This document shows, one piece after another, positions 1 to 60,047 of a stretch of 60,047 nt of DNA (position 1 is the first letter of the stretch; each line of letters opens with the position of its first letter). Under the pieces are notes generated by a model. It saw nothing but the letters and a program-made list of their open reading frames with translations, ran no database searches and had not been told where the DNA came from. Position numbers and translations under genes: made by a program. The stretch comes from an uncultured Planctomycetaceae bacterium (GTDB taxonomy: Bacteria; Planctomycetota; Planctomycetia; Planctomycetales; Planctomycetaceae), in NCBI GenBank assembly GCA_903871805.1, contig CAIQIE010000383.1:1-60047 (forward strand). The letters are read 5' to 3'.

Positions 1-318
1 CGAGCCTCACGCCGCAATCGGAACTTGGCAGATTTATGCATTTCACTCTGACGGAGTGACAGAAAACCGCTGACGTGTCTCGATTCTCGATCGGCCCCCA
101 GAATCCGCGGTTGTTGAAACAGCCTGCGGCGGATTCATCCCTGCGGATTGGAATTCAGACGATTATGGGTGGACCGGTTCCGGTGGTGGCACTGCGCTGA
201 GTACCGGCTAATTTCTGGCGTCCTTCATTCTGGGTGCATGGGGCCGGTTTTGGGTGGTTTTTTTGCACAGGCACTGGAGTTCTGCATGCGCGAGAACGAC
301 AGTGTGGGCCCAGTGGTG
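1..318. other. Left-edge intergenic stretch, no gene seen
   Basis: No open frame here has a credible start or protein-like composition. A short inverted repeat (TCACTC/GAGTGA) lies near 44-60. This stretch is downstream of the minus-strand gene that ends at 319, so that gene's 3' end should lie here, but I see no hairpin with a T-tract. Confidence 0.5.
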
Positions 319-1350
319 TCAGAGGGCATCTTTGTTAGGGATTGGTGACACTGCACTGGATGACTCAATTTGCGTGGGATTGAACTCGCAGTCAACCAGG
401 GTTGTGACCCCCCGTCCGGATGGTATGTGAACGCCTTTTCGAAACTGGATTCTCCATAGGTAGCTGTCGGGCTGAAGTGTTTCGTCCGGTAGTGAGGCTG
501 AGGGTATCCATGTGAGGAGTTGCTCGCCGGGTTTTAGCGTCTGACCTGTTTTTTGATCAGTCAGCAGGAAGTTGCTGTCAGGATCCTGCAGGAAGTTAAG
601 CAGGCGGATGGGCTTTTGGGCAGCTTTGTTGACGAGGAGGAACGTGTTAGCGAGTGTGTTGGGATCAGTGGAATGATCCGGAAAGCGGTGTGAGAGGATT
701 GCTGCATCGATGGGTGGGAAGGCATAGTTCTGAGAGAGGTTTTTGAACTGTAGCCAGAGTTTGAGTACAGGCGGAGTCCGTAGTGCAGGTTCCGGCAAGC
801 CGCTGTGGAATTGTTCGAATTCCAAAGGTTCGATGGTGACTTTCACTGGTGTGACCAGCACATCGCCGAATCGTCGCGACTCGCCCAGTCTAAGGTGGTG
901 ACCTGCTGGTAGTGAGGCGGACTCGGGGATTTTCTGGAACTCGTTGGGAGCGAGTGGGCGGACGTCTGGCAGGCTCTCAAGGGGATGTGTTCCGGAAAGC
1001 TGGATTCGTCCCGAGAGTGCGAGGTAGAGCAGGATCGCGGTCACTGCGATGGCATAGGTGGGAAGGAATGCCGGCAGAAAGTTCAACCGACTGTTCTTTT
1101 CGATGTTGTTTGTGTGGGGGGAGATAGTTGCCAGTGACGAGTTTTTTCGAGGGCCGGGGGAGCACTCTGGGTTTGTGGCAGCGGGAGTTGTCTGGAGAGA
1201 TTCGGGGTTGTTGGCAGGGTGTACTGCTGGCGGCATGAGTTCGGGCAACGTGGAAGCAGCGGGAACATCTTCGTTTTCGGGAGCAATTTTGCCGGTAAGG
1301 AAGCTGAAATCCATCGGGTCAGATTTGTTTTGTGGTGGTTTTTCGCCCAT
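319..1350 (-). CDS. Membrane-anchored protein of unknown function
   Basis: A 343-residue protein that I cannot assign a function. The N-terminal ~85 residues are polar and rich in Pro, Asn and Ser, without a signal peptide. One hydrophobic segment follows at about residues 90-113, then a ~220-residue domain with a beta-rich look that begins near the LGESRRFGDVLVTPVKV stretch. The domain resembles a conserved but uncharacterised planctomycete domain that I recall only in general terms. The layout suggests a single-pass protein with a cytoplasmic N-terminus and an extracytoplasmic C-terminal domain. The ATG start at 1350 is preceded by an AAGGTG ribosome-binding site about 7 bases upstream. It is probably transcribed alone. 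Confidence 0.75.
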   Translation of the reverse strand: MGEKPPQNKSDPMDFSFLTGKIAPENEDVPAASTLPELMPPAVHPANNPESLQTTPAATNPECSPGPRKNSSLATISPHTNNIEKNSRLNFLPAFLPTYAIAVTAILLYLALSGRIQLSGTHPLESLPDVRPLAPNEFQKIPESASLPAGHHLRLGESRRFGDVLVTPVKVTIEPLEFEQFHSGLPEPALRTPPVLKLWLQFKNLSQNYAFPPIDAAILSHRFPDHSTDPNTLANTFLLVNKAAQKPIRLLNFLQDPDSNFLLTDQKTGQTLKPGEQLLTWIPSASLPDETLQPDSYLWRIQFRKGVHIPSGRGVTTLVDCEFNPTQIESSSAVSPIPNKDAL

Positions 1351-1540
1351 TTCGGCACCTTGGTAAAGGACGTCTCCGGATTGGATTCAGGCATCAGGAT
1401 CGGCATTTTCGCGTATGGGTGTGGACGGATCGGGCTTTGGCTTTAGTTGTCATCCTGTGGCTGGGTAGATTCTGAAGAAGCTACAGCCCTTTTGAGCTGC
1501 GTGTGGTTTTACCTTGAGAGTGTGACTGGCAGCGCACGAA

Positions 1541-1567
1541 AAAGGGGATCAGCAAACTGATCCCCTT
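1541..1567 (-). terminator. Intrinsic terminator of the YTV-protein gene
   Basis: A perfect 11-bp stem (AAGGGGATCAG / CTGATCCCCTT) closes a 4-base CAAA loop. Read on the minus strand it is followed by a short T run. It lies 30 bases past the stop of the cysteine-rich protein gene. Confidence 0.8.
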
Positions 1568-1597
1568 AAATCATCGTTCGAAAAGTTCGGGCGAACC

Positions 1598-2929
1598 TTA
1601 CTGTGCAGTTGTTTCCGCTGGAACGGCACAGGTTGGGTCACCGCAGGCATCGCCGCAAGGTTCTGCACAGACCTGTACAGGTCGGCAGACAACTCGTGGA
1701 ACGCAGCGTGTCATCGTAACGCATACCTGGCGGGGTACGCATTTGATTCTGGAGACATGACGAGTTTCACAAACCTGACGGCAGACAGTGTATGGCACTT
1801 TGCGGGTGCATACCTGCTGTTGCATGTGACACACGGTGTAAGGAACCTGTTTTGTGCAGGTCTGAGAGACCATCTTGCAGGTTGTGTAGGGAACACGACG
1901 AGTGTGACACTCTTCTGTCCATGAGCAGGTTGTGAAGGGCACTTTGCGAGTGCAGGTCTGGTACGACATTGAGCAAGTAGTATAGGGAACCTGCTTCTGG
2001 CAGGTTTCTGTCACGAAGTTGCAGGTGGTGTAAGGAACTTTCGTGATGCACTGCACAGGTACCTGACGGCACACAGTGTAAGGCACCTGCTTGTGGCAGA
2101 CTTCTGGAACCATCTTTGTGCAGGTGATCGTTTTCTGAATGACTTTGGGAAGCCACTTGCGGCAGCAGACAGTTCGTCCGGGGCACTGAACGCGAACCTT
2201 TTTGCAGCAGCATGGGTTGCATGGGTCACAGACGCATTTTTCGACAACTGGTCCCGGAATGTAATGGCTTTCGGTGACCCATTCTCCGCAGCATTCGTTA
2301 ACAGTTCGGCATTCTGTCACGGGCCGCATAACGGTGTAGCAGACGTCCTTGTAGCAGGTTTGGGTTTCTGTTTTCCATGATGTATTGCAAACATCTTTGT
2401 AGCAGGTCTGGTAGACCGGCTTGCAGACGTTGTAGCAGACGGTGCGGTAACAGGTCTGATAGACGGGTTTGCAGACCGTGTAGCATTCATCGCGGTAGCA
2501 CGTCTGATAGACGGGCTTTCGCACGCGGCAGGTGACATCTCGATAGCAGGTCTGATAGACGGGCTTGCAGACCGTGTAGGAGCAGGTCTTGAAGCAGGTC
2601 TGGTAGACAGGTTTGCAGACCGTATAGCACTCATCACGGTAGCAGGTTTCATAGACGTTCTTCGTGCAGGTCACGGGAATTGTTTCCGTGCACTGGTCGT
2701 AGACAGTCTTGGTGCAGGTGTACTGTTCTGTTTCCCAGATGACTTCCTGTTGAACGCCACAACCCTGGGGTTCAGCGCCACAGCGAGCCGCAACAAAATC
2801 TCCGGAGGGAGAGCAAGCAGATGTTGGACAGCCGAGAAAGCCGCCCTGTCCGAGCAGTCCGGCCATCAAAATTCCGCTGTTCAGCAGCACGGCAACTGCA
2901 GCAGCGGCTCCCAGCATGAGCCTTTTCAT
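1598..2929 (-). CDS. Cysteine-rich YTV-repeat protein, likely cell wall/envelope structural protein
   Basis: A 443-residue secreted protein with an N-terminal signal peptide (about residues 1-24) and 61 cysteines, about 14% of all residues. Zone 1 (residues ~67-200) repeats the unit CYTVCKPVYQTCYRD with variations. A central cysteine cluster follows near 230-257 (CVCDPCNPCCC). Zone 2 (residues ~263-420) repeats KVPYTTC / QTCTRKVPYTVC. From family knowledge, such YTV-motif proteins are planctomycete-specific and were reported from the Rhodopirellula baltica cell wall. Inference: an extracellular layer stabilised by disulfides. The ATG at 2929 has a GAGG ribosome-binding site, and a strong terminator follows the gene, so it is monocistronic. 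Repeat numbers vary in this family, so length alone says little. Confidence 0.88.
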   Translation of the reverse strand: MKRLMLGAAAAVAVLLNSGILMAGLLGQGGFLGCPTSACSPSGDFVAARCGAEPQGCGVQQEVIWETEQYTCTKTVYDQCTETIPVTCTKNVYETCYRDECYTVCKPVYQTCFKTCSYTVCKPVYQTCYRDVTCRVRKPVYQTCYRDECYTVCKPVYQTCYRTVCYNVCKPVYQTCYKDVCNTSWKTETQTCYKDVCYTVMRPVTECRTVNECCGEWVTESHYIPGPVVEKCVCDPCNPCCCKKVRVQCPGRTVCCRKWLPKVIQKTITCTKMVPEVCHKQVPYTVCRQVPVQCITKVPYTTCNFVTETCQKQVPYTTCSMSYQTCTRKVPFTTCSWTEECHTRRVPYTTCKMVSQTCTKQVPYTVCHMQQQVCTRKVPYTVCRQVCETRHVSRIKCVPRQVCVTMTRCVPRVVCRPVQVCAEPCGDACGDPTCAVPAETTAQ

Positions 2930-3462
2930 TGCCTTACCTCAATTAATTCTGATGAGTGAAACACGATCTCCGAGAAGACACGGAGTCCTGTCCGTTCTTT
3001 CGTCGCTCGTATTTACACGACTTGATTTTCGGAAGTGATGTGCGTCGCGGTTATCCGAGAAGCACAATCTGCCGCTGAATAATCCGAAGGACCGAAACAA
3101 ACCGGAAATTCATTGTCTGTGAATGCCGGGCGGGTTTAATCCCACGTGATTCAACCATGTTGTCGGAGGGTATTTTCCAGGCAGTAACGGCGAAGGCGAC
3201 GACGCCAGCCCGAGGTCAGCCTCTGACAGACTTCAACGCCCGAAGATACTCGAAAAGGCCCAGTTACTGCTCGACTGAAATGCCGGATCTGACCAGTATT
3301 CCCCTGGGGTCTGGGAATGAGGATTCGCTTCGTCGGCAAATTGGGCCGGGTCAGTTGTTGACCCGGCGGATTTTGCTAAACTTCCTCAAGGCGAGTGTTT
3401 CAGGCGACGAATACAGAGGTCGTCAGAGATGCTGGATTCGTCCGGCAGTATTTGCCAGTTGT
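2930..3462. other. Intergenic region before the tRNA
   Basis: Holds the upstream (promoter) region of the minus-strand YTV gene and the plus-strand upstream region of the tRNA. Small open frames here are not protein-like. I could not identify -35/-10 boxes with confidence. Confidence 0.5.
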
Positions 3463-3536
3463 GGCGGCGTAGCTCAGTTGGTTAGAGCAGCGGAATCATA
3501 ATCCGCGTGTCGGGGGTTCAAATCCCTCCGCCGCTA
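3463..3536 (+). tRNA. tRNA with anticodon CAT (elongator Met most likely)
   Basis: A 74-base cloverleaf without an encoded CCA. The acceptor stem GGCGGCG pairs with CGCCGCT, with a G-U first pair. The D-arm is GCTC/GAGC. The anticodon stem GCGGA/TCCGC closes the loop ATCATAA, giving anticodon CAT. The T-arm is GGGGG-TTCAAAT-CCCTC, and the discriminator base is A. The overall sequence resembles elongator tRNA-Met. A tRNA-Ile2 with a lysidine-modified anticodon has the same DNA anticodon and cannot be fully excluded. The G-U closing pair is not the mismatch typical of bacterial initiators. Confidence 0.93.
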
Positions 3537-4071
3537 TTTGTAGTGTTCTGTGTCATGATTCTAAGTGGTCATGGCAACGGGCCGGTGTGAAAGGGCTGTG
3601 GTTGAACTTTGTGTTGCCTGGCAAATTGCGGGGCGGGCAAAGTTTAGACTGGACTGCCTTGTCGCATCGGCCTTTTTTTTTGTTGGAAGCGGTTAGGCAG
3701 ATCCGACGGCAAGTCTGGGATCCATGGCTGGTCCTGGACCTGTCGGTGTTTCAGGGCTGCAGCAAATTCTGCCGGTTATGGCAGAGCCGATACAGATTGC
3801 CGTTTACCGTTGAAGTGTGTGAGTCCAGTGGAGCGTGGTTCGGCGACAGGCCATCTCCTGAAGACGCACACTCCTAAGGCACCGCCGGGTCTCCTGGTTG
3901 CGGTGCTGAATGTCGGTGACTGGGATTCAGATGATTTCGTCGTCCGAGCTGCAAGTGACAGCGGTTCGGCAGACTGACGGGACTTAACTCTTTGACTGAT
4001 CGCACATTGGCGAAAGGCCGCTGTAGAGATGTGTCGACCGCTGGTCTCTGTCGTGGCACCGAATTTGGGAA
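3537..4071. other. Intergenic region, no gene seen
   Basis: Lies between the tRNA and the stop of the AroDE-like gene, which converges on it. Open frames here have poor composition and no recognisable motifs. I see no clear terminator for either neighbour. Confidence 0.5.
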
Positions 4072-5517
4072 TCAGGAACCGAGTCCTTTCTGGAAGGCGG
4101 TTTCAGGCAGTTCCCTGCCGGTCAGCAGGCGAAAGTGCAGTTTGATTTGTTCGACAAAGACAGACGTGGGATCAACGTATCGGGCTCCGCGAAGTCGGGC
4201 TTCTTCAGCAAACTCGGAACCCGTAATTCCGGCACTGAGATCTACGACCGTCTGGCGTTCGCGAATGATTGATGGATTCAGTTGACCTTTGCCAAGGCCG
4301 CAGGGCATACCGTAGTCAGCGATGACAATGGTATCCGCCCGAAGGTCAAACACGGCATTCCACTGGACGTGTCTGACGCCGGCTTGTCGCGCGATTGCCG
4401 CTGCGGAGTTATCCGAGAATCCTGCGAGGCTGACTGCTGCGCCTTTTTGGGCAAAGTATTCTGCGATACCGAGAGCAGTTGTGGATTGCCCGAGAACGGT
4501 GACTGCGCCCCGTCCGGTCCAGTCGTCGACACCGGTCAGACGTCTACCGGCGAGATCAATTGCAGAATATGCGTTACGGACAGGTTTCCAGCCCTGAGGG
4601 GTTTCCAGGAGGACATCGATGGGGTGTGCAGCAGGAGCAGAGGGATCCGGCGCTGTCACCATGGAGGACAGGTCTCCTCGCCATTCAGGATCCACGATCA
4701 GTGCATTGATCTTCATTTTTTCCAGCATTTTTGGGAATTTTAAGAGATCTCCCGGGAGCATTGGCAGGCACCGAATGGGTTTGTCCATCTCCTGGAAGGC
4801 GGCATTGAGTACGCGTGCTGCGATATTTTCAGAATCGCCGCTGCCGATGATCCCAAGGAATCGGGTTTTACCGCTGATTTCATCCCAATGGTAATCCTCC
4901 TTAAGCTGCCAGACGGTGGGTTGGTTTTCAAAGGATTCCATGCCTCGTTCGAGAGCGGCATAGATCCATGGGGAGCCGTATTTTCGTCCGAGCAGCGAGA
5001 AGGTGAGACCTGACTTTCCAAGTCCCAGACCAACGACGGGGAGCTCACGGGGTTGAGTAACGGCAGCGAGCAGCGGCCATGCGGCATCGAGGTCTTCGGT
5101 GAGCCATGTAAACTTGACGGCATCGGCTTTTGCCTGTCGGCATTGTTCGAAGATGTCATCGATTTTTGAGAGGGGGCGATTCAGGCTGGCGAAGGAAACG
5201 AGGCGTTTGGTGTTTCCATAGCGGGGTATGTTCTGAGCGATATCAAGATCGAGTTCGACCCATGCGGGCCCTGCAACGATAGCTTCGCGCAGGAGCTGAA
5301 TTCTCTGTTGCTCGGTGCCTTTCCATTGCCCCCCGTCTTTTTCACTTCGGCAGGAGATCATAATGGGTTTATCCACGACGCGGAGCAGGTCGCCCACGTT
5401 AGGTTCTGCGATAAAGTGGTCAAGGCAGAGTTCAATCAGGTCGCATCGTCTGCTGGCGTTCAGCAGATCAGCAGGTGCCAGCGTTCGGGACGTTGGAGTG
5501 ACGGTGATACAGATCAT
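4072..5517 (-). CDS. AroDE-like protein (3-dehydroquinate dehydratase + shikimate dehydrogenase fold), probably catalytically altered
   Basis: 481 residues with two domains. Residues ~1-215 follow the type I 3-dehydroquinate dehydratase pattern: ELCLDH, SCRSEKDGG, VELDL, and the Schiff-base lysine at K135 in AVKFTW. Residues ~219-481 follow the AroE pattern, clearest at the C-terminus (RGARYVDP...FRLLTGRELP). Compared by eye with E. coli, key residues look lost. The dehydratase histidine region reads SFASLN, and the substrate-binding Arg aligns with Ser near 174. The AroE NVTxPHK motif reads LIVDPEWRG, and the nucleotide-binding GxGG reads GQSTTA. It may therefore be a pseudoenzyme or have a shifted function. 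I chose the ATG at 5517, 78 bases inside the longest frame, because an AGGAG site lies 8 bases upstream and the domain starts there. Confidence 0.75.
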   Translation of the reverse strand: MICITVTPTSRTLAPADLLNASRRCDLIELCLDHFIAEPNVGDLLRVVDKPIMISCRSEKDGGQWKGTEQQRIQLLREAIVAGPAWVELDLDIAQNIPRYGNTKRLVSFASLNRPLSKIDDIFEQCRQAKADAVKFTWLTEDLDAAWPLLAAVTQPRELPVVGLGLGKSGLTFSLLGRKYGSPWIYAALERGMESFENQPTVWQLKEDYHWDEISGKTRFLGIIGSGDSENIAARVLNAAFQEMDKPIRCLPMLPGDLLKFPKMLEKMKINALIVDPEWRGDLSSMVTAPDPSAPAAHPIDVLLETPQGWKPVRNAYSAIDLAGRRLTGVDDWTGRGAVTVLGQSTTALGIAEYFAQKGAAVSLAGFSDNSAAAIARQAGVRHVQWNAVFDLRADTIVIADYGMPCGLGKGQLNPSIIRERQTVVDLSAGITGSEFAEEARLRGARYVDPTSVFVEQIKLHFRLLTGRELPETAFQKGLGS

Positions 5518-5597
5518 GGAAGAAACTCCTGCGCGTTGACGGAAACCTGAAAGAGCAGCAGGGGGGGAAGAGAGAAGTTTTTTGATGGAGCCCACAA

Positions 5598-5626
5598 CAA
5601 AAAAACGCCTGCGTCTGGCAGGCGTT
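5598..5626 (-). terminator. Intrinsic terminator after the coiled-coil protein gene
   Basis: A perfect 9-bp stem (AACGCCTGC / GCAGGCGTT) with a 5-base loop, followed on the minus strand by a run of Ts. It sits 30 bases downstream of the stop at 5656 and separates that gene from the AroDE-like gene. Confidence 0.85.
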
Positions 5627-5655
5627 TGGGGGATTGCGGGAGACGAGGCCGGAGC

Positions 5656-7197
5656 TTATTCCTGGTTATTGGTGTTTTTATACAGCGCACTGGTTGAACC
5701 AGTGGATGGAAACACTTTTCGCGAGCGTCCGCTTACAGATCCGGAAATTGCTGCTGAGCTGGACCGGGATCCGAATGTTGCATTCACGGACGTACTTTTG
5801 GCTCCGTTTGGCAGGTTCGCAGGGAACGGCTTGGTTGGGCTCCACGCGAGACTCTTCCGGGAGTATCCGATGTAATCAAGGAAGCGGGACAGGCTCAGAA
5901 CGTAGACGCCATTATCAGTTGCTGCCTGCTCCATTTTTACTTTGATCGCCCTGATTTTGTTGTTCAATTCTTTCTGAACAGTGTCCTGAGTGTTTTCGTC
6001 GCCGAGGTCTGCAACGAGTACAAAGCGGGTACTGGAGGTGATGCTGCTGTAGATATCAGACTCGCTGAGTTGTTCTGAGTTTCGTCCGAGAATCTTTGCT
6101 TCGTCATTCACTTCCAGCGAGATACTGGCCCCGTTTGCAGCCACGATTCGGCGGAATTCTTCACGATCACTTCCCGGATTCCCATCGAAATCGAGACCGC
6201 CAACAATTGCGATTTCCAGAGGCTGGCCGGGAGAAAAGATCGGCGAATAGATCGGATCATTGACCGCCATCGGTTCGCCCAGTTTCGGGTCGACGATATC
6301 GGCACGCGACAGACCTGGTCCCAGGATTTCGGTGATAACTAATTTCCCTTTCAGGTCCTTGTCACTCTGAGGAAGCCCCACTCCGGAGTTGATCTGACTA
6401 TAGACAGAGAACGTGGTGCCGACTCGAAGTTTATCGCGGCTACCGATATCCACAAAGGCGGTCTGAGTGTTTTGGTCGATGAACGTCAGTCTTCCGGCGG
6501 GGCGTTCAAAATTCAGATTTTCCAGGCTGAATTTGGCGGCTCGGAGTTTCTTCAGGGTGTCTCTCTGCAGGCTGATTTCTTCTCGCAGAGTGGTGATTTC
6601 ACGTTCTTTTTCTTCCCGGAAATCGGAGAATTCTGTCTGCACGGTGGTCAGCTGCGACTTCAATTCGTCAATCTGATCTTCCCGTTGTTTCAATTGTTCG
6701 CCGTGAATCGTTTCCTGTTCTGAGAGCTTGGCGTCTTTTTGCTTCAAAGCGTCTTCGAGCGATTTCAGCGAGTTCTGATGGCTTACGGCAGCCTGATTCA
6801 ATTCCGCGACTTTGACATTCAATTGAACGAGACGTTCCTGGGCAGAGGATTTCTCTGCGTCGCGGTCATTGGCATTTGTTACCATGGCAGATTCGATGGT
6901 ATCGGGAACGGTTGTTCCATTACCGGCACGCTTGGCGATTTCCAGTTTGGCGTTCGCCACAATGTCATCGACTTCAGGTTCGGGACGGCCAATTGTGGTT
7001 TTCAGGCTGGTAAGATCCTGATTCAGGCCATTAATGACGCCTTTTGCGTCTGATTCCGCTTTTTTGGCCGCGGCCAGATCACGTTCGACATCCGTATTGT
7101 GCGACCATGTCATGTACCATGCAACGGAGAGTCCGAAGGTGAGGAGAACGAAGACGGACAGGGAAATCACCAAGCCGTTGCTGTCTTTTGACGCCAT
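5656..7197 (-). CDS. Single-pass membrane protein with long coiled coil, unknown function
   Basis: A 513-residue protein I do not recognise. A transmembrane helix lies at about residues 10-29 (VISLSVFVLLTFGLSVAWYM), followed by a long, probably extracytoplasmic heptad-like coiled coil from about 40 to 220 (many K, E, Q, L). A globular region of mixed composition covers ~225-440, and a Ser/Lys-rich tail starts with SRKSLAWSP. The layout resembles envelope proteins with a coiled-coil stalk; MreC shows a related architecture, but no specific similarity was found. The ATG at 7197 is supported by a GAGG site 7 bases upstream. A terminator follows and about 1 kb of empty sequence precedes the gene, so it is a single-gene unit. 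Confidence 0.78.
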   Translation of the reverse strand: MASKDSNGLVISLSVFVLLTFGLSVAWYMTWSHNTDVERDLAAAKKAESDAKGVINGLNQDLTSLKTTIGRPEPEVDDIVANAKLEIAKRAGNGTTVPDTIESAMVTNANDRDAEKSSAQERLVQLNVKVAELNQAAVSHQNSLKSLEDALKQKDAKLSEQETIHGEQLKQREDQIDELKSQLTTVQTEFSDFREEKEREITTLREEISLQRDTLKKLRAAKFSLENLNFERPAGRLTFIDQNTQTAFVDIGSRDKLRVGTTFSVYSQINSGVGLPQSDKDLKGKLVITEILGPGLSRADIVDPKLGEPMAVNDPIYSPIFSPGQPLEIAIVGGLDFDGNPGSDREEFRRIVAANGASISLEVNDEAKILGRNSEQLSESDIYSSITSSTRFVLVADLGDENTQDTVQKELNNKIRAIKVKMEQAATDNGVYVLSLSRFLDYIGYSRKSLAWSPTKPFPANLPNGAKSTSVNATFGSRSSSAAISGSVSGRSRKVFPSTGSTSALYKNTNNQE

Positions 7198-8256
7198 GAC
7201 TGAACCTCATTCCAGACGGCCAACACAGGCCGTTCAATATCATCCCCTGCGGGACATACCAGAGGCATTCTTCCGGTATCATCCCGGAAAAACGATCGGA
7301 GGAAACACTCGGGCACCTGCAGCCTGCTTGAAACGCCGTTAAAGCGAATTTCGCACTGAAAAAGCTGAAGGTTTCCAACAGAATCAACGCGACCATGCGA
7401 AGAGTTGTCAGGAATAACGATTCACACTCTGGAAAACGACAAGTTCTTCGTTGACCATGAATCAACCCCGGAGTCCATCCCTGAGGCACTGATATGCAGT
7501 CAGATCATCAGAAATGCACTGCAAATCCTGCGGAAAACAGGAAAAACAGGCAATGTCCGATGAAGATAACGGTCCTTGCGGTGTAGTCAAGAAGTTCTTT
7601 TGGTCTCCGAGACTTACGCCGTTTTTTTCGGACCATTCCGTCGTATTGCCTTTGAGTGCTGTTTGCAGACTCAAATTCAAACGACTGCTGCATTATCACT
7701 TGTCTGTCTTCGGATGGATGGGATTCGGAAATTTGCTGAGTTTTTCAGAGAACCGCCTGCAGCAGACGTAGTAAAAAGACCGGCAATACTCGCCGGAATG
7801 GTTATAGCGGTTGTTCGCATGGACAATTGCCTGTAACCGTCTGGTCGCGTGGTCGCGGGAGGCTGCACGCGAAAATCTGCTGTCGCATTCAGCGTGCAGA
7901 GGGATTCTGATGAATCCAGGGGATACAGTGGGCTAATGTTCGGAGATGGGGGGGCTCCTGAACGCTTCACCTGCTGTGAAAAACAAAGTCGAAATCTGTG
8001 TTCAGCTTTTTTTTGTCGCTGTGATGTTTGCCAGAATGGCATCCCGCGGAAGTATTTTGGTGGGGCCTGTCAGCTTCCCTGTCAGTAATCTGGGGGAGCA
8101 TTTCGGGGGATCCCGGCGGACACGGCCTTGTTTTCCGCCCTAATGGCACAGGCCACGGTGCTGTTCCTTGACCACAGGCTGGCCAACTTCAATAATCCGC
8201 CTCTGTCGCCGGGCGTATTCTCCCGGCATCCTGCCACATACGGAGTCGATCTGGAA
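7198..8256. other. Long (about 1.06 kb) intergenic region between divergent genes
   Basis: Separates the minus-strand coiled-coil gene from the plus-strand zinc-finger gene. Candidate frames of 60-135 codons exist on both strands, but none has repeated structure, a convincing ribosome-binding site or a recognisable motif. The region must hold both promoters. I see no strong hairpin or RNA motif. Confidence 0.45.
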
Positions 8257-8646
8257 ATGAAGCCTGAAGAACTCAGTGAATTCCGAGCGCTGCTGAAACT
8301 CCTGCGAGCGAGGATTCGAGGTGATGTGGAGCAACTGCAGGAAGAAGTATTCTCGGGCTCAGAGTCCGGAAGCGACCAGCGGTCGTCCAATCACATGGCC
8401 GAGATGGGCTCGGACGCATGGGATCTGGAATTTTCGCTGCAGCTGGTGGAAAGTGACCAGGGTGTTCTGGATGAAATTAACTATGCCCTGAAGAAGCTGG
8501 ATGATGGAAGTTACGGGCAGTGCGAGATGTGCACCGAGCAGGGCAAGCCAGAATCTCGTGCTCGAATTCCCAGAAATCGTCTGCAGGTGATTCCCTATGC
8601 ACGCAACTGCATTGAGTGCGAGCGAGAGAAGGAAAAACGCCGCTGA
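8257..8646 (+). CDS. TraR/DksA-family C4 zinc-finger protein
   Basis: 129 residues. The N-terminal half is an acidic/basic helical region (MKPEELSEFRALLKLL onward), followed by NYALKKLDDGSYGQC, the usual lead into the DksA/TraR zinc finger. The finger is CEMC...CIEC with 25 residues between the cysteine pairs, longer than the 17 of E. coli DksA. Family members bind RNA polymerase through the secondary channel and modulate transcription initiation; whether this one does is inferred. The ATG at 8257 was chosen because family similarity starts there and GGAG lies 11 bases upstream. A longer version from 8128 is possible but its N-terminus is not family-like. The stop overlaps the lspA start (TGATG), implying translational coupling. 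Confidence 0.85.
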   Translation: MKPEELSEFRALLKLLRARIRGDVEQLQEEVFSGSESGSDQRSSNHMAEMGSDAWDLEFSLQLVESDQGVLDEINYALKKLDDGSYGQCEMCTEQGKPESRARIPRNRLQVIPYARNCIECEREKEKRR

Positions 8647-9188
8647 TGGAACTCTATCCTCGCAGCCGAATCGCGGTCTTCAGTGCATTGACTGTGGTCT
8701 GCCTGGTAATCGACCTTGGCAGCAAATCCCTGGTGTTTAAAAAAATGGGGGGGCCTTTTCAGCGGACCGGGTGGTTACTGGATTCGTGGGTACGATTCGA
8801 ACTTCATACAAGTCTGAATCGTGGGGCGCTGTGGGGACTGGGACAGGGATTTGCACTTTGGTTTGCCGCCCTCAGTGTCTGTGCGTTTATCGGGATTGTC
8901 TACTGGTTGTTCCTCCGAGGAGCAGCCAAAAGTTTGTGGCTGACGATTGCCCTGGGGCAGGTTGCCGGAGGAACGCTGGGAAATCTTTACGACCGTCTGG
9001 GTCTGCATGGTGTATCATTTCCTGGTGAAGACCGGCCGGCATTGGCAGTCAGAGATTTTCTGCATTTCATGTTCGGTAGTTTCGACTGGGCGATTTTTAA
9101 TCTGGCCGACTCGTTTCTGGTGATTGGAGCGGCGATGCTTTTTGTGCAGTCGTTCAAAGAAGAGAAGGTTTCGGACGACGTTTCCTAA
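8646..9188 (+). CDS. lspA: Lipoprotein signal peptidase (signal peptidase II)
   Basis: A 180-residue inner-membrane aspartic peptidase that cleaves signal peptides of diacylglyceryl-modified prolipoproteins. All family boxes are visible: DLGSKSL (23-29), NRGALWG (58-64), GGTLGNLYDR (108-117), VRDFL with catalytic Asp137, and FNLADS with catalytic Asp155. Four hydrophobic segments fit the expected topology, and the length matches the family (~160-180). The start overlaps the stop of the upstream TraR/DksA-type gene, so the two are cotranscribed. Several lipoproteins with lipoboxes are encoded elsewhere in the window and are plausible substrates. Confidence 0.95.
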   Translation: MELYPRSRIAVFSALTVVCLVIDLGSKSLVFKKMGGPFQRTGWLLDSWVRFELHTSLNRGALWGLGQGFALWFAALSVCAFIGIVYWLFLRGAAKSLWLTIALGQVAGGTLGNLYDRLGLHGVSFPGEDRPALAVRDFLHFMFGSFDWAIFNLADSFLVIGAAMLFVQSFKEEKVSDDVS

Positions 9189-9276
9189 TGCGGTAATGCG
9201 GCGGGTGGAATTTTTGTGCGTTCGAATTCCGCACCGTGGTTGCTGTATCGGGAGTGGGTCTGCGGATCTCAGAGAC

Positions 9277-10839
9277 TCAGGGGGCGAGGTCTCTGGTTAG
9301 AAATCTGCAGGCATTTAGCAGTACCTGTCGGAACGCAGGTTGTTCGAAGTCGCCCGTATGCCCCAGCGACGTGTAGAACGTCGTTCCACCATCGCGACGC
9401 TGGTTAAGCCATGCCACGGGTTCTGGAGATTTGCCTGGAATCTGTCCAATCAGCAGAGGCTGTGTGGAGTTTGCCAGGGGGCTGACCTGGTACAGCGATC
9501 CAACGCCCTTCAGTGCCAGAACGTCGACGCCGACAAGAATTGGATGGTGTGCCATCTGATCGCTGGCGACTGAAATTATGGTTTGCGGCCCGGCTCCATG
9601 ATGGTTGGTGTAATGTCCGCCATTCACTTCGGCATCAAAATCTGACCAGTCGGCACGTCCTTCCGGAGCGTTTTGATTTCGCAGATGGAAAGGATGGCTG
9701 GCGGTGCGTATTCCCACCACAGGTTTTCCGGAGGCAATAAACTCTTTGACAATCGTCAACTGCTCGGGTTTTAATGTGCGGCGACGAGTGCTGAGGAGCA
9801 GCAAGTCGGCTGATTTCAGCACTTCCAGTCCAGGCAGCAGGCTGCCATCCTGACTATCTCCGTAGACGATCGAAACGCGGAAATCCCGCCGGAGGTCCTG
9901 ATCAAAATCGGTGAGGGATCGTTCCGTTTGATATTCAGGCTCGGAAGTCACGATGACCACATGTTTTCGTTTATCTTCGGAGAAACGAAAAGCCGGTTTC
10001 CCGGTGAAGTCTGTGCTCAGGATCGTCGGGCACCATGCCTGTTCAATGTGTCGAACAATCAAATCATTACCCCAGACGTGTGAAACAAAGGGCGCTTTTG
10101 CGGGGTTATACATTGAATCTGTCATATCTCTCATCAGGACCACGTTCTGGCCCTGCAGGACCATTTGTCGGATCGAGAACGGGCGTCCCAGAACACACAT
10201 ATTTGTGTGCACTCCCATAACGATCACATTTCGAATGCCTCGTTGCTTCATCAGATAGAACGCTTCTGCATTATCCGTAATGGCATCGTCGTCGTGGATT
10301 TCAATTGCCGGGTGCTGTCGCGACCATGCTCGATAGTTCTTTACGGGTGGATCGCAGTCACAACCGCCGTCGGAATCATCGATGGGAAGTGAATCGCCTT
10401 CACGTTCGGGCAGCAGTCGAATCCATCGTTCAAGAGGTCGCTCGGTTGAAACCACGGGAGCCGCCTGGGCAAGTTTTCTTTGTGGAGTGTCTCTGTAGAA
10501 ATCCATGGTGTCACTGGGACAGTGAATGATAAAGACTCCGCGATTTCGAGCTGTGATAAGGACCTTGTTCATTTCCGGTGCCAGCTCTGCAACCCGGGCA
10601 GCTGATGGCTGACACCAGTGATTGTCCCACATGTCACAAACAACGATGCACGTTTCCCTGGGTGCCCAGTCAAACGGGCGGAAGGTGGAGTGCCACATTC
10701 CGGACTCTGGTGCAGTTTCGGTTCGCACGCGCGCAGTCAGATGCAGTGGATCCTCTGCCATGAGGGCTGATGAAATCAGCAGAAGAATAAGCCCCGGCAA
10801 CCCGGCGGGTTGAAAACTCCGGAACAGGTGGTTTTTCAT
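9277..10839 (-). CDS. Secreted isochorismatase-like hydrolase fused to a ThuA-like domain
   Basis: 520 residues. A signal peptide covers about residues 1-28. Residues ~60-285 form a cysteine-hydrolase (isochorismatase superfamily) domain with VVCDMWDNHW (Asp69) and VMGVHTNMCV (nucleophile Cys215). Residues ~290-520 resemble the ThuA/trehalose-utilisation domain, a class I glutamine amidotransferase-like fold (KHVVIVTSEPEYQ, DLLLLSTRRRTLKPEQ, SGKPVVGIRTASHPF, NGGHYTNHHG). The substrate is unknown; the fold hydrolyses amides or enol ethers. A pair of cysteines (CDCDPPVKNY) lies in an insertion. The gene follows mrdA by 143 bases on the same strand and converges with lspA. It may be read through from the mre operon, but the function looks unrelated. 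Confidence 0.85.
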   Translation of the reverse strand: MKNHLFRSFQPAGLPGLILLLISSALMAEDPLHLTARVRTETAPESGMWHSTFRPFDWAPRETCIVVCDMWDNHWCQPSAARVAELAPEMNKVLITARNRGVFIIHCPSDTMDFYRDTPQRKLAQAAPVVSTERPLERWIRLLPEREGDSLPIDDSDGGCDCDPPVKNYRAWSRQHPAIEIHDDDAITDNAEAFYLMKQRGIRNVIVMGVHTNMCVLGRPFSIRQMVLQGQNVVLMRDMTDSMYNPAKAPFVSHVWGNDLIVRHIEQAWCPTILSTDFTGKPAFRFSEDKRKHVVIVTSEPEYQTERSLTDFDQDLRRDFRVSIVYGDSQDGSLLPGLEVLKSADLLLLSTRRRTLKPEQLTIVKEFIASGKPVVGIRTASHPFHLRNQNAPEGRADWSDFDAEVNGGHYTNHHGAGPQTIISVASDQMAHHPILVGVDVLALKGVGSLYQVSPLANSTQPLLIGQIPGKSPEPVAWLNQRRDGGTTFYTSLGHTGDFEQPAFRQVLLNACRFLTRDLAP

Positions 10840-10982
10840 GGCATATATTTCCGCTGGAAGGCTGGTAAGAAATTCGGTTGCGTGAGAAAACGCCGGTGGG
10901 GCTGTCGATGTTTATCTTCGGGAATGCCGGAGAGTCTGTCAAAGCTGAAGGCCTGGAGACCCGGTGAGGCAGTCCAGTGGAG

Positions 10983-13256
10983 TCAGGGGGCGTTGCGGTG
11001 AGTCCCCGAATGCGTAACATGCGGTTCGTCAAGCAGGCCGCGATTATGCATGGAATGTACCAGTTCCCTTGCTACAGGCCCGGCTGCCCGTCCGCCGGAA
11101 CCACCGTGTTCCAGAGCGACGACCACCACATACTTTGGCTGCTCTGCGGGAAAATACCCTGTGAACCAGGCGTGATCGGGCTTTCCCGGTGAGGATTCTG
11201 CCGTTCCCGTTTTTCCGGCGAGGCTGACCCCAGGCACGCGAATCGTCCTGAATCCTGTCCCCATTGGGTCTTCTACGGCTGCGAGGAGTCCATCGCGTAT
11301 CGCGTTGAGTGTTTCGGAAGATACCCCCGGGATCTGCCTTCGGAGGAACCCGCGCGGTGAGTCGTCGGCTTCATCAACTTTTCTTGAAAACCCTTCGTCG
11401 CTAACAACATGGGGTGTCACAAGCCAGCCACCGTTGGCAACAAATGCCAGAAGTCGGGCCATCTGAAGTGGCGTGACCGTTAGTCGGGACTGCCCAATTG
11501 CAAGGCCGGGCGCTTCCCGCTCAAATCGTCTGCGTGCGGCTTCGGAGATTGTGGCTGGATCACCAGGCGGATGCGGTACGGTGCCGCTGCGTTCAAATGG
11601 CAGGTCGACACCGGTTCTCTGGCCGAATTCCAGTCGTTCGCTCCACTGAATCAGCGGCGCTGTTCCCATACGTACAGCGGCATCGAAAAAATACACATTA
11701 CACGACTGGGCCATTGCTGTTCGCAGTGTTACCGTGCCATGGCCCCTCCCATGAAGTCGGAACAGCAGACACCGGTGTTCATCCGGATTCTTCAGAAACC
11801 CCTGACAATCAAACGGCATCTGTGGTGTGATGGTCTGTGTCTGCAGACCGGCAAGGGCCGTGACAATCTTCCATGTGGAGCCCGGTGGCAATGCCATGGC
11901 CTGAAACCGCGAAACAAATGGGCGGCGGGTATCGCTGTTGACTGCCAGCCACTCTGCCTCTGTCCCATGACTGAACATGGAGAGGTCAAAGTCTGGTGCA
12001 CTTGCAAGAGCAATCAAACGCCCGGTGTCGGCCTCCATTACCACAACACTACCACCCACCGGAATGTGTTCCGGCTCCGGGGGCGTCAGTGTTTCCGTGT
12101 TTTCCAATGTGGCCTGAGTTGCCGGTTTCAGCAGAACTCGTTCGGCATCACCGAGGACTTCCGCCAGTAACTGTTCTGCAAGCAGCTGCAGTGGCAGGTC
12201 AATGGTCAGCAGAACATCACGCCCACCCACAGGCTCCCGCACGATTTCGCTGGAAACAATTCGCTGTCGACGATCTCTGACTGTGCGCTGAAGTCCTGAC
12301 ACGCCGGATATTCGATGATTATAACTTTTCTCTACACCAAATCTGCCCGTTCGTCCTTCAGCAACTCCCATAGTTTCTGAGTCATCAGACGCAGCGCGTG
12401 TTCTTGCGCCCACAAGGTGCACAGCTACGTCCGGTGCCTGATAACTTCTGCGCGTCGCTGTCTGAATACGCACTCCCGGAAATCGCTCCGGATGTTCGCC
12501 GATCAGGGCGGCAGTATCCTGTGAAACATTTTCCAGGACCGTATGCCATGCTTCCTCTTCACGAACGATAATCCGATCTGCATCGTTGCGTTGCGGAGGT
12601 GTTGTGAGTGCATCACGAACGGATGAGGCCCAGCGAAGAATCCAGTCTGGCTGCCATTCAGACTCAGCGGAATCCTCGTCGTCTGACAGAGACGTGGCGG
12701 CTTTTGTTTCGCGCGATTGTCGCAGGTTCACATTGTCAATGATCTTCTGCACCCGCTGCTCTATCTGGGTTCGTGTCTCCAGTAGTTCGGCTACGGAAGT
12801 TTCTGTCAGATCACAAAGTGTCTGAATCATTGTCTCTTTTTCGTGCAGGATTCTCTGCTCCGTGCGACGAACAAGGTCTTCATTCCGGCGTTCCTCCCGG
12901 CTGAGTCGCTGCCGGATCTGAAGCTTCAGCCATGTCGAATTGGATTCGGTTTCGAGCCAGCGATAATGAACCTGAACCGCAAAATGCTCTTCATCCACGG
13001 CCAGCACTGTGGAGTCAGCAAGGATGCGACCATCCCGCGCTGGCAGAATTTCTTCCTCGACGGTGGTCGCTCGAAGTGCATCCAGATAAGACTCGGAAAG
13101 TTCTGACTGTACAACCGCCACCCGAAGCAAAATCACAAACATCCCGACACTGAAGAGTCCACCCAGCAGCAGAAGTCGCCACGCACTGTTTGGACACAGC
13201 TGTTCCCGGGAACACTGTGACTCTGAAAAAATCGGATGCAGCAGCGAATTTCGCAT
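10983..13256 (-). CDS. mrdA: Penicillin-binding protein 2 (peptidoglycan transpeptidase of the elongasome)
   Basis: 757 residues, a class B PBP. An N-terminal transmembrane helix lies at about 27-47. The pedestal/dimerisation region starts with ARDGRILADS and includes GRTGRFGVEKSYN. The transpeptidase motifs are complete: SxxK as STWK near residue 459, SxN as SCN near 518, and KTGT near 681 (AGKTGTAESS). The region between membrane helix and pedestal is long, with an acidic, helical insertion (~80-230), so the protein is longer than the usual ~630 residues. It follows mreD by 18 bases as the last gene of a mreBCD-mrdA operon, so it probably inserts lateral wall. The usual partner rodA is not in the window. 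This matters because planctomycetes were long thought to lack peptidoglycan. Confidence 0.94.
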   Translation of the reverse strand: MRNSLLHPIFSESQCSREQLCPNSAWRLLLLGGLFSVGMFVILLRVAVVQSELSESYLDALRATTVEEEILPARDGRILADSTVLAVDEEHFAVQVHYRWLETESNSTWLKLQIRQRLSREERRNEDLVRRTEQRILHEKETMIQTLCDLTETSVAELLETRTQIEQRVQKIIDNVNLRQSRETKAATSLSDDEDSAESEWQPDWILRWASSVRDALTTPPQRNDADRIIVREEEAWHTVLENVSQDTAALIGEHPERFPGVRIQTATRRSYQAPDVAVHLVGARTRAASDDSETMGVAEGRTGRFGVEKSYNHRISGVSGLQRTVRDRRQRIVSSEIVREPVGGRDVLLTIDLPLQLLAEQLLAEVLGDAERVLLKPATQATLENTETLTPPEPEHIPVGGSVVVMEADTGRLIALASAPDFDLSMFSHGTEAEWLAVNSDTRRPFVSRFQAMALPPGSTWKIVTALAGLQTQTITPQMPFDCQGFLKNPDEHRCLLFRLHGRGHGTVTLRTAMAQSCNVYFFDAAVRMGTAPLIQWSERLEFGQRTGVDLPFERSGTVPHPPGDPATISEAARRRFEREAPGLAIGQSRLTVTPLQMARLLAFVANGGWLVTPHVVSDEGFSRKVDEADDSPRGFLRRQIPGVSSETLNAIRDGLLAAVEDPMGTGFRTIRVPGVSLAGKTGTAESSPGKPDHAWFTGYFPAEQPKYVVVVALEHGGSGGRAAGPVARELVHSMHNRGLLDEPHVTHSGTHRNAP

Positions 13257-13274
13257 AAACGTCTGCCTGGCCTC

Positions 13275-13790
13275 TCAAGCTGTGACTCGTCGAAGTCCGG
13301 TCTCTTCCGCCAGTTTCATCAGAAATGTCAGGCTGGCACTGACGGGTACTGCAATCAGAACAAGCGGTTGCATCCTCTGCAGAACCTGCATCATGTCCGG
13401 AGGTCCTGACGGCCAGTCACGCACCGGAATTCCGCTCAACTGTTCCAGTGTCAAGGCCACGAGAACGAACACCGGTAGCTGAAATGCTTCTGGAAGGCGC
13501 AGTCCGAAACGACTTCGGCGATACTCCCCAGTCTCATCACGAGATGAAAACAGGGCCGCGGTCAGGAATGGAATCACAAAAGGCACAATGGGCAGCAATG
13601 TGGGTCTTGCTGTCCAGTCGGCCAGCAGCAATAGTCCTCCGGTCAGCAGCGCGGGCGCAGCAGGGGCCCAAAGCAACACTGCACACACGATGGGCAGAAA
13701 CAGCGTTCCGCGCGGAACCGTGTCCTGAAAAGCAATTTCCAGGACGATAGAGCACCACGAAAGTAGCAGTGAACACGTCAGAAACTTCAT
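13275..13790 (-). CDS. mreD: Rod-shape-determining membrane protein MreD
   Basis: 171 residues, highly hydrophobic with about five predicted membrane segments and few charged residues except near the C-terminus. MreD sequences diverge strongly, so the call rests on size, hydrophobicity and position between mreC and mrdA. The ATG at 13790 overlaps the mreC stop by 4 bases (ATGA), indicating translational coupling. The frame extends upstream to 13967, but that part is inside mreC and reads as arginine-rich non-membrane sequence, so I rejected the longer start. MreD links MreC and the PBP2/RodA synthase to the MreB filaments. Confidence 0.88.
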   Translation of the reverse strand: MKFLTCSLLLSWCSIVLEIAFQDTVPRGTLFLPIVCAVLLWAPAAPALLTGGLLLLADWTARPTLLPIVPFVIPFLTAALFSSRDETGEYRRSRFGLRLPEAFQLPVFVLVALTLEQLSGIPVRDWPSGPPDMMQVLQRMQPLVLIAVPVSASLTFLMKLAEETGLRRVTA

Positions 13791-14821
13791 GGTCCTTCTC
13801 CGGAAGATCCCGGTGGCACGGGTTGTGTTCCCCGGTTCTGCGTTCGTGCTGTTGGCGCCTTTTTGAGGGGGGCCTTTGCTGGCTCCGCCGAATCGAGCTC
13901 CCAACGAAGAATCTGAACCTGCTGTACGCCTTCGGGATCCACGGCCGGGGCGACGCGAATATCCCATTGCCCACCAGCGAGAAAATTCGCGCTGACGACG
14001 CTGCCAAAGTAAAGCTGCGGACCGTTCAAACCCTCGGTTCCAGCACTGACAATATCATCGCCGGCTGCAACGGGTTCTGTGTGCGATATACCAGTCAGGC
14101 GACATTCCTTTTCACCGGTCCCCTCCAGTATTCCCCTCGCACCGAAATGCAGTCCATCCTGCGTGCGTCGCAGCAGCATGACGTGTGACCGAAATCCCTG
14201 CGCTGTGACCGGCTGCACCAAACTGACCCAGCGAGAAACCTTTTCAATTCGACCAATGACAGTGAGCCCGTCGAGGACGCGATCTCCGGGACGCACGGAA
14301 TGGTCGCTCCCCACATCCACCACACCGCCTGTTCCCTGGACGACCAGTTCCGAACGCGTAATGCCCCTCGTCTTTCCTGCGTCAATCACAAGTTCCTTCA
14401 GTACAGCAGGCATCCCCTCACGACTGCTGATCACGTTGGCGGGAATCATGTCAAGCTGGAGCAGAGATTCACGCACATCTTCCCCTTCTGTAACTCCAAA
14501 AACTCCAAATCGAACACGGTCACGCTTCATGTCCCGTCGGAGGCGGGCGTTTTCGATCATCAGTTGTCGTAACATTGCATCACGGCTGCGGGATTGCTCA
14601 TGCAGGTCCTGCTCTACCCCGTCGGACACCTTTTGATCCCGGGGACTGGCCCGCCCGGAAACAGCCAGCACCGCAAGACGCCCGGGAGAGAAAATATCGT
14701 GCAGAACAGGCCGTACGGCACCCAACATACCCAGATGATCGGCTGCAGCAGCAATCAGCGATAATGCCCCAAGGCATGTCGCTGTCAGCCACATTCGTAA
14801 TTTCTCGGTCTCAGCTCGCAT
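13787..14821 (-). CDS. mreC: Rod-shape-determining protein MreC
   Basis: 344 residues. A transmembrane helix lies at about 9-27, a coiled coil at ~65-95 (VEQDLHEQSRSRDAMLRQL), and the beta-barrel MreC domain at ~120-300. Family landmarks include VIDAGKTRGI, VVDVGSDHSVRPGDRVLDG, VIGRIEKVS and a late AGDDIVSAGTEG. The tail (~310-344) is rich in Pro, Lys and Gly and probably disordered. MreC forms a periplasmic scaffold bridging MreB, MreD and PBP2. It lies 51 bases after mreB and overlaps mreD. Confidence 0.93.
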   Translation of the reverse strand: MRAETEKLRMWLTATCLGALSLIAAAADHLGMLGAVRPVLHDIFSPGRLAVLAVSGRASPRDQKVSDGVEQDLHEQSRSRDAMLRQLMIENARLRRDMKRDRVRFGVFGVTEGEDVRESLLQLDMIPANVISSREGMPAVLKELVIDAGKTRGITRSELVVQGTGGVVDVGSDHSVRPGDRVLDGLTVIGRIEKVSRWVSLVQPVTAQGFRSHVMLLRRTQDGLHFGARGILEGTGEKECRLTGISHTEPVAAGDDIVSAGTEGLNGPQLYFGSVVSANFLAGGQWDIRVAPAVDPEGVQQVQILRWELDSAEPAKAPLKKAPTARTQNRGTQPVPPGSSGEGP

Positions 14822-14872
14822 GGATCCAGAGTCCCTCAGTCACCCGTCTGTGTCTCTCTGTGTCCCTGTCTC

Positions 14873-15922
14873 TCAGGCCGCTTTCAGTCCATCATCCAGT
14901 CCGTTTTTCCAGCGATCCAGATGATCCAGACAAATCATTGCTCCTCGAGTGACGGCGGTTCGGGGCGACTCGGCAATCCTGACCGGAATCCCCAGGTGCT
15001 GAATCAGAAAACGATCAATTCCGCGCAGAAGAGCACCACCGCCGGTCAGGACCAGTCCTGTGTCCGCAAGGTCCGCAATCAGTTCCGGCTGACATCGCTC
15101 GATCGTTCTGCGGATCGCCTCAACGATCTCAAGCAGAGGTTCCGACAAGGCCTCCCGAACCTCCTCACTGGTCACCAGCGACTTTCTGGGAATGCCACTG
15201 GCAGTATCCAATCCGCTGATTTCCTGAGTCAGTTCATGTTCCAGAGGTGCTGCACTGCCAATGGATGTCTTCAGATGCTCCGCTGTCAATTCCCCAATTC
15301 GCAGGGAGTACCGCCGCCGCATCCAGCGCACGATGGCGTCGTCCATGGCGTCCCCCGCGATGCGAATCGACTGCGAAGCCACAATATCCGCCAGACTCAT
15401 CACAGCCACTTCTGTGGTGCCTCCACCAATGTCACACACCATGCTGGCCATCGGCTCAGAAACGGGAAGCCCGGCGCCGATCCCTGCTGCCCGGCAATCT
15501 TCTATCAACCAGATTCGCCCGGCCCCCGCTCGCTCCGCGCTGTTAAAAACGGCTCGCCGCTCAACCGCACTGATTCCCCCGGGAACTGATATCAGCACTC
15601 GAGGCCGAAAGCCTCGTGATTTGCCGGTGGCCTTTCGCAGAAAATACCGCAGCATGGTTTCGCACAACGCGAAATCATGAATGACACCATGCTTCAACGG
15701 ACGAATCGCCTGAATGCTATCGGGTGTTCTGCCCAGCATCTGAGAGGCCAACTTACCGACCGCAGTACCTCGCCCGGCCACGCGATGACCAGTCCTCAAA
15801 ACAGCTACCACTGAAGGTTCGTCCAGACGTATTCCTTCCCCGGGCAGACCAATCCGGGTTGATGTTGTCCCCAGATCAATCGCCAAATCCGCACACAGTC
15901 GTTTTCGAAGCCACCCCAGCAT
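14873..15922 (-). CDS. mreB: Actin-like cell-shape protein MreB
   Basis: 349 residues, the usual MreB length. Nucleotide-binding motifs are present: phosphate-1 DLAIDLGTTSTRIG (the usual DLGTxNT is replaced by DLGTTST), phosphate-2 VCDIGGGTTEVAV, and adenosine motif LTGGGALLRGI. Also seen are RPLKHGVIHDF, LISVPGGISAVERRAV and IGAGLPV. The N-terminal MLGWLRKRL is amphipathic and may bind the membrane. This is the first gene of a mreB-mreC-mreD-mrdA operon. Together these proteins position wall synthesis in rod-shaped bacteria; their presence suggests an elongation machinery in this planctomycete. Confidence 0.94.
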   Translation of the reverse strand: MLGWLRKRLCADLAIDLGTTSTRIGLPGEGIRLDEPSVVAVLRTGHRVAGRGTAVGKLASQMLGRTPDSIQAIRPLKHGVIHDFALCETMLRYFLRKATGKSRGFRPRVLISVPGGISAVERRAVFNSAERAGAGRIWLIEDCRAAGIGAGLPVSEPMASMVCDIGGGTTEVAVMSLADIVASQSIRIAGDAMDDAIVRWMRRRYSLRIGELTAEHLKTSIGSAAPLEHELTQEISGLDTASGIPRKSLVTSEEVREALSEPLLEIVEAIRRTIERCQPELIADLADTGLVLTGGGALLRGIDRFLIQHLGIPVRIAESPRTAVTRGAMICLDHLDRWKNGLDDGLKAA

Positions 15923-16302
15923 CCCTGCTTCCGTGTTCTCAGGACTTCAACTGCATTCGCGTTCCCGCGCCTGCTTCAGTGAATGTTTTCCTGCCATCTA
16001 TCGCCTTGATCCCGCCAGCCATGTGGATCCAGCCATTTCCAGACAACACGTTTTTTACTCCCAAAGCGGCTTTTTCTGCAATAGGCTCTCTGTAAAGGCA
16101 AAAACGGCCGCTTTTTACTCAGGCTGAGTTCCGTAAACCCAGACGCGATCATTTTGTTCCCTGTGCTGTTCAGGTTACCAGTATTTCCTGCTCTGCTGCA
16201 GCAAAAAAAATCCGGTTCCTGTGGACACAGGAACCGGATCTGCAGTCATGCTGCCGAAGGCCACAGGCGTGCTGGCCTGTCCGCAGAAAAATCAGGGCTA
16301 TC
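15923..16302. other. Region between mreB promoter and the YhaN-like gene end
   Basis: Contains the upstream region of the mreBCD-mrdA operon and the terminator at 16203-16239 for the gene on its right. No coding frame is credible. I could not pick promoter boxes with confidence. Confidence 0.5.
16203..16239 (-). terminator. Strong intrinsic terminator of the YhaN-like gene
   Basis: A perfect inverted repeat of 14 bp (ATCCGGTTCCTGTG / CACAGGAACCGGAT) with a 2-base centre, followed on the minus strand by eight Ts. It lies about 65 bases past the stop at 16303. Confidence 0.9.
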
Positions 16303-19300
16303 TCAGGCGTTTCCGGACTTCGGACTGGGTTCGTCCAGAAGTTCGTCCGAATTGGCCACAAAATCCTGGCTGTCCGAGGATGCACCAGATTCGTCGTTTT
16401 CCGGCTTCATGGTGTCAAACGCCACTTTATGACCGGGCAGCCAGAGCGGTTCTACCTGTTTCCGCTGGAACAAATTCGCAATGTGCTCATGACATGTGAA
16501 GAACAGTACCTGCTGGCCCTCTTTGGCGACCTCAATCAGGCAATCCGCGGCCGCTTCGGTTCGCTCCTGATCAAAGTTCACGAACAAGTCGTCCATGACC
16601 AGGGGTAACTCGATCCCGCGGCGGGCAAATTCCCGGACCAGAGCAAATCGAATCGCGAGGAATAATTGTTCTCGTGTTCCTCCGCTCAGCTGCTCGACAC
16701 GAAACGTCTGGCCGAATTCATCATCAATACACAGGAAATCTTCTCCCAGCGGCGCCCAGATTCGATGGTATCGGCCTGCCGTCATGCGGTGCATATACGA
16801 CGACGCCGAGACCAGCGTTCCCGAGATGTTTTCCTGTTCAAACCGACGGCGAATCTGCATCACCGCATCCAGTTCCATCTGCAGGGCCAGCCACTGCTCT
16901 GTTGCTCGATAGATCTCTGTGGCCAGCGTGGACTTTCTGAAGAATTCCACATGTGAGTCCCGACGGGATTCCAGCAGGCGGATTTCCTGCTTCAGGCTGC
17001 CGAGTTCTTCATGATGTCGGTGAAGCCCCTGCTCCACCTCTTTCAATTCCACGGTTCGCAGCTGGATCGTATCCTTTGTCAGCGGTGCCTGAAACTTTTG
17101 CATTTCGTCTTCAGTGATGGCCAACTCGGGTTCTGCCAGAGACGCTTCCAGCAGCTCATCGTTCGCCTTCTTCAGCTGCAATTCCAGCTGCGTTCGTCGA
17201 TTGACGGTTTCCTGCTGCTTCTGGAGTTCCTCGCGACCGGTCGTGCCCGTTCGGGACAACACGGCGCCGCGGCGTAACTCAGCCGCCTCTGCCTGATGCT
17301 GAGCATGAACTGCATCACGGGCCTTACTTTCAGATTCTGTCAGGAGTCGCTCCCGTTCGGCCCTGTCTCTATCATGCGTCTTCAACTGCAGCTGCCACGC
17401 AGAAAGAACTTCCAGTGGCCTGGTGAAGTCGGGCTTCTTAGAATTATTCAGCCGGATTCCGACCTGCTCCACGCGAATTCGCATGGCTTCGAACATTCTT
17501 CGAAGCCCTTCAACTTCTGGTGCCGAGTTGCGCCACTGTGTGGAAAGCTCGCGAACATCCTGAATTCGACGCCACCACTCAAATGCCTGTTCAATCTGCA
17601 GCGTCTCCTGCATCCCAATGGACTGCAGCAGTCGGCACCACTCCTGACGAATCGCATTCAGTGCCTGCTGCGACGCGCGGAATCGATCCCGCAGCATACG
17701 CAGTCGCATACGGCGAGCCGCCGCCCGGAACTGTTTTCGCTGCAAAACCTCCAGATCGGCGATCCGCTGGGAACAGTCACCAATTCTATCGACCATTTCT
17801 GCCGTCGAGGACTTCCATTCCTGGTCCAGCTGCCTGTCGTGATTGTGATGCCGGTCTGCAACGGCCATTCGCTGAATGCGTTCCTGCAACTGTCGCAGCT
17901 GACGATCAGCCTGACGCGCTTCGTCGGCCAGATCGTCAAGCCGGATTCCGACGGTTGAGTCAAAGTGGTTGCGTAAACCGTTTCGAACGGCCCACCACAT
18001 GATGCCGGCAAATCCGAAAGCCGCAGCTGCGAGCGCACCGCCCAGAGATCTTTGTGGTTCCCCACCGATGGAGAATGTGGCAATTCCGAACATGCAGAGC
18101 GCCGCACCGACCCAACCCATCAGCGAGATGGTTCGATCAACCCACGATGGAATCGTGTCTTCCACGTCCACTCGATCAAGTACCCTGCGGACAGTCTGAA
18201 TCTTCAATGCCAACTGCTCTTCCTGAAGACGGAGCCGTCCCAGATTCTCCAGCTCCTTCAGACGCTGCTGCTCGCGGTCGATCGCTTCGTCCACGGGCAT
18301 CCCCAGCTCGTCGAGCTGAGCGTTCAGCTCCACCAGTTCACGCCCACTGCGATGGGTCATGCTGCGAGTCCAGCGCCGGAGCTTGCCGCGCTGCTGCAGC
18401 GAGTCCTGATACCGGCGGGCCATTTCAAGGAGCCGATTGTGTGAAGCAGGAGATGTATCAACGGCGCCGAGTCTTTCCAGCGTCCAACCCTCACCCAGCT
18501 GAGCCATCTGATGAGTCAGTTCGCGACGCAGCTCACTCGACCGATCCTCAGCCGTGCGGATCGATTGCTCGATCTGCTTCAGCCAGTCAGATTGATCAAC
18601 AAGACTCTGTATCGCATAGCGTTCTTTCTCGAACAGCTGATCCGTCTGCAGTCTCTCGGCCTGCGTTTTCAGCTGCGCAGACTGCTCATTCAGACGGTCA
18701 CGGCGGGAATTGGCTTCCTGCATGTCCTTTTCAGCAGCTGCAAACTGCTTCAGCGAGTCTGATGGATCAACGAGAATCACAGGCTGCTTTGCGAGGTCTT
18801 CCCTGAGCTCCTGGACACGCTTCCATGGTTTGTGGCAGTTCTGTAGATATCGAAGGCCCTTCAGCTCGTTACGAATCGTGGCTTCGCGCTGCTGCAATTG
18901 CTCTATTTCTGCCGTGAGCTCGTTCCGTCGTTTTGTTACGCGTGTGTGCTGATCACGAGCCGCTCCAGGCGTCTTCCGCGCAGTGGATAGTCTGGCATAT
19001 TGATCAAACAGCTCGGGCAGTCGACCGGTTTTCTGATCCTCGCCAAACATTTCGGCTCGCCGACTTCGCACAGAGGCCAGCGCGTCCAGAATCTGTCGTC
19101 CCTGAGGCCCCAGAGACAGGCCATAGATGTACTGGGCGACCTGGCCGGTTCCCAACGTGGCCAGTTGCTGCAGTTCACGAACACCCACAGCGAAGACGTC
19201 GGAATAAACTTCCTCGCTGGTCTCTGACAGAATAGCCTTCATCGCCTGTTCACGGTCTACACCCTCGGCGCCGCCGGACAAACGCAGCTTTCCGCGATTA

Positions 19301-19572
19301 CTGAGTTCTGCTCGGCGGAATATTCGCCAGGTTCGTCCACCATGTTCACAGCGGATTGCGCCGCGCCACGGCTGACTTGCATCCGGGCGATGCCATGCTG
19401 GCTCTGATTGCAGAGGGTCGTAGCCGTACAGCGTCGAACGAATAAAACGCATCAATGTCGTTTTGCCGGCTTCGTTCGGGCCATAAATTACGTTCAGACC
19501 ACGCGGGTCCAGCCTGAGCAAAAGACTGCGCCAGATGCGAAAACGATCTATGTCAATTTCCGTCAGCCTCAT
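16303..19572 (-). CDS. SMC-type AAA ATPase, YhaN/SbcC-like
   Basis: 1089 residues. The N-terminal half-ATPase carries Walker A GPNEAGKTT at 31-39. A very long coiled coil with many Q, R, E and L is interrupted near residue 480-535 by two hydrophobic segments (ISLMGWVGAALCMFGIATF and ALAAAAFGFAGIMWWAV). The C-terminal half-ATPase has the signature EQLSGGTREQLFLAIR, Walker B LPLVMDDLFVNFD and switch FTCHEH. Mid-coil membrane helices are a feature of the Bacillus YhaN family rather than SbcC or Rad50, so YhaN-like is the better call. Such proteins pair with a YhaO/SbcD/Mre11-like phosphoesterase. Here the partner gene lies 103 bases upstream on the same strand, and its active site appears lost (see that entry). 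A strong terminator follows. Confidence 0.88.
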   Translation of the reverse strand: MRLTEIDIDRFRIWRSLLLRLDPRGLNVIYGPNEAGKTTLMRFIRSTLYGYDPLQSEPAWHRPDASQPWRGAIRCEHGGRTWRIFRRAELSNRGKLRLSGGAEGVDREQAMKAILSETSEEVYSDVFAVGVRELQQLATLGTGQVAQYIYGLSLGPQGRQILDALASVRSRRAEMFGEDQKTGRLPELFDQYARLSTARKTPGAARDQHTRVTKRRNELTAEIEQLQQREATIRNELKGLRYLQNCHKPWKRVQELREDLAKQPVILVDPSDSLKQFAAAEKDMQEANSRRDRLNEQSAQLKTQAERLQTDQLFEKERYAIQSLVDQSDWLKQIEQSIRTAEDRSSELRRELTHQMAQLGEGWTLERLGAVDTSPASHNRLLEMARRYQDSLQQRGKLRRWTRSMTHRSGRELVELNAQLDELGMPVDEAIDREQQRLKELENLGRLRLQEEQLALKIQTVRRVLDRVDVEDTIPSWVDRTISLMGWVGAALCMFGIATFSIGGEPQRSLGGALAAAAFGFAGIMWWAVRNGLRNHFDSTVGIRLDDLADEARQADRQLRQLQERIQRMAVADRHHNHDRQLDQEWKSSTAEMVDRIGDCSQRIADLEVLQRKQFRAAARRMRLRMLRDRFRASQQALNAIRQEWCRLLQSIGMQETLQIEQAFEWWRRIQDVRELSTQWRNSAPEVEGLRRMFEAMRIRVEQVGIRLNNSKKPDFTRPLEVLSAWQLQLKTHDRDRAERERLLTESESKARDAVHAQHQAEAAELRRGAVLSRTGTTGREELQKQQETVNRRTQLELQLKKANDELLEASLAEPELAITEDEMQKFQAPLTKDTIQLRTVELKEVEQGLHRHHEELGSLKQEIRLLESRRDSHVEFFRKSTLATEIYRATEQWLALQMELDAVMQIRRRFEQENISGTLVSASSYMHRMTAGRYHRIWAPLGEDFLCIDDEFGQTFRVEQLSGGTREQLFLAIRFALVREFARRGIELPLVMDDLFVNFDQERTEAAADCLIEVAKEGQQVLFFTCHEHIANLFQRKQVEPLWLPGHKVAFDTMKPENDESGASSDSQDFVANSDELLDEPSPKSGNA

Positions 19573-19675
19573 GCCGCCGTCCTCAGTTCGATGTTTTCCT
19601 GTATCACCATCGCCTCAACACTCTCTGCTGTCCGCCATCACCACTGTCCGCTGACATTGTTGTGTGCGGATTTTC

Positions 19676-21406
19676 CTAATTGTCCATTTCTTCTTCTTCT
19701 TCTTCTTCTTCTTCCGCATCACCGGCAGCCTGGTCGCCGACCATGCCGGCCTGATGGGTGTCTCGGGTACGATGCCGCTCGGTTGCCGACTGTCCGTCGG
19801 AGTGCTGAAGGGCGGACGTGCCTTCGAGATATTCGTGCTCTTCCATGTCCGAATCAATTGCGGAGGCCAGATCATCATCCGCTCTATCGACGCTGAATCG
19901 CGGCTCAAACCAGGCGGCTCCATCCCGCCTCAGCCGGGCAAGAATCTGTTCCGGATCAAGGGACGGCAGCACAGTCGTTAGTCGCTGCTTCCAGCCTGTT
20001 GAGAGATGGCTGTCGGCATCAATCAGTCTCTGCAGTTCGGAATCCCGCAGCATCGAAGGACGTGTCAGGATCTGCTGATACTGATCTGCAAGTGTCTCCA
20101 CGGGATGCGCCATGGGCCATGGGTCCGGCAACGTACGAATATCATGCAACAGTCGAATCTTCCTGACAGAAGAGGTCACTTCGTCTAATTCGACTCCCAG
20201 GGCCGTATCAAGGTCGCTTTCCAGCAGTGACTGCAACAGTGGCAAAGATCCCCGAAGAATCCACTGGACAGACCAGATTCGATCCGATGCACCGGACCGA
20301 ACCTCCAGTAGACGCGTCTTCATCTGCTGCAGAAGTGTTGACAGATCTGTTCCTGCAGACACGCGAATTTCAAGCTGCTTCCAGTCGACGCAACTGGTGT
20401 CCAGTGAAGTGATTCGGACTTTGCCGTCTTCTGCCACTTCAATCAGAGAACATGCGCCTGAGACCGCTTCGAGGCGACTGCGTGGCTGAGTCGTCCCGGG
20501 GGAATGCATAACGCCACTGTCTCGCCACCACGTTGATCGGGACAGGTCACCCGTCAATGCCAAAAACTGCAATTGCCCTTCTCGTAATGTTTCATCCGCA
20601 AACTTCAGAAATTCGGCGTCAGCTCCCTGCTCTGCAGCCGCATCGAGGCCTTCGCGCGAATGACCATGCTGACGCTCTGTGCGTTCATCCAGCCTGGCCG
20701 GTCTCTCGCGTCCCTCGGTTTCCAGAGACCGCCAGACGGTGACACTGCCGTCGTCCGCTGGCGCGGAAGCTGCGGACCCCGTTGAAAGCAATTCGGCTGT
20801 CGCAGGGTTGGAAGTCATAGCGCCCAGGACGTCGTCCCCGGCTGTCGCTGCAATTGCTGCGATCCTGCGCGACTCTTTGAAACTTGCCCGCGAAATGACG
20901 CCGATTCGAAATGGCTGGATCGATTCCCCGCCTTTCGCAATCACCTGAATTCCAAAGTCGTCCACGTTCCCAAGCCACATGGATGAAGAAATCAGGGTGA
21001 CGGGCTGGTCGTCAACTACCAGTTCTTCCGGTTCAGGGCTGGAACTATAACAGATGGAAACGTTGTCCGGTAATTCGGGAATCGCTCGCCATGCTTCGGC
21101 TGGGTCTGTGTCACCTGGAATCACAAAGACCTGAATACCCTTTTCGTGCAGACGCCGGAATCCTTTCAGCACAGTCAGCCGTGCCCGCAGACTACGGTCG
21201 GATTCCAGAAAAACGTTCCCCGTCAGCAACAGGAAATCCACATCGTGACGAAAACAATTTTCCACCACTTCGTCGAATGCCTGCAGTGTTGCGTCCTCGA
21301 ATTCTGTTCGAAGCTTGTCACTCAATACATCGGCCGTGTGAACACTCACAGGCACATCAAGCCTGATATTCGCCGCCTGAATAAATCGCTGCGGATGATA
21401 GCCCAT
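19676..21406 (-). CDS. YhaO/SbcD-like metallophosphoesterase homologue with substituted metal-binding motifs
   Basis: 576 residues. The N-terminal ~220 residues align by eye along their length with the Mre11/SbcD/YhaO phosphoesterase domain: RFIQAANIRLD, VDFLLLTGNVF, GIQVFVIPGDTDP, LPDNVSI. Every metal-binding motif is changed. DxH reads N13-I-R15, GD reads GN64, GNHD reads GDTD (98-101), and the later GHxH position reads TGDLS. Nuclease activity is therefore unlikely. The C-terminal ~200 residues are helical and unassigned, ending in nine glutamates from a GAA repeat. It is the upstream partner of the YhaN-like ATPase, so it likely keeps a scaffold or DNA-binding role in that complex. The ATG at 21406 fits the domain start. 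Confidence 0.78.
   Translation of the reverse strand: MGYHPQRFIQAANIRLDVPVSVHTADVLSDKLRTEFEDATLQAFDEVVENCFRHDVDFLLLTGNVFLESDRSLRARLTVLKGFRRLHEKGIQVFVIPGDTDPAEAWRAIPELPDNVSICYSSSPEPEELVVDDQPVTLISSSMWLGNVDDFGIQVIAKGGESIQPFRIGVISRASFKESRRIAAIAATAGDDVLGAMTSNPATAELLSTGSAASAPADDGSVTVWRSLETEGRERPARLDERTERQHGHSREGLDAAAEQGADAEFLKFADETLREGQLQFLALTGDLSRSTWWRDSGVMHSPGTTQPRSRLEAVSGACSLIEVAEDGKVRITSLDTSCVDWKQLEIRVSAGTDLSTLLQQMKTRLLEVRSGASDRIWSVQWILRGSLPLLQSLLESDLDTALGVELDEVTSSVRKIRLLHDIRTLPDPWPMAHPVETLADQYQQILTRPSMLRDSELQRLIDADSHLSTGWKQRLTTVLPSLDPEQILARLRRDGAAWFEPRFSVDRADDDLASAIDSDMEEHEYLEGTSALQHSDGQSATERHRTRDTHQAGMVGDQAAGDAEEEEEEEEEMDN
19688..19714. repeat. TTC/GAA trinucleotide repeat, 9 copies
   Basis: Nine perfect TTC units on the plus strand encode a run of nine Glu near the C-terminus of the minus-strand phosphoesterase-like protein. 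Because the unit is 3 bases, slippage would change tail length without shifting the frame. Confidence 0.95.
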
Positions 21407-22195
21407 CGCACAGAATCCCTTCCGATCAAGGCATCAGCGCGCCCACCGCCGAAAACACGACGCCACGGCAGATTCGCACAGAACATGACAATTGCATTTC
21501 CCTCGGGTGCATTTCCCCCGGGCGGGGAAATTGTCCCTGTCATCTGAAAATGACTTCCAAACAAGCCGACTGCCGATCCATTGCCGTCAGGCAATCTGCA
21601 AGCCGTTGCCCAAAGGACACCAGAACGACTTGCAGACTTCCCTTGATAAGTTGTCAGCCAACACGCTCACGTTACTGTTTTCAAACGATGACGTAAAACC
21701 GACCCCTAACCACATTGAACACGTTTCAGATTCTTCAATGTAATCAAATCGTCCTTCACCAACCAGCAATGGCTGACTGTTTAGCTGGCACGACAAGGGA
21801 CTTCGGTAAGCTGCCGTCGTTGGCGAAGTCTAATAAAGCTGAGGGCTTGGGGAAAGCCTTCCTGAGACGGGAAAATCCTTTTTGGCTTCCCCCCAAAACG
21901 GCTTCACAGATCCTCGCTACCAGTGACTCACCGCTCCTCTGCCTGTTTTTCATGCTTGCCAAACCATTTTTTATCGAAGTGCCCCGGCGGTTATTGGGAT
22001 TCTCAGACGCAGGAAATGGCCGGTTTCTCTCGACTGAAATTCACTTCTGCAACCCACGGCAGCACTGGAGGCATGGTATTCCTTGGTAAAAGGAATGTAT
22101 ATTGCTGCGGGTGGTGCTTACTCGCCAGGGCTGGAATTCCACCTTGCCCTGGTTCTTCTGCCATGTGTTACTGGTGCTTTGGGGAGCTTCTTTCA
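21407..22195. other. Intergenic region (about 790 bases) between divergent genes
   Basis: Holds upstream regions of the minus-strand phosphoesterase-like gene and the plus-strand DUF1559 gene. It contains a short GC-rich hairpin at 21511-21531 (ATTTCCCC/GGGGAAAT) and a larger imperfect one at 21847-21896. Open frames here, including the in-frame extension upstream of the DUF1559 start, have no recognisable content. Confidence 0.5.
21847..21896. repeat. Imperfect inverted repeat upstream of the DUF1559 gene
   Basis: The left arm TTGGGGAAAGCC pairs with the right arm GGCTTCCCCCCAA with one bulge, around a 25-base centre. It lies about 300 bases before the DUF1559 start. It could be a leader structure or an old terminator; I could not match it to a known RNA family. 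Confidence 0.35.
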
Positions 22196-23341
22196 ATGCG
22201 AAGATACCGCCGCGGTTTTACTCTGATCGAACTGCTTGTGGTGATCGCCATCATCGCGATTCTGGTTTCACTGCTGCTGCCTGCCGTTCAACAGGCACGC
22301 GAGGCCGCGCGAAGGACGCAGTGCAAAAATAATCTCAAGCAAATCGGGTTGGGTCTGCACAACTACCTCTCCACCCATTCCAAATTCCCTCCCGGTCGCT
22401 TGCTTCCGGACCTGACCATTGGCGGTGCCGTACAGGCCAGCTACACAAGCTACAGCAGCAACGCCACCAATATCTGGACAGGCAATCGGTCTGTGCACAT
22501 CTTTGTCCTGCCGTACATGGAGCAGGCAAATATTTATAACCTGATCAACTTTGCCGGACCCAATTCTACCCGCATGACGACCGCAGGAACTCCGTCGAAC
22601 CCCAACTATACGGCGTATGCGCAGGCGGCAGGCCTGTTCCTGTGTCCGTCCGATGCCAACACCGGAGTCATCATCACAGAGAACAATTACGTCTACAATT
22701 TTGGAGGAAGCACCCCTTATGCCGGAGCAACAAATACCACAAGCCAGAACGTGTGGACCGGGACAATCAGTGTCGGTGCGCAGACCTTCCCGTGCGGAGG
22801 CAACGGTGCCTTCACCGCCGGTGCCGCACTTGGCGATCGGGATTTTACCGACGGAATGTCCAATACTGCCATGTTCGCAGAACGCACAAAAGGCTCCGCA
22901 CGTGCAGCAGCGTCAAGTCCCCCAACTCCGGCGGATATCATCACATCTCCAAACCGACAGAATCTGATGCTCGCTCCCTATGTCATGTATAACGACTGCC
23001 TGAACGCCCCCAAAGTCGCCAGTAGCTTCAATTTTACAACCTTTGGTCGCTGGGCCTCTGGCAGTGATTACTCAAACGGCTGGCCTTTTGCCGCTTACTC
23101 GGGGACCATGTACAATCACGTGGCCACTCCCAACTGGCGCGGAAGCGATTGCGGTAACTGGAGCGCCATCTCGGACACCCCCGGCGAACACGCAATCATC
23201 TCCGCTCGAAGTATGCATACCGGGGGCGTCAATGTGATGCTGGCAGATGGCAGTGTCCGGTTTGCCAGCGACAATATCGATCTGGGTGTCTGGAGAAACG
23301 TTGGCACACGCGGCAACGGCGAAACCGTCGGCGAGTGGTAG
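22196..23341 (+). CDS. DUF1559 family protein with pseudopilin N-terminus
   Basis: 381 residues. A prepilin-type N-terminus ([19 protein letters not shown]) is cleaved after Gly in type IV pilin/type II pseudopilin systems, and the hydrophobic helix runs to about residue 30. It is followed by [14 protein letters not shown], the standard DUF1559 stretch. The C-terminus carries the H-x9-DG motif [16 protein letters not shown]. Planctomycete genomes hold many copies of this family; their role is unknown and probably at the surface. The ATG at 22196 is favoured over a start 273 bases upstream because GGGGAG lies 9 bases before it and the leader begins there. A small TPR lipoprotein follows 172 bases later. 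Confidence 0.93.
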
Positions 23342-23513
23342 ATTCAGGCCGCATGTTCGGCAGTCCAGCCCTGTGTCTCCCGGGCTCGAGGCCGATGATG
23401 TCTCGATGGAGGGCTTCAGGATGGTCCTCCATTGATCAGTTGATTCTGCCCTGATGCTCATACAAACTGCCGGAAATTCAACACCCTATTGTGTTTTCCA
23501 GAGGTTTCTTTCG

Positions 23514-23957
23514 ATGAAGATGTTTCTCAGAAGCCTGGTCCCCCTCTGGCTGCTCTGCTGTTTCGCGGGATGCGGCAACGGCCCCGCGTCTGAATCCACG
23601 GTCTCACAGACTGAAGCCGGGTACGAAACCGGGCTGAAAGCCTTTGAAGAAGGCGATTTCAATTCCGCTGAGTCCACACTTGCGGCGGCGATCAGCAACG
23701 GAACACTCCAGCCGGATCTCACCGAATCCGCAATCCGTACTCTGGCCCGCGCCCGCGTGGCACTTGGAAAACTGCCCGAAGCCGAAGCGGATCTGAAACA
23801 GCTGCAGGCAGGTGCCATGGAAATGGATCAGTTCTGGGTCGCAATGGCCGAACTTGAACTGAAAAAAGGCAACAACGCCGAAGCCAAAAAAGCGATCCAG
23901 CAGGCTCGAACTACGAATCCCCGCCTTGTCCTCCCCAAACCTCTGGCGTCTCTTTGA
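23514..23957 (+). CDS. Small TPR-like lipoprotein
   Basis: 147 residues. A lipoprotein signal peptide ends in the lipobox FAGC at about Cys20. The rest is helical with TPR character: GLKAFEEGDFNSAESTLAAAI, ALGKLPEAEADLKQL, and AELELKKGNNAEAKKAIQQA. The ATG at 23514 is preceded by GAGG. It follows the DUF1559 gene on the same strand, an arrangement that recurs in planctomycetes as far as I recall, so the two may be cotranscribed. Function is unknown; TPRs suggest protein binding at the membrane. Confidence 0.83.
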   Translation: MKMFLRSLVPLWLLCCFAGCGNGPASESTVSQTEAGYETGLKAFEEGDFNSAESTLAAAISNGTLQPDLTESAIRTLARARVALGKLPEAEADLKQLQAGAMEMDQFWVAMAELELKKGNNAEAKKAIQQARTTNPRLVLPKPLASL

Positions 23958-24066
23958 CGGCACACGGTCCGGAGTTTCATTCCCCGCAATAGCGTCGCGG
24001 CTGCAGATTCGGTCAGGCAGTCAACCCCCCGCAGTTGGCGTGTAAGTTACCGCCGAATTGCGGTGC

Positions 24067-24088
24067 CACGCTCCAGAAACGGAGCGTG
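24067..24088. terminator. Hairpin between convergent genes
   Basis: A perfect 8-bp stem (CACGCTCC/GGAGCGTG) with a 6-base loop sits between the TPR lipoprotein gene (plus) and truD (minus). There is no T-tract, so its role as a bidirectional terminator is inferred from position. Confidence 0.45.
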
Positions 24089-24129
24089 AGCACGGCAAAA
24101 CGCGAGCCAATTATTGTTGACCTACCGGC

Positions 24130-25260
24130 CTATTCGTCGTCTTCGGCCTGATTTGAGGCACTGCTGGTTTTGCCAGCAGACTCATCAGGGCCGACGTCGT
24201 GAATCGATGACGCAATCTCGCGCAGCATGGCTGTGGCATAGGTGCCGGCGGTGAGAGAAAACTTCAGGCAAAGACTTCCGTCATCCTGCAGTTCCACAGA
24301 ACTTTCCTGGGGGAACTCAACCATCCGACGACGAGCCCCGGACGTCAGCCTTGCAAAACGGGTAAAATCACTCCATTGCACTCCCAGCTTCTGCAGACAT
24401 TCTTCTTCCAACTCCAGTGCAGGTCCAACGGCTGCGACCATTTCCGGACCGGGCATCGGGCCCGCCGGAACATACTCGTCCGGGTTTGCTCCTGGCGGCA
24501 GCAGGAATGGTTTGATTCCTGTTTTTCGAATAACCACATCACCCGGCTGCGGCGTACTCGCAGTTCCCGCTGACACGCGACTGGAAACCACGAGATTAAA
24601 GACGGAACTCTGCACGGCGTTCAACGCGAGCCGCTTCATCGTTCGGGACTGATTTTCCGGCCAGTGATCCTTTGGCAATTTGCCCTTCAGCAGTCGCAGT
24701 CCGTCCTGAATTGTGTTGCCGCCATGTCCAAAACGCTGCGAGCCATAATAGTTTGGAAAGCCGTTCGTCTGCAGTTGCTGCAGCCGTTCCTGAACCGCTT
24801 CCTGATCCGCTGCAGAAAAGACGGTCCCCGCCGGAGGACGCAGGACCAGCCGAAAACGATTTCCCTTCAGGTGTCCCGTCTTGAGCTTGTTGCGGTGCAT
24901 AGTGACTGACAGCACCTTCAATTCCGGCATCTCAATCAGCGAGGCCGCGGTCGCGAATCTGCCCGGAATGGACACATACTGTCGAGTCACAGCCCAACGG
25001 TCTTTCTGACCGGCAAGGCCGATGTCGCTACCCGGTATCTCCAGGTGCCGGCCGAGAAGCGAGATCATCTGAGGGGACGAAAGCCCTCGCTTCTCAACCC
25101 ACAACCAGGCATGGTCTCCGGTTCCGGAGGGTTCATACGAAGGAATTTCTTCCACACAGAAATCCTCTTCCTTAGACCGAATCCTGATGAACTCTACCAC
25201 GGAAGGATTGCTGCGGGGAGGATCCAGAATTAAAGACACAGTTTCGGCAGGAACAGGCAT
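24130..25260 (-). CDS. truD: tRNA pseudouridine synthase TruD
   Basis: 376 residues. TruD converts uridine 13 of tRNA-Glu to pseudouridine. The catalytic motif GLAGQKDRWAVTRQ places the nucleophile at Asp87. Other landmarks are VEEIPSYEPSGTGDHAWLWVEKRG, LKTGHLKGNRFRLVLR and NYYGSQRFG, followed by the TRUD insertion domain and a C-terminal catalytic return (VELQDDGSLCLKFSLTAGTYATAMLREI). The length fits the family. It is monocistronic and convergent with the lipoprotein gene on its left. Confidence 0.94.
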   Translation of the reverse strand: MPVPAETVSLILDPPRSNPSVVEFIRIRSKEEDFCVEEIPSYEPSGTGDHAWLWVEKRGLSSPQMISLLGRHLEIPGSDIGLAGQKDRWAVTRQYVSIPGRFATAASLIEMPELKVLSVTMHRNKLKTGHLKGNRFRLVLRPPAGTVFSAADQEAVQERLQQLQTNGFPNYYGSQRFGHGGNTIQDGLRLLKGKLPKDHWPENQSRTMKRLALNAVQSSVFNLVVSSRVSAGTASTPQPGDVVIRKTGIKPFLLPPGANPDEYVPAGPMPGPEMVAAVGPALELEEECLQKLGVQWSDFTRFARLTSGARRRMVEFPQESSVELQDDGSLCLKFSLTAGTYATAMLREIASSIHDVGPDESAGKTSSASNQAEDDE

Positions 25261-25732
25261 GGAAGACTTTTCAGGAAGAATCAGATAACTGTTGGATCAG
25301 CGACAAACATTGCTGCCAGGCACAAGGAACTACAGGCAGAGAGGTTTGTCAGGAAAAAACACACAAGGACTCTGTGACAGAAAAGTATTAGAATCCGTCT
25401 GAAGAGCCGATGGTCCCATACAACGGTTTTGAATCGGACAACAGTTCGTTTCGGCCGCTGGAACTGACCCCCGAAGTCACATCGTCACACAGCAATGGTC
25501 GCCCCCGGGCTGTGAGCAAGCAGAATTGCCCGAAAAACACGAGAACCGACCAGCAATCACTATTTCATCGGCTTGCAAAGACAACTTTAAAGTGAGCATG
25601 CAGAAGTTTTTGACTGTTTTCTGACAGCACAACAGACCACTGCCGCCCGAAACAATTTTCCTCTGCTTTCCCTGGTAACGACCTGCATGCTGTTGGAAGC
25701 AGATCTTTCCGCATGGTCAGAGCCGAGCCCGC
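25261..25732. other. Intergenic region, no gene seen
   Basis: Lies between truD and the M28 peptidase gene, both on the minus strand. It holds the truD promoter region and the 3' flank of the peptidase gene. I see no clear hairpin terminator or credible reading frame. Confidence 0.5.
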
Positions 25733-28700
25733 CTAGTCACGGGACCCCGGAACCACTTTGAATGATAACTCTTTGTCACCCCGAGTCACGACGATTTCTG
25801 TTTCCTGTCCCGACTTCAGGGCTTCAATGGCAAAGGTGTAGTCGTAGATGTTCTCCACCTTTTTTCCGGCAAGCCTGACAATGACATCGCCACCACGTAC
25901 GCCCGATTTTTCTGCAGGGCCTCCTTTGGCGACGCCGGACAGCAGGACCCCTTTGACATCTCCCTGAGCGTAGTCAGGAACCGTGCCAAGATACGCCCGA
26001 AGTGAGGCGCGACGGCCCTCTTCTGCCGGGCGTTCCTGAGCTGCATACTGAGGTGCTTTCTCGGCTGCAATCAGGTTCCGACAAACAAGGTTCATGAGTC
26101 GGCCAACCTTCGAAATTCCCTCGTAGTTCAGTTTTTCCGGGGTGTCTCGTGGAGTGTGATATTCCCCGTGATTGCCCGTGAACGCAGACAGAATTGGCAC
26201 GCCATGCAGGAAAAAGACGCTGGCGTCCGTCGGCAGGTAACTATCGTTCTGAAGAGACAACGAGAGCCCCAGCGGCACATTGGCCTTTTCTACCAGGCCC
26301 TGCCATGCCGGCGACGATCCAATGCCCTGAAGCACCAGTTTCTCCTGCAGACGCCCCACCATATCCATGTTCAGGCAGGCAGTAATGTAAAGGTTCAGGC
26401 CACCCGTGTTGGGACCACTTGTTACCTGGTCGCGCTGGTTCTGTTCGGCTTTTTTCTCCGAATCGTCAGGCTGGTCCTTCGCTGGTGGTGCTTTTTCACC
26501 TGGGGCTCCCTCGCCTTCCGCTGCGGAGGCATGCTGAGAAAACAGTGTTTCAAGATTTTTTACATAATGACTGGAACCCAGCAGCCCCAGTTCTTCGCCG
26601 GACCAGGCGGCAAAAATGATGTCTCGCTGCCCTTTCAATTCGCCCCCGGTTTTCGCGTTGGCCATCGCTTCGGCCATCTGCATCATCGCGGTGACGCCTG
26701 AGGCGTTGTCGTCAGCCCCGAAATGAATCCCCGCTCGTTCATCATCCCGTGCCAGCGAATTACCGTTGATTCCGGTTCCCAGATGGTCAATATGTGCTCC
26801 AACAACAACGACTTGCCCGGCCTGTTGTTCGTTGACCTGTAGCCGACCAAGAACATTCCTGCCCTTCTTTTTCTCATGCAGGATGTCAATCGTTGCTTCC
26901 AGTTGCGAGCCTGCCATCGGGAACCCCATGGCCGGTTCGCCGGTGTCCAGCTTTTCCTGAAGGACTTTGAGGTCGCGTTTGCCTTTTTCGAACCATGCCG
27001 CGGCCACTTTGTCGGAAACACTGATTACAGGCAGACCAGCTCCGGCAAGCGAGCCGTCAAATTGCAGCGGAACCAACTGATCCCGCACACCTGACGTGGG
27101 ACCACTCACGACAATCAGCCCTTTTGCCCCCATATCCCGAGCCTGCATTGCTTTAAATCGCAGACTGGAAAAACGGCCAAAATGCTGTCGCTGCTCCGGC
27201 GTCAGCTTTTCCGGAAGAAATCGAAACGCAAGGACCCATTTGTCCTTAACGTCAAGATGCACATACGAATCGTACTCCTCGATCCCATCTGCTGCAGGAG
27301 CACGCAGTCCATATCCGGCGAAGACGATGTCGGTGGCCGCAATCTCGGCGTTGGCAGAAAATGCGACTGGTCGCCAGTCCTGATTTAGCTGCAGTTCTGC
27401 GCCGTCCACAACTGCGGAGTTCTTTTCCCCTGTTTTGACTCCACTGGTAAACTCAAATTCCTGGAACCATGTGTCATTATCACCTGCTGGCAGCAGTCCC
27501 AGAGTTTCAAAATGCAGAGCGACGTAGTTGGTAGCCAGCTGTTCGCCTTTGGTGCCCGTCAAGCGACCGCCCAACTGCGGCCGACACAGGTACTCAACGT
27601 GCCGCACGGCGTCGGCCGGGGCAAAATCACCGCGCCCTTCCGCTGTGGCTCCCATCACGCGGTCGCCAGACCCCGGTCCTGTTTCGGCGACTGCTTTTGC
27701 AGTCAGGCCGAGCAGTTCCAGGGCCTTCTCGTGGTTCCAGTTCCCCAGGAAGACCTGCGACTGATTGCTGACGGTACGCCCGGCGGTCCATGCCAGACGT
27801 GTGCCATCAGGATGGAATACCGGCAGACCATCAAATCCTGGCGTCTGGCTGACCCGAACCGGCTCGTGCTGGCCAGCCGCATCGATCATGTAGAGTTCAA
27901 AGTTGGAAAACCCATGCCGGTTGGTGGTGAAAATCAGATACTGTCCGCTGGGGTGATAGTATGGAGCCCACGACATGGCACCCAGCCGGGTGAGCTGCTG
28001 CTGATCCGTGCCGTCGATATTCATGGTCATGATCTCTGCCGTGGCCCCGTTTTCTGAAAAGCGACGCCAGCAGATACGTTTGCCATCCGGACTGAAAAAC
28101 GGACCACCGTCATACCCCGGCGACTGTGTCAGCCTGCGGACGTCCGTGCCATCCGCTTTCATAATGTAGATTTCATTGGCCCATGCCGGGTCGAGGTCAA
28201 ACGCTTTCTGCTGCTCTGGAGACAGTTGTTCCTGATACGCGGACCGGTTGGAGGCGAATGCAATCAGACTGCCATCCGGTGACCATGAGCCCTCGGCGTC
28301 GTAACCCTTTTCATTCGTGAGAGCTCGGTAAGTCTTTGTGTCCGGCTGATATTCGTAGATGTCATAAAACGCGTCGTAATCCCAGGCATAGCGACGTTCT
28401 TTACCCGATGCCCGCAGTTCCAGTTCTTCCCGCTGTTCTTTTTCAGCATCTGGATCGTCCTGGGTGGATGCGAACAGCATTCGCGTGCCATCCGGGTGAA
28501 TCCAGGCGCAGGTGGTTTTGCCCTTACCCGGAGAAATTCGCTCGGTGTCACCAGTCTCCAGGTCCATCATGTAGATCTGAAAGAATGGATTTCCGGGCTC
28601 GCGCTCACTTTGAAAAATCATCCGACGACCGTCGGCGCTGAAATAACTTTCTCCCGCCCTGCGCCCCTCAAACGTCAGCTGACGTACACGCGTCAGCAGC

Positions 28701-28846
28701 CGTTCTTCCAGACGCCGTGCCTCTGCAGGATTTGTCTCGACGATGTCCTGCTCTGGAACCTGAGCACAAACCGAAGGCTGGCTGAATATCAAAGGTAACA
28801 GAATCAGCAGACAGGCTGGCACAATTCTGGGAGTTTCTGTTTTCAT
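25733..28846 (-). CDS. Secreted M28 family metallopeptidase with beta-propeller, PA and PDZ domains
   Basis: 1037 residues with a signal peptide at about 1-30. Residues ~50-360 are TolB/PD40-type propeller repeats (FSADGRRMIFQSE, WSPDGSLIAFASN, FSPDGKRICWR, HPDGTRLAW). A PA-like region follows (~490-620). The M28 domain has zinc ligands His in VGAHIDHLG (~684), Asp in DDNASG (~710), Glu in SGEELG (~749), Asp in MDMVG, and His in EYHTPRDT (~897). A PDZ domain ends the protein (~970-1033; GGDVIVRLAGKKV). The expected activity is aminopeptidase or carboxypeptidase at the cell surface. A Lys/Glu/Pro-rich low-complexity insertion sits within M28 (EKAPPAKDQPDDSEKK). I chose the ATG at 28846, 13 codons inside the longest frame, because the signal peptide begins there. 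Confidence 0.9.
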   Translation of the reverse strand: MKTETPRIVPACLLILLPLIFSQPSVCAQVPEQDIVETNPAEARRLEERLLTRVRQLTFEGRRAGESYFSADGRRMIFQSEREPGNPFFQIYMMDLETGDTERISPGKGKTTCAWIHPDGTRMLFASTQDDPDAEKEQREELELRASGKERRYAWDYDAFYDIYEYQPDTKTYRALTNEKGYDAEGSWSPDGSLIAFASNRSAYQEQLSPEQQKAFDLDPAWANEIYIMKADGTDVRRLTQSPGYDGGPFFSPDGKRICWRRFSENGATAEIMTMNIDGTDQQQLTRLGAMSWAPYYHPSGQYLIFTTNRHGFSNFELYMIDAAGQHEPVRVSQTPGFDGLPVFHPDGTRLAWTAGRTVSNQSQVFLGNWNHEKALELLGLTAKAVAETGPGSGDRVMGATAEGRGDFAPADAVRHVEYLCRPQLGGRLTGTKGEQLATNYVALHFETLGLLPAGDNDTWFQEFEFTSGVKTGEKNSAVVDGAELQLNQDWRPVAFSANAEIAATDIVFAGYGLRAPAADGIEEYDSYVHLDVKDKWVLAFRFLPEKLTPEQRQHFGRFSSLRFKAMQARDMGAKGLIVVSGPTSGVRDQLVPLQFDGSLAGAGLPVISVSDKVAAAWFEKGKRDLKVLQEKLDTGEPAMGFPMAGSQLEATIDILHEKKKGRNVLGRLQVNEQQAGQVVVVGAHIDHLGTGINGNSLARDDERAGIHFGADDNASGVTAMMQMAEAMANAKTGGELKGQRDIIFAAWSGEELGLLGSSHYVKNLETLFSQHASAAEGEGAPGEKAPPAKDQPDDSEKKAEQNQRDQVTSGPNTGGLNLYITACLNMDMVGRLQEKLVLQGIGSSPAWQGLVEKANVPLGLSLSLQNDSYLPTDASVFFLHGVPILSAFTGNHGEYHTPRDTPEKLNYEGISKVGRLMNLVCRNLIAAEKAPQYAAQERPAEEGRRASLRAYLGTVPDYAQGDVKGVLLSGVAKGGPAEKSGVRGGDVIVRLAGKKVENIYDYTFAIEALKSGQETEIVVTRGDKELSFKVVPGSRD

Positions 28847-29284
28847 CGCACTTTCCCACAAATATTCCGGAAACTCAGGAAGCACTGTTCATAATCGTCG
28901 TCCGAACATCCCGCGTCTTCCCAATGATGTCTCGTCCCAATAATGTCAGGTCAGAAGTCGTGGCTGACATCGGACGATGACCTTGCTCGGTGAATTCGTC
29001 CACTGGATCACATTCAGGTCTGATTGAGATGCCAACCGAGGGAAAGCAAAGGATTTCGGACACTCTGCAAACGCCCAGATTACCAACAGCCGGAACCTGG
29101 AAGCAATGCGGCGGGCGACTTCTCCCAATCAAGAGCAGAATCCGTGGCGAGTTTCCTGAAAGTGCGGGATGCGGTCAGATCGGCGGCTCGGTTTTTTTTC
29201 ACCGGTTTTTCAGAGTCTTGTGCAGCCTTCCCAGAGTTCCTGGGCTGGTGATTTGTGCGGCGGCACAACTCAGGTGATACGGGG
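28847..29284. other. Intergenic region, no gene seen
   Basis: Separates two minus-strand genes and holds the promoter region of the M28 peptidase gene. Candidate frames lack motifs and ribosome-binding sites. No strong terminator was seen. Confidence 0.5.
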
Positions 29285-30385
29285 TCATAGTCTGGCGAGG
29301 GCGTTGTCGCTGATTTTCAGCGGCATGGCGATCGGTCCCCCAGTGACGTGAGATTCAAAGGCCGCAAGTACCATCTCGATTGCACCTCGTGCCTCAGTGA
29401 TCGAACACTTTGGCTGACGGTCCTGCTGAATGCAGTCAATCAAATCCCTCGCCGCTGCTGGATTGCCCCCTTCGTAGCCAGTGGCTGTGATGATTTCCGG
29501 TCTGCCAATTCCCTGAGTGGAAATGACCTGCCATGGCTCCGAACCGCCGGCAGCGCCCCAGCGAGCGTCCATCATCAGGTAAGCCGGGTTCGCATAGCCC
29601 GATGTGTGCTCAATGATCCCCTTTGTTCCCAGAATCCTCAAACCAAATCGATTAGGATTTCCTCCCGCGGCCTTCTTTGAAGAAAAGTAGCCGGTTACAC
29701 CGCCACGAAATCGATACATCGCATCCACTCGGTCGCCGGCCAGCGGTCCAAGGCCCTCGTTCCCTTCTCGAACATGTTCTCTGGTAACGGGCCTGCCGGC
29801 CTGAGTCAGCGTCGCGAAACACAGTTCGGGATCACCGGCAATGGCACGCATCAGATCCAGAACATGAGTACCGAGAACCCATAGATCCTCGGGGCCTCCG
29901 CGAGAATCTTCTTTGCCACGCGCGCGAATCTCCAGGACGTCTCCAATCTGGCCGTCCAGGATCAGGCGACGGATGATCGATAATTGTGGCGACCAGCGAC
30001 TGATATGAGCGACTGCAACTTTCAGATGACGCATCTCACACGCCCGAATCATCTCGTCCGCCTCGCCCAGTGTTCGGCATAATGGCTTCTCCAGATACAT
30101 GTGGCACCCCTGCTCTGCACAGGCCAGCACCATGTCACGATGCTGGTCAACCCAGCGAGGACATACGGCAACAATCGTGGGCTGCTCCCGCTCCAGCATC
30201 TGACGGTAATCTGCATACATACGCGCCGCTCCGGTGCGTTCCTGCGCTTTCTGCCGGCCGGGTTCGTCATGGTCTGCTACGGCTACCACTTCGCAGTCCG
30301 CAAACGTCTGCCAGACAGCATCCAGACCGTGCCCGTAATCTCCCCGACCTGTACTGCCGATAATCGCCACCCTGTGCTTTTTCAT
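29285..30385 (-). CDS. Gfo/Idh/MocA family oxidoreductase (cytoplasmic)
   Basis: 366 residues. An N-terminal Rossmann domain starts at residue 4 (HRVAIIGSTGRGDYGHG) and is followed by VVAVADHDEPGR. The family motif EKP appears in HMYLEKPLCRTLGEA. The C-terminal alpha/beta domain contains the substrate site (EIRARGKEDSRGGPEDLWVLGTHVLDLM). It has no signal peptide, unlike the second family member at 31360-32808. The substrate is probably a sugar or inositol derivative but cannot be deduced. The ATG at 30385 fits the first strand. It appears monocistronic. Confidence 0.9.
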   Translation of the reverse strand: MKKHRVAIIGSTGRGDYGHGLDAVWQTFADCEVVAVADHDEPGRQKAQERTGAARMYADYRQMLEREQPTIVAVCPRWVDQHRDMVLACAEQGCHMYLEKPLCRTLGEADEMIRACEMRHLKVAVAHISRWSPQLSIIRRLILDGQIGDVLEIRARGKEDSRGGPEDLWVLGTHVLDLMRAIAGDPELCFATLTQAGRPVTREHVREGNEGLGPLAGDRVDAMYRFRGGVTGYFSSKKAAGGNPNRFGLRILGTKGIIEHTSGYANPAYLMMDARWGAAGGSEPWQVISTQGIGRPEIITATGYEGGNPAAARDLIDCIQQDRQPKCSITEARGAIEMVLAAFESHVTGGPIAMPLKISDNALARL

Positions 30386-31034
30386 CGAACGACCTTTTCT
30401 GAAAATTCTGAAAACGCTGAGTCAGATTCCGATGCTTTCAGCGTGAGAAACTGCAAGGCTCAGTGCCAGTCTGCCGGTGGACAAAGCTCGTAGACTCCGG
30501 ATCTTTTCAACACTCACAGCAAGCCCTTTTCACCAAATCAAATCAACTAGATAAAGCCGTGCTGCGAGACTTCTGCGTCTGCCACCCGCACATCGGGAAA
30601 TCCCAATCCTCTCTTTTATCGCCCTCGAAGATTACCCCTGAAATTCTCTGTCGATGTTCTCATGTGGGCTTGTGAGTGTTCCGTTTGCTTCGGAAATTCC
30701 ATCACTGAATTCCTCAGCCACCCCCCGGAAAAGATTCCGGGAAATTTACCGCAGTGAGCGATTGATTCGATCCGGGGCAGATGTTCCGAGTTTGCAGAGG
30801 AATCCTGCGGCACTGGATTTACCAGTGGACGCAAGCACCAGTGGTGGCAATTCCAGCTCGCAGGTTTGGGCAATATTGACATTCTGAAACACAGTCGCAA
30901 AACTAATGCGTTTAACTGATGTCCTGCATAGTGAACAAGGCCACTCTGATAGACACCGCTGATTGACACCGCTGATAGATCCGCTGAACGACGTCGGGAA
31001 ACGATTGCTGCTTTCCCGGCAGGAAGAGTTGACA
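30386..31034. other. Intergenic region between divergent genes
   Basis: Lies between the minus-strand oxidoreductase and the plus-strand zinc-ribbon gene. Short frames are present on both strands but are not convincing. I see no structured RNA motif. Confidence 0.45.
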
Positions 31035-31232
31035 ATGTACGATATGATTCTGGGCGACTGCCACAAGTGTGACGGAAACGATACGATACGGCCTGAATCT
31101 AACCCCTGGAAAGTGGCTTTTTACAAGCTTCTGTTCCGGGTGCACATGGCGTGTCGCAGGTGCAACGCCAGATTTTCTGTGTTCAGACTTCCTGAGTTTC
31201 TGTCGCGAATGATTTTCTTTATGTTCCACTGA
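31035..31232 (+). CDS. Small zinc-ribbon protein
   Basis: 65 residues with two CxxC pairs, Cys9/Cys12 (CHKC) and Cys40/Cys43 (CRRC), 27 residues apart and each followed by polar residues, with RFSVF after the second pair. This C..C-Arg-rich-C..C-RF layout is common in short bacterial zinc-ribbon proteins. The ATG at 31035 has AGGAAG 8 bases upstream. The frame also has an upstream extension to 30963 that I reject. A GC-rich hairpin lies 42 bases past the stop, between this gene and the convergent oxidoreductase gene, which fits a real transcription unit. The function is unknown; nucleic-acid or protein binding is possible. Confidence 0.6.
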   Translation: MYDMILGDCHKCDGNDTIRPESNPWKVAFYKLLFRVHMACRRCNARFSVFRLPEFLSRMIFFMFH

Positions 31233-31274
31233 CAGAACCACGGAAAACAACAGTCACACGGAACACGAACGGAG

Positions 31275-31299
31275 CTGCCTGTCCGGGCAGGACAGGCAG
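31275..31299. terminator. GC-rich hairpin between convergent genes
   Basis: A perfect 10-bp stem (CTGCCTGTCC/GGACAGGCAG) with a 5-base loop lies between the zinc-ribbon gene (plus) and the Tat oxidoreductase gene (minus). It lacks a T-tract; a bidirectional terminator role is inferred. Confidence 0.5.
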
Positions 31300-31359
31300 A
31301 GCGTTGAGGTCTTGTGGTGTGATGCGTTGCTTCAGGGGTGAAAAACGCCTTGCATGTCG

Positions 31360-32808
31360 TTAAACTTCAGCAGCGGTGGGAATTTGGAAACCGTCACGAT
31401 TGGGATCTTTCAACAGTACATTGGCTTCCTGAGCAAATTCTCCCGTGTGTGTTTCTGTTTCGGGATCAAAGTTGAGCCACGGGCCAACCACGTATTCCGC
31501 ACCGTTTTCCGGCAGACCCACGCCGGTTTTCATCATTTCGTGCAGCTTCAGGAAGTGCTCTGCTGCGTCCTTGTTATCTCCGAAACTGCCGGCTTTGGCG
31601 TTGAATGGGACTTTCTGTCCCAGACGCCACGAGTTATTCATGAGATGTCCTAAAACGCATCCGTAGTGGGCATCGTAGACATTGCCGTTTGCCAGTTCCG
31701 GGCGACCTTCACGGCAGGCCTGAATGAAGGCGGCCCAGTTTCCACCGGGCGTAACTTTTCCCGGGGTCACGTCAAGCTTTTCGCCATTGCTGCTTCCGGC
31801 CGGATAATACAGGTTTTTGACAATCCTGCCGCCGTCTTCAAAGTAGTACTCGTTTTCAACCTGATAGGGGTAACCTTCGAAGTTCACATTGCGGACGTTG
31901 AAGAACACCTGCTGTCCGTTGGCGTATTCTGCGATGCCCATCATGGTGTTTGGGGTTTCGCCCTGGTCGTTCCACTTGAATCTTCCACCGATCGCCATCG
32001 CACGCACCGGATGCGTCAGGTCTTTATCCAGTGCCCAGCGGGCGATGTCCAGCTGATGAGTCCCCTGGTTATTCAGGTCGCCGTTGCCGGTTTTCCAGAA
32101 CCAGTGCCAGTTGTAATGGACGTAGTTGCTGTGGAACTGATCAATGACAGCCGGGCCCCGCCAGAGATTCCAGTCCAGATTTGCCGGGGGCTCGGAGATT
32201 GGCCTCGTACCAATACTGCCTCGCGGCTTGCAGCAGTAGCCGTAGGAAATTTTCAGCTTGCCGAATTTACCTGCCTGAATGGCTTCATGCAGGCCGGCGA
32301 TCTCTGCACTGCTGCGACTTTGGGTGCCGTGCTGAATGACAACGCCGTACTTTTTCTGTGCTTCCACACAGATGCGACCTTCCGCCACGTCATGGCTCAT
32401 GGGTTTTTCAACATACACATGCTTGCCCGCCTGGGCCGCCCAGATGGTCATCAGTGAATGCCAGTGATTGGGGGTGGCGACAGAGATTGCGTCCAGAGTT
32501 TTGTCCTCCAGGGCTTCCCGGACGTCAGCGATACCTTTCGCGGAGAATTTTTCTTTGAGTTTTCCCTGCATGGCATTGATGGCCGCGGCGAGGACTTTCT
32601 GGTCCGGGTCGATCATCCAGGCAATTTCGACATTGGGCTGGTCCATCCAGCCGCTCAGGTGACTCTGTCCGCGTCCATTGAGACCTGCCACGGCGATACG
32701 GACTCGATCATTGGCTCCGCGAATGTTTCCGGAGGCTTTGGTGCCAATAAGGATTAAGCCAGTGCCGGTTCCTGCCCTCAGAAAACCGCGTCGATTCATT
32801 CTGGTCAT
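31360..32808 (-). CDS. Tat-exported Gfo/Idh/MocA family oxidoreductase
   Basis: 482 residues. A twin-arginine-like signal (MNRRGFLRAGTGTGLILIG) opens the protein, then the Rossmann domain VRIAVAGLNGRGQSH. The EKP motif reads HVYVEKPMSHDVAEG, followed by VVIQHGTQSRSS. A C-terminal domain typical of planctomycete secreted family members follows (GDLNNQGTHQLDIARWAL). Export with bound NAD(P) through the Tat pathway is the usual explanation. The ATG at 32808 has GGGGAAA 9 bases upstream; the longer start at 32841 has no such support. The substrate is likely a sugar derivative and is unassigned. Confidence 0.9.
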   Translation of the reverse strand: MTRMNRRGFLRAGTGTGLILIGTKASGNIRGANDRVRIAVAGLNGRGQSHLSGWMDQPNVEIAWMIDPDQKVLAAAINAMQGKLKEKFSAKGIADVREALEDKTLDAISVATPNHWHSLMTIWAAQAGKHVYVEKPMSHDVAEGRICVEAQKKYGVVIQHGTQSRSSAEIAGLHEAIQAGKFGKLKISYGYCCKPRGSIGTRPISEPPANLDWNLWRGPAVIDQFHSNYVHYNWHWFWKTGNGDLNNQGTHQLDIARWALDKDLTHPVRAMAIGGRFKWNDQGETPNTMMGIAEYANGQQVFFNVRNVNFEGYPYQVENEYYFEDGGRIVKNLYYPAGSSNGEKLDVTPGKVTPGGNWAAFIQACREGRPELANGNVYDAHYGCVLGHLMNNSWRLGQKVPFNAKAGSFGDNKDAAEHFLKLHEMMKTGVGLPENGAEYVVGPWLNFDPETETHTGEFAQEANVLLKDPNRDGFQIPTAAEV

Positions 32809-33360
32809 TGTTGATTTCCCCGGAAAAAGTCCCTGTGCCAATCCTTCGCTCGCCTTTGGCCCAATGGCTTAGCTTTTTGCGGAGGATGCCAAAACACCCC
32901 GGTTTCACCCGGTCCCAAGGCGGAAAGTCTGCCTGCCGTGAACGATTTCTACAACCGAGAATCCCCAGCGAGCTGACTTTTCAGGGAGTGTCGAGGCAGA
33001 GTTTCTGTTCCGGGGACAGAAAAAAATTCTGTCGAGGAACATAAACAGGCTGCCAAGGGCGGAAAAGTGCTGAGTCCGCTGGGGCGACTCATTGCAAGGT
33101 AAAAGAAGGCTGTTTTGAGATTTACGAGAAGTTGGAAATTCATGTTGCCGCAGGAAAGTTCGGTGCGGCCTGCTTTGGGAGATTTGGTGTCCATCGGATT
33201 CCCGGTTGGTCTCCATCGCCGTTCTGCGAAAAGTTTGCCAGATTTGGAAGTGAATGGACGATCCTGGTGTTTCCGTTCATGGAAATATTTGCCCTGCCTG
33301 GAGGATTTGAGGTATTCTTCAGTACTTCAGACGTTGCAAATCACTCACAGGAGCGTTCAG
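32809..33360. other. Intergenic region between divergent genes
   Basis: Holds the promoters of the Tat oxidoreductase (minus) and UDP-glucose dehydrogenase (plus). A plus-strand frame in phase with the dehydrogenase continues upstream to 33115 but is rejected as coding. No other motif was seen. Confidence 0.5.
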
Positions 33361-34683
33361 GTGAAGATTACGATGATTGGGACCGGTTACGTCGGTCTGG
33401 TGACCGGCACATGTTTTGCCGAGAGTGGCAACGATGTAACCTGTCTTGATGTCGATACTGCCAAGGTGGACCTTTTGAACCGCGGTGGTGTGCCGATTTA
33501 CGAACCTGGGCTGGAAGAACTTGTGCGTCGGAACGCGTCGGCTGGGCGACTGAAGTTCACGACCGACTATGCCTCCGCCATCCGCAGTGCCCAGTGTATT
33601 TTCATTTGCGTGGGAACTCCACAGGATCAGTCCGGTGCGGCGGATTTGAAGTATGTTCAGGCGGCCGCCGAAAACATGGCTCCATGGCTGCGTGAAAACG
33701 CGGTTGTGGTCTGCAAAAGCACGGTGCCTGTCGGCACAAATCGTCGTGTTGCGGGCTGGATTGCGTCCCGAACCAGCACGCGTTTCATGGTGGCCTCCAA
33801 TCCGGAATTCCTTAAGGAAGGGGCTGCCATCGATGACTTTACCAAGCCGGATCGCGTGGTTGTTGGTGTGGACGAGCCTGCGGCTGCCGATGTACTGCAG
33901 GAACTTTACAAACCGTTCCTGCGGACAGAAAAACCCTTTATCACTGTCGGCATCGAAAGTGCCGAGATGATCAAGTACGCCGCCAACTGTATGCTGGCAA
34001 CAAAGATCAGCTTCATCAATGAAATGGCCAATATCTGCGAAAAGGTCGGGGCCGACATCAATGAGGTTCGCAAAGGAATCGGCCACGACGCCCGAATTGG
34101 TTTTTCCTTCCTGTTCCCCGGCGTTGGTTATGGCGGTTCCTGCTTTCCCAAGGACGTGCGGGCACTGGCTTCGCTGGCCGCTCACCATGGATTGGATGCC
34201 CGGATTCTGCGAACTGTGGATGAAACCAACAACGAACAGAAAACAACGCTGTTTCGCAAGCTGATCGATTATTTTGACGGAAATCTCGGCGGACGTACCA
34301 TTGCGATCTGGGGGCTGTCCTTCAAACCCCGGACAGATGATATTCGAGAAGCTCCTTCACTGGTGCTGATTCAGAATTTACTGGCGGCCGGCTGCACGGT
34401 CAAAGTTCACGATCCGGTGGCACTGGACAATGTTCGCCGTGAAGTCGGAGATGTGATTGAGTACTGTGTGCATCATTACGACGCCTGCGATGGTGCGGAT
34501 GCAATCTGCATCGTGACTGAGTGGAATGAGTTCCGAAACCCGGACTTCGATTACATCCGCCTGAAAATGAAATCACCTGTGATCTTCGATGGTCGAAATC
34601 TCTACGATCGTCAAAAAATGGCGGCTCGTGGCTTTCACTACAGCGGTGTTGGCCTGAGTGCCCTTCCTGTCGATCGGAAGTGA
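33361..34683 (+). CDS. ugd: UDP-glucose 6-dehydrogenase
   Basis: 440 residues. It oxidises UDP-glucose to UDP-glucuronate with two NAD+, feeding polysaccharide synthesis. The N-terminal Rossmann motif is [19 protein letters not shown]. Central motifs are [23 protein letters not shown] and RVVVG. The catalytic Cys lies near residue 261 in [12 protein letters not shown], followed by the UDP-binding C-terminal domain ([16 protein letters not shown]). The start is a GTG at 33361 with AGGAG 8 bases upstream. A start at 33115 would add 82 residues with no family similarity. The length matches the family. Close relatives such as UDP-mannose dehydrogenase are less likely but possible. Confidence 0.93.
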
Positions 34684-34817
34684 TTCTCTTTAACCTGTGG
34701 TTTTCGTTGTTCAGTCAGGTCCTGTGAGCGACTGTTTTCGGACACGAAATCTCACTGGTCTTCTGTGTTTCTTTGTCCCTTATGACTGGTTCCCTGGGAA
34801 TGATGAAGTTCACTGCC

Positions 34818-35561
34818 ATGAAAACCAAACTCGTCCGGTCTCTGTACTCCTGCTTCGTTCTGATGCTTGTTTCCCAGTTGAGTGGTTGTTCCGAACAACC
34901 CCCAAGTGCATTGCCGCAGGGATTGGGGGTCTACGAAAAGGCTTCTCAGGAGTTGGCCCAGCCAGCGCCCCCGGCTCCCAATCCGGAAGACCTGCCGCTG
35001 GAACTGGGAGATAATCCGAATGACAAAACGGCTCCGAAGAAGACCGGTACCTTTCGCGTCAAATTCGAAACGACAGCGGGAGATTTTGTGGTTGAAGCCG
35101 ATCGTTCCTGGGCTCCTCGTGGTGCACAGCGGTTCTATGAACTGGTCAAAGACAACTACTATGACGGCTGTGGCTTCTTCCGAGTCGTGCCGGGATTTGT
35201 GGTTCAGTTCGGAATCAATGGCTCGCCCCAGGTACATCAGAAATGGAATCGAAATATCCCGGATGATCCGGTTGTGCAGAGCAATCTCAGGGGCTATTTG
35301 ACCTTCGCCACCTCCGGACCGGGGACCAGAACGTCTCAACTGTTCATTAACTACGGAAACAACACCAACCTGGACAGGACTGGGTTTGCGGCGTTTGCCA
35401 AAGTGATTGAAGGCATGCACAATGTCGACGCCATCAATCCGCGGTACGGTGAACAGCCCAACCAGACGATGATTGAAGAACGTGGCAATGATTATCTTGA
35501 AGCATCCTTCCCCGAACTCGACTACATCAAACGCGTGACGCTGGTCAGCGAAACGGAATGA
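34818..35561 (+). CDS. Cyclophilin-type peptidyl-prolyl isomerase, lipoprotein
   Basis: 247 residues. The lipoprotein signal has the lipobox QLSGC at about residue 24. A Pro/Asn-rich linker follows (~25-75), then the cyclophilin domain: FRVKFETTAGDFVVEAD, RSWAPRGAQRFYELV, FFRVVPGFVVQFG, GYLTFATSGPGTRTSQLFINYGNN, LDRTGFAAFAKVIEGM. Residues in the FFRVVPGF and QLFIN segments correspond to the active site. It probably assists folding of secreted proteins at the membrane. The ATG at 34818 gives the best signal peptide; ATGs at 34800/34803 and a start at 34773 are alternatives. It follows ugd by 134 bases, possibly in one transcript. Confidence 0.9.
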   Translation: MKTKLVRSLYSCFVLMLVSQLSGCSEQPPSALPQGLGVYEKASQELAQPAPPAPNPEDLPLELGDNPNDKTAPKKTGTFRVKFETTAGDFVVEADRSWAPRGAQRFYELVKDNYYDGCGFFRVVPGFVVQFGINGSPQVHQKWNRNIPDDPVVQSNLRGYLTFATSGPGTRTSQLFINYGNNTNLDRTGFAAFAKVIEGMHNVDAINPRYGEQPNQTMIEERGNDYLEASFPELDYIKRVTLVSETE

Positions 35562-35752
35562 GTTGTATCGTTTGCTGTGAAGCCGTTTAGTCGTCGCTGC
35601 CGGAATGCTTGCAGCTCATTGTCTGGATTGCTCTGCTGAGGCTGCTTTATGCCGGCATCGTCAGTGATTTTTCGTCGCGGCTGCTGGTTGTGTCACAGGC
35701 TGATTCCGGGGGCTGCTGAGTCCCGGTGGTGGAACGCTGCGGAGATTGCTCG

Positions 35753-37537
35753 ATGAAGTCGCTGCTGTTGTTTTCTGTGCTGGGACTTGTGATTGTTGCC
35801 GGATTGGCAGGCTGCTCAAAATCTCCAGAGCCGGATGCATCGGGTGCGGCTACCGGACCCGGCGGAGAATCCTCTATCGCTGCCGACAATGATGCTCGCC
35901 CGAGCGATGGGCGGGGGGTATGGAATTTCAGGGAACGCACCTACGGCAGTGGCGTCCTTTTTCAATACCGCAACGGAGAGGAGGCCGGGAATTTCTCGAT
36001 TCTGGAGTCTCTCGGCGGTGGCCTCGCAGCCTTTGACTTTGACCGCGATGGCTATGACGATGTGTGTATTGCCGGTGGTGGACATTTCAGTGAGAAGCGG
36101 ATACTTCCGTACCCCACCGGACTGTTTCGCAGGACAGCGGCCTGGAAGTGGCAGAATGTGTCGCTTGTTGCCGGCGTTTCTGATAACTCCTTCTACAGCC
36201 ACGGAATTGCCCGCACAGATTATGATCAGGATGGCATGCCCGATTTTGTTGTCACCGGTTACGGCGGCATTGAACTCTGGCACAATCTGGGTGATGGCAC
36301 ATTTGAACGCCTGCGAGACGCTGTGGGCCTGCTGGACACCCAGTGGAGCAGCAGTGCGGCATGGGGCGATCTCAACGGAGACCAGATTCCTGATCTTTAC
36401 GTCGCTCACTATGTGAACTGGTCCTGGGAGAATCATCCGTTCTGTAATGGCGGACCAAACGGTGGTCGGGAAATCTGCCCGCCCCGCAGTTACACCGGCC
36501 TGACAGATACTGTTTATTTCAGTAACGGTGATGGAACCTTCCGGGACGTCTCGGCCGAGATACCACTGACCGCGGAAGGAAAGGGGCTGGGAGTCCTGGT
36601 CGCGGACTTCGATAATGACCTCGACAACGACGTGTACGTGACCAACGATACTGTCGCCAACTTCCTCTACGAAAACACAGGCTTCGGAACCGGCTCCGGA
36701 ACTCTGAAAGATGTGTCGCTGAGCAGTGGTTCCAGTCTCAGCAGTCTGGGAGTGCCCGATGGCAGCATGGGCGTCGACGCGTGCGACTTTAACAGTGATG
36801 GCCTGCCGGAAATCTGGGTGGTCAACTACGAGCGGGAATCCAATGCCATGTACCAGAATTCCGGTGGCCTGGTCTTCCGCCACATCAGTCAGCGGATTGG
36901 CCTGAATGCCATCGGAGCGATGTATGTGGGCTGGGGAACGACCTGTCAGGACTTCGATCGCGATGGGGACGAAGACATCTTTGTTTCCAACGGACATGTG
37001 ATCCGCTATCCCCAGAATGCGCCCCTGAATCAAACACCGCTGCTATTGGAAAATATGGATGGCAAACGTCTGGTGAATGTCGCCACAGGTGCCGGTTCCT
37101 GGATGACAACGCCGCACATGGGACGCGGGGCAATTGCTGCGGACTTTGATCTGGATGGAGACATGGATCTGGCCGTTTCCCGTACGAATCAACCGATTGC
37201 GGTGCTGGAGAATACTACGACCGCCCGGCGACCGGACTGGCTTGGAGTGAGGCTGATCGGTGTGAAAGCTGCCCGGGAACCGGTTGGCGCCAGGATTCAG
37301 CTGGAAGCTGGCCAGTCACAGTATCGCTTTGTCAAAGGCGGCGGCAGCTATGGATCCTCGCAAAGTGACTCCGTGCTGTTTGCAATTCCATCAGACGCTG
37401 GTGATGTCTCGCTGGAAATTCAGTGGCCATCAGGTACCCGACAGACTTTGAAAAACCTGCCCAAAAACCGGCATCTGGTGATTTTGGAAAACAATTCGCA
37501 GCCGGATGTGAGTCGGGTCGCGCAGTATCTGCCCTGA
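35753..37537 (+). CDS. CRTAC1-family lipoprotein: FG-GAP/VCBS repeats with ASPIC/UnbV domain
   Basis: 594 residues. The signal peptide carries the lipobox AGLAGC (about Cys21). At least seven FG-GAP/VCBS calcium-binding-type loops are seen: DFDRDGYDD, DYDQDGMPD, DLNGDQIPD, DFDNDLDND, DFNSDGLPE, DFDRDGDED, DFDLDGDMD. They build a seven-bladed propeller over ~90-480. The C-terminal ~90 residues are an ASPIC/UnbV domain (WLGVRLIGVKAAREPVGARI, LEIQWPSGTRQTL). The family's role in bacteria is unclear. It sits opposite a second FG-GAP lipoprotein gene, with which it converges (31 bases apart). The ATG at 35753 has GGAG upstream. Confidence 0.92.
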   Translation: MKSLLLFSVLGLVIVAGLAGCSKSPEPDASGAATGPGGESSIAADNDARPSDGRGVWNFRERTYGSGVLFQYRNGEEAGNFSILESLGGGLAAFDFDRDGYDDVCIAGGGHFSEKRILPYPTGLFRRTAAWKWQNVSLVAGVSDNSFYSHGIARTDYDQDGMPDFVVTGYGGIELWHNLGDGTFERLRDAVGLLDTQWSSSAAWGDLNGDQIPDLYVAHYVNWSWENHPFCNGGPNGGREICPPRSYTGLTDTVYFSNGDGTFRDVSAEIPLTAEGKGLGVLVADFDNDLDNDVYVTNDTVANFLYENTGFGTGSGTLKDVSLSSGSSLSSLGVPDGSMGVDACDFNSDGLPEIWVVNYERESNAMYQNSGGLVFRHISQRIGLNAIGAMYVGWGTTCQDFDRDGDEDIFVSNGHVIRYPQNAPLNQTPLLLENMDGKRLVNVATGAGSWMTTPHMGRGAIAADFDLDGDMDLAVSRTNQPIAVLENTTTARRPDWLGVRLIGVKAAREPVGARIQLEAGQSQYRFVKGGGSYGSSQSDSVLFAIPSDAGDVSLEIQWPSGTRQTLKNLPKNRHLVILENNSQPDVSRVAQYLP

Positions 37538-37568
37538 ACAATACGGAGGATTCTCGCAGCGACCGTTC

Positions 37569-39155
37569 TCAGCGAACGGTGTTCCTGTAAACCTTCAGAA
37601 TGCTGGCTGCAGTGGTTGCAGATTCGTCAAAACAGCCTGCCACCACATCATCGTCCCCATCATTGTCCACATCAGTCACAACGACCGAGGCATAGATGGG
37701 ATTGCCCGACTGGATCACGTGGCGTGTGAAGACTCCCGGCTGAGTCTGCTCCAGCCAGATCAGTGCCTGCAGATCCTTTGCGTTTGCTCCACGAAGCGAT
37801 TGCTGTGGCAGAATTGCTGCGGCAACAATGTCGTGATCCCCATCCAGGTCGATGTCCGTCGCCAGTGCCCGATGGACCCCGGGCATGGCGGCAATCGTTT
37901 CCGGTCGAAACTTCAGGCCCCCTTCGTTCACCAGCAGGCGGATCGCGTGGTAGGGTTTTACAAGATTGGAATCAAACGTGTCGCCGTTGGTGTAAAGAAT
38001 GTCATCATCCCCGTCCCCGTCAAAATCTGTCAGTTCGATGCCGCTTGAACCCCAGGAAGGATCAGCTCCGGAGAACAGGCGTACCGTCTCGAATCGGTCT
38101 CCCCGATTCAGCCATGCCTCCACAACCTCATGTTCCTGGCTGATCAGGGCGACAAAGTCCTGCCGCCCATCACGATCCAGGTCGACTACCGGAACATGAA
38201 TCGCTCCGGCACGCGAATCCAGTCGCTGTGTCAGCCAGACCTGAGCACCAGAATCATCGATCGTGTTTCGAATCAGATGAATTCCGCCGGTGCGATACCA
38301 TCCAAATTCTGCCGCCAGCAAATCCGGATCTCCGTCGCCATCCATATCCCCGACACGCACATCCGCGACACGCCCCACATTGGCGAGCAGGATCTGTGGA
38401 TTCAGTGACGTTTCGTAATCCGGGAGCCAGACCACCTTTCCCCGGTCGTGATCTTCTGGTAGCGGACTGCCGAGTTCTGAGATCACAAGGTCCTGCTGTC
38501 CATTGGCATTCAGGTCCGCCATACGAATCACTGCCGGGTTTTTCACTGGCCCCGAGATATCGCGATGTATCTGTCCAGAGGTGTCCATCAGTCGCACGTG
38601 TCCGGAAATCATATCGCTGCACCAGAACCGCGCCGGCGACGGCTGCCCGGAGTGACCAGCGGCCGACGGTGTCGCCAGCCCGACGAAAGAGACTGCGGAA
38701 ATGCCGGCAATCTCGTTGGCCGTCCCGGAAAGGTTCAGGGATTCAAAGCGAATCGGAGATTCCTGAGCTGCCTGGTCAGCGCCCGGCAAAGCTTCCGGGG
38801 CTCGTGCCTGATACCATTTCACAATCTCTGACTGAGCCGGGACACTCAGGTCGGTTCGTCCGGACTTGTAGTAGAAATCAAATCCCCGCTGAACTTCGTG
38901 ATACCAGTCGTCCCGCGGAAAACTCTCGGGTCCGGGTACCGCATGGCACGCGCCGCAGAAGGTTTTGACGGAGGCCGTGACGGCTTCGTTCTCTGCCAGA
39001 GTCACGGACGCAGGGCCAGTCAACTCCGGTTCTGACGAAGAAGAATTGCATCCCGAGCAGGGAAAACCGAGCATGAAAAGCAGGGCCATTGACGCGGCAC
39101 GAGGAATTTCAGACGCCCGAGGAATCGAGTGCCGATTCTGCAGCCTGTTGACCAT
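37569..39155 (-). CDS. FG-GAP repeat lipoprotein with N-terminal CxxCH (cytochrome c-like) segment
   Basis: 528 residues. A lipoprotein signal has a lipobox ending in CSGC near residue 36. Residues ~55-120 hold a single CGACH heme-binding motif (TFCGACHAVPGPESFPRDDW) in a short cytochrome c-like domain, followed by KWYQARAPEALP. Six FG-GAP loops are seen (DLNANGQQD, DMDGDGDPD, DLDRDGRQD, DFDGDGDDD, DIDLDGDHD, DVDNDGDDD). The fusion suggests electron transfer or a heme/metal sensing role beside the propeller. It converges with the CRTAC1 gene and is divergent from the TPR membrane protein gene. The ATG at 39155 was preferred to a GTG one codon earlier. Confidence 0.88.
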   Translation of the reverse strand: MVNRLQNRHSIPRASEIPRAASMALLFMLGFPCSGCNSSSSEPELTGPASVTLAENEAVTASVKTFCGACHAVPGPESFPRDDWYHEVQRGFDFYYKSGRTDLSVPAQSEIVKWYQARAPEALPGADQAAQESPIRFESLNLSGTANEIAGISAVSFVGLATPSAAGHSGQPSPARFWCSDMISGHVRLMDTSGQIHRDISGPVKNPAVIRMADLNANGQQDLVISELGSPLPEDHDRGKVVWLPDYETSLNPQILLANVGRVADVRVGDMDGDGDPDLLAAEFGWYRTGGIHLIRNTIDDSGAQVWLTQRLDSRAGAIHVPVVDLDRDGRQDFVALISQEHEVVEAWLNRGDRFETVRLFSGADPSWGSSGIELTDFDGDGDDDILYTNGDTFDSNLVKPYHAIRLLVNEGGLKFRPETIAAMPGVHRALATDIDLDGDHDIVAAAILPQQSLRGANAKDLQALIWLEQTQPGVFTRHVIQSGNPIYASVVVTDVDNDGDDDVVAGCFDESATTAASILKVYRNTVR

Positions 39156-39460
39156 CACGCAGATTCCCTGCTAAAATAAGGAAGAAGATACTAATAGTAG
39201 TCAGACAGTCGGGGGTTTCTTCAAGGACTGTCGAATTGTTCGCAGTAAGTCAGTTGAACGACTGTCGCCTGGTCCATGTGACAGTCGCAGCAACAGTGTT
39301 ACAACAGTCTGGTCACCCGGAATTCTGGTGACCAAACCTGTTTCTTGTGTCGCAGCAGAATGACTGGAATTCAAAAGGGATTTGTTCCGGCAGCGTTCCG
39401 CCGGCTCCAGTCAAAGTCCTGTTTCCGTGGCTGAATTTTTCCTGACTGGAAGATTATACC
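39156..39460. other. Divergent promoter region
   Basis: About 300 bases separate the minus-strand FG-GAP lipoprotein and the plus-strand TPR protein. It should hold both promoters, but I could not assign boxes. Nothing else was seen. Confidence 0.5.
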
Positions 39461-40819
39461 GTGACCGAAGCGGCGAATGTAACGCGAAATCTGGCAGTCG
39501 CAGAGACGTCGGTACCGGAGACTTCGGGATCATCATCGGCAGTCAGCGGAAACCGCTCCGGCGTGCGTCATCGCTGGCCGGGCCGTCGAGTGTTTATCGG
39601 GCTGGCAATCTGTATTCTGGCGATTTTCTCCCGCAATTCCTGGTGGCCTCCCGTCTTCCACCATATGGCCTTGCGCAGTCTTTCTGCGCAACAGCCGCAA
39701 AAAGCACTGCGCTGGCTGGATCGCGCGGAATGGATGGGCGCACAACGCGTCGACACTGCCTTGCTTCGGTGTCGTGCATCCCGGCGTATTGGAGACCCGG
39801 ATCAGATACAGGCGGCAATCGCGGAAGCCGTAGCCCGCGGGGCTGAGCCGCGACTGATCGAACGTGAACAGTTACTCTTTCAGGCGCAAAGCGGTGAAAT
39901 GTCAAGGGCCGGCCCCTACCTGTCACAACTTCTGACAGATACTTCAGGGGATAACCTTGATGTCTGTGCGTCCTTCGTGATCGGATATCTGCGAAATCAA
40001 CGTTATCGCGAGGCGGGCACGCTGGTTGATGCATTGATGAAAGATGCCCCTGAAGATCCCTTTCCGTGGTACGTTCGGGGGCGAGTATCTGCACTTCAGC
40101 AACTGCTTCCAAAGGCCGAGGCTGACTATCGTGAGGCGATCCGGCGCAGTCCGCAGTGGATGGACCCCATTATCAGTCTGGCGGAACTGCTTGCTGAAAC
40201 GCATCGGCAGCGGGAAGCTATTGACCTGTTCAAACAGGTTCTGCCAGAACCCGCGTTGGCTGGTCGAGCGGCCGTTGGGCTGGCGGAATGTCTTAAAGCG
40301 ACGGGCACCCCCCAAAAGGCTCGCGAGGTGTTGCTTCAGACATTGCCCCTCGCAGAAAACGACCCCAGCCTACTGATTTCACTCGGGCGGATTGAATTCG
40401 AGGAAAGTCGTTTTTCGGAAGCCGCCAGTGTACTCTCGAAAGCGCTGACAGCCAGACCGTGGGCTGATGACGCCTTCTTTATTTTGGCGCAGTGCCAGCG
40501 TCAGATGGGGTTAGAGAAAGAAGCCACGAAGACCTTTGAAAAAGTAGAAGAATTTCGGAAAGCCCTTGCCGAACTGCGACAGCTGGAAGATCAGATCTCG
40601 GCCAACCCCACTGACGAGGCAATTCGACTGCGCAGCGGCGAATTGATGCTGAAATACCGGGATCCACAGGATGGCGTGGTGGAACTGCAGTCCGTGCTGG
40701 ATTTGAATCCTGGCTGCCGCGAGGCCCACGCATTGCTGGCGGACTATTTCAGCAGGGGTGAGCCAATGACGGACTCTGCCCGAAAGCAAATGGAATACCA
40801 TCGTCAGCGCGCCCGGTGA
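39461..40819 (+). CDS. Membrane-anchored tetratricopeptide-repeat protein
   Basis: 452 residues. A cytoplasmic N-terminal ~45 residues are followed by one membrane helix (VFIGLAICILAIFSRNSWW), then about eight TPR-like helical pairs. Examples are ALRWLDRAEWMGAQ, GRVSALQQLLPKAEADYREAI, LAETHRQREAIDLFKQVL and LKATGTPQKAREVLLQTLPLAE. The start is a GTG at 39461 with GGAAG 8 bases upstream. Its divergent neighbour is an FG-GAP lipoprotein with a CxxCH motif. TPR, CRTAC1 and FG-GAP genes often cluster in planctomycetes, so a shared complex is plausible but not shown. Confidence 0.88.
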   Translation: MTEAANVTRNLAVAETSVPETSGSSSAVSGNRSGVRHRWPGRRVFIGLAICILAIFSRNSWWPPVFHHMALRSLSAQQPQKALRWLDRAEWMGAQRVDTALLRCRASRRIGDPDQIQAAIAEAVARGAEPRLIEREQLLFQAQSGEMSRAGPYLSQLLTDTSGDNLDVCASFVIGYLRNQRYREAGTLVDALMKDAPEDPFPWYVRGRVSALQQLLPKAEADYREAIRRSPQWMDPIISLAELLAETHRQREAIDLFKQVLPEPALAGRAAVGLAECLKATGTPQKAREVLLQTLPLAENDPSLLISLGRIEFEESRFSEAASVLSKALTARPWADDAFFILAQCQRQMGLEKEATKTFEKVEEFRKALAELRQLEDQISANPTDEAIRLRSGELMLKYRDPQDGVVELQSVLDLNPGCREAHALLADYFSRGEPMTDSARKQMEYHRQRAR

Positions 40820-40840
40820 TTTCAACAGCCTGCAATACCC

Positions 40841-40885
40841 GTCATTCCCGCCCCATTTCGTTATTCTGCGCAGGCGGAAATCCAG
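40841..40885. repeat. Interrupted GTCATTCCCGC palindrome repeat
   Basis: The left arm GTCATTCCCGC and right arm GCGCAGGCGGAAATCC form an interrupted palindrome around a 16-base centre. It resembles the GTCATTCCCGC-type intergenic repeats seen in many bacteria. A related element lies at the right edge of the window (60020-60045). Confidence 0.5.
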
Positions 40886-41367
40886 CGCCACGCCGGATCA
40901 GGCACTCCCCTCAACGCTCACACGGAAGCACGCAGGAAACCAGGGCCCCAAACCTGTTCCAGCCACCTTTTGTTGATCCAAAGCACGCGGGTACGCGTCA
41001 GGGGGGCATTCCGCATTTCCTGATGATCAGTCAATTCCTGCCTGCCGCGTTAGCGACGGAGGGACTCGGCCCACGATGGCTCTGCCGTCTGAATATGATC
41101 TGGCGTCTGAATATGAGACGTACGGCAAGGGAATGTACGCTTCCTGACGTTCGTTGCAGGCGCTGATTTCTGTTACCCCGTCAGTGGGCAACTCGTAGAT
41201 TGGGCATCTTCCGATGGCGGCGCGGGGCTAGCCACCGGCGATGTTCTGCCAGCCCTCCGGTCTGATTCGAATGCCAACCTCGCACTGTAATTCCCGCGCG
41301 GGTGGGATCCATTGCGTTTTGCAGCAAGAGCGACAGGGAATAAGAAACGGTAGCTGACAACTTTTTA

Positions 41368-41408
41368 TAAAAAAAAGCCCCCTGCGATTCCCGAGAAATC
41401 GCAGGGGC
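41368..41408 (-). terminator. Intrinsic terminator of the response-regulator gene
   Basis: A stem of about 12 bp (GCCCCTGCGATT paired with AATCGCAGGGGGC, one bulged base) is followed on the minus strand by TTTTTTTT. It lies about 90 bases after the stop at 41494. Confidence 0.88.
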
Positions 41409-41493
41409 ACCCGGTGAGGCAGCCGATGCCACCAGCACAAATCCGAAGGCTCCCTCTGTCTGGAGTTAGAGGGCCCCCTCAGATCAAAATGGA

Positions 41494-42894
41494 TCAAAGA
41501 TGTTTGTAGACGGATTCAAAATCAATTTCGTATCTTTTCATTTTCTTATACAGGGTGGTTCGATTGATACCGAGCGCCTTGGCCGTCTTCTGACGATTCC
41601 AGCCGGTACTTTCCAGAGCCTGAATGATCAGTTGTCGTTCGGGTTGCGTCAGTGCGGCTTTCAGAGATGCGTTTCCGAGGTGAGCAGTGACAGTGGCCCG
41701 GTGCTCGTCTTCAGCAAACAATTTCTCTGGCAGGTCTGCTGCGGTGATAATGCTGTTGCGGCAAAGCACAACAGCCCGTTCAATGACATTCACCAGTTCT
41801 CGCACATTGCCTGGCCAGTGATAGTGCTGCATCGCCAGAAGCGCGGATTCGTCGATCTCAGAAATTCGCCGCCCCGTTTGTTCGGTGAAGATCTGCAGAT
41901 AATGATTGGCCAGGAGCGGGATGTCGCCGATGCGGTCCCGCAGAGCGGGCTGCGTCAGAGTGATCACATTGATCCGATAGTAGAGGTCTTCCCTGAAGCG
42001 TCCTTCCCGGACGGCATCTTCCAGATTGACATTCGTGGCAAGGATCAGGCGGACGTCGACTTTGTGTGTGGTTGTGCCACCTACCGCCTCGAACTCGCGA
42101 TCCTGAAGGACTCGCAGCAGTTTGACCTGTAGCGCTGGTGACGCAGTGGCCACTTCGTCCAGGAACAGCGTGCCACCATCCGCCTGCAGGAAGCGACCGA
42201 TTTTATCGTGAGTGGCACCGGTAAAGGAACCGGCGACGTGCCCGAACAATTCGCTTTCCAGCAGAGTTTCCGGAAGTGCCCCGCAGGCCACTTCCACAAA
42301 AGGCTTGTCGCGGCGATTGCTCAGATGGTGCAGCGCTCTGGCGGTCATGGTTTTTCCCGTGCCGCTTTCGCCAAGAATCATTACTGTCGTTTTTGTATCG
42401 GCAACACTCTCCATGAGTTCAAACATGCGGAGCATTTTGTAGTCTTTGCCGATGACGCTGGACAAACCGAATCGCTCGGTCAGCTGCGCTTTCAGCTTAC
42501 GGTTTTCTTCGACGATCTGACGCTGCCCGATCGCTCGCTCAATAGAAAAACGCAGTTCTTCATCGATGACGGGTTTCGTCAGATAATCGAAAGCCCCCAT
42601 TCGAATGGCTTCCACAGCACTTTCAATCGTGCCAAATCCCGTCAGCAGAATGACTGCCGTTTCGGGCGAATTATCGCGGGCCCATTGCAGCAGATGGAAC
42701 CCGTCCTTGTCCGGCAGGTTTACGTCACAGATCACCACCTCAAATGGAAACTCTTCCATGCGGGACAAAGCTTCTTCGCAGGTCGATGCCGTCTCTGTTC
42801 GATGACCCAGGCTGCGGAGATAGTCGGCCATGGCCATCTGAATATGACGGTCATCATCAACAACCAGAAGTGAGCCGGAAGAGTTTCGAGCCAT
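41494..42894 (-). CDS. Sigma-54-dependent response regulator (NtrC/AtoC type)
   Basis: 466 residues with receiver, AAA+ and Fis-type HTH domains. Receiver: acidic pocket VVDDDRH, phospho-acceptor Asp57 in VICDVNLP, Lys in LTKPV. AAA+ (~145-385): Walker A GESGTGKT, the sigma-54 contact loop as GSFTGA rather than the usual GAFTGA, and Walker [10 protein letters not shown]. The C-terminal HTH reads [27 protein letters not shown]. It activates sigma-54 promoters; no cognate kinase gene is adjacent, so it is an orphan regulator here. The ATG at 42894 is preceded by GAGGG 10 bases upstream, better than the TTG at 42912. A terminator follows, so it is monocistronic. Confidence 0.93.
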
Positions 42895-43396
42895 AAAAAG
42901 AATCCCTCGCAAGCGAAATCATTGGTGCCTGCGCAATCCCGACGCGCACCTGATGTTGAAAAATGGCAATAAATGACTGTCCCTGCTGCCTGGTACATCC
43001 ACGCCGGTAGACCTGACCGAATACACGGCAGATTCCGGGCTTTCTGACTGGGCAGCACGGGTGAGTTGGGAAAAAACTAGGTCGCAACAGACTCAGCGGT
43101 CGGTGTGTTGTCTCAACAAAAATGTGATTTCAGGACGCATCACGAGGGCGATATGTCACATTCGGAATATCCCGAGTAACCGCTACTGAATGCCCTGGTT
43201 ATTGGGGCCCAAAGCCTTGAGTCCGCGCATTGACGGCGGGATATCCAGCAGTTCCTGGAAAGTTCCAAACGCTGGCGTGAAGAAAAGGCAGGGATTTCCT
43301 ACACTCATTTCACACAGGCGCAGGCCGCGAAAAGTCGGTTTGTTACGATATGTTGCCCCATGCCAACGCAAGTCCGTTCTGTAGGATGTCTTCAAC
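42895..43396. other. Intergenic region between divergent genes
   Basis: Holds the upstream regions of the response regulator (minus) and apt (plus). No coding frame or structured element was seen. I did not find a convincing TGGCAC-N5-TTGC sigma-54 box. Confidence 0.45.
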
Positions 43397-43930
43397 ATGA
43401 ACCTTCGCAGCTTTGTTCGCTCAATCCCTGATTTTCCAAAGCCCGGAATTATGTTTCGCGATATCACTCCGCTGCTGGGATCTGCCGAGGCCATGAAAGA
43501 GGCCACCCGACAACTGGCGAAGCCCTTTCGCAATCGTGGTATCACCAAAGTCCTTGCAGCGGAAGCGCGAGGGTTTGTCTTTGGCGTCCCGCTGGCGATG
43601 GAACTGGGTGCAGGCTTTGTTCCGGTGCGCAAGCCCGGAAAACTGCCATTCCAGACACATCGCTTCAGCTACGATCTGGAATACGGTTCTGATTCGCTCG
43701 AAATTCATTCCGATGCAGTGCACTCTGAAGACCGCGTACTGCTCGTCGATGACCTTCTGGCAACGGGCGGCACGATGGAGGCCTGCGTGAAACTTGCGGG
43801 CATGCAGAACGCACAGATTGTCGGTGTGGCTTTCGTGATAGAACTGGCTTTTCTGAAGGGACGCGATCGTCTGCAACCGCTGGAGGTAACCAGTCTGATT
43901 TCCTACAATACCGAAGAGGCGGACGAGTAA
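43397..43930 (+). CDS. apt: Adenine phosphoribosyltransferase
   Basis: 177 residues, normal family length. It converts adenine and PRPP to AMP in purine salvage in the cytoplasm. Landmarks are [47 protein letters not shown], and the PRPP-binding motif [16 protein letters not shown] near residue 116. The ATG at 43397 has AGGATG about 8 bases upstream. No operon partner is evident. Confidence 0.96.
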
Positions 43931-44253
43931 ATCCCGACGTCCCCTGCACCGCCGTTTGGTGATCAGCTGCCGCAGGACTCGTTGGTCGAATGCATTCCAG
44001 TCACTCCGAAAAATCAGACCGGTGCAAACTTTCCCCACCTGAATCTACCGTTGTACTGCAAGAGTCAGTTTGACCGTTGCCAAGTCAAAATTTGTTAGCC
44101 CCCAACCCGACGTGCCACCAGGGACGCCCCGGATAAGCGTCCGGCGTTCGCCACAACCGGTGGTCTCCCGATTGATTCGGGTTGAGATCCTGGCAGCGTG
44201 CGCAACTTCACAATCCAGATCCCCTTTCCACGTAGTGATTCCGGAGTTATGAA
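43931..44253. other. Intergenic region, no gene seen
   Basis: Lies between apt and the beta-propeller gene, both on the plus strand. Frames here have no recognisable content. No hairpin terminator stands out. Confidence 0.5.
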
Positions 44254-45174
44254 ATGCTGAATCCATTCGTTCTGACATTGGCACTGTTAAGCCTCTCCAT
44301 ACCCTTGAACCACTGCGAAGCGCAGTCTGCTCAGCCAATTCACCATAGCTTCATCGTCTTTGGCAATCGAACGGCGATCATCAGCGAAACGGGACAGATT
44401 GAGTGGGAGTATACTGGCGGTTCCCGCGATGGCTTTGTACTTCCCAATGGCAACATTCTGATTGCATGGAGCGATCGCGTTCAGGAAGTGACCCGTGACA
44501 AGCAGGTTGTCTTTGAGTGGACGCTGAGACCGGAAAACAAGGAGATCGGTACGGCACAGCGTCTTTACAACGGGAATACGCTTGTGACCGAACTTGGGCC
44601 GAAACCACGCCTTCTTGAAATTACGCCTCAGGGAACAATGGCGTCAGAACTGACGCTGCAACCCGAAACTGAAAATGCGCACATGCAAACCCGCATGGCT
44701 CGACAGCTGCGAAACGGCAACTTTCTCGTTCCGCACCTGTTGGCCTTCAGTGTGAAAGAATATGCGGCTGATGGAAGTGTCGTTAGCCGATTCCGGACAG
44801 ACTTTGAGGAACTGGGAGGTCGTCCTGCGGAGAATTGGCCGTTCACCGCCATTCGCCTCGACAACGGCAACACGGTCGTTTCGCTGACCCACGGAAACAA
44901 AGTGATTGAATTGAATCCAGCCGGCGAAATAGTCTGGAAAGTCACCAATGACGACGTCGGTGGCCTGTTTAAAGATCCCTGCGGAGCACAACGACTGGCA
45001 AACGGAAATACGGTCGTGGGCAGTCATGCCGCATCCACAGGAGTTTCCATGGTGGAGGTCAACAGAGACCGCAAAATCATCTGGACCAGTGATCATCCGG
45101 CCGCCGCATCCGTGCATCACTTTCAGATTCTGACGACGAATGGTACGCCAGAAGCGGGAATGCCCCTGAAGTAA
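44254..45174 (+). CDS. Secreted beta-propeller protein (unknown function)
   Basis: 306 residues with a signal peptide (about 1-24). It contains at least five repeats of a blade motif with the core LxNGNTxV: LPNGNILIAW, LYNGNTLVTE, LRNGNFLVPH, LDNGNTVVSL, LANGNTVVGS. Each is spaced about 40-50 residues apart and often followed by VxEL/VxEV. This resembles PQQ-like or arylsulfotransferase-type propellers, but catalytic histidines are not evident. A role in binding sugars or proteins outside the cytoplasm is inferred. The ATG at 44254 has GGAG upstream. It is convergent with the Tat protein gene at 45455-46720. Confidence 0.8.
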   Translation: MLNPFVLTLALLSLSIPLNHCEAQSAQPIHHSFIVFGNRTAIISETGQIEWEYTGGSRDGFVLPNGNILIAWSDRVQEVTRDKQVVFEWTLRPENKEIGTAQRLYNGNTLVTELGPKPRLLEITPQGTMASELTLQPETENAHMQTRMARQLRNGNFLVPHLLAFSVKEYAADGSVVSRFRTDFEELGGRPAENWPFTAIRLDNGNTVVSLTHGNKVIELNPAGEIVWKVTNDDVGGLFKDPCGAQRLANGNTVVGSHAASTGVSMVEVNRDRKIIWTSDHPAAASVHHFQILTTNGTPEAGMPLK

Positions 45175-45375
45175 TCGCAACCACGGTCAGACTCGTGGCA
45201 GGAATGGTGTCGTCGAACGCTTAACCCTGGGACATACAGCAGGCCAAACCGTGAAGGGTTCAGGACGCTTCCAAATGTTGTGTGCGCCGACGCCTCTTCA
45301 GGTTCGGTCACACGCTGCGGGCGCAGAAGCCGGGGCCACCGTTGCAGAAGAGATCGCTCCTCCACGGTCACTCAG

Positions 45376-45417
45376 CCGGAACAGTTCAAGAGCCCAGGGT
45401 TCCCTGAACTGTTCCGG
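45376..45417. terminator. Long inverted repeat between convergent genes
   Basis: A perfect 13-bp inverted repeat (CCGGAACAGTTCA / TGAACTGTTCCGG) flanks a 16-base centre that can itself form AGGG/CCCT pairing. It lies between two convergent genes, consistent with a bidirectional terminator, but without a T-tract on either side. Confidence 0.55.
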
Positions 45418-45454
45418 AGTGCGGAGTGTATCACTCGGACGCGACCTCAAAATT

Positions 45455-46720
45455 TCATAGGGTCACATGCTGAGCAAACGGGTAATCGACGGGTGTGTAC
45501 TGAATGGCCAGTTCCGGCGTCATGCGGCGCTCACCACCGTTGTGCAGCGACGTCAAAGCCCGATCCAGAATTCCACCCGTCAACAGCGTTCGTTCCACCG
45601 GATAAGTGGGTTTTCCTGAGTGAATCATCTGTTCAATCGCCTTGAGCAGGTAGGCAAAGTGAGGATACTTCGGTTCTGTCCGTTCATCAAACACGCTGGT
45701 AAAAATGGGACGATTGCGGAGGGCAAGGGCCAGCCCGGTTCCTGCAGCACACTGAAACATGAACTGAGCAGCACGCAGCCCATTGTGAAATTCAAACAGA
45801 AAAGCGGCCGCCTGTTCGTCTTTTCGCATGTCAGCGCCCTCGGCCTTCGGCACGGCAGCAAACGCGGCTTCCAGAAGATCACGCCGTACTTCGCCGGAAT
45901 CCACGGCCTTCCACAACTCGTCGCCCTTCAAACCCTGAACCCACTTGACTCCGGTTTCCGCTCCCACACGACGTTCCAGGTGCCATTGTAGAAACTCCAG
46001 CGCGTGAATCCCGTACACATCCAGTCCGCTGTAGCCAATGCCCACGGCACCGTCGATCTGACTTCCCAGCGGAATCGTCTCCGCAGATTTCCTGTGCCCC
46101 ACAGGCAGGGAGGAACCCGCCATAAAGGGAATCTTGAGCTGCCGCGCCCGCTCGTACATCCACAGCCCGTCCTGCCATGCCGGCCCGAGATGCTTGTCAT
46201 TGAAGACCGGAACGACTCGGTCGTACTTTTCAAAGGTAGCAGCAATTTCTTCGAGGAACCTGCGGCGAGGATACAACTGCTGGCCAAGGTCGCTGTAGGG
46301 GTAATCCCCGTGTTCTCCGATGCTGAGCACTCCGTCCACAGGAATCTGACTGCCGCCGACGGTAATCGCTTTCTCAATGGAATCAAAAATCGGGACGCCG
46401 TATTTCTGACTGATCTCCCGCGCAATGTCGTCGGAGGGAAACTGCTCCACATACATCGACGCCAGTTTCAGGGACGGTCCGGGCCCACCCTTTTGATCCC
46501 AGCCTTCCAGGATTTTTCCGAGGATCACATCGGCATGCGAAAATGGCCGATAGATAGTGACGACGGCTGCAACTGACTTCGGTGCCGTGTCAGCGATCGC
46601 TGCCGGGCCGGAGGCAGCCGCTGCAGCAAACGTCGGCCCAGAGGTCGAGTTGCATAACAGAGCTCCGGCAACGGGAGCCGCGGTCAGGCTAAGCATCTGT
46701 CGGCGAGAGAACCGTGTCAT
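45455..46720 (-). CDS. Tat-exported protein of unknown function
   Basis: 421 residues. A twin-arginine-like signal (RFSRRQMLSLTAAPVAGALL) is followed by an Ala-rich region. The mature part has no motif I recognise. It contains HGDYPYSDLGQQLYPRRRF, VVPVFNDKHLGPAWQ, FMAGSSLPVGHRKS and DGAVGIGYSGLDVYG, a pattern that suggests an alpha/beta fold related to secreted Gfo/Idh-like proteins but lacking their EKP motif. I recall conserved planctomycete proteins of this type without known activity. The ATG at 46720 has GGAG 10 bases upstream; a GTG one codon earlier is an alternative. It is probably monocistronic. Confidence 0.8.
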   Translation of the reverse strand: MTRFSRRQMLSLTAAPVAGALLCNSTSGPTFAAAAASGPAAIADTAPKSVAAVVTIYRPFSHADVILGKILEGWDQKGGPGPSLKLASMYVEQFPSDDIAREISQKYGVPIFDSIEKAITVGGSQIPVDGVLSIGEHGDYPYSDLGQQLYPRRRFLEEIAATFEKYDRVVPVFNDKHLGPAWQDGLWMYERARQLKIPFMAGSSLPVGHRKSAETIPLGSQIDGAVGIGYSGLDVYGIHALEFLQWHLERRVGAETGVKWVQGLKGDELWKAVDSGEVRRDLLEAAFAAVPKAEGADMRKDEQAAAFLFEFHNGLRAAQFMFQCAAGTGLALALRNRPIFTSVFDERTEPKYPHFAYLLKAIEQMIHSGKPTYPVERTLLTGGILDRALTSLHNGGERRMTPELAIQYTPVDYPFAQHVTL

Positions 46721-47236
46721 CACTGTCTACTCCGGAAAAAAATGGGGGAGCGGATGGGCGGGAAAGATCGGACGAGAAGGTTGTTCTAAGGTCGCGTCAC
46801 TGCGAAACAGTAAACCGTGCAGGCAGAAAGCACCAGTGAACCCAGCCGAAACAGCGTGTTGCGGCAGCGATATTCGTGCCCGGCAGCATCTCTTCGCGAT
46901 TAGTATTAGAGACGGACGGGGAACCGCGGCCCCTGTCTCCTGATCGGTGATGAACGCGGAAATCCGAAAATGCAAAGGCCCCCTGGTGCCGCCGCGGGGA
47001 TGCCGACTGCCACCGGCGAATGATGGCAAGGCCTTCAGGCAAAAACCCGATGGCGGTCTCCAGCCGCTTCAAGGGCCCATCCGGGAACGCAGAGGCGTCC
47101 CTGATGCCAGGCCACGTCCGGGTCGATTGATCACAAACCAAAAACGCCGAAGGAGCATCAGATGCGTCTGACAGTTCCATTCGGCGTTTTGTGAGTTGTG
47201 ACGTGGCAATGCCAGGATAGCAGAGCCAAATCGGGA
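46721..47236. other. Intergenic region with operon terminator
   Basis: Between the Tat protein gene start and the stop of the EF-hand gene, both on the minus strand. It contains the terminator at 47140-47190. Short frames here are not credible genes. Confidence 0.55.
47140..47190 (-). terminator. Terminator of the two-component/YHYH/EF-hand operon
   Basis: An outer stem of about 11 bp (AAAACGCCGAA / TTCGGCGTTTT) encloses a further partly paired loop. On the minus strand it ends in TTTTT. It lies about 46 bases past the EF-hand gene stop. Confidence 0.75.
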
Positions 47237-48121
47237 TTATTCTGCTTCCGGCCGACGTGGTCGCTCGGGTGGCCCGCCACCTTCACGTGGACCTTCGGGT
47301 CTGTCAGGCCCCGCTCCGCCTGGCCCCTGAGGCCGCTGCCCACGGCCACCAGGCCCGCCTGGTCCACCAGGGCCGCCCGGTCCGCCCGGTCCCTGATGAT
47401 TCGGCATCTGTTGAGCGAACTTCATTAGTTCCTCACGGCTAAGCTTCCCGTCCTTGTCAGCGTCAAATTCCATCGCATGCTCAACGAATCGTTCAGGACT
47501 GGGAGGTCCCATTGGGCCCTGTCCCGGACCACCCTGTCCCCGACCACCAGGTCCCTGCCCCGGGCCGCCAAAACCTCCCGGTCCAGGACCGTCAGGACCG
47601 GGGCCGCCCGGGCCTCGCCCACGCCCCTCAGGACCGCCCGGACCACCTGGCGGTTGGCCGTCAGGACCAGGACCACGTCCACGCTCTTCAGGACCACCCG
47701 GACCTGGTCCACGTCCCTCTGGACCGCCCGGACCTCCCGGCGGCCTGCCAGCTCCTGGCGGACGCATTTCCTCGCGATCCAGCTTGCCGTCTTTGTTTTT
47801 ATCCAGCGTCTGCAGCGATGCCGTCGCTTCTTTGAGTTCTTCTTCGGAGATTTCTCCGTCTGCATTTTTATCGAGCGCAACAGTCAGGGGATGCGGGAAT
47901 CGTGGGCGGCCAGTCTCGCCCCCTTCTCCAGGTGGTCCCGGCGGACGTCCTGGTTCTCCAGGTGGCCCTGGCGGAGGTCCCGGTGGTCGCCCTGGTTCTC
48001 CCGGTTCTCCTCTCGGAGGCCCTGGTGGCGGGCCACCATCGTCACCGGGGGGCTGGGCTGCAATCGAGATCGTCAGCCCCAGCAGCGCCAGCACTGCCGT
48101 AGAGAGCAACATCTTTTTCAT
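47237..48121 (-). CDS. Secreted Gly/Pro-rich protein with three EF-hands
   Basis: 294 residues. A signal peptide (about 1-22) is followed by a Pro/Gly-rich segment (25-75). EF-hand loops are at 84-95 (DKNADGEISEEE), 107-118 (DKNKDGKLDREE) and 220-231 (DADKDGKLSREE), each with the canonical D-x-D/N-x-D-G-x-hydrophobic-x-x-x-E pattern and thus predicted to bind calcium. A long PGG-rich linker (~120-205) separates the second and third, and a Gly/Pro/Arg tail (245-294) follows. It is the last gene of a four-gene operon, 84 bases after the YHYH gene, with AGGAAAGG upstream of its ATG. It may be an extracytoplasmic calcium-responsive factor. Confidence 0.88.
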   Translation of the reverse strand: MKKMLLSTAVLALLGLTISIAAQPPGDDGGPPPGPPRGEPGEPGRPPGPPPGPPGEPGRPPGPPGEGGETGRPRFPHPLTVALDKNADGEISEEELKEATASLQTLDKNKDGKLDREEMRPPGAGRPPGGPGGPEGRGPGPGGPEERGRGPGPDGQPPGGPGGPEGRGRGPGGPGPDGPGPGGFGGPGQGPGGRGQGGPGQGPMGPPSPERFVEHAMEFDADKDGKLSREELMKFAQQMPNHQGPGGPGGPGGPGGPGGRGQRPQGPGGAGPDRPEGPREGGGPPERPRRPEAE

Positions 48122-48205
48122 GGTTTCGCCTTTCCTGATTACGTTCCAAAAACAGGGTCACTCGACAACTTTTCCACCCGGAGATCGTGTCTTTGTTTTT
48201 CTGCG

Positions 48206-49417
48206 TCAGGGATCTTCATCCATGGTCACTCGAAAAACGTCATTGGCTTTGAACACAATCCGCCGATCATTCCCCTTGAATTCAATATGGCAGTCCATTA
48301 GCACACCCACAGAACTGTCTTCCGGGATATTGATTTCCACGGTCACCTGATTGCCTTCGCGCTGAATGGAAGTGGCTTCGAACGGACCTATCTGCACCCA
48401 CTCGGGCACGCCATCCGGCAACGGCGATCGCGTCGCTTTTGCGGGATCCAGAGTCAGCGTCAACCGGTGCTGCTTCCCTCGAACAGCACTTCCGGGAACA
48501 ACAGCTGCGATCACTTTGGGAAGGCGGCTTTCTCCGCTGGCATTGTCCTCGATGGCGCCTTGCTGCAGATTGCGGCCGGGGCCCCGCAGATTTGTCGGTT
48601 CCACCACACCGTGATAACCACCAAGCACGTAAGGAAAGCGACCGGGCGTGGCGTGATAATGATAGCCCCGCTCCTGATCCTGATGTCCGTTGCAGACGTC
48701 CAGGGCTGCGTCGCCGGTCAGATCCTTCGCCATCTGCTTTGCGGATTCCCATGGGCCGTAAACTGGAAAGCCATCAAACGCAAATCCAATAATCGGCGAA
48801 TGCTGTTTTCCGTCGTCTTTGAAGGGAGATTTCACACAGACCGGATACTTGTGATAGTGGTACACCCCTGTCTGCTGAGGATGCCCGCAGCAGGAGTCCA
48901 GCCAGACCTCAGAATAACCAGCCACGGCATTCATTCCGCCCTGCTCAAAGGGATTGAAGAACACGACCCCATTCAGGGCCATTCCAATTGGTCCCATCGG
49001 CAGGCGGGTGATTCGTTCGCTCATTTCAGGTTTCAGGGGAAACCTAAAGCGGAAATTCTGTACCTGTATCGAATTTGGATTACCCGAATTCGGAAAGATG
49101 GCAGTGGGATGATTGGGATACCCCTGACTGTCAATGATTAAACAGGTCTCGTCATGACTGATTCTGATGTTGTCGATGCCGTCTGCATTGGAATCTTTTC
49201 GATGCCAGGAAAACAGATCCAGCCATCGATCAGTATCCTTATAGTAATACGTGACCGGTTGCTGCTGAGAAACATACCAGTGGCCGCCAATCGCCCTGAG
49301 CGTCGCTGGATCCACATCGTCGGCACAAAAGGCAGGCTGGGATGGTGCTGCACAAAGCAGTAGCAGCAACCCACTGAGGGTATTGAAAAGTAACACTCTT
49401 GTCGAAAATGAAAACAC
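48206..49417 (-). CDS. Secreted YHYH-domain protein
   Basis: 403 residues with a signal peptide (about 1-31). The YHYH domain is marked by two histidine motifs, GVYHYHKYP and GYHYHATPG, with GFPVYGPW between them. An N-terminal region contains YYYKDTDRWLDLF, and the C-terminal ~100 residues form a separate domain (VRGKQHRLTLTLDP). The histidine-rich motifs suggest metal binding; activity is unknown. The start is a GTG at 49417 with an excellent AAGGAG site. It lies 12 bases after the histidine kinase stop and 84 before the EF-hand gene, so all are probably cotranscribed. Confidence 0.88.
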   Translation of the reverse strand: MFSFSTRVLLFNTLSGLLLLLCAAPSQPAFCADDVDPATLRAIGGHWYVSQQQPVTYYYKDTDRWLDLFSWHRKDSNADGIDNIRISHDETCLIIDSQGYPNHPTAIFPNSGNPNSIQVQNFRFRFPLKPEMSERITRLPMGPIGMALNGVVFFNPFEQGGMNAVAGYSEVWLDSCCGHPQQTGVYHYHKYPVCVKSPFKDDGKQHSPIIGFAFDGFPVYGPWESAKQMAKDLTGDAALDVCNGHQDQERGYHYHATPGRFPYVLGGYHGVVEPTNLRGPGRNLQQGAIEDNASGESRLPKVIAAVVPGSAVRGKQHRLTLTLDPAKATRSPLPDGVPEWVQIGPFEATSIQREGNQVTVEINIPEDSSVGVLMDCHIEFKGNDRRIVFKANDVFRVTMDEDP

Positions 49418-49429
49418 AAAAAGCTCCTT

Positions 49430-51088
49430 TCAGCTCCGCGATACACCATCGTTCAGCGGGGCTGGTATTCTATTTTCTGATCCATTGAAATTTACAGAAT
49501 CAGCCGCCAGAGGCAATTGAACGATCATCGTGGTCCCGTGGCCCGATTGTGAACTGCAGGTAATCGTTCCACCGTGCGCCTCTGCAAGGCTGCGACAGAT
49601 CGCCAGCCCCAGGCCATTTCCGCCGGTACGACGACTGCGGGCCGTATCAGCACGAAAAAAACGATCGAAGATCCGCGGTTGCTGTTCCTCGGAAATCCCA
49701 CATCCCGTGTCCCGCACAACCAGAATTGCCTGGCCCCGATCAGTGGTCACCTCTACCGAAACCCGGCCATCGCCAGGAGTATATTGCAAGGCATTCTCGA
49801 TCAGATTGACAGGAATTCGTACAAAAAAACGGGGATCCACTCGGACAGGAACGTCGCTCTCCGGGGTAACACAATCCAGCTCAATTCCCAGTTCACTGGC
49901 ATGTCCCTGACACTGAGCAACAGCGTCTTCCACAATCTGCCGCAGGTCCATGTTCTGCAGCTGCAGATCCAGATGTTCGGAATCACTTCGCGCCAGCAGC
50001 AGCAAACCTTCTACCAGCCCACGCATCCGATCCGAAGATTTCAGACAGGTCTGCAGCGTAAATTCATACTCTTCCACTGTGCGGCGTTTTCCAAGTGCTA
50101 ACTCAACCTGCGACTGAATCACCGCAAGAGGTGTCCGCAACTCATGCGACGCATCGGCCGTAAACTGCGTCAGCCTGCGAAAGGATCCTTCCAGCCGTTC
50201 AAATGTCTGATTCAGGACCCTTGCGAGTGGAATCAGTTCTTCGTCCAACAGGGTTGTTTCAATGCGACGATTCAATTGATGCACGGAAATCTGCGAGGCG
50301 ATCCCGGAAATCATGGCGATCGGTCGCACCATTCGCCGCGACAGAAAGTACCCACCGGAAATTCCGATCAGAATTGTGACGGCACCAAGCCCGGCAATAC
50401 AGAATCCGAACCAATGCAGCCCTGTCAGATCCTCTTTCAGCGGTCTGTGAACAAGGATGGTAGAATTCCGCGTCCCACGCAACGTTACTCGAACCGCATT
50501 CTCCACATGTTCCAATCGAAATCCTGTCGAATCCGATTCAGGCCTCTGCAACCCCTCAAGCTGATCTGCGGCCGGCCCCTGACTCTGCAGCAGTCTTACC
50601 CCGTCAGATCGCCAGACCACGAAATCCATGCGATCCGTCTGACGACGTGGGCCACCAAAGGCTCCCTTGAACACCGCAGAGTCCGCTGCGAGGGACTCGA
50701 TCTCCTGACGCCTCTCCAGCGGTCCGCCACGCCCCTGACGATTTGCTCTCGAAGGCGGTCCACCCGGTGGCCCCCCAAGCATTAACTCTGGAGGCAAGGG
50801 CCCCCCTGGAATTCCGCCGCGTATCCATTCCGGGCCAGGTCCCTCGCGATTTGCCGTCGCCCCGTCGCGACCAGGACCACCAATGCCTCCCGGTCCACCG
50901 CCGGGCCCCGGACCCGGTGGCCTGGTCAGCAGATCCAGATACTCGGCAGTCGTCACAGCCTGCCGTATGGCCCGCTCATGCATGTCCCGGTCTGCTCGCC
51001 AGTAGACCAGACAGCCAAACACAATCATCGAGATCGACAGAATCGATCCGTACCAGAACTGCAGGCGGGCGCGAATCGATTTAATCAT
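49430..51088 (-). CDS. Membrane histidine kinase with Gly/Pro-rich sensor region
   Basis: 552 residues. TM1 is at about 12-30 and TM2 at 224-249, with ~195 residues between them outside the cytoplasm. Residues 56-123 there are Gly/Pro-rich and collagen-like (RPPGPGPGGGPGGIGGPG, GGPPGGPP), resembling the linkers of the EF-hand protein of the same operon. After TM2 come HAMP, HisKA with His315 in DASHELRTPLAV, and HATPase with the N-box NLIENALQY, G1 DTGCGISEEQ and G2 GGNGLGLAIC. The ATG at 51088 overlaps the response regulator stop by 8 bases. A longer frame to 51169 would lie inside the regulator and is rejected. The ligand is unknown. Confidence 0.93.
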   Translation of the reverse strand: MIKSIRARLQFWYGSILSISMIVFGCLVYWRADRDMHERAIRQAVTTAEYLDLLTRPPGPGPGGGPGGIGGPGRDGATANREGPGPEWIRGGIPGGPLPPELMLGGPPGGPPSRANRQGRGGPLERRQEIESLAADSAVFKGAFGGPRRQTDRMDFVVWRSDGVRLLQSQGPAADQLEGLQRPESDSTGFRLEHVENAVRVTLRGTRNSTILVHRPLKEDLTGLHWFGFCIAGLGAVTILIGISGGYFLSRRMVRPIAMISGIASQISVHQLNRRIETTLLDEELIPLARVLNQTFERLEGSFRRLTQFTADASHELRTPLAVIQSQVELALGKRRTVEEYEFTLQTCLKSSDRMRGLVEGLLLLARSDSEHLDLQLQNMDLRQIVEDAVAQCQGHASELGIELDCVTPESDVPVRVDPRFFVRIPVNLIENALQYTPGDGRVSVEVTTDRGQAILVVRDTGCGISEEQQPRIFDRFFRADTARSRRTGGNGLGLAICRSLAEAHGGTITCSSQSGHGTTMIVQLPLAADSVNFNGSENRIPAPLNDGVSRS

Positions 51089-51734
51089 GGAGAATGTACC
51101 CCTGACCACGACGCGTCGTAATAAAGTCTCCGCCCAACTTGCGTCGCAGATTCGACACGTGAACGTCAATCAGATTCGAAAGACTTTCCTCGGCCTCCTC
51201 AAACAGATGATCGTAGATCTCCGTGCGACTAACCACCCGACCTCGATGCAGCGCCAGTAGTTCCAGCAGAGCATACTCCCTTGGCGTCAATTGCAACACA
51301 ATTCCTTCACGAGTGACCTGCCGCGACCGCAAGTCCAGCGCCAGCAGTCCGATCTGAATTTCTGACGACGCTTCGCCGGCAGAACGACGAATCAACGCTC
51401 TCAGCCTCGCTCGCAATTCCACCAGATGAAACGGCTTTGTCAGATAATCGTCGGCGCCGCTGTCCAGCCCACGGACCCGGTCCTGAACACCGTCCCGGGC
51501 AGTCAGAATCAACACCGGCGTTTTATGCGTCCTGCGCAGTCGCTGCAGAACCTCCCAACCTGTCAGGCCAGGCATCAACAGGTCCAGCACGATCGCGTCA
51601 TATGCCCACGCGGTGGCCTTATACAAACCCTCTTCACCATCACTGGCCTCATCCACGGCATAGCCGTCCTCACGCAATGCCTGAGCCACAGTGCGGAGCA
51701 GATCCGGTTCATCTTCAACAACAAGAATTCTCAT
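51081..51734 (-). CDS. OmpR-family response regulator
   Basis: 217 residues. The receiver has ILVVEDEPD, phospho-acceptor Asp51 in VLDLLMPG, and the Lys in YLTKPF near 101. The C-terminal winged helix carries LTPREYALLELLALHRGRVV, VHVSNLRRKL and TTRRGQGYIL. It is the first gene of the operon and partners the overlapping kinase gene. Such regulators often control their own operon, so the YHYH and EF-hand genes are likely targets by inference. Confidence 0.95.
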   Translation of the reverse strand: MRILVVEDEPDLLRTVAQALREDGYAVDEASDGEEGLYKATAWAYDAIVLDLLMPGLTGWEVLQRLRRTHKTPVLILTARDGVQDRVRGLDSGADDYLTKPFHLVELRARLRALIRRSAGEASSEIQIGLLALDLRSRQVTREGIVLQLTPREYALLELLALHRGRVVSRTEIYDHLFEEAEESLSNLIDVHVSNLRRKLGGDFITTRRGQGYILHD

Positions 51735-51847
51735 AGCGGGTACACTAATTTCGAATCAAAATTCGACGACTTCCGGCGCAGCGCAAGCCTGAATCCTATC
51801 AGGGCAACCTGAAGAGAGCATGAAGAGGGAAGCAAAGCTGCGGGAAA

Positions 51848-52258
51848 TTATGGGCCGAATTGCAGGTTAACCTGATTTTCAGGGGGGCGCATAAATCCCC
51901 AGGTGGCCGCCAGCGCGTCGGCGGCTTCCTCCACATCCAGGATCTCGCCCCACGGACCGTTCCTCAGAAATGCGTGCGCAAACTCGTGCGCAATCACATA
52001 AAAGGCAAACGCTTCACTGCACAGGTTCAGTTTCGGGCGCAACACAACACAACGACTTCCCTGGCCAGGAGGGCCCGGGGTCGGCATCCATAAGGTCCAC
52101 CCCTGGCCCGGCTGATAATTGTCAATCGTAACCTGAAATCTGGGGTCCCCAAGGAAATCCTGAAGCACCTCGCCCGGAATCAGGTTCAACACCTGAATCG
52201 TCCGGGCATGAAGTGCCGGATACGGTTCCAGATCCTTTATCAGGTCCGCAATACTCAT
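51848..52258 (-). CDS. Small HExxH protein, possible metallopeptidase
   Basis: 136 residues. An HEFAH motif at 91-95 sits at the end of a helix (FAFYVIAHEFAHAF). Glu110/111 follow 15 residues later in VEEAADALAATWGF, a layout similar to ImmA/IrrE-type and other small zincins. No signal peptide was seen, so it is probably cytoplasmic. The start was set at 52258 (ATG) because the upstream extension to 52315 is Gly/Ala-rich without support. The stop of uvrA is 107 bases upstream on the same strand, so cotranscription with uvrA is possible. The substrate is unknown; catalysis is inferred from the motif only. Confidence 0.72.
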   Translation of the reverse strand: MSIADLIKDLEPYPALHARTIQVLNLIPGEVLQDFLGDPRFQVTIDNYQPGQGWTLWMPTPGPPGQGSRCVVLRPKLNLCSEAFAFYVIAHEFAHAFLRNGPWGEILDVEEAADALAATWGFMRPPENQVNLQFGP

Positions 52259-52365
52259 GAATGCCTGCCCCCAAATGCCTGCCCCATTTCCCGACATATC
52301 AGCCCCTGGTGTCACCCCCGGACTGTCGGTTCCGATCCCGGCAATCGTTGCCCCGAAGGACTCCG

Positions 52366-55300
52366 TTATTCTGACAGTTTCGGAAGAACACTCTGCAGAA
52401 ATGCGGCAACATCCTGGGATTTTGCCTGGGCTTCTGTCGTAAACCGAATCCGCACACAGTCCACTCCACGCTCCGCTGAAATCTCCTGCGATGCTCCCAG
52501 CGCCGCAATCGATCCGATCGTTACTTCCCCCGGACGACTATACACACACAAGTCCACACCATCACTGCGTTTAGTCTGCAAATCCGCAATCAGTCGCCCT
52601 GAACTTTCCCGGGTCCAGTTGATCTTCGTGCGAATCTGATAATCCACTTCAAAGGACTGCATTCCCGCTTCCACTTGTGGCAACAGGATCTCCAGCAGAC
52701 CAAATTCCCAGGGAATTCGTCCGTTACCCGGCAACCCTTTGCGCAGCAGATGCCATTTCCGCCCGAGTTTTTTCCAGGGCATCAAGTCGTCGGGGTTCGC
52801 AGACTCCACATGGCTCTGCTTCAGGTACGATTTCGACGCCTCACTGAGAAATTTTCTGAAGGCCGGTGTGGCCACTTCTTCTCTTTTCCAGACTTTGATT
52901 GTCACTTCCTGCCATGCCGTCTTAAGGTTTCGGGCCTTCACTCGAGGCTCCCGGCCATAAACAGGAATCTCCGGCATCTCATCCAGCGGTTTCAAACCCA
53001 GAGCAGCATCGAGGCCCTCTGTCGTAAACGTTTCCTTCTTTACTCGAAAACAAAGCGTCAACAACCATTCCGTCGCTGTGCGAGCGTGAAGAAACCACCC
53101 TAACCCCTTTTCGGCCTTCAATTCCACTGTCGCTCGATCATTCCAGTTGACAGCACCCAACTCCTCAGACTCACTCAGCTGATCCACCACGTACGACAGT
53201 GCCGCGCCTTCCCAGCGACACGGCTGACCAGTGTGTGCAATTCGATCCTCGATGTGCCACTTTCGTCCATCCGTTTCCCACGGCAGCTTTGCCGATTTTC
53301 CCAACTGCTCGACCGTCACGTCGCCAGCACGCTTCGCCGCAACCTCCGTCGCGTCAAACGTCTGAATTTCCCCAACCCGCGACTCCTGAAGGACCGGTGC
53401 CAGTAACTCGCCCGTCCACGAACGAAGCCTGACCGATTCTGTCGTGGCACCTGAGCCGGAAGGTCCCGTTTCCCGCTGCTGTGCCGCCGCGGAATCCGCT
53501 GCCCTTCCAGCATCAGCCGTCGCATACGCCACAACCTCTTCCGGTGTCCCCTGAACGACAATCTGGCCACCCCCGGCGCCCGCCTCCGGCCCAAGGTCAA
53601 TAATCCAGTCTGCCGTCTTGATGACATCCAGATTGTGCTCAATCACAACTACGGTGTTGCCCTGCTCCACAAGACTGTTCAAAACACTCAGTAACTTCAG
53701 AATGTCGTCAAAGTGCAGGCCAGTGGTGGGTTCGTCCAGCAGATACAGCGTGCGCCCACGATTCGGTCGACACAACTCTGCCGCCAGCTTGATTCGCTGC
53801 GCTTCACCGCCACTTAACGTCGGCGCCGACTGACCCAGGGTCAGGTATCCCAGACCAATCGCATCCAGAGTCGCAAGCGGTGTTCGAATCTTCGGCAGAC
53901 TGGAGAACAAATCCAGCGCCTTGCTGATCGACATCTCCAGCACGTCCGCAATACTGCAGTCGTTAAAACGCACAGTCAGGGTCTCGGCATTGAACCGACG
54001 ACCGCGACAGGTGGGACATTCCACCCAGACGTCAGGCAGAAAGTGCATTTCGATCTTCTTCTGCCCCATGCCTTCGCAGTCTTCGCAGCGGCCACCCGCC
54101 CGATTGAAACTGAACCGCCCCGGTCTGTAGCCACGAACTTTTGCTTCCGGCATCCGACAGAACAGTTCCCGAATCTCGTCGAAAACTCCGACATAGGTTG
54201 CCGGATTGGAGGCCGGTGTGGTCCCGATGGGATTCTGATCCACAATAATGATCTTGCTCAGATGTTCCACACCGCGTAGTTCCTGGAACACCCCCGGCGC
54301 TTCCGTCGTGATGTTCAGCCGACGTGCCACAGCGGGCGCCAGCGTATTCATCAGCAGTGAACTTTTGCCAGACCCGCTGACCCCCGTAATGCAGGTCAGT
54401 GTTCGCAGCGGGATTCGCAAATCCACGCTGCGAAGATTGTGCTGCGATGCCCCCAGAAGCTCCAGAACCTCCGCCGGACGCTGAACCAGCGTCTTGATTT
54501 CAGTAGCCTTCTCAGCCCCCACAGATTTCTTTGCCGCCTTGCGGCCACGTCCGGCCTTTGTAACCACAGGCTCAGAACGCCTCAGATCATCCGCCACTAC
54601 CTGTGTCAACAAAAATCCATGGCCGGATTTTGCATTCCGATCCAATTCTACACGCCGACGAGACGGCAGCGGAATCGAACGTGCACCACTCAGATAGGCT
54701 CCCGTCAACGAATCCGCCGACTTTTGTTTCAATTCCTCCGGCGTGCCCTGAGCAACAATCGTTCCCCCCAGCCGTCCAGCCCCCGGCCCAAAATCATACA
54801 GCCTGTCCGCCGCATCCAGCACTTCCCGGTCATGCTCCACCAGCAACACAGTGTTGCCAAGATCCCTCAGTCGCTTCAGTGCCGTAATCAGCCGCCCATT
54901 GTCCCGCGGATGCAGTCCAATCGTGGGTTCATCAAGTACATACAACACCCCGGTCAGCGAACGCCCCGCCTGTCCCGCCAGACGAATCCGCTGCGATTCT
55001 CCACCGGAAAGTGTCGGCATCGATCGGTCCAGCGTCAGATAGTCCAGCCCCACCTCGACCAGGAATCCCAGCCGATGAGTAGCCTCGTTCAACAGGTCTC
55101 CCGCAATCTTCTTTTCCGATCGACTGAGCTTCAACCCGTTTAGAAACGACAACGCCTCCGCTAAGGGCATGCGACACAGCTGCGGCAGTGTCACATGACG
55201 CAGCCGCACCGCAGCCGCTTCTTCCCCAAGACGACTGCCACTGCACACCGAACAGTCCCGCTCACCCGCCATTTCCATCAGTGAACGCCGGTGCGCAAAC

Positions 55301-58300
55301 GACAACCGCGATGCGTTCTCGATGGCCGGATACAACCCCCGATAGCGAAATCGAAACGGCGCGATGACGGAATCCGGTGCGGCTTTACTGCCCATACGAC
55401 GCTGACGGTCAGCCGAAATCTCCACCCATTTGTCTTCGTCCCCATACAACACCAGACGCTGCTGCACAGGAGTCAACAGGTACCATGGCTGATCCAGCGG
55501 CAGCTCAAAGGTCTCGGCCATCGCTTCCAGCAGCATTCGAAAGGCCGGATTCGTTTTGGGATCCGGCCACGCCCCCACCGCACCGTCCAGCAGCGTCCTC
55601 TCCGGACTGGTGACCAGCAACGACTGATTTGCTCCAAACTCTTTCCCCAGACCTTCACAGCTCTGACACCAGCCCAGCGGACTGTTGAAGGAAAATTTCT
55701 GGGGCGCCTGCGGTTCAAAGGAACGCTGACACTTGCCACATGACAAATGCAGACTGTACCGCTGCACTTTCCACTGAGACTCTTCCTTTGCACTATCGGA
55801 AATCGCCGTCTGAATGACGCCCCGACCAAAATCCAGAGCCGATTCCACCGAATCGGCAAGCCGCGTTCTCTGTTTGACATCGACACTGATCCGATCCACC
55901 ACGACCGCGACCTGATGCTGACGTCGATGATCCATCTCAGGCACATCCTCCAGCCCGTGGGTCACACCGTCAATTCGCACTCGCGCAAACCCCTGCCCCC
56001 GCAGTCGCTCCCAAACCCTGCCGAACGGTATGCTGCGATCAGTCTCCAGCGGGGCCAGCAGTAACAGCTTCGTTCCCGCTGGATGCTGCAGAATCGCGTC
56101 CACAATCTGGTCCGTCGTCTGCTGAACCGCCGGCACGTGGCATGCCGGACAGTGAATGACACCCATCCGCGCATACAGCACTCGAAGATAGTCGTAAATC
56201 TCCGTCACGGTCCCTACCGTCGATCGCGGCGTCGCGCCCACCGTCTTCTGCTCAATCGCGATCGCCGGGCTTAACCCCTGAATACTCTCCACCTTCGGCT
56301 TGGGCATCTGACCCAGAAACTGCCGAGCATAGGCCGAAAGACTCTCGACATAACGCCGCTGCCCCTCCGCATACAGTGTGTCCATCGCCAGTGATGTCTT
56401 TCCGCTTCCACTGGGACCGCAGAAAACACTCATTTTCTCGCGAGGTATCTCCAGATCGACCTTTTGCAGGTTGTGCTGACCAGCACCCGAGATGCGAATC
56501 CTCTGGCTCAGCACAAATGGATCCGCCTTGGCCTTCGCCGTTTTTCCGGCAGCCGTCGCCTTCTTTCGCTGAAATCCGGGCAACACGGTTCGTAACGCCA
56601 GACCAGTGTGCGACTGGTCGCACTTTGCCACCTGCTCCGGTGTTCCCTGAGCAATTATGCGGCCGCCGCCGGATCCCCCCTCCGGGCCAATGTCAATCAG
56701 CCAGTCCGAGGTCTTGATCACATCCAGATTGTGCTCTATCACAATCACCGTGTTACCAGCCTCCACAAATCCCTGCAATACCTCAATCAATTTCTTCACA
56801 TCCGCAAAATGCAGACCCGTGGTCGGCTCGTCCAGCAAATACAACGTCTTTCCCGTCGATCGCTTCCCCAGTTCCCGCGCCAGCTTGATTCGCTGCGCCT
56901 CTCCACCAGACAGTGTTGGCGAGGCCTGCCCCAACTGCATATAGTCCAGACCGACGTCGCGAAGTGTCCTCAGCATCTGCGTAATCTTCGGGAAACTTTC
57001 AAACAACTGCAGCGCGTCCCGAATCTCCATGTTCAGTACGTCCGCAATACTGCGGTCCCGAAAACGCACCTCCAGCGTTTCCCGATTGAAACGCCGGCCC
57101 TCACAGACACTGCAGGGAATCCAGATGTCCGCAAGGAAATCCATCTCCAGCTTCGTCGCCCCATGCCCCTCACACGCTTCACAGCGACCGCCCTCCACGT
57201 TGAAACTAAAGCGGCCCTCCTTATAGCCCCGCAGCTTCGATTGCGGCATCTGCGTGAACAATTTGCGAATCTCATCAAAGACTTTGACATATGTTGCTGG
57301 GTTCGATCGCGGTGTGCGACCAATCGGTGACTGATCAATGTCAATCGCCTTGTCAATCAGCTCTAACCCATCAACCCGTTCATGACGCCCAGGCTCACCA
57401 TTCCCTTCGTTGACTTCGCGATTCACAACCTGCCACAGAATATCATTCACCAGGGAACTCTTGCCGGATCCACTGACACCAGTGACGCTGATCAGACGCC
57501 CCAGGGGAAATTCGGCCGTCACGCCTTTCAGATTGTTATGTGTCGTATTGTGAACGATCAGGCTGCCACGATCCGGTGCTCGACGCTGCTGCGGAATCTC
57601 AATCGTCTGACGACCCGACAGGAACTGCCCCGTCAGACTGCGTTCGGATTTCAGTACGTCTTCCACTTTGCCTTCAACAACCACTTCGCCGCCCAGAATT
57701 CCCGGGCCCGGGCCAAAGTCCACAATGTGGTCAGCCGCGCGCATCGTCTCCTCATCATGCTCAACGACGATGACCGTGTTCCCCTGATCCCGCAGACGCT
57801 GCAGACTTTCCAGCAACATCGTGTTGTCTCGCGGATGCAATCCAATCGAAGGCTCGTCCAGAATGTACACAACGCCCACCAGGCCACATCCAATCTGACC
57901 CGCCAGCCGAATCCGCTGCGATTCTCCACCGGACAACGTCGGAGCCGAACGGTCCAGTGTCAGATAGTTCAACCCACACTGCATCAGAAATCCCAGCCGC
58001 CCGCGAATCTCCTTCAATGCCTCCTCGGCAATCAGCGCCTGCACGGGATCCAGGACCAGCGACTCAAAGAATTCCACCGCCTCTTCCACAGCCAGTGAAC
58101 ACACCTGCGGCAAACTCATCTCCGCCGTCTTCCCGCGTTTCAGATACGCTTTGCCCGAGGTTCGCAGTCGCACGTTTCGAGCCTGCCGATTCAGACGCTC
58201 GCCCATGCAACTCGGACATGTGACCACCTCCATGTACTTTTCCAGCTGCCGACGTCGCATGGGATTCGCCGCTGTCCGATAAGATTCCAGCAGGCGATTC

Positions 58301-59592
58301 ACCCATCCTTCCCACTTGCCACCATGCTTCCAGCCGCCGCCACGACTTCGCCAGGTAAACGTCACATGCCGCTCACCCGTGCCGTACAACCACAAATGCT
58401 GCGCTTTCTCTGGAATGTCCTGCCACTTCATCTTCAACAATGAATCCACTGGTAAGCCGCAGTCCTCTTCGATAGCGTTGGCAGCCCCCACCAGCAGATG
58501 TCGAGGCCATCGCCCCATCTTCGTCCATTCCAGCAACAGCAATGCGCCCTTCGGAATCGCCTTGCTGCCATCCACAATCATCTGCTCCAGCGGAAATCCG
58601 TGCCGCATCCCCAGCCCGTTGCAGTCGGGACACATTCCCAGCGGGCTGTTGAAGCTGAACAGCTGCGGACTCGGAGGCTCGTAACTCATCCCGCTTTCCG
58701 CACACGAATACCGCGCGCTATACAAACGGTCTGTGGCTCTCTGGACGGCCGCAGGCTGCTCCGCCACCATCTCCGCTGCACCAGCATTCGCCCTTGAAGC
58801 TGCCGCATCCCGACGCGTCACGGCAGCCGCGGTGTCTTTTCGAGCCGCCCCCGAAGCTTCCGTGGCGTCCACACTGCAGATCAATCGACCGTCCGCCAGC
58901 TTCAATGCCTGCTCAACCGCCTCTGCCACTCGAGTCCGCTGATTACTGCCGGCAACAATTCGATCAATCACCACATCAATCGTGTGCTTATGGTGCCGCC
59001 GCAGCGTCGGGGCGTCCGCCAGACTGATCATCTCACCGTCAACACGAGCCCGCAGATATCCCTTCTTCATCAGGTCTTCAAACAGATCCCGAAATTCTCC
59101 CTTCTGATTTTGCACCACAGGGGCCAGAATCTGAAAACGAGTTCCCGTGGGGTGACTCATCAGACTATCGATGATCTGATCCGTCGACTGCGCCTGAATC
59201 GGCTTCCCGGAGAGATAACAATAGCCCTGTCCCGCCCTCGCAAACAGCACTCGAAGATAGTCATAGATCTCGGTGATGGTACCAACCGTGCTGCGCGGAT
59301 TTCGACTGGTAGACTTCTGCTGAATCGAAATCGAAGGCGCCAGCCCGCTGATTGCATCCACATCCGGTTTGGGCATCTGACCCAGAAACTGACGCGCATA
59401 CGTGGACAGCGATTCGACGTAGCGACGCTGACCTTCTGCATACAGCGTGTCAAACGCCAGAGAACTTTTTCCCGAACCACTGACCCCTGTCATGACAATC
59501 AGTTTGTTGCGGGGCAGTGACAAATTGACGTTACGCAGATTGTGCTCGCGAGCGCCACGGATAACGATGTCCGAACTGGTCATGGAGTTCAT
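52366..59592 (-). CDS. uvrA: Tandem double UvrA (excinuclease ABC subunit A) with a duplicated C-terminal extension
   Basis: 2408 residues, about 2.5 times a normal UvrA (~940). Copy 1 covers ~1-1015 and copy 2 ~1031-2030, so four ABC nucleotide-binding domains. Walker A lies near 35 (GVSGSGKSS), 706 (GVSGSGKSS), 1061 (GPSGSGKTS) and 1739 (GVSGSGKSS). Signatures [12 protein letters not shown] or [12 protein letters not shown] and Walker [10 protein letters not shown] or DEPTTGLHF recur in all four, so all look active. In copy 1 the first zinc module has lost a ligand (SCAESG where copy 2 has SCGKCQ). Residues ~2030-2408 are an extra region with two similar units marked GRKWHIEDR and GRKWHLLRK about 167 residues apart. 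UvrA recognises DNA damage with UvrB, normally as a dimer; this chain would be a fused dimer. The ribosome-binding site is weak. Confidence 0.93.
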
Positions 59593-60047
59593 GTCACTTT
59601 GAAAGATTGCGGCCGGCAGATTTTTTCAGGCGCCCCCGGCGGGCCACTTCCTGAAATGCCAACGAGCCACAGCACGGTCCTGAGAGTAGCCCAATTCACG
59701 GTCTGAAAGCCGACGATTGCTGGCCCGGAAGGGCACCAACCCTCGACATGGGAATTGCGAGATCCTGACCGGCTGAGAACACCCACAGACCTATGCACCG
59801 CCACTTCCGCGTGCTCATTCCATGCCATTCCTCCACCGGCCGCTTTATTGTAGACAACCTGCATTGTAGACAGCCGGCAAAATTTTACCCGCGTCCAGCC
59901 ACCCCTCGTCGCCGGCCCTCCGCTGTCCCTCCAATTTCGCTCCCAAATCCGTCCTCAATCCCGGGAATCTAGCAAACGGGCCGCCAGCCTGCGGCAAAGC
60001 GGAGAGTTGCTGCTGGAGGTCCCGCTTGCGCGGGAATGTCATGGAGC
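59593..60047. other. Right-edge intergenic region
   Basis: Upstream of uvrA. No credible gene was seen on either strand. It contains a palindromic repeat at 60020-60045. The uvrA promoter should lie here; no LexA-type box was recognised. Confidence 0.5.
60020..60045. repeat. TCCCGC/GCGGGA palindrome with TGTCAT flank
   Basis: TCCCGC-TTGC-GCGGGA forms a 6-bp stem, followed by ATGTCATGGA. On the reverse strand it reads TGACATTCCCGCGCAAGCGGGA, the same type as the element at 40841-40885. It is truncated by the window edge. Confidence 0.5.

Follow-up and report, generated by a model that had tools for sequence, protein, structure and literature searches.

A putative PmrA/CusR-like two-component regulon linking YHYH and EF-hand protein genes in planctomycetes

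CpxP and ZraP, of the CpxA/R and ZraS/R systems, are periplasmic feedback adaptors of their kinases. Some relatives of the locus described here likewise encode a small exported LTXXQ-family protein beside the two-component pair. The present systems differ from CpxP and ZraP in that EF-hands are joined to the LTxxQ part or replace it, and the EF-hand protein of the window has no LTXXQ match. PmrA/PmrB and other OmpR-type systems share with this locus the combination of an OmpR-type response regulator (RR) with a HAMP/HisKA-type histidine kinase (HK). The PmrA box, as given in an excerpt of PMC3973317, is a tandem direct repeat (CTTAAG-N5-XTTAAT) with an 11-bp period, and the box predicted here is also a tandem direct repeat of 11-bp period. 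However, its half-sites are CTTCA and CTTMA, its targets are different, and the RR scored below the cut-off of its best NCBIfam model, PmrA (NF007928; 215.6 bits against the 330 needed), so it was not classed as a PmrA equivalog. In one organism, Pseudomonas aeruginosa, the calcium-linked two-component system CarSR and the EF-hand protein EfhP have been reported; in the partial text available for these, an operon or box of the present kind was not found described. A search of the open-licence PMC literature for such a four-part system found nothing.

Operon layout and protein families

The window, which is the whole stretch of 60,047 nucleotides analyzed, carries four packed minus-strand genes whose spacing and terminator had been described in an earlier note, and every coordinate given there proved exact. 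The RR (51081–51734, 217 aa) is followed by the membrane HK (49430–51088, 552 aa), whose ATG start at 51088 overlaps the RR gene by 8 bases. The YHYH gene (48206–49417, 403 aa) starts with GTG at 49417, leaving a gap of 12 bases after the HK, and a further 84 bases separate it from the EF-hand gene (47237–48121, 294 aa). An intrinsic terminator on the same strand (47140–47190) showed a hairpin of −32.2 kcal/mol, with z = −6.57 against shuffles, and a T run. From this spacing, a single RR–HK–YHYH–EF operon was inferred. A simple promoter and terminator scan listed neither the RR promoter nor this terminator.

The RR matched Pfam Response_reg (102.6 bits, cut-off 30.2) and Trans_reg_C (77.2 bits, cut-off 26.2), which places it in the OmpR/PhoB type. 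HisKA (58.6 bits) and HATPase_c (107.7 bits) both exceeded their cut-offs in the HK, giving a class I histidine kinase, and the Pfam HAMP match stayed sub-threshold (18.5 vs. 25 bits). In the alignment of 19 sensor regions, the Gly/Pro-rich periplasmic part of the HK was a variable insert; the shared sequence character that the earlier note had cited in support is therefore weak evidence.

The YHYH protein matched PF14240 with 91.6 bits against 25, over profile positions 2–112 of 193. D174, H179, H187, H189, and D215 were invariant in 71 YHYH sequences, in agreement with the three His plus Asp given for the domain in PMC7824862. That paper, the one found here that discusses what the domain does, terms it ‘enigmatic’ and deals with phage tail proteins, whereas the protein here is cellular, with an Ig-like C-terminal domain and a two-component box upstream. 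For the C-terminal part, a specific relative was not found. The first structure model was poor (mean pLDDT 57 in the domain), and a model from a diverse alignment reached pLDDT 93. No solved structure resembled the domain by fold (best E 0.35) or by sequence, and six viral models matched the fold at E ≤ 0.001, four of them named YHYH and two nameless. As no solved structure matched even the good model, the fold was dropped as a functional guide.

The Gly/Pro-rich EF-hand protein has, by eye, a signal-peptide-like N-terminus, and it matched EF-hand_5 in three stretches (56.8 vs. 25.9 bits). Its loops DKNADGEISEEE (47837–47872), DKNKDGKLDREE (47768–47803), and DADKDGKLSREE (47429–47464) fit the canonical EF pattern. 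PF07813 (LTXXQ) gave no match in this protein at E ≤ 0.01. A profile of the EF proteins compared with solved structures found EF-hand proteins, and none named Spy or CpxP was among the 60 of 334 matches listed. In relatives, the EF-hand protein bears a C-terminal LTxxQ-like (Spy/CpxP-like) hairpin, or an LTXXQ-family protein stands in its place. The corresponding neighbors scored 28.2 bits (L218), 23.5 bits (L212), and 13.5 bits (the EF-type L226) against the PF07813 cut-off of 24.3; 5/79 neighbors matched at E ≤ 0.001, and the type-B hairpin scored under the Pfam cut-off. A loose LTxxQ text pattern was discarded because it matched 14/45 control loci too. The LTxxQ evidence thus consists of the Pfam matches and the aligned hairpin, with L219 and L232, which had the loose pattern alone, left out. 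Since relatives carry the LTxxQ part on the EF-hand protein or in exchange for it, the likeliest role of this protein is that of a periplasmic feedback adaptor, and it may act as a co-sensor of the kinase.

Predicted promoter box and conserved neighborhood

Upstream of the RR gene, a tandem box CTTCATGCTCTCTTCAGG was predicted on the minus strand (51808–51825) as the RR site, followed by a predicted −10 element, TAGGAT (51793–51798, minus strand), of which TAnnAT is conserved. The pattern in front of the RR in the window clade is CTTCA-N6-CTTMAGG and then the −10, and its CTTAA-like half-sites, head-to-tail and 11 bp apart, have the PmrA-type geometry. The box was conserved at this place in seven window-clade loci, with 6/7 matching the strict pattern, and it also precedes other targets. 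The tandem repeat with its −10 (51793–51825) had been missed in the first reading of the sequence.

Outside the training set, the strict box stood upstream of the RR in 11/39 kinase loci, compared with 0/45 controls; the 28/39 loci without it count against the model. Within 450 bp of YHYH it was found in 10/77 loci (0.09 expected), and a matrix trained on the seven RR promoters scored at least 18 bits in 14/77 YHYH windows and in 0/2168 background windows. Among strict matches in the fetched loci, 38/48 preceded YHYH, EF, or RR genes, overlapping loci included. In other genomes the box also stood before YHYH, EF-hand, PQQ-propeller, and amine-oxidase genes apart from the RR–HK pair. Within the window’s own genome, box and −10 occurred together at this operon. 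They likewise marked an amine oxidase whose relative in G101 (57% identical) carries the box as well, and a PQQ gene sharing 73% identity with the one that adjoins EF in G053. The earlier idea that these genes belong together is thereby strengthened, as a common promoter box ties them even where they lie apart.

In 120 family genomes, raw matches to box and −10 numbered 31 (four being training promoters) against 14 for the reversed control pattern, about twofold; the weight of the box evidence is in its placement, not in raw number. The RR was carried by 19/21 genomes with box and −10, compared with 3/13 with the reversed pattern. YHYH and RR occurred together in 20 genomes, YHYH alone in 7, RR alone in 11, and neither in 82. 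At genus level, p was 1.7e-4 for box with RR and 1.2e-5 for YHYH with RR. Against the model, 12/31 RR-bearing genomes had no match to box and −10, and 7/27 YHYH-bearing genomes had no RR at E ≤ 1e-60. The own-genome strict matches C61, C136, C299, and C302, which have no −10 or plausible gene, were attributed to chance, as were matches in G020, G119, and G081:C169. This last match sits on the opposite strand within a frame of 800 aa that by eye resembles Hsp70.

The earlier note had proposed a search for the gene neighborhood in planctomycetes and had named the lack of a conserved one as grounds for rejection. The neighborhood turned out to be kept in several genera and also outside the window’s family, in a second one, so this ground fell away. 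An EF-hand, Gly/Pro-rich gene adjoined YHYH in 35/78 scored loci, a count that, like the other neighborhood and co-occurrence counts, includes related genomes and is hence not independent. EF genes made up 35/458 of the genes within 3 kb of YHYH and 1/387 at more than 4 kb. In 26/78 YHYH loci the flanks were long enough and yet the EF gene was absent within 3 kb, which counts against the model. The RR of this pair lay within 3.5 kb in 9/78 scored YHYH loci, most having no such pair. Around the kinase pair, an EF gene was found at most three genes away in 8/40 fetched loci, and 0/45 control OmpR-type loci from ten genomes had an EF loop within 4.5 kb. The pair adjoins YHYH and EF in the window’s relatives, and in the second family it does so in another gene order; the four-gene block is thus one arrangement among several. 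In G081, RR–HK–EF was left and YHYH was not found in the genome. The kinase tree offered too few independent pairs for a sign test of YHYH against EF. Chance clustering was ruled out by the neighbor and box controls. At the level of sequence comparison, the conserved neighborhood, the common box, and the co-occurrence of box, YHYH, and regulator are established, and the RR, HK, EF-hand, and YHYH genes are very likely parts of a single conserved control circuit.

Proposed regulon and rival explanations

We consider it fairly probable that these genes form the central operon of a PmrA/CusR-like two-component regulon that regulates itself and is conserved in planctomycetes, with the box and the EF-hand adaptor role included. 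The membrane kinase would phosphorylate the RR, which would bind the PmrA-type tandem box CTTCA-N6-CTTMAGG directly, in the −35 place, and would activate rather than repress its own operon. At other sites in this genome or in those of relatives, it would likewise activate genes for YHYH, EF-hand, PQQ-propeller, and flavin amine-oxidase proteins; most of the products look exported and either metal-binding or redox-active. The EF-hand protein would feed back on the kinase as a periplasmic adaptor whose putative ligand is calcium or some other cation, and YHYH would be an output, probably the Zn-dependent hydrolase predicted by others. Four uncharacterized neighbors would thus become a regulon for which a DNA site is predicted and whose function one promoter reporter could test; the YHYH domain gains a regulatory context in cellular organisms, and the data suggest that planctomycete EF-hand proteins can belong to two-component signaling. 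More tentatively, and with more doubt than confidence on our part, the EF-hand protein could be a calcium-switched counterpart of CpxP/ZraP. Its EF module, joined to or replacing the Spy-like hairpin, would inform the kinase of the calcium level or the state of the matrix in the periplasm, and the kinase would in turn use the PmrA-type box to drive an envelope programme of YHYH, PQQ, and amine-oxidase genes. If true, this would be a dedicated planctomycete calcium-sensing two-component architecture and would give the cellular YHYH domain a physiological setting for the first time.

The next-best NCBIfam families of RR and HK were the heavy-metal regulator and sensor, and the membrane-proximal sensor part is common to the HK and the heavy-metal family. 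A CusS/CopS-like kinase might therefore sense copper, silver, or iron directly, with EF-hand and YHYH as mere targets outside sensing. We regard this as unlikely: the scores were 253.7 bits for the sensor family TIGR01386 (cut-off 292.55) and 210.5 bits for the regulator family TIGR01387 (279.2), no conserved periplasmic His, Met, or Cys was seen across 19 aligned kinases, and no efflux gene was seen beside the window’s RR–HK pair. With scores below cut-off and conserved ligand residues not seen, CusS-type direct metal sensing was rejected as a family assignment. Of the earlier note, the grouping of the genes held, and the mechanism, with a kinase that may sense calcium or a metal, gained partial support. 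The note also suggested that the EF-hand and YHYH proteins make up a calcium-dependent surface or matrix structure, which the system would sense or build. This agrees with the canonical EF loops, the probable export of the products, and the haem peroxidase and DUF1559 (pseudopilin-like) genes among box targets in other genera. However, the window operon has no structural gene linked to it and the regulon members mostly resemble enzymes or binding proteins, and the suggestion appears improbable.

Inheritance alone could also have kept these genes as neighbors, with the box serving another, unrelated regulator. Related genomes do keep gene order through descent, and EF-hand motifs are frequent (2–21 strict matches per genome in ten genomes). 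We judge this very unlikely, as the set is kept in different gene orders, and an AU test under a simple model, with the group named after seeing the tree, rejected a tree in which the two YHYH-linked kinase groups and their close relatives form a single clade (p = 0.025). The co-occurrence of the box with this particular RR, in 19/21 genomes, points the same way.

The operon and its YHYH protein

Gene calling returned the four minus-strand genes that the earlier note had placed in one operon (47237-51734), with the claimed 8-base overlap and gaps of 12 and 84 bases. Terminator folding confirmed that the operon is closed by a strong hairpin and T run (47140-47190). Pfam matches were obtained for all four genes, encoding the response regulator (RR), histidine kinase (HK), YHYH protein and EF-hand protein (EF). 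On the same strand, the 155-aa protein encoded at 51848-52315 ends 113 bases before RR; it carries an HEFAH motif and matches no Pfam family, and the upstream ends of relatives' loci L103 and L104 looked similar by eye. The minus-strand frame at 52366-59592 is a single 2408-aa frame with two tandem UvrA copies (two UvrA_inter and two UvrA_DNA-bind stretches). Past the terminator lies a minus-strand 422-aa protein (45455-46723) with a Tat-like N-terminus, judged by eye, and no Pfam match.

In 71 diverse YHYH sequences D174, H179, Y186, H187, H189 and D215 were invariant (window protein numbering; alignment column + 39). These residues agree with PMC7824862, a passage of which describes three His and one Asp and predicts that YHYH is a Zn-binding, metal-dependent hydrolase. 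The YHYH domain was modelled confidently (pLDDT 93), and searches of solved structures gave no match to it; behind it the protein has an Ig-like domain at its C-terminus.

Two gene neighbourhoods with a common partner

The named loci that hold close relatives were planctomycete records (e.g. Planctomycetaceae, Pirellula, Schlesneria, Planctomicrobium), and 21 aligned YHYH orthologues showed 58-66% identity to the window protein. We scored 78 of the 80 named loci, two being dropped through ORF choice; kinship makes the locus counts non-independent. An EF gene (two or more EF loops, no further than 3 kb away) accompanied YHYH in 35/78 loci and was missing from 26 with both flanks long enough and 17 with a short flank. 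EF genes formed 35/458 of the genes within 3 kb vs 1/387 beyond 4 kb (p = 9e-9). Every one of the 35 shared the strand of YHYH, 28 downstream and 7 upstream. RR was found within 3.5 kb in 9/78 loci, and the third neighbour was often a PQQ-propeller gene.

The complete set was ordered RR-HK-YHYH-EF in the window, L069, L079, L102, L103, L104 and L106, and also in L101, where YHYH was placed by tblastn. A second family showed EF-YHYH-RR-HK (L093, L221, L226, L231), and in L138 the set has EF and RR diverging from YHYH and a PQQ gene. Four contigs carry both a named and an unnamed handle (L107 = L069, L108 = L079, L169 = L093, L125 = L072).

Kinase relatives at E <= 1e-60 were present in 48/198 genomes of the class (51 matches, 41 of them covered by the 40 loci fetched). 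A same-strand EF-hand gene stood within three genes of the kinase pair in 8/40 loci (L211, L215, L221, L222, L226, L228, L231, L238); in L222 the frame ending in the EF gene was over-extended by the ORF caller. The controls were all 45 other OmpR-type regulators listed in ten of the kinase-bearing genomes. No EF loop occurred in called genes within 4.5 kb of any of them (0/45; contig ends truncate some of these loci). The 79 near neighbours of kinase pairs included 7 with EF-hand_5, 5 with LTXXQ, 4 with YHYH and 4 with PQQ_2; none of these families was seen among 70 control neighbours within the best 25 of 95 families.

The EF partner was of two types: type A, as in the window, has three EF loops, and type B has two loops and a conserved hairpin, LPPFvrdxLxLTxxQ...ILTxeQ. 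In L212-L214, L218 and L227 the EF position was occupied by a Gly-rich protein of LTXXQ type (Spy/CpxP-like family PF07813). L218 scored above the Pfam cut-off, L212 slightly under it, and the type-B hairpin far below. The pattern is suggestive of a Spy/CpxP-like accessory protein. What the two modules have in common is the EF-hand (or LTXXQ) gene.

In 120 family genomes, YHYH and RR were both present in 20, YHYH alone in 7 (the 27 YHYH genomes being chosen by hand from search matches), RR alone in 11 and neither in 82. Window-genus genome G081 kept RR-HK-EF, and a genome search gave no YHYH match there. The tree of RR plus kinase core recovered the window clade as a single group with 100/100 support and placed the second family's YHYH-linked kinases elsewhere. 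A single clade of both YHYH-linked groups and close relatives was disfavoured by the AU test (p = 0.025), with a simple model and a group defined after viewing the tree.

A shared promoter box

Alignment upstream of RR in seven window-clade loci gave one conserved block, CTTCAyGyTgnCTTMAGG, followed after 9-11 bases by TAnnAT; L104 had a single departure, ATTCAGG. This arrangement, a pair of half-sites at an 11-bp period ahead of a -10 element, is how an OmpR/PmrA-type activated promoter is laid out. A passage of PMC3973317 gives the PmrA box as CTTAAG-N5-XTTAAT. PmrA was the best NCBIfam model for the window's RR, yet sub-threshold.

The strict box (CTTCA-N6-CTTMAGG) had 49 matches in 2.98 Mb of fetched loci, overlapping loci counted. 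Of 48 checked, 38 precede YHYH (15), EF (12) or RR (11). The other 10 had none of these genes called, 3 lying outside the ORF sets and 5 ahead of other genes upstream of kinase pairs; the matches in L279 and L099, with no such gene called, were chance-like. The box lay within 3.2 kb upstream of RR in 11/39 non-training kinase loci vs 0/45 control loci (17/46 with training loci added). Of 77 YHYH loci, 10 had it no more than 450 bp from the conserved core, vs 0.09 expected at the background rate; the reversed pattern occurred there in none. A matrix from the seven RR promoters, at 18 bits or more, matched 14/77 YHYH windows vs 0/2168 background windows. Where EF comes ahead of YHYH in a single operon, the box precedes EF (e.g. 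L156, L162, L167, L169).

Genome-wide matches and the proposed circuit

With the -10 added, the box gave 19 matches vs 1 reversed control in 18 chosen genomes, and 31 matches in 21 genomes vs 14 control matches in 13 genomes across the 120 family genomes. RR (E <= 1e-60) was present in 19/21 of these genomes vs 3/13 with the reversed pattern; the box with -10 was absent from 12/31 RR genomes. Excluding the window's genus, Fisher tests gave p = 8e-10 for the box-RR and 5e-9 for the YHYH-RR association; genome kinship inflates such significance, and the values collapsed to 58 genera (1.7e-4 and 1.2e-5) are fairer.

Four of the 31 matches were training promoters. Twelve stood where the two-component operon, or a gene just ahead of it, begins, 5 preceded YHYH elsewhere (three placed by coordinates), and 1 preceded a lone three-EF-hand gene in G100. 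That protein aligned with the window's over 32 residues only (third loop, 63% identity), as expected for such repetitive proteins. PQQ, amine-oxidase and haem peroxidase genes followed 2 matches each (one peroxidase, in G069, as a partial frame only), DUF1559 genes followed 4 (one identified with Pfam, the other three by eye), and the remaining 3 had no target. The window's genome had three matches: the operon, a PQQ gene (contig C305) with 73% identity to the one adjoining EF in G053, and an amine oxidase (contig C346); a relative of this oxidase in G101, 57% identical, also has the box.

Gene order, conserved linkage, the shared promoter element and co-occurrence with the regulator are established at the level of sequence. 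RR would bind the box, its second half-site in place of a -35 element, and activate transcription, and would therefore be positively autoregulated. The EF-hand protein may feed back on the kinase, and YHYH and the other products probably act outside the cytoplasm, with signal peptides judged by eye. Calcium is a fair first guess for the ligand because the EF loops are canonical.

An animal haem peroxidase gene lies behind the box at L333:2-1408, and another is next upstream of the RR-HK pair at L216:8302-10203. DUF1559 or prepilin-like genes follow the box in L331 (by Pfam) and L332, L336 and L337 (by eye), from G083 and G114. In L243, L247, L328 and L335, the gene that follows the box, immediately ahead of RR-HK, encodes a Gly/Pro-rich protein whose match to an OB-fold is weak.
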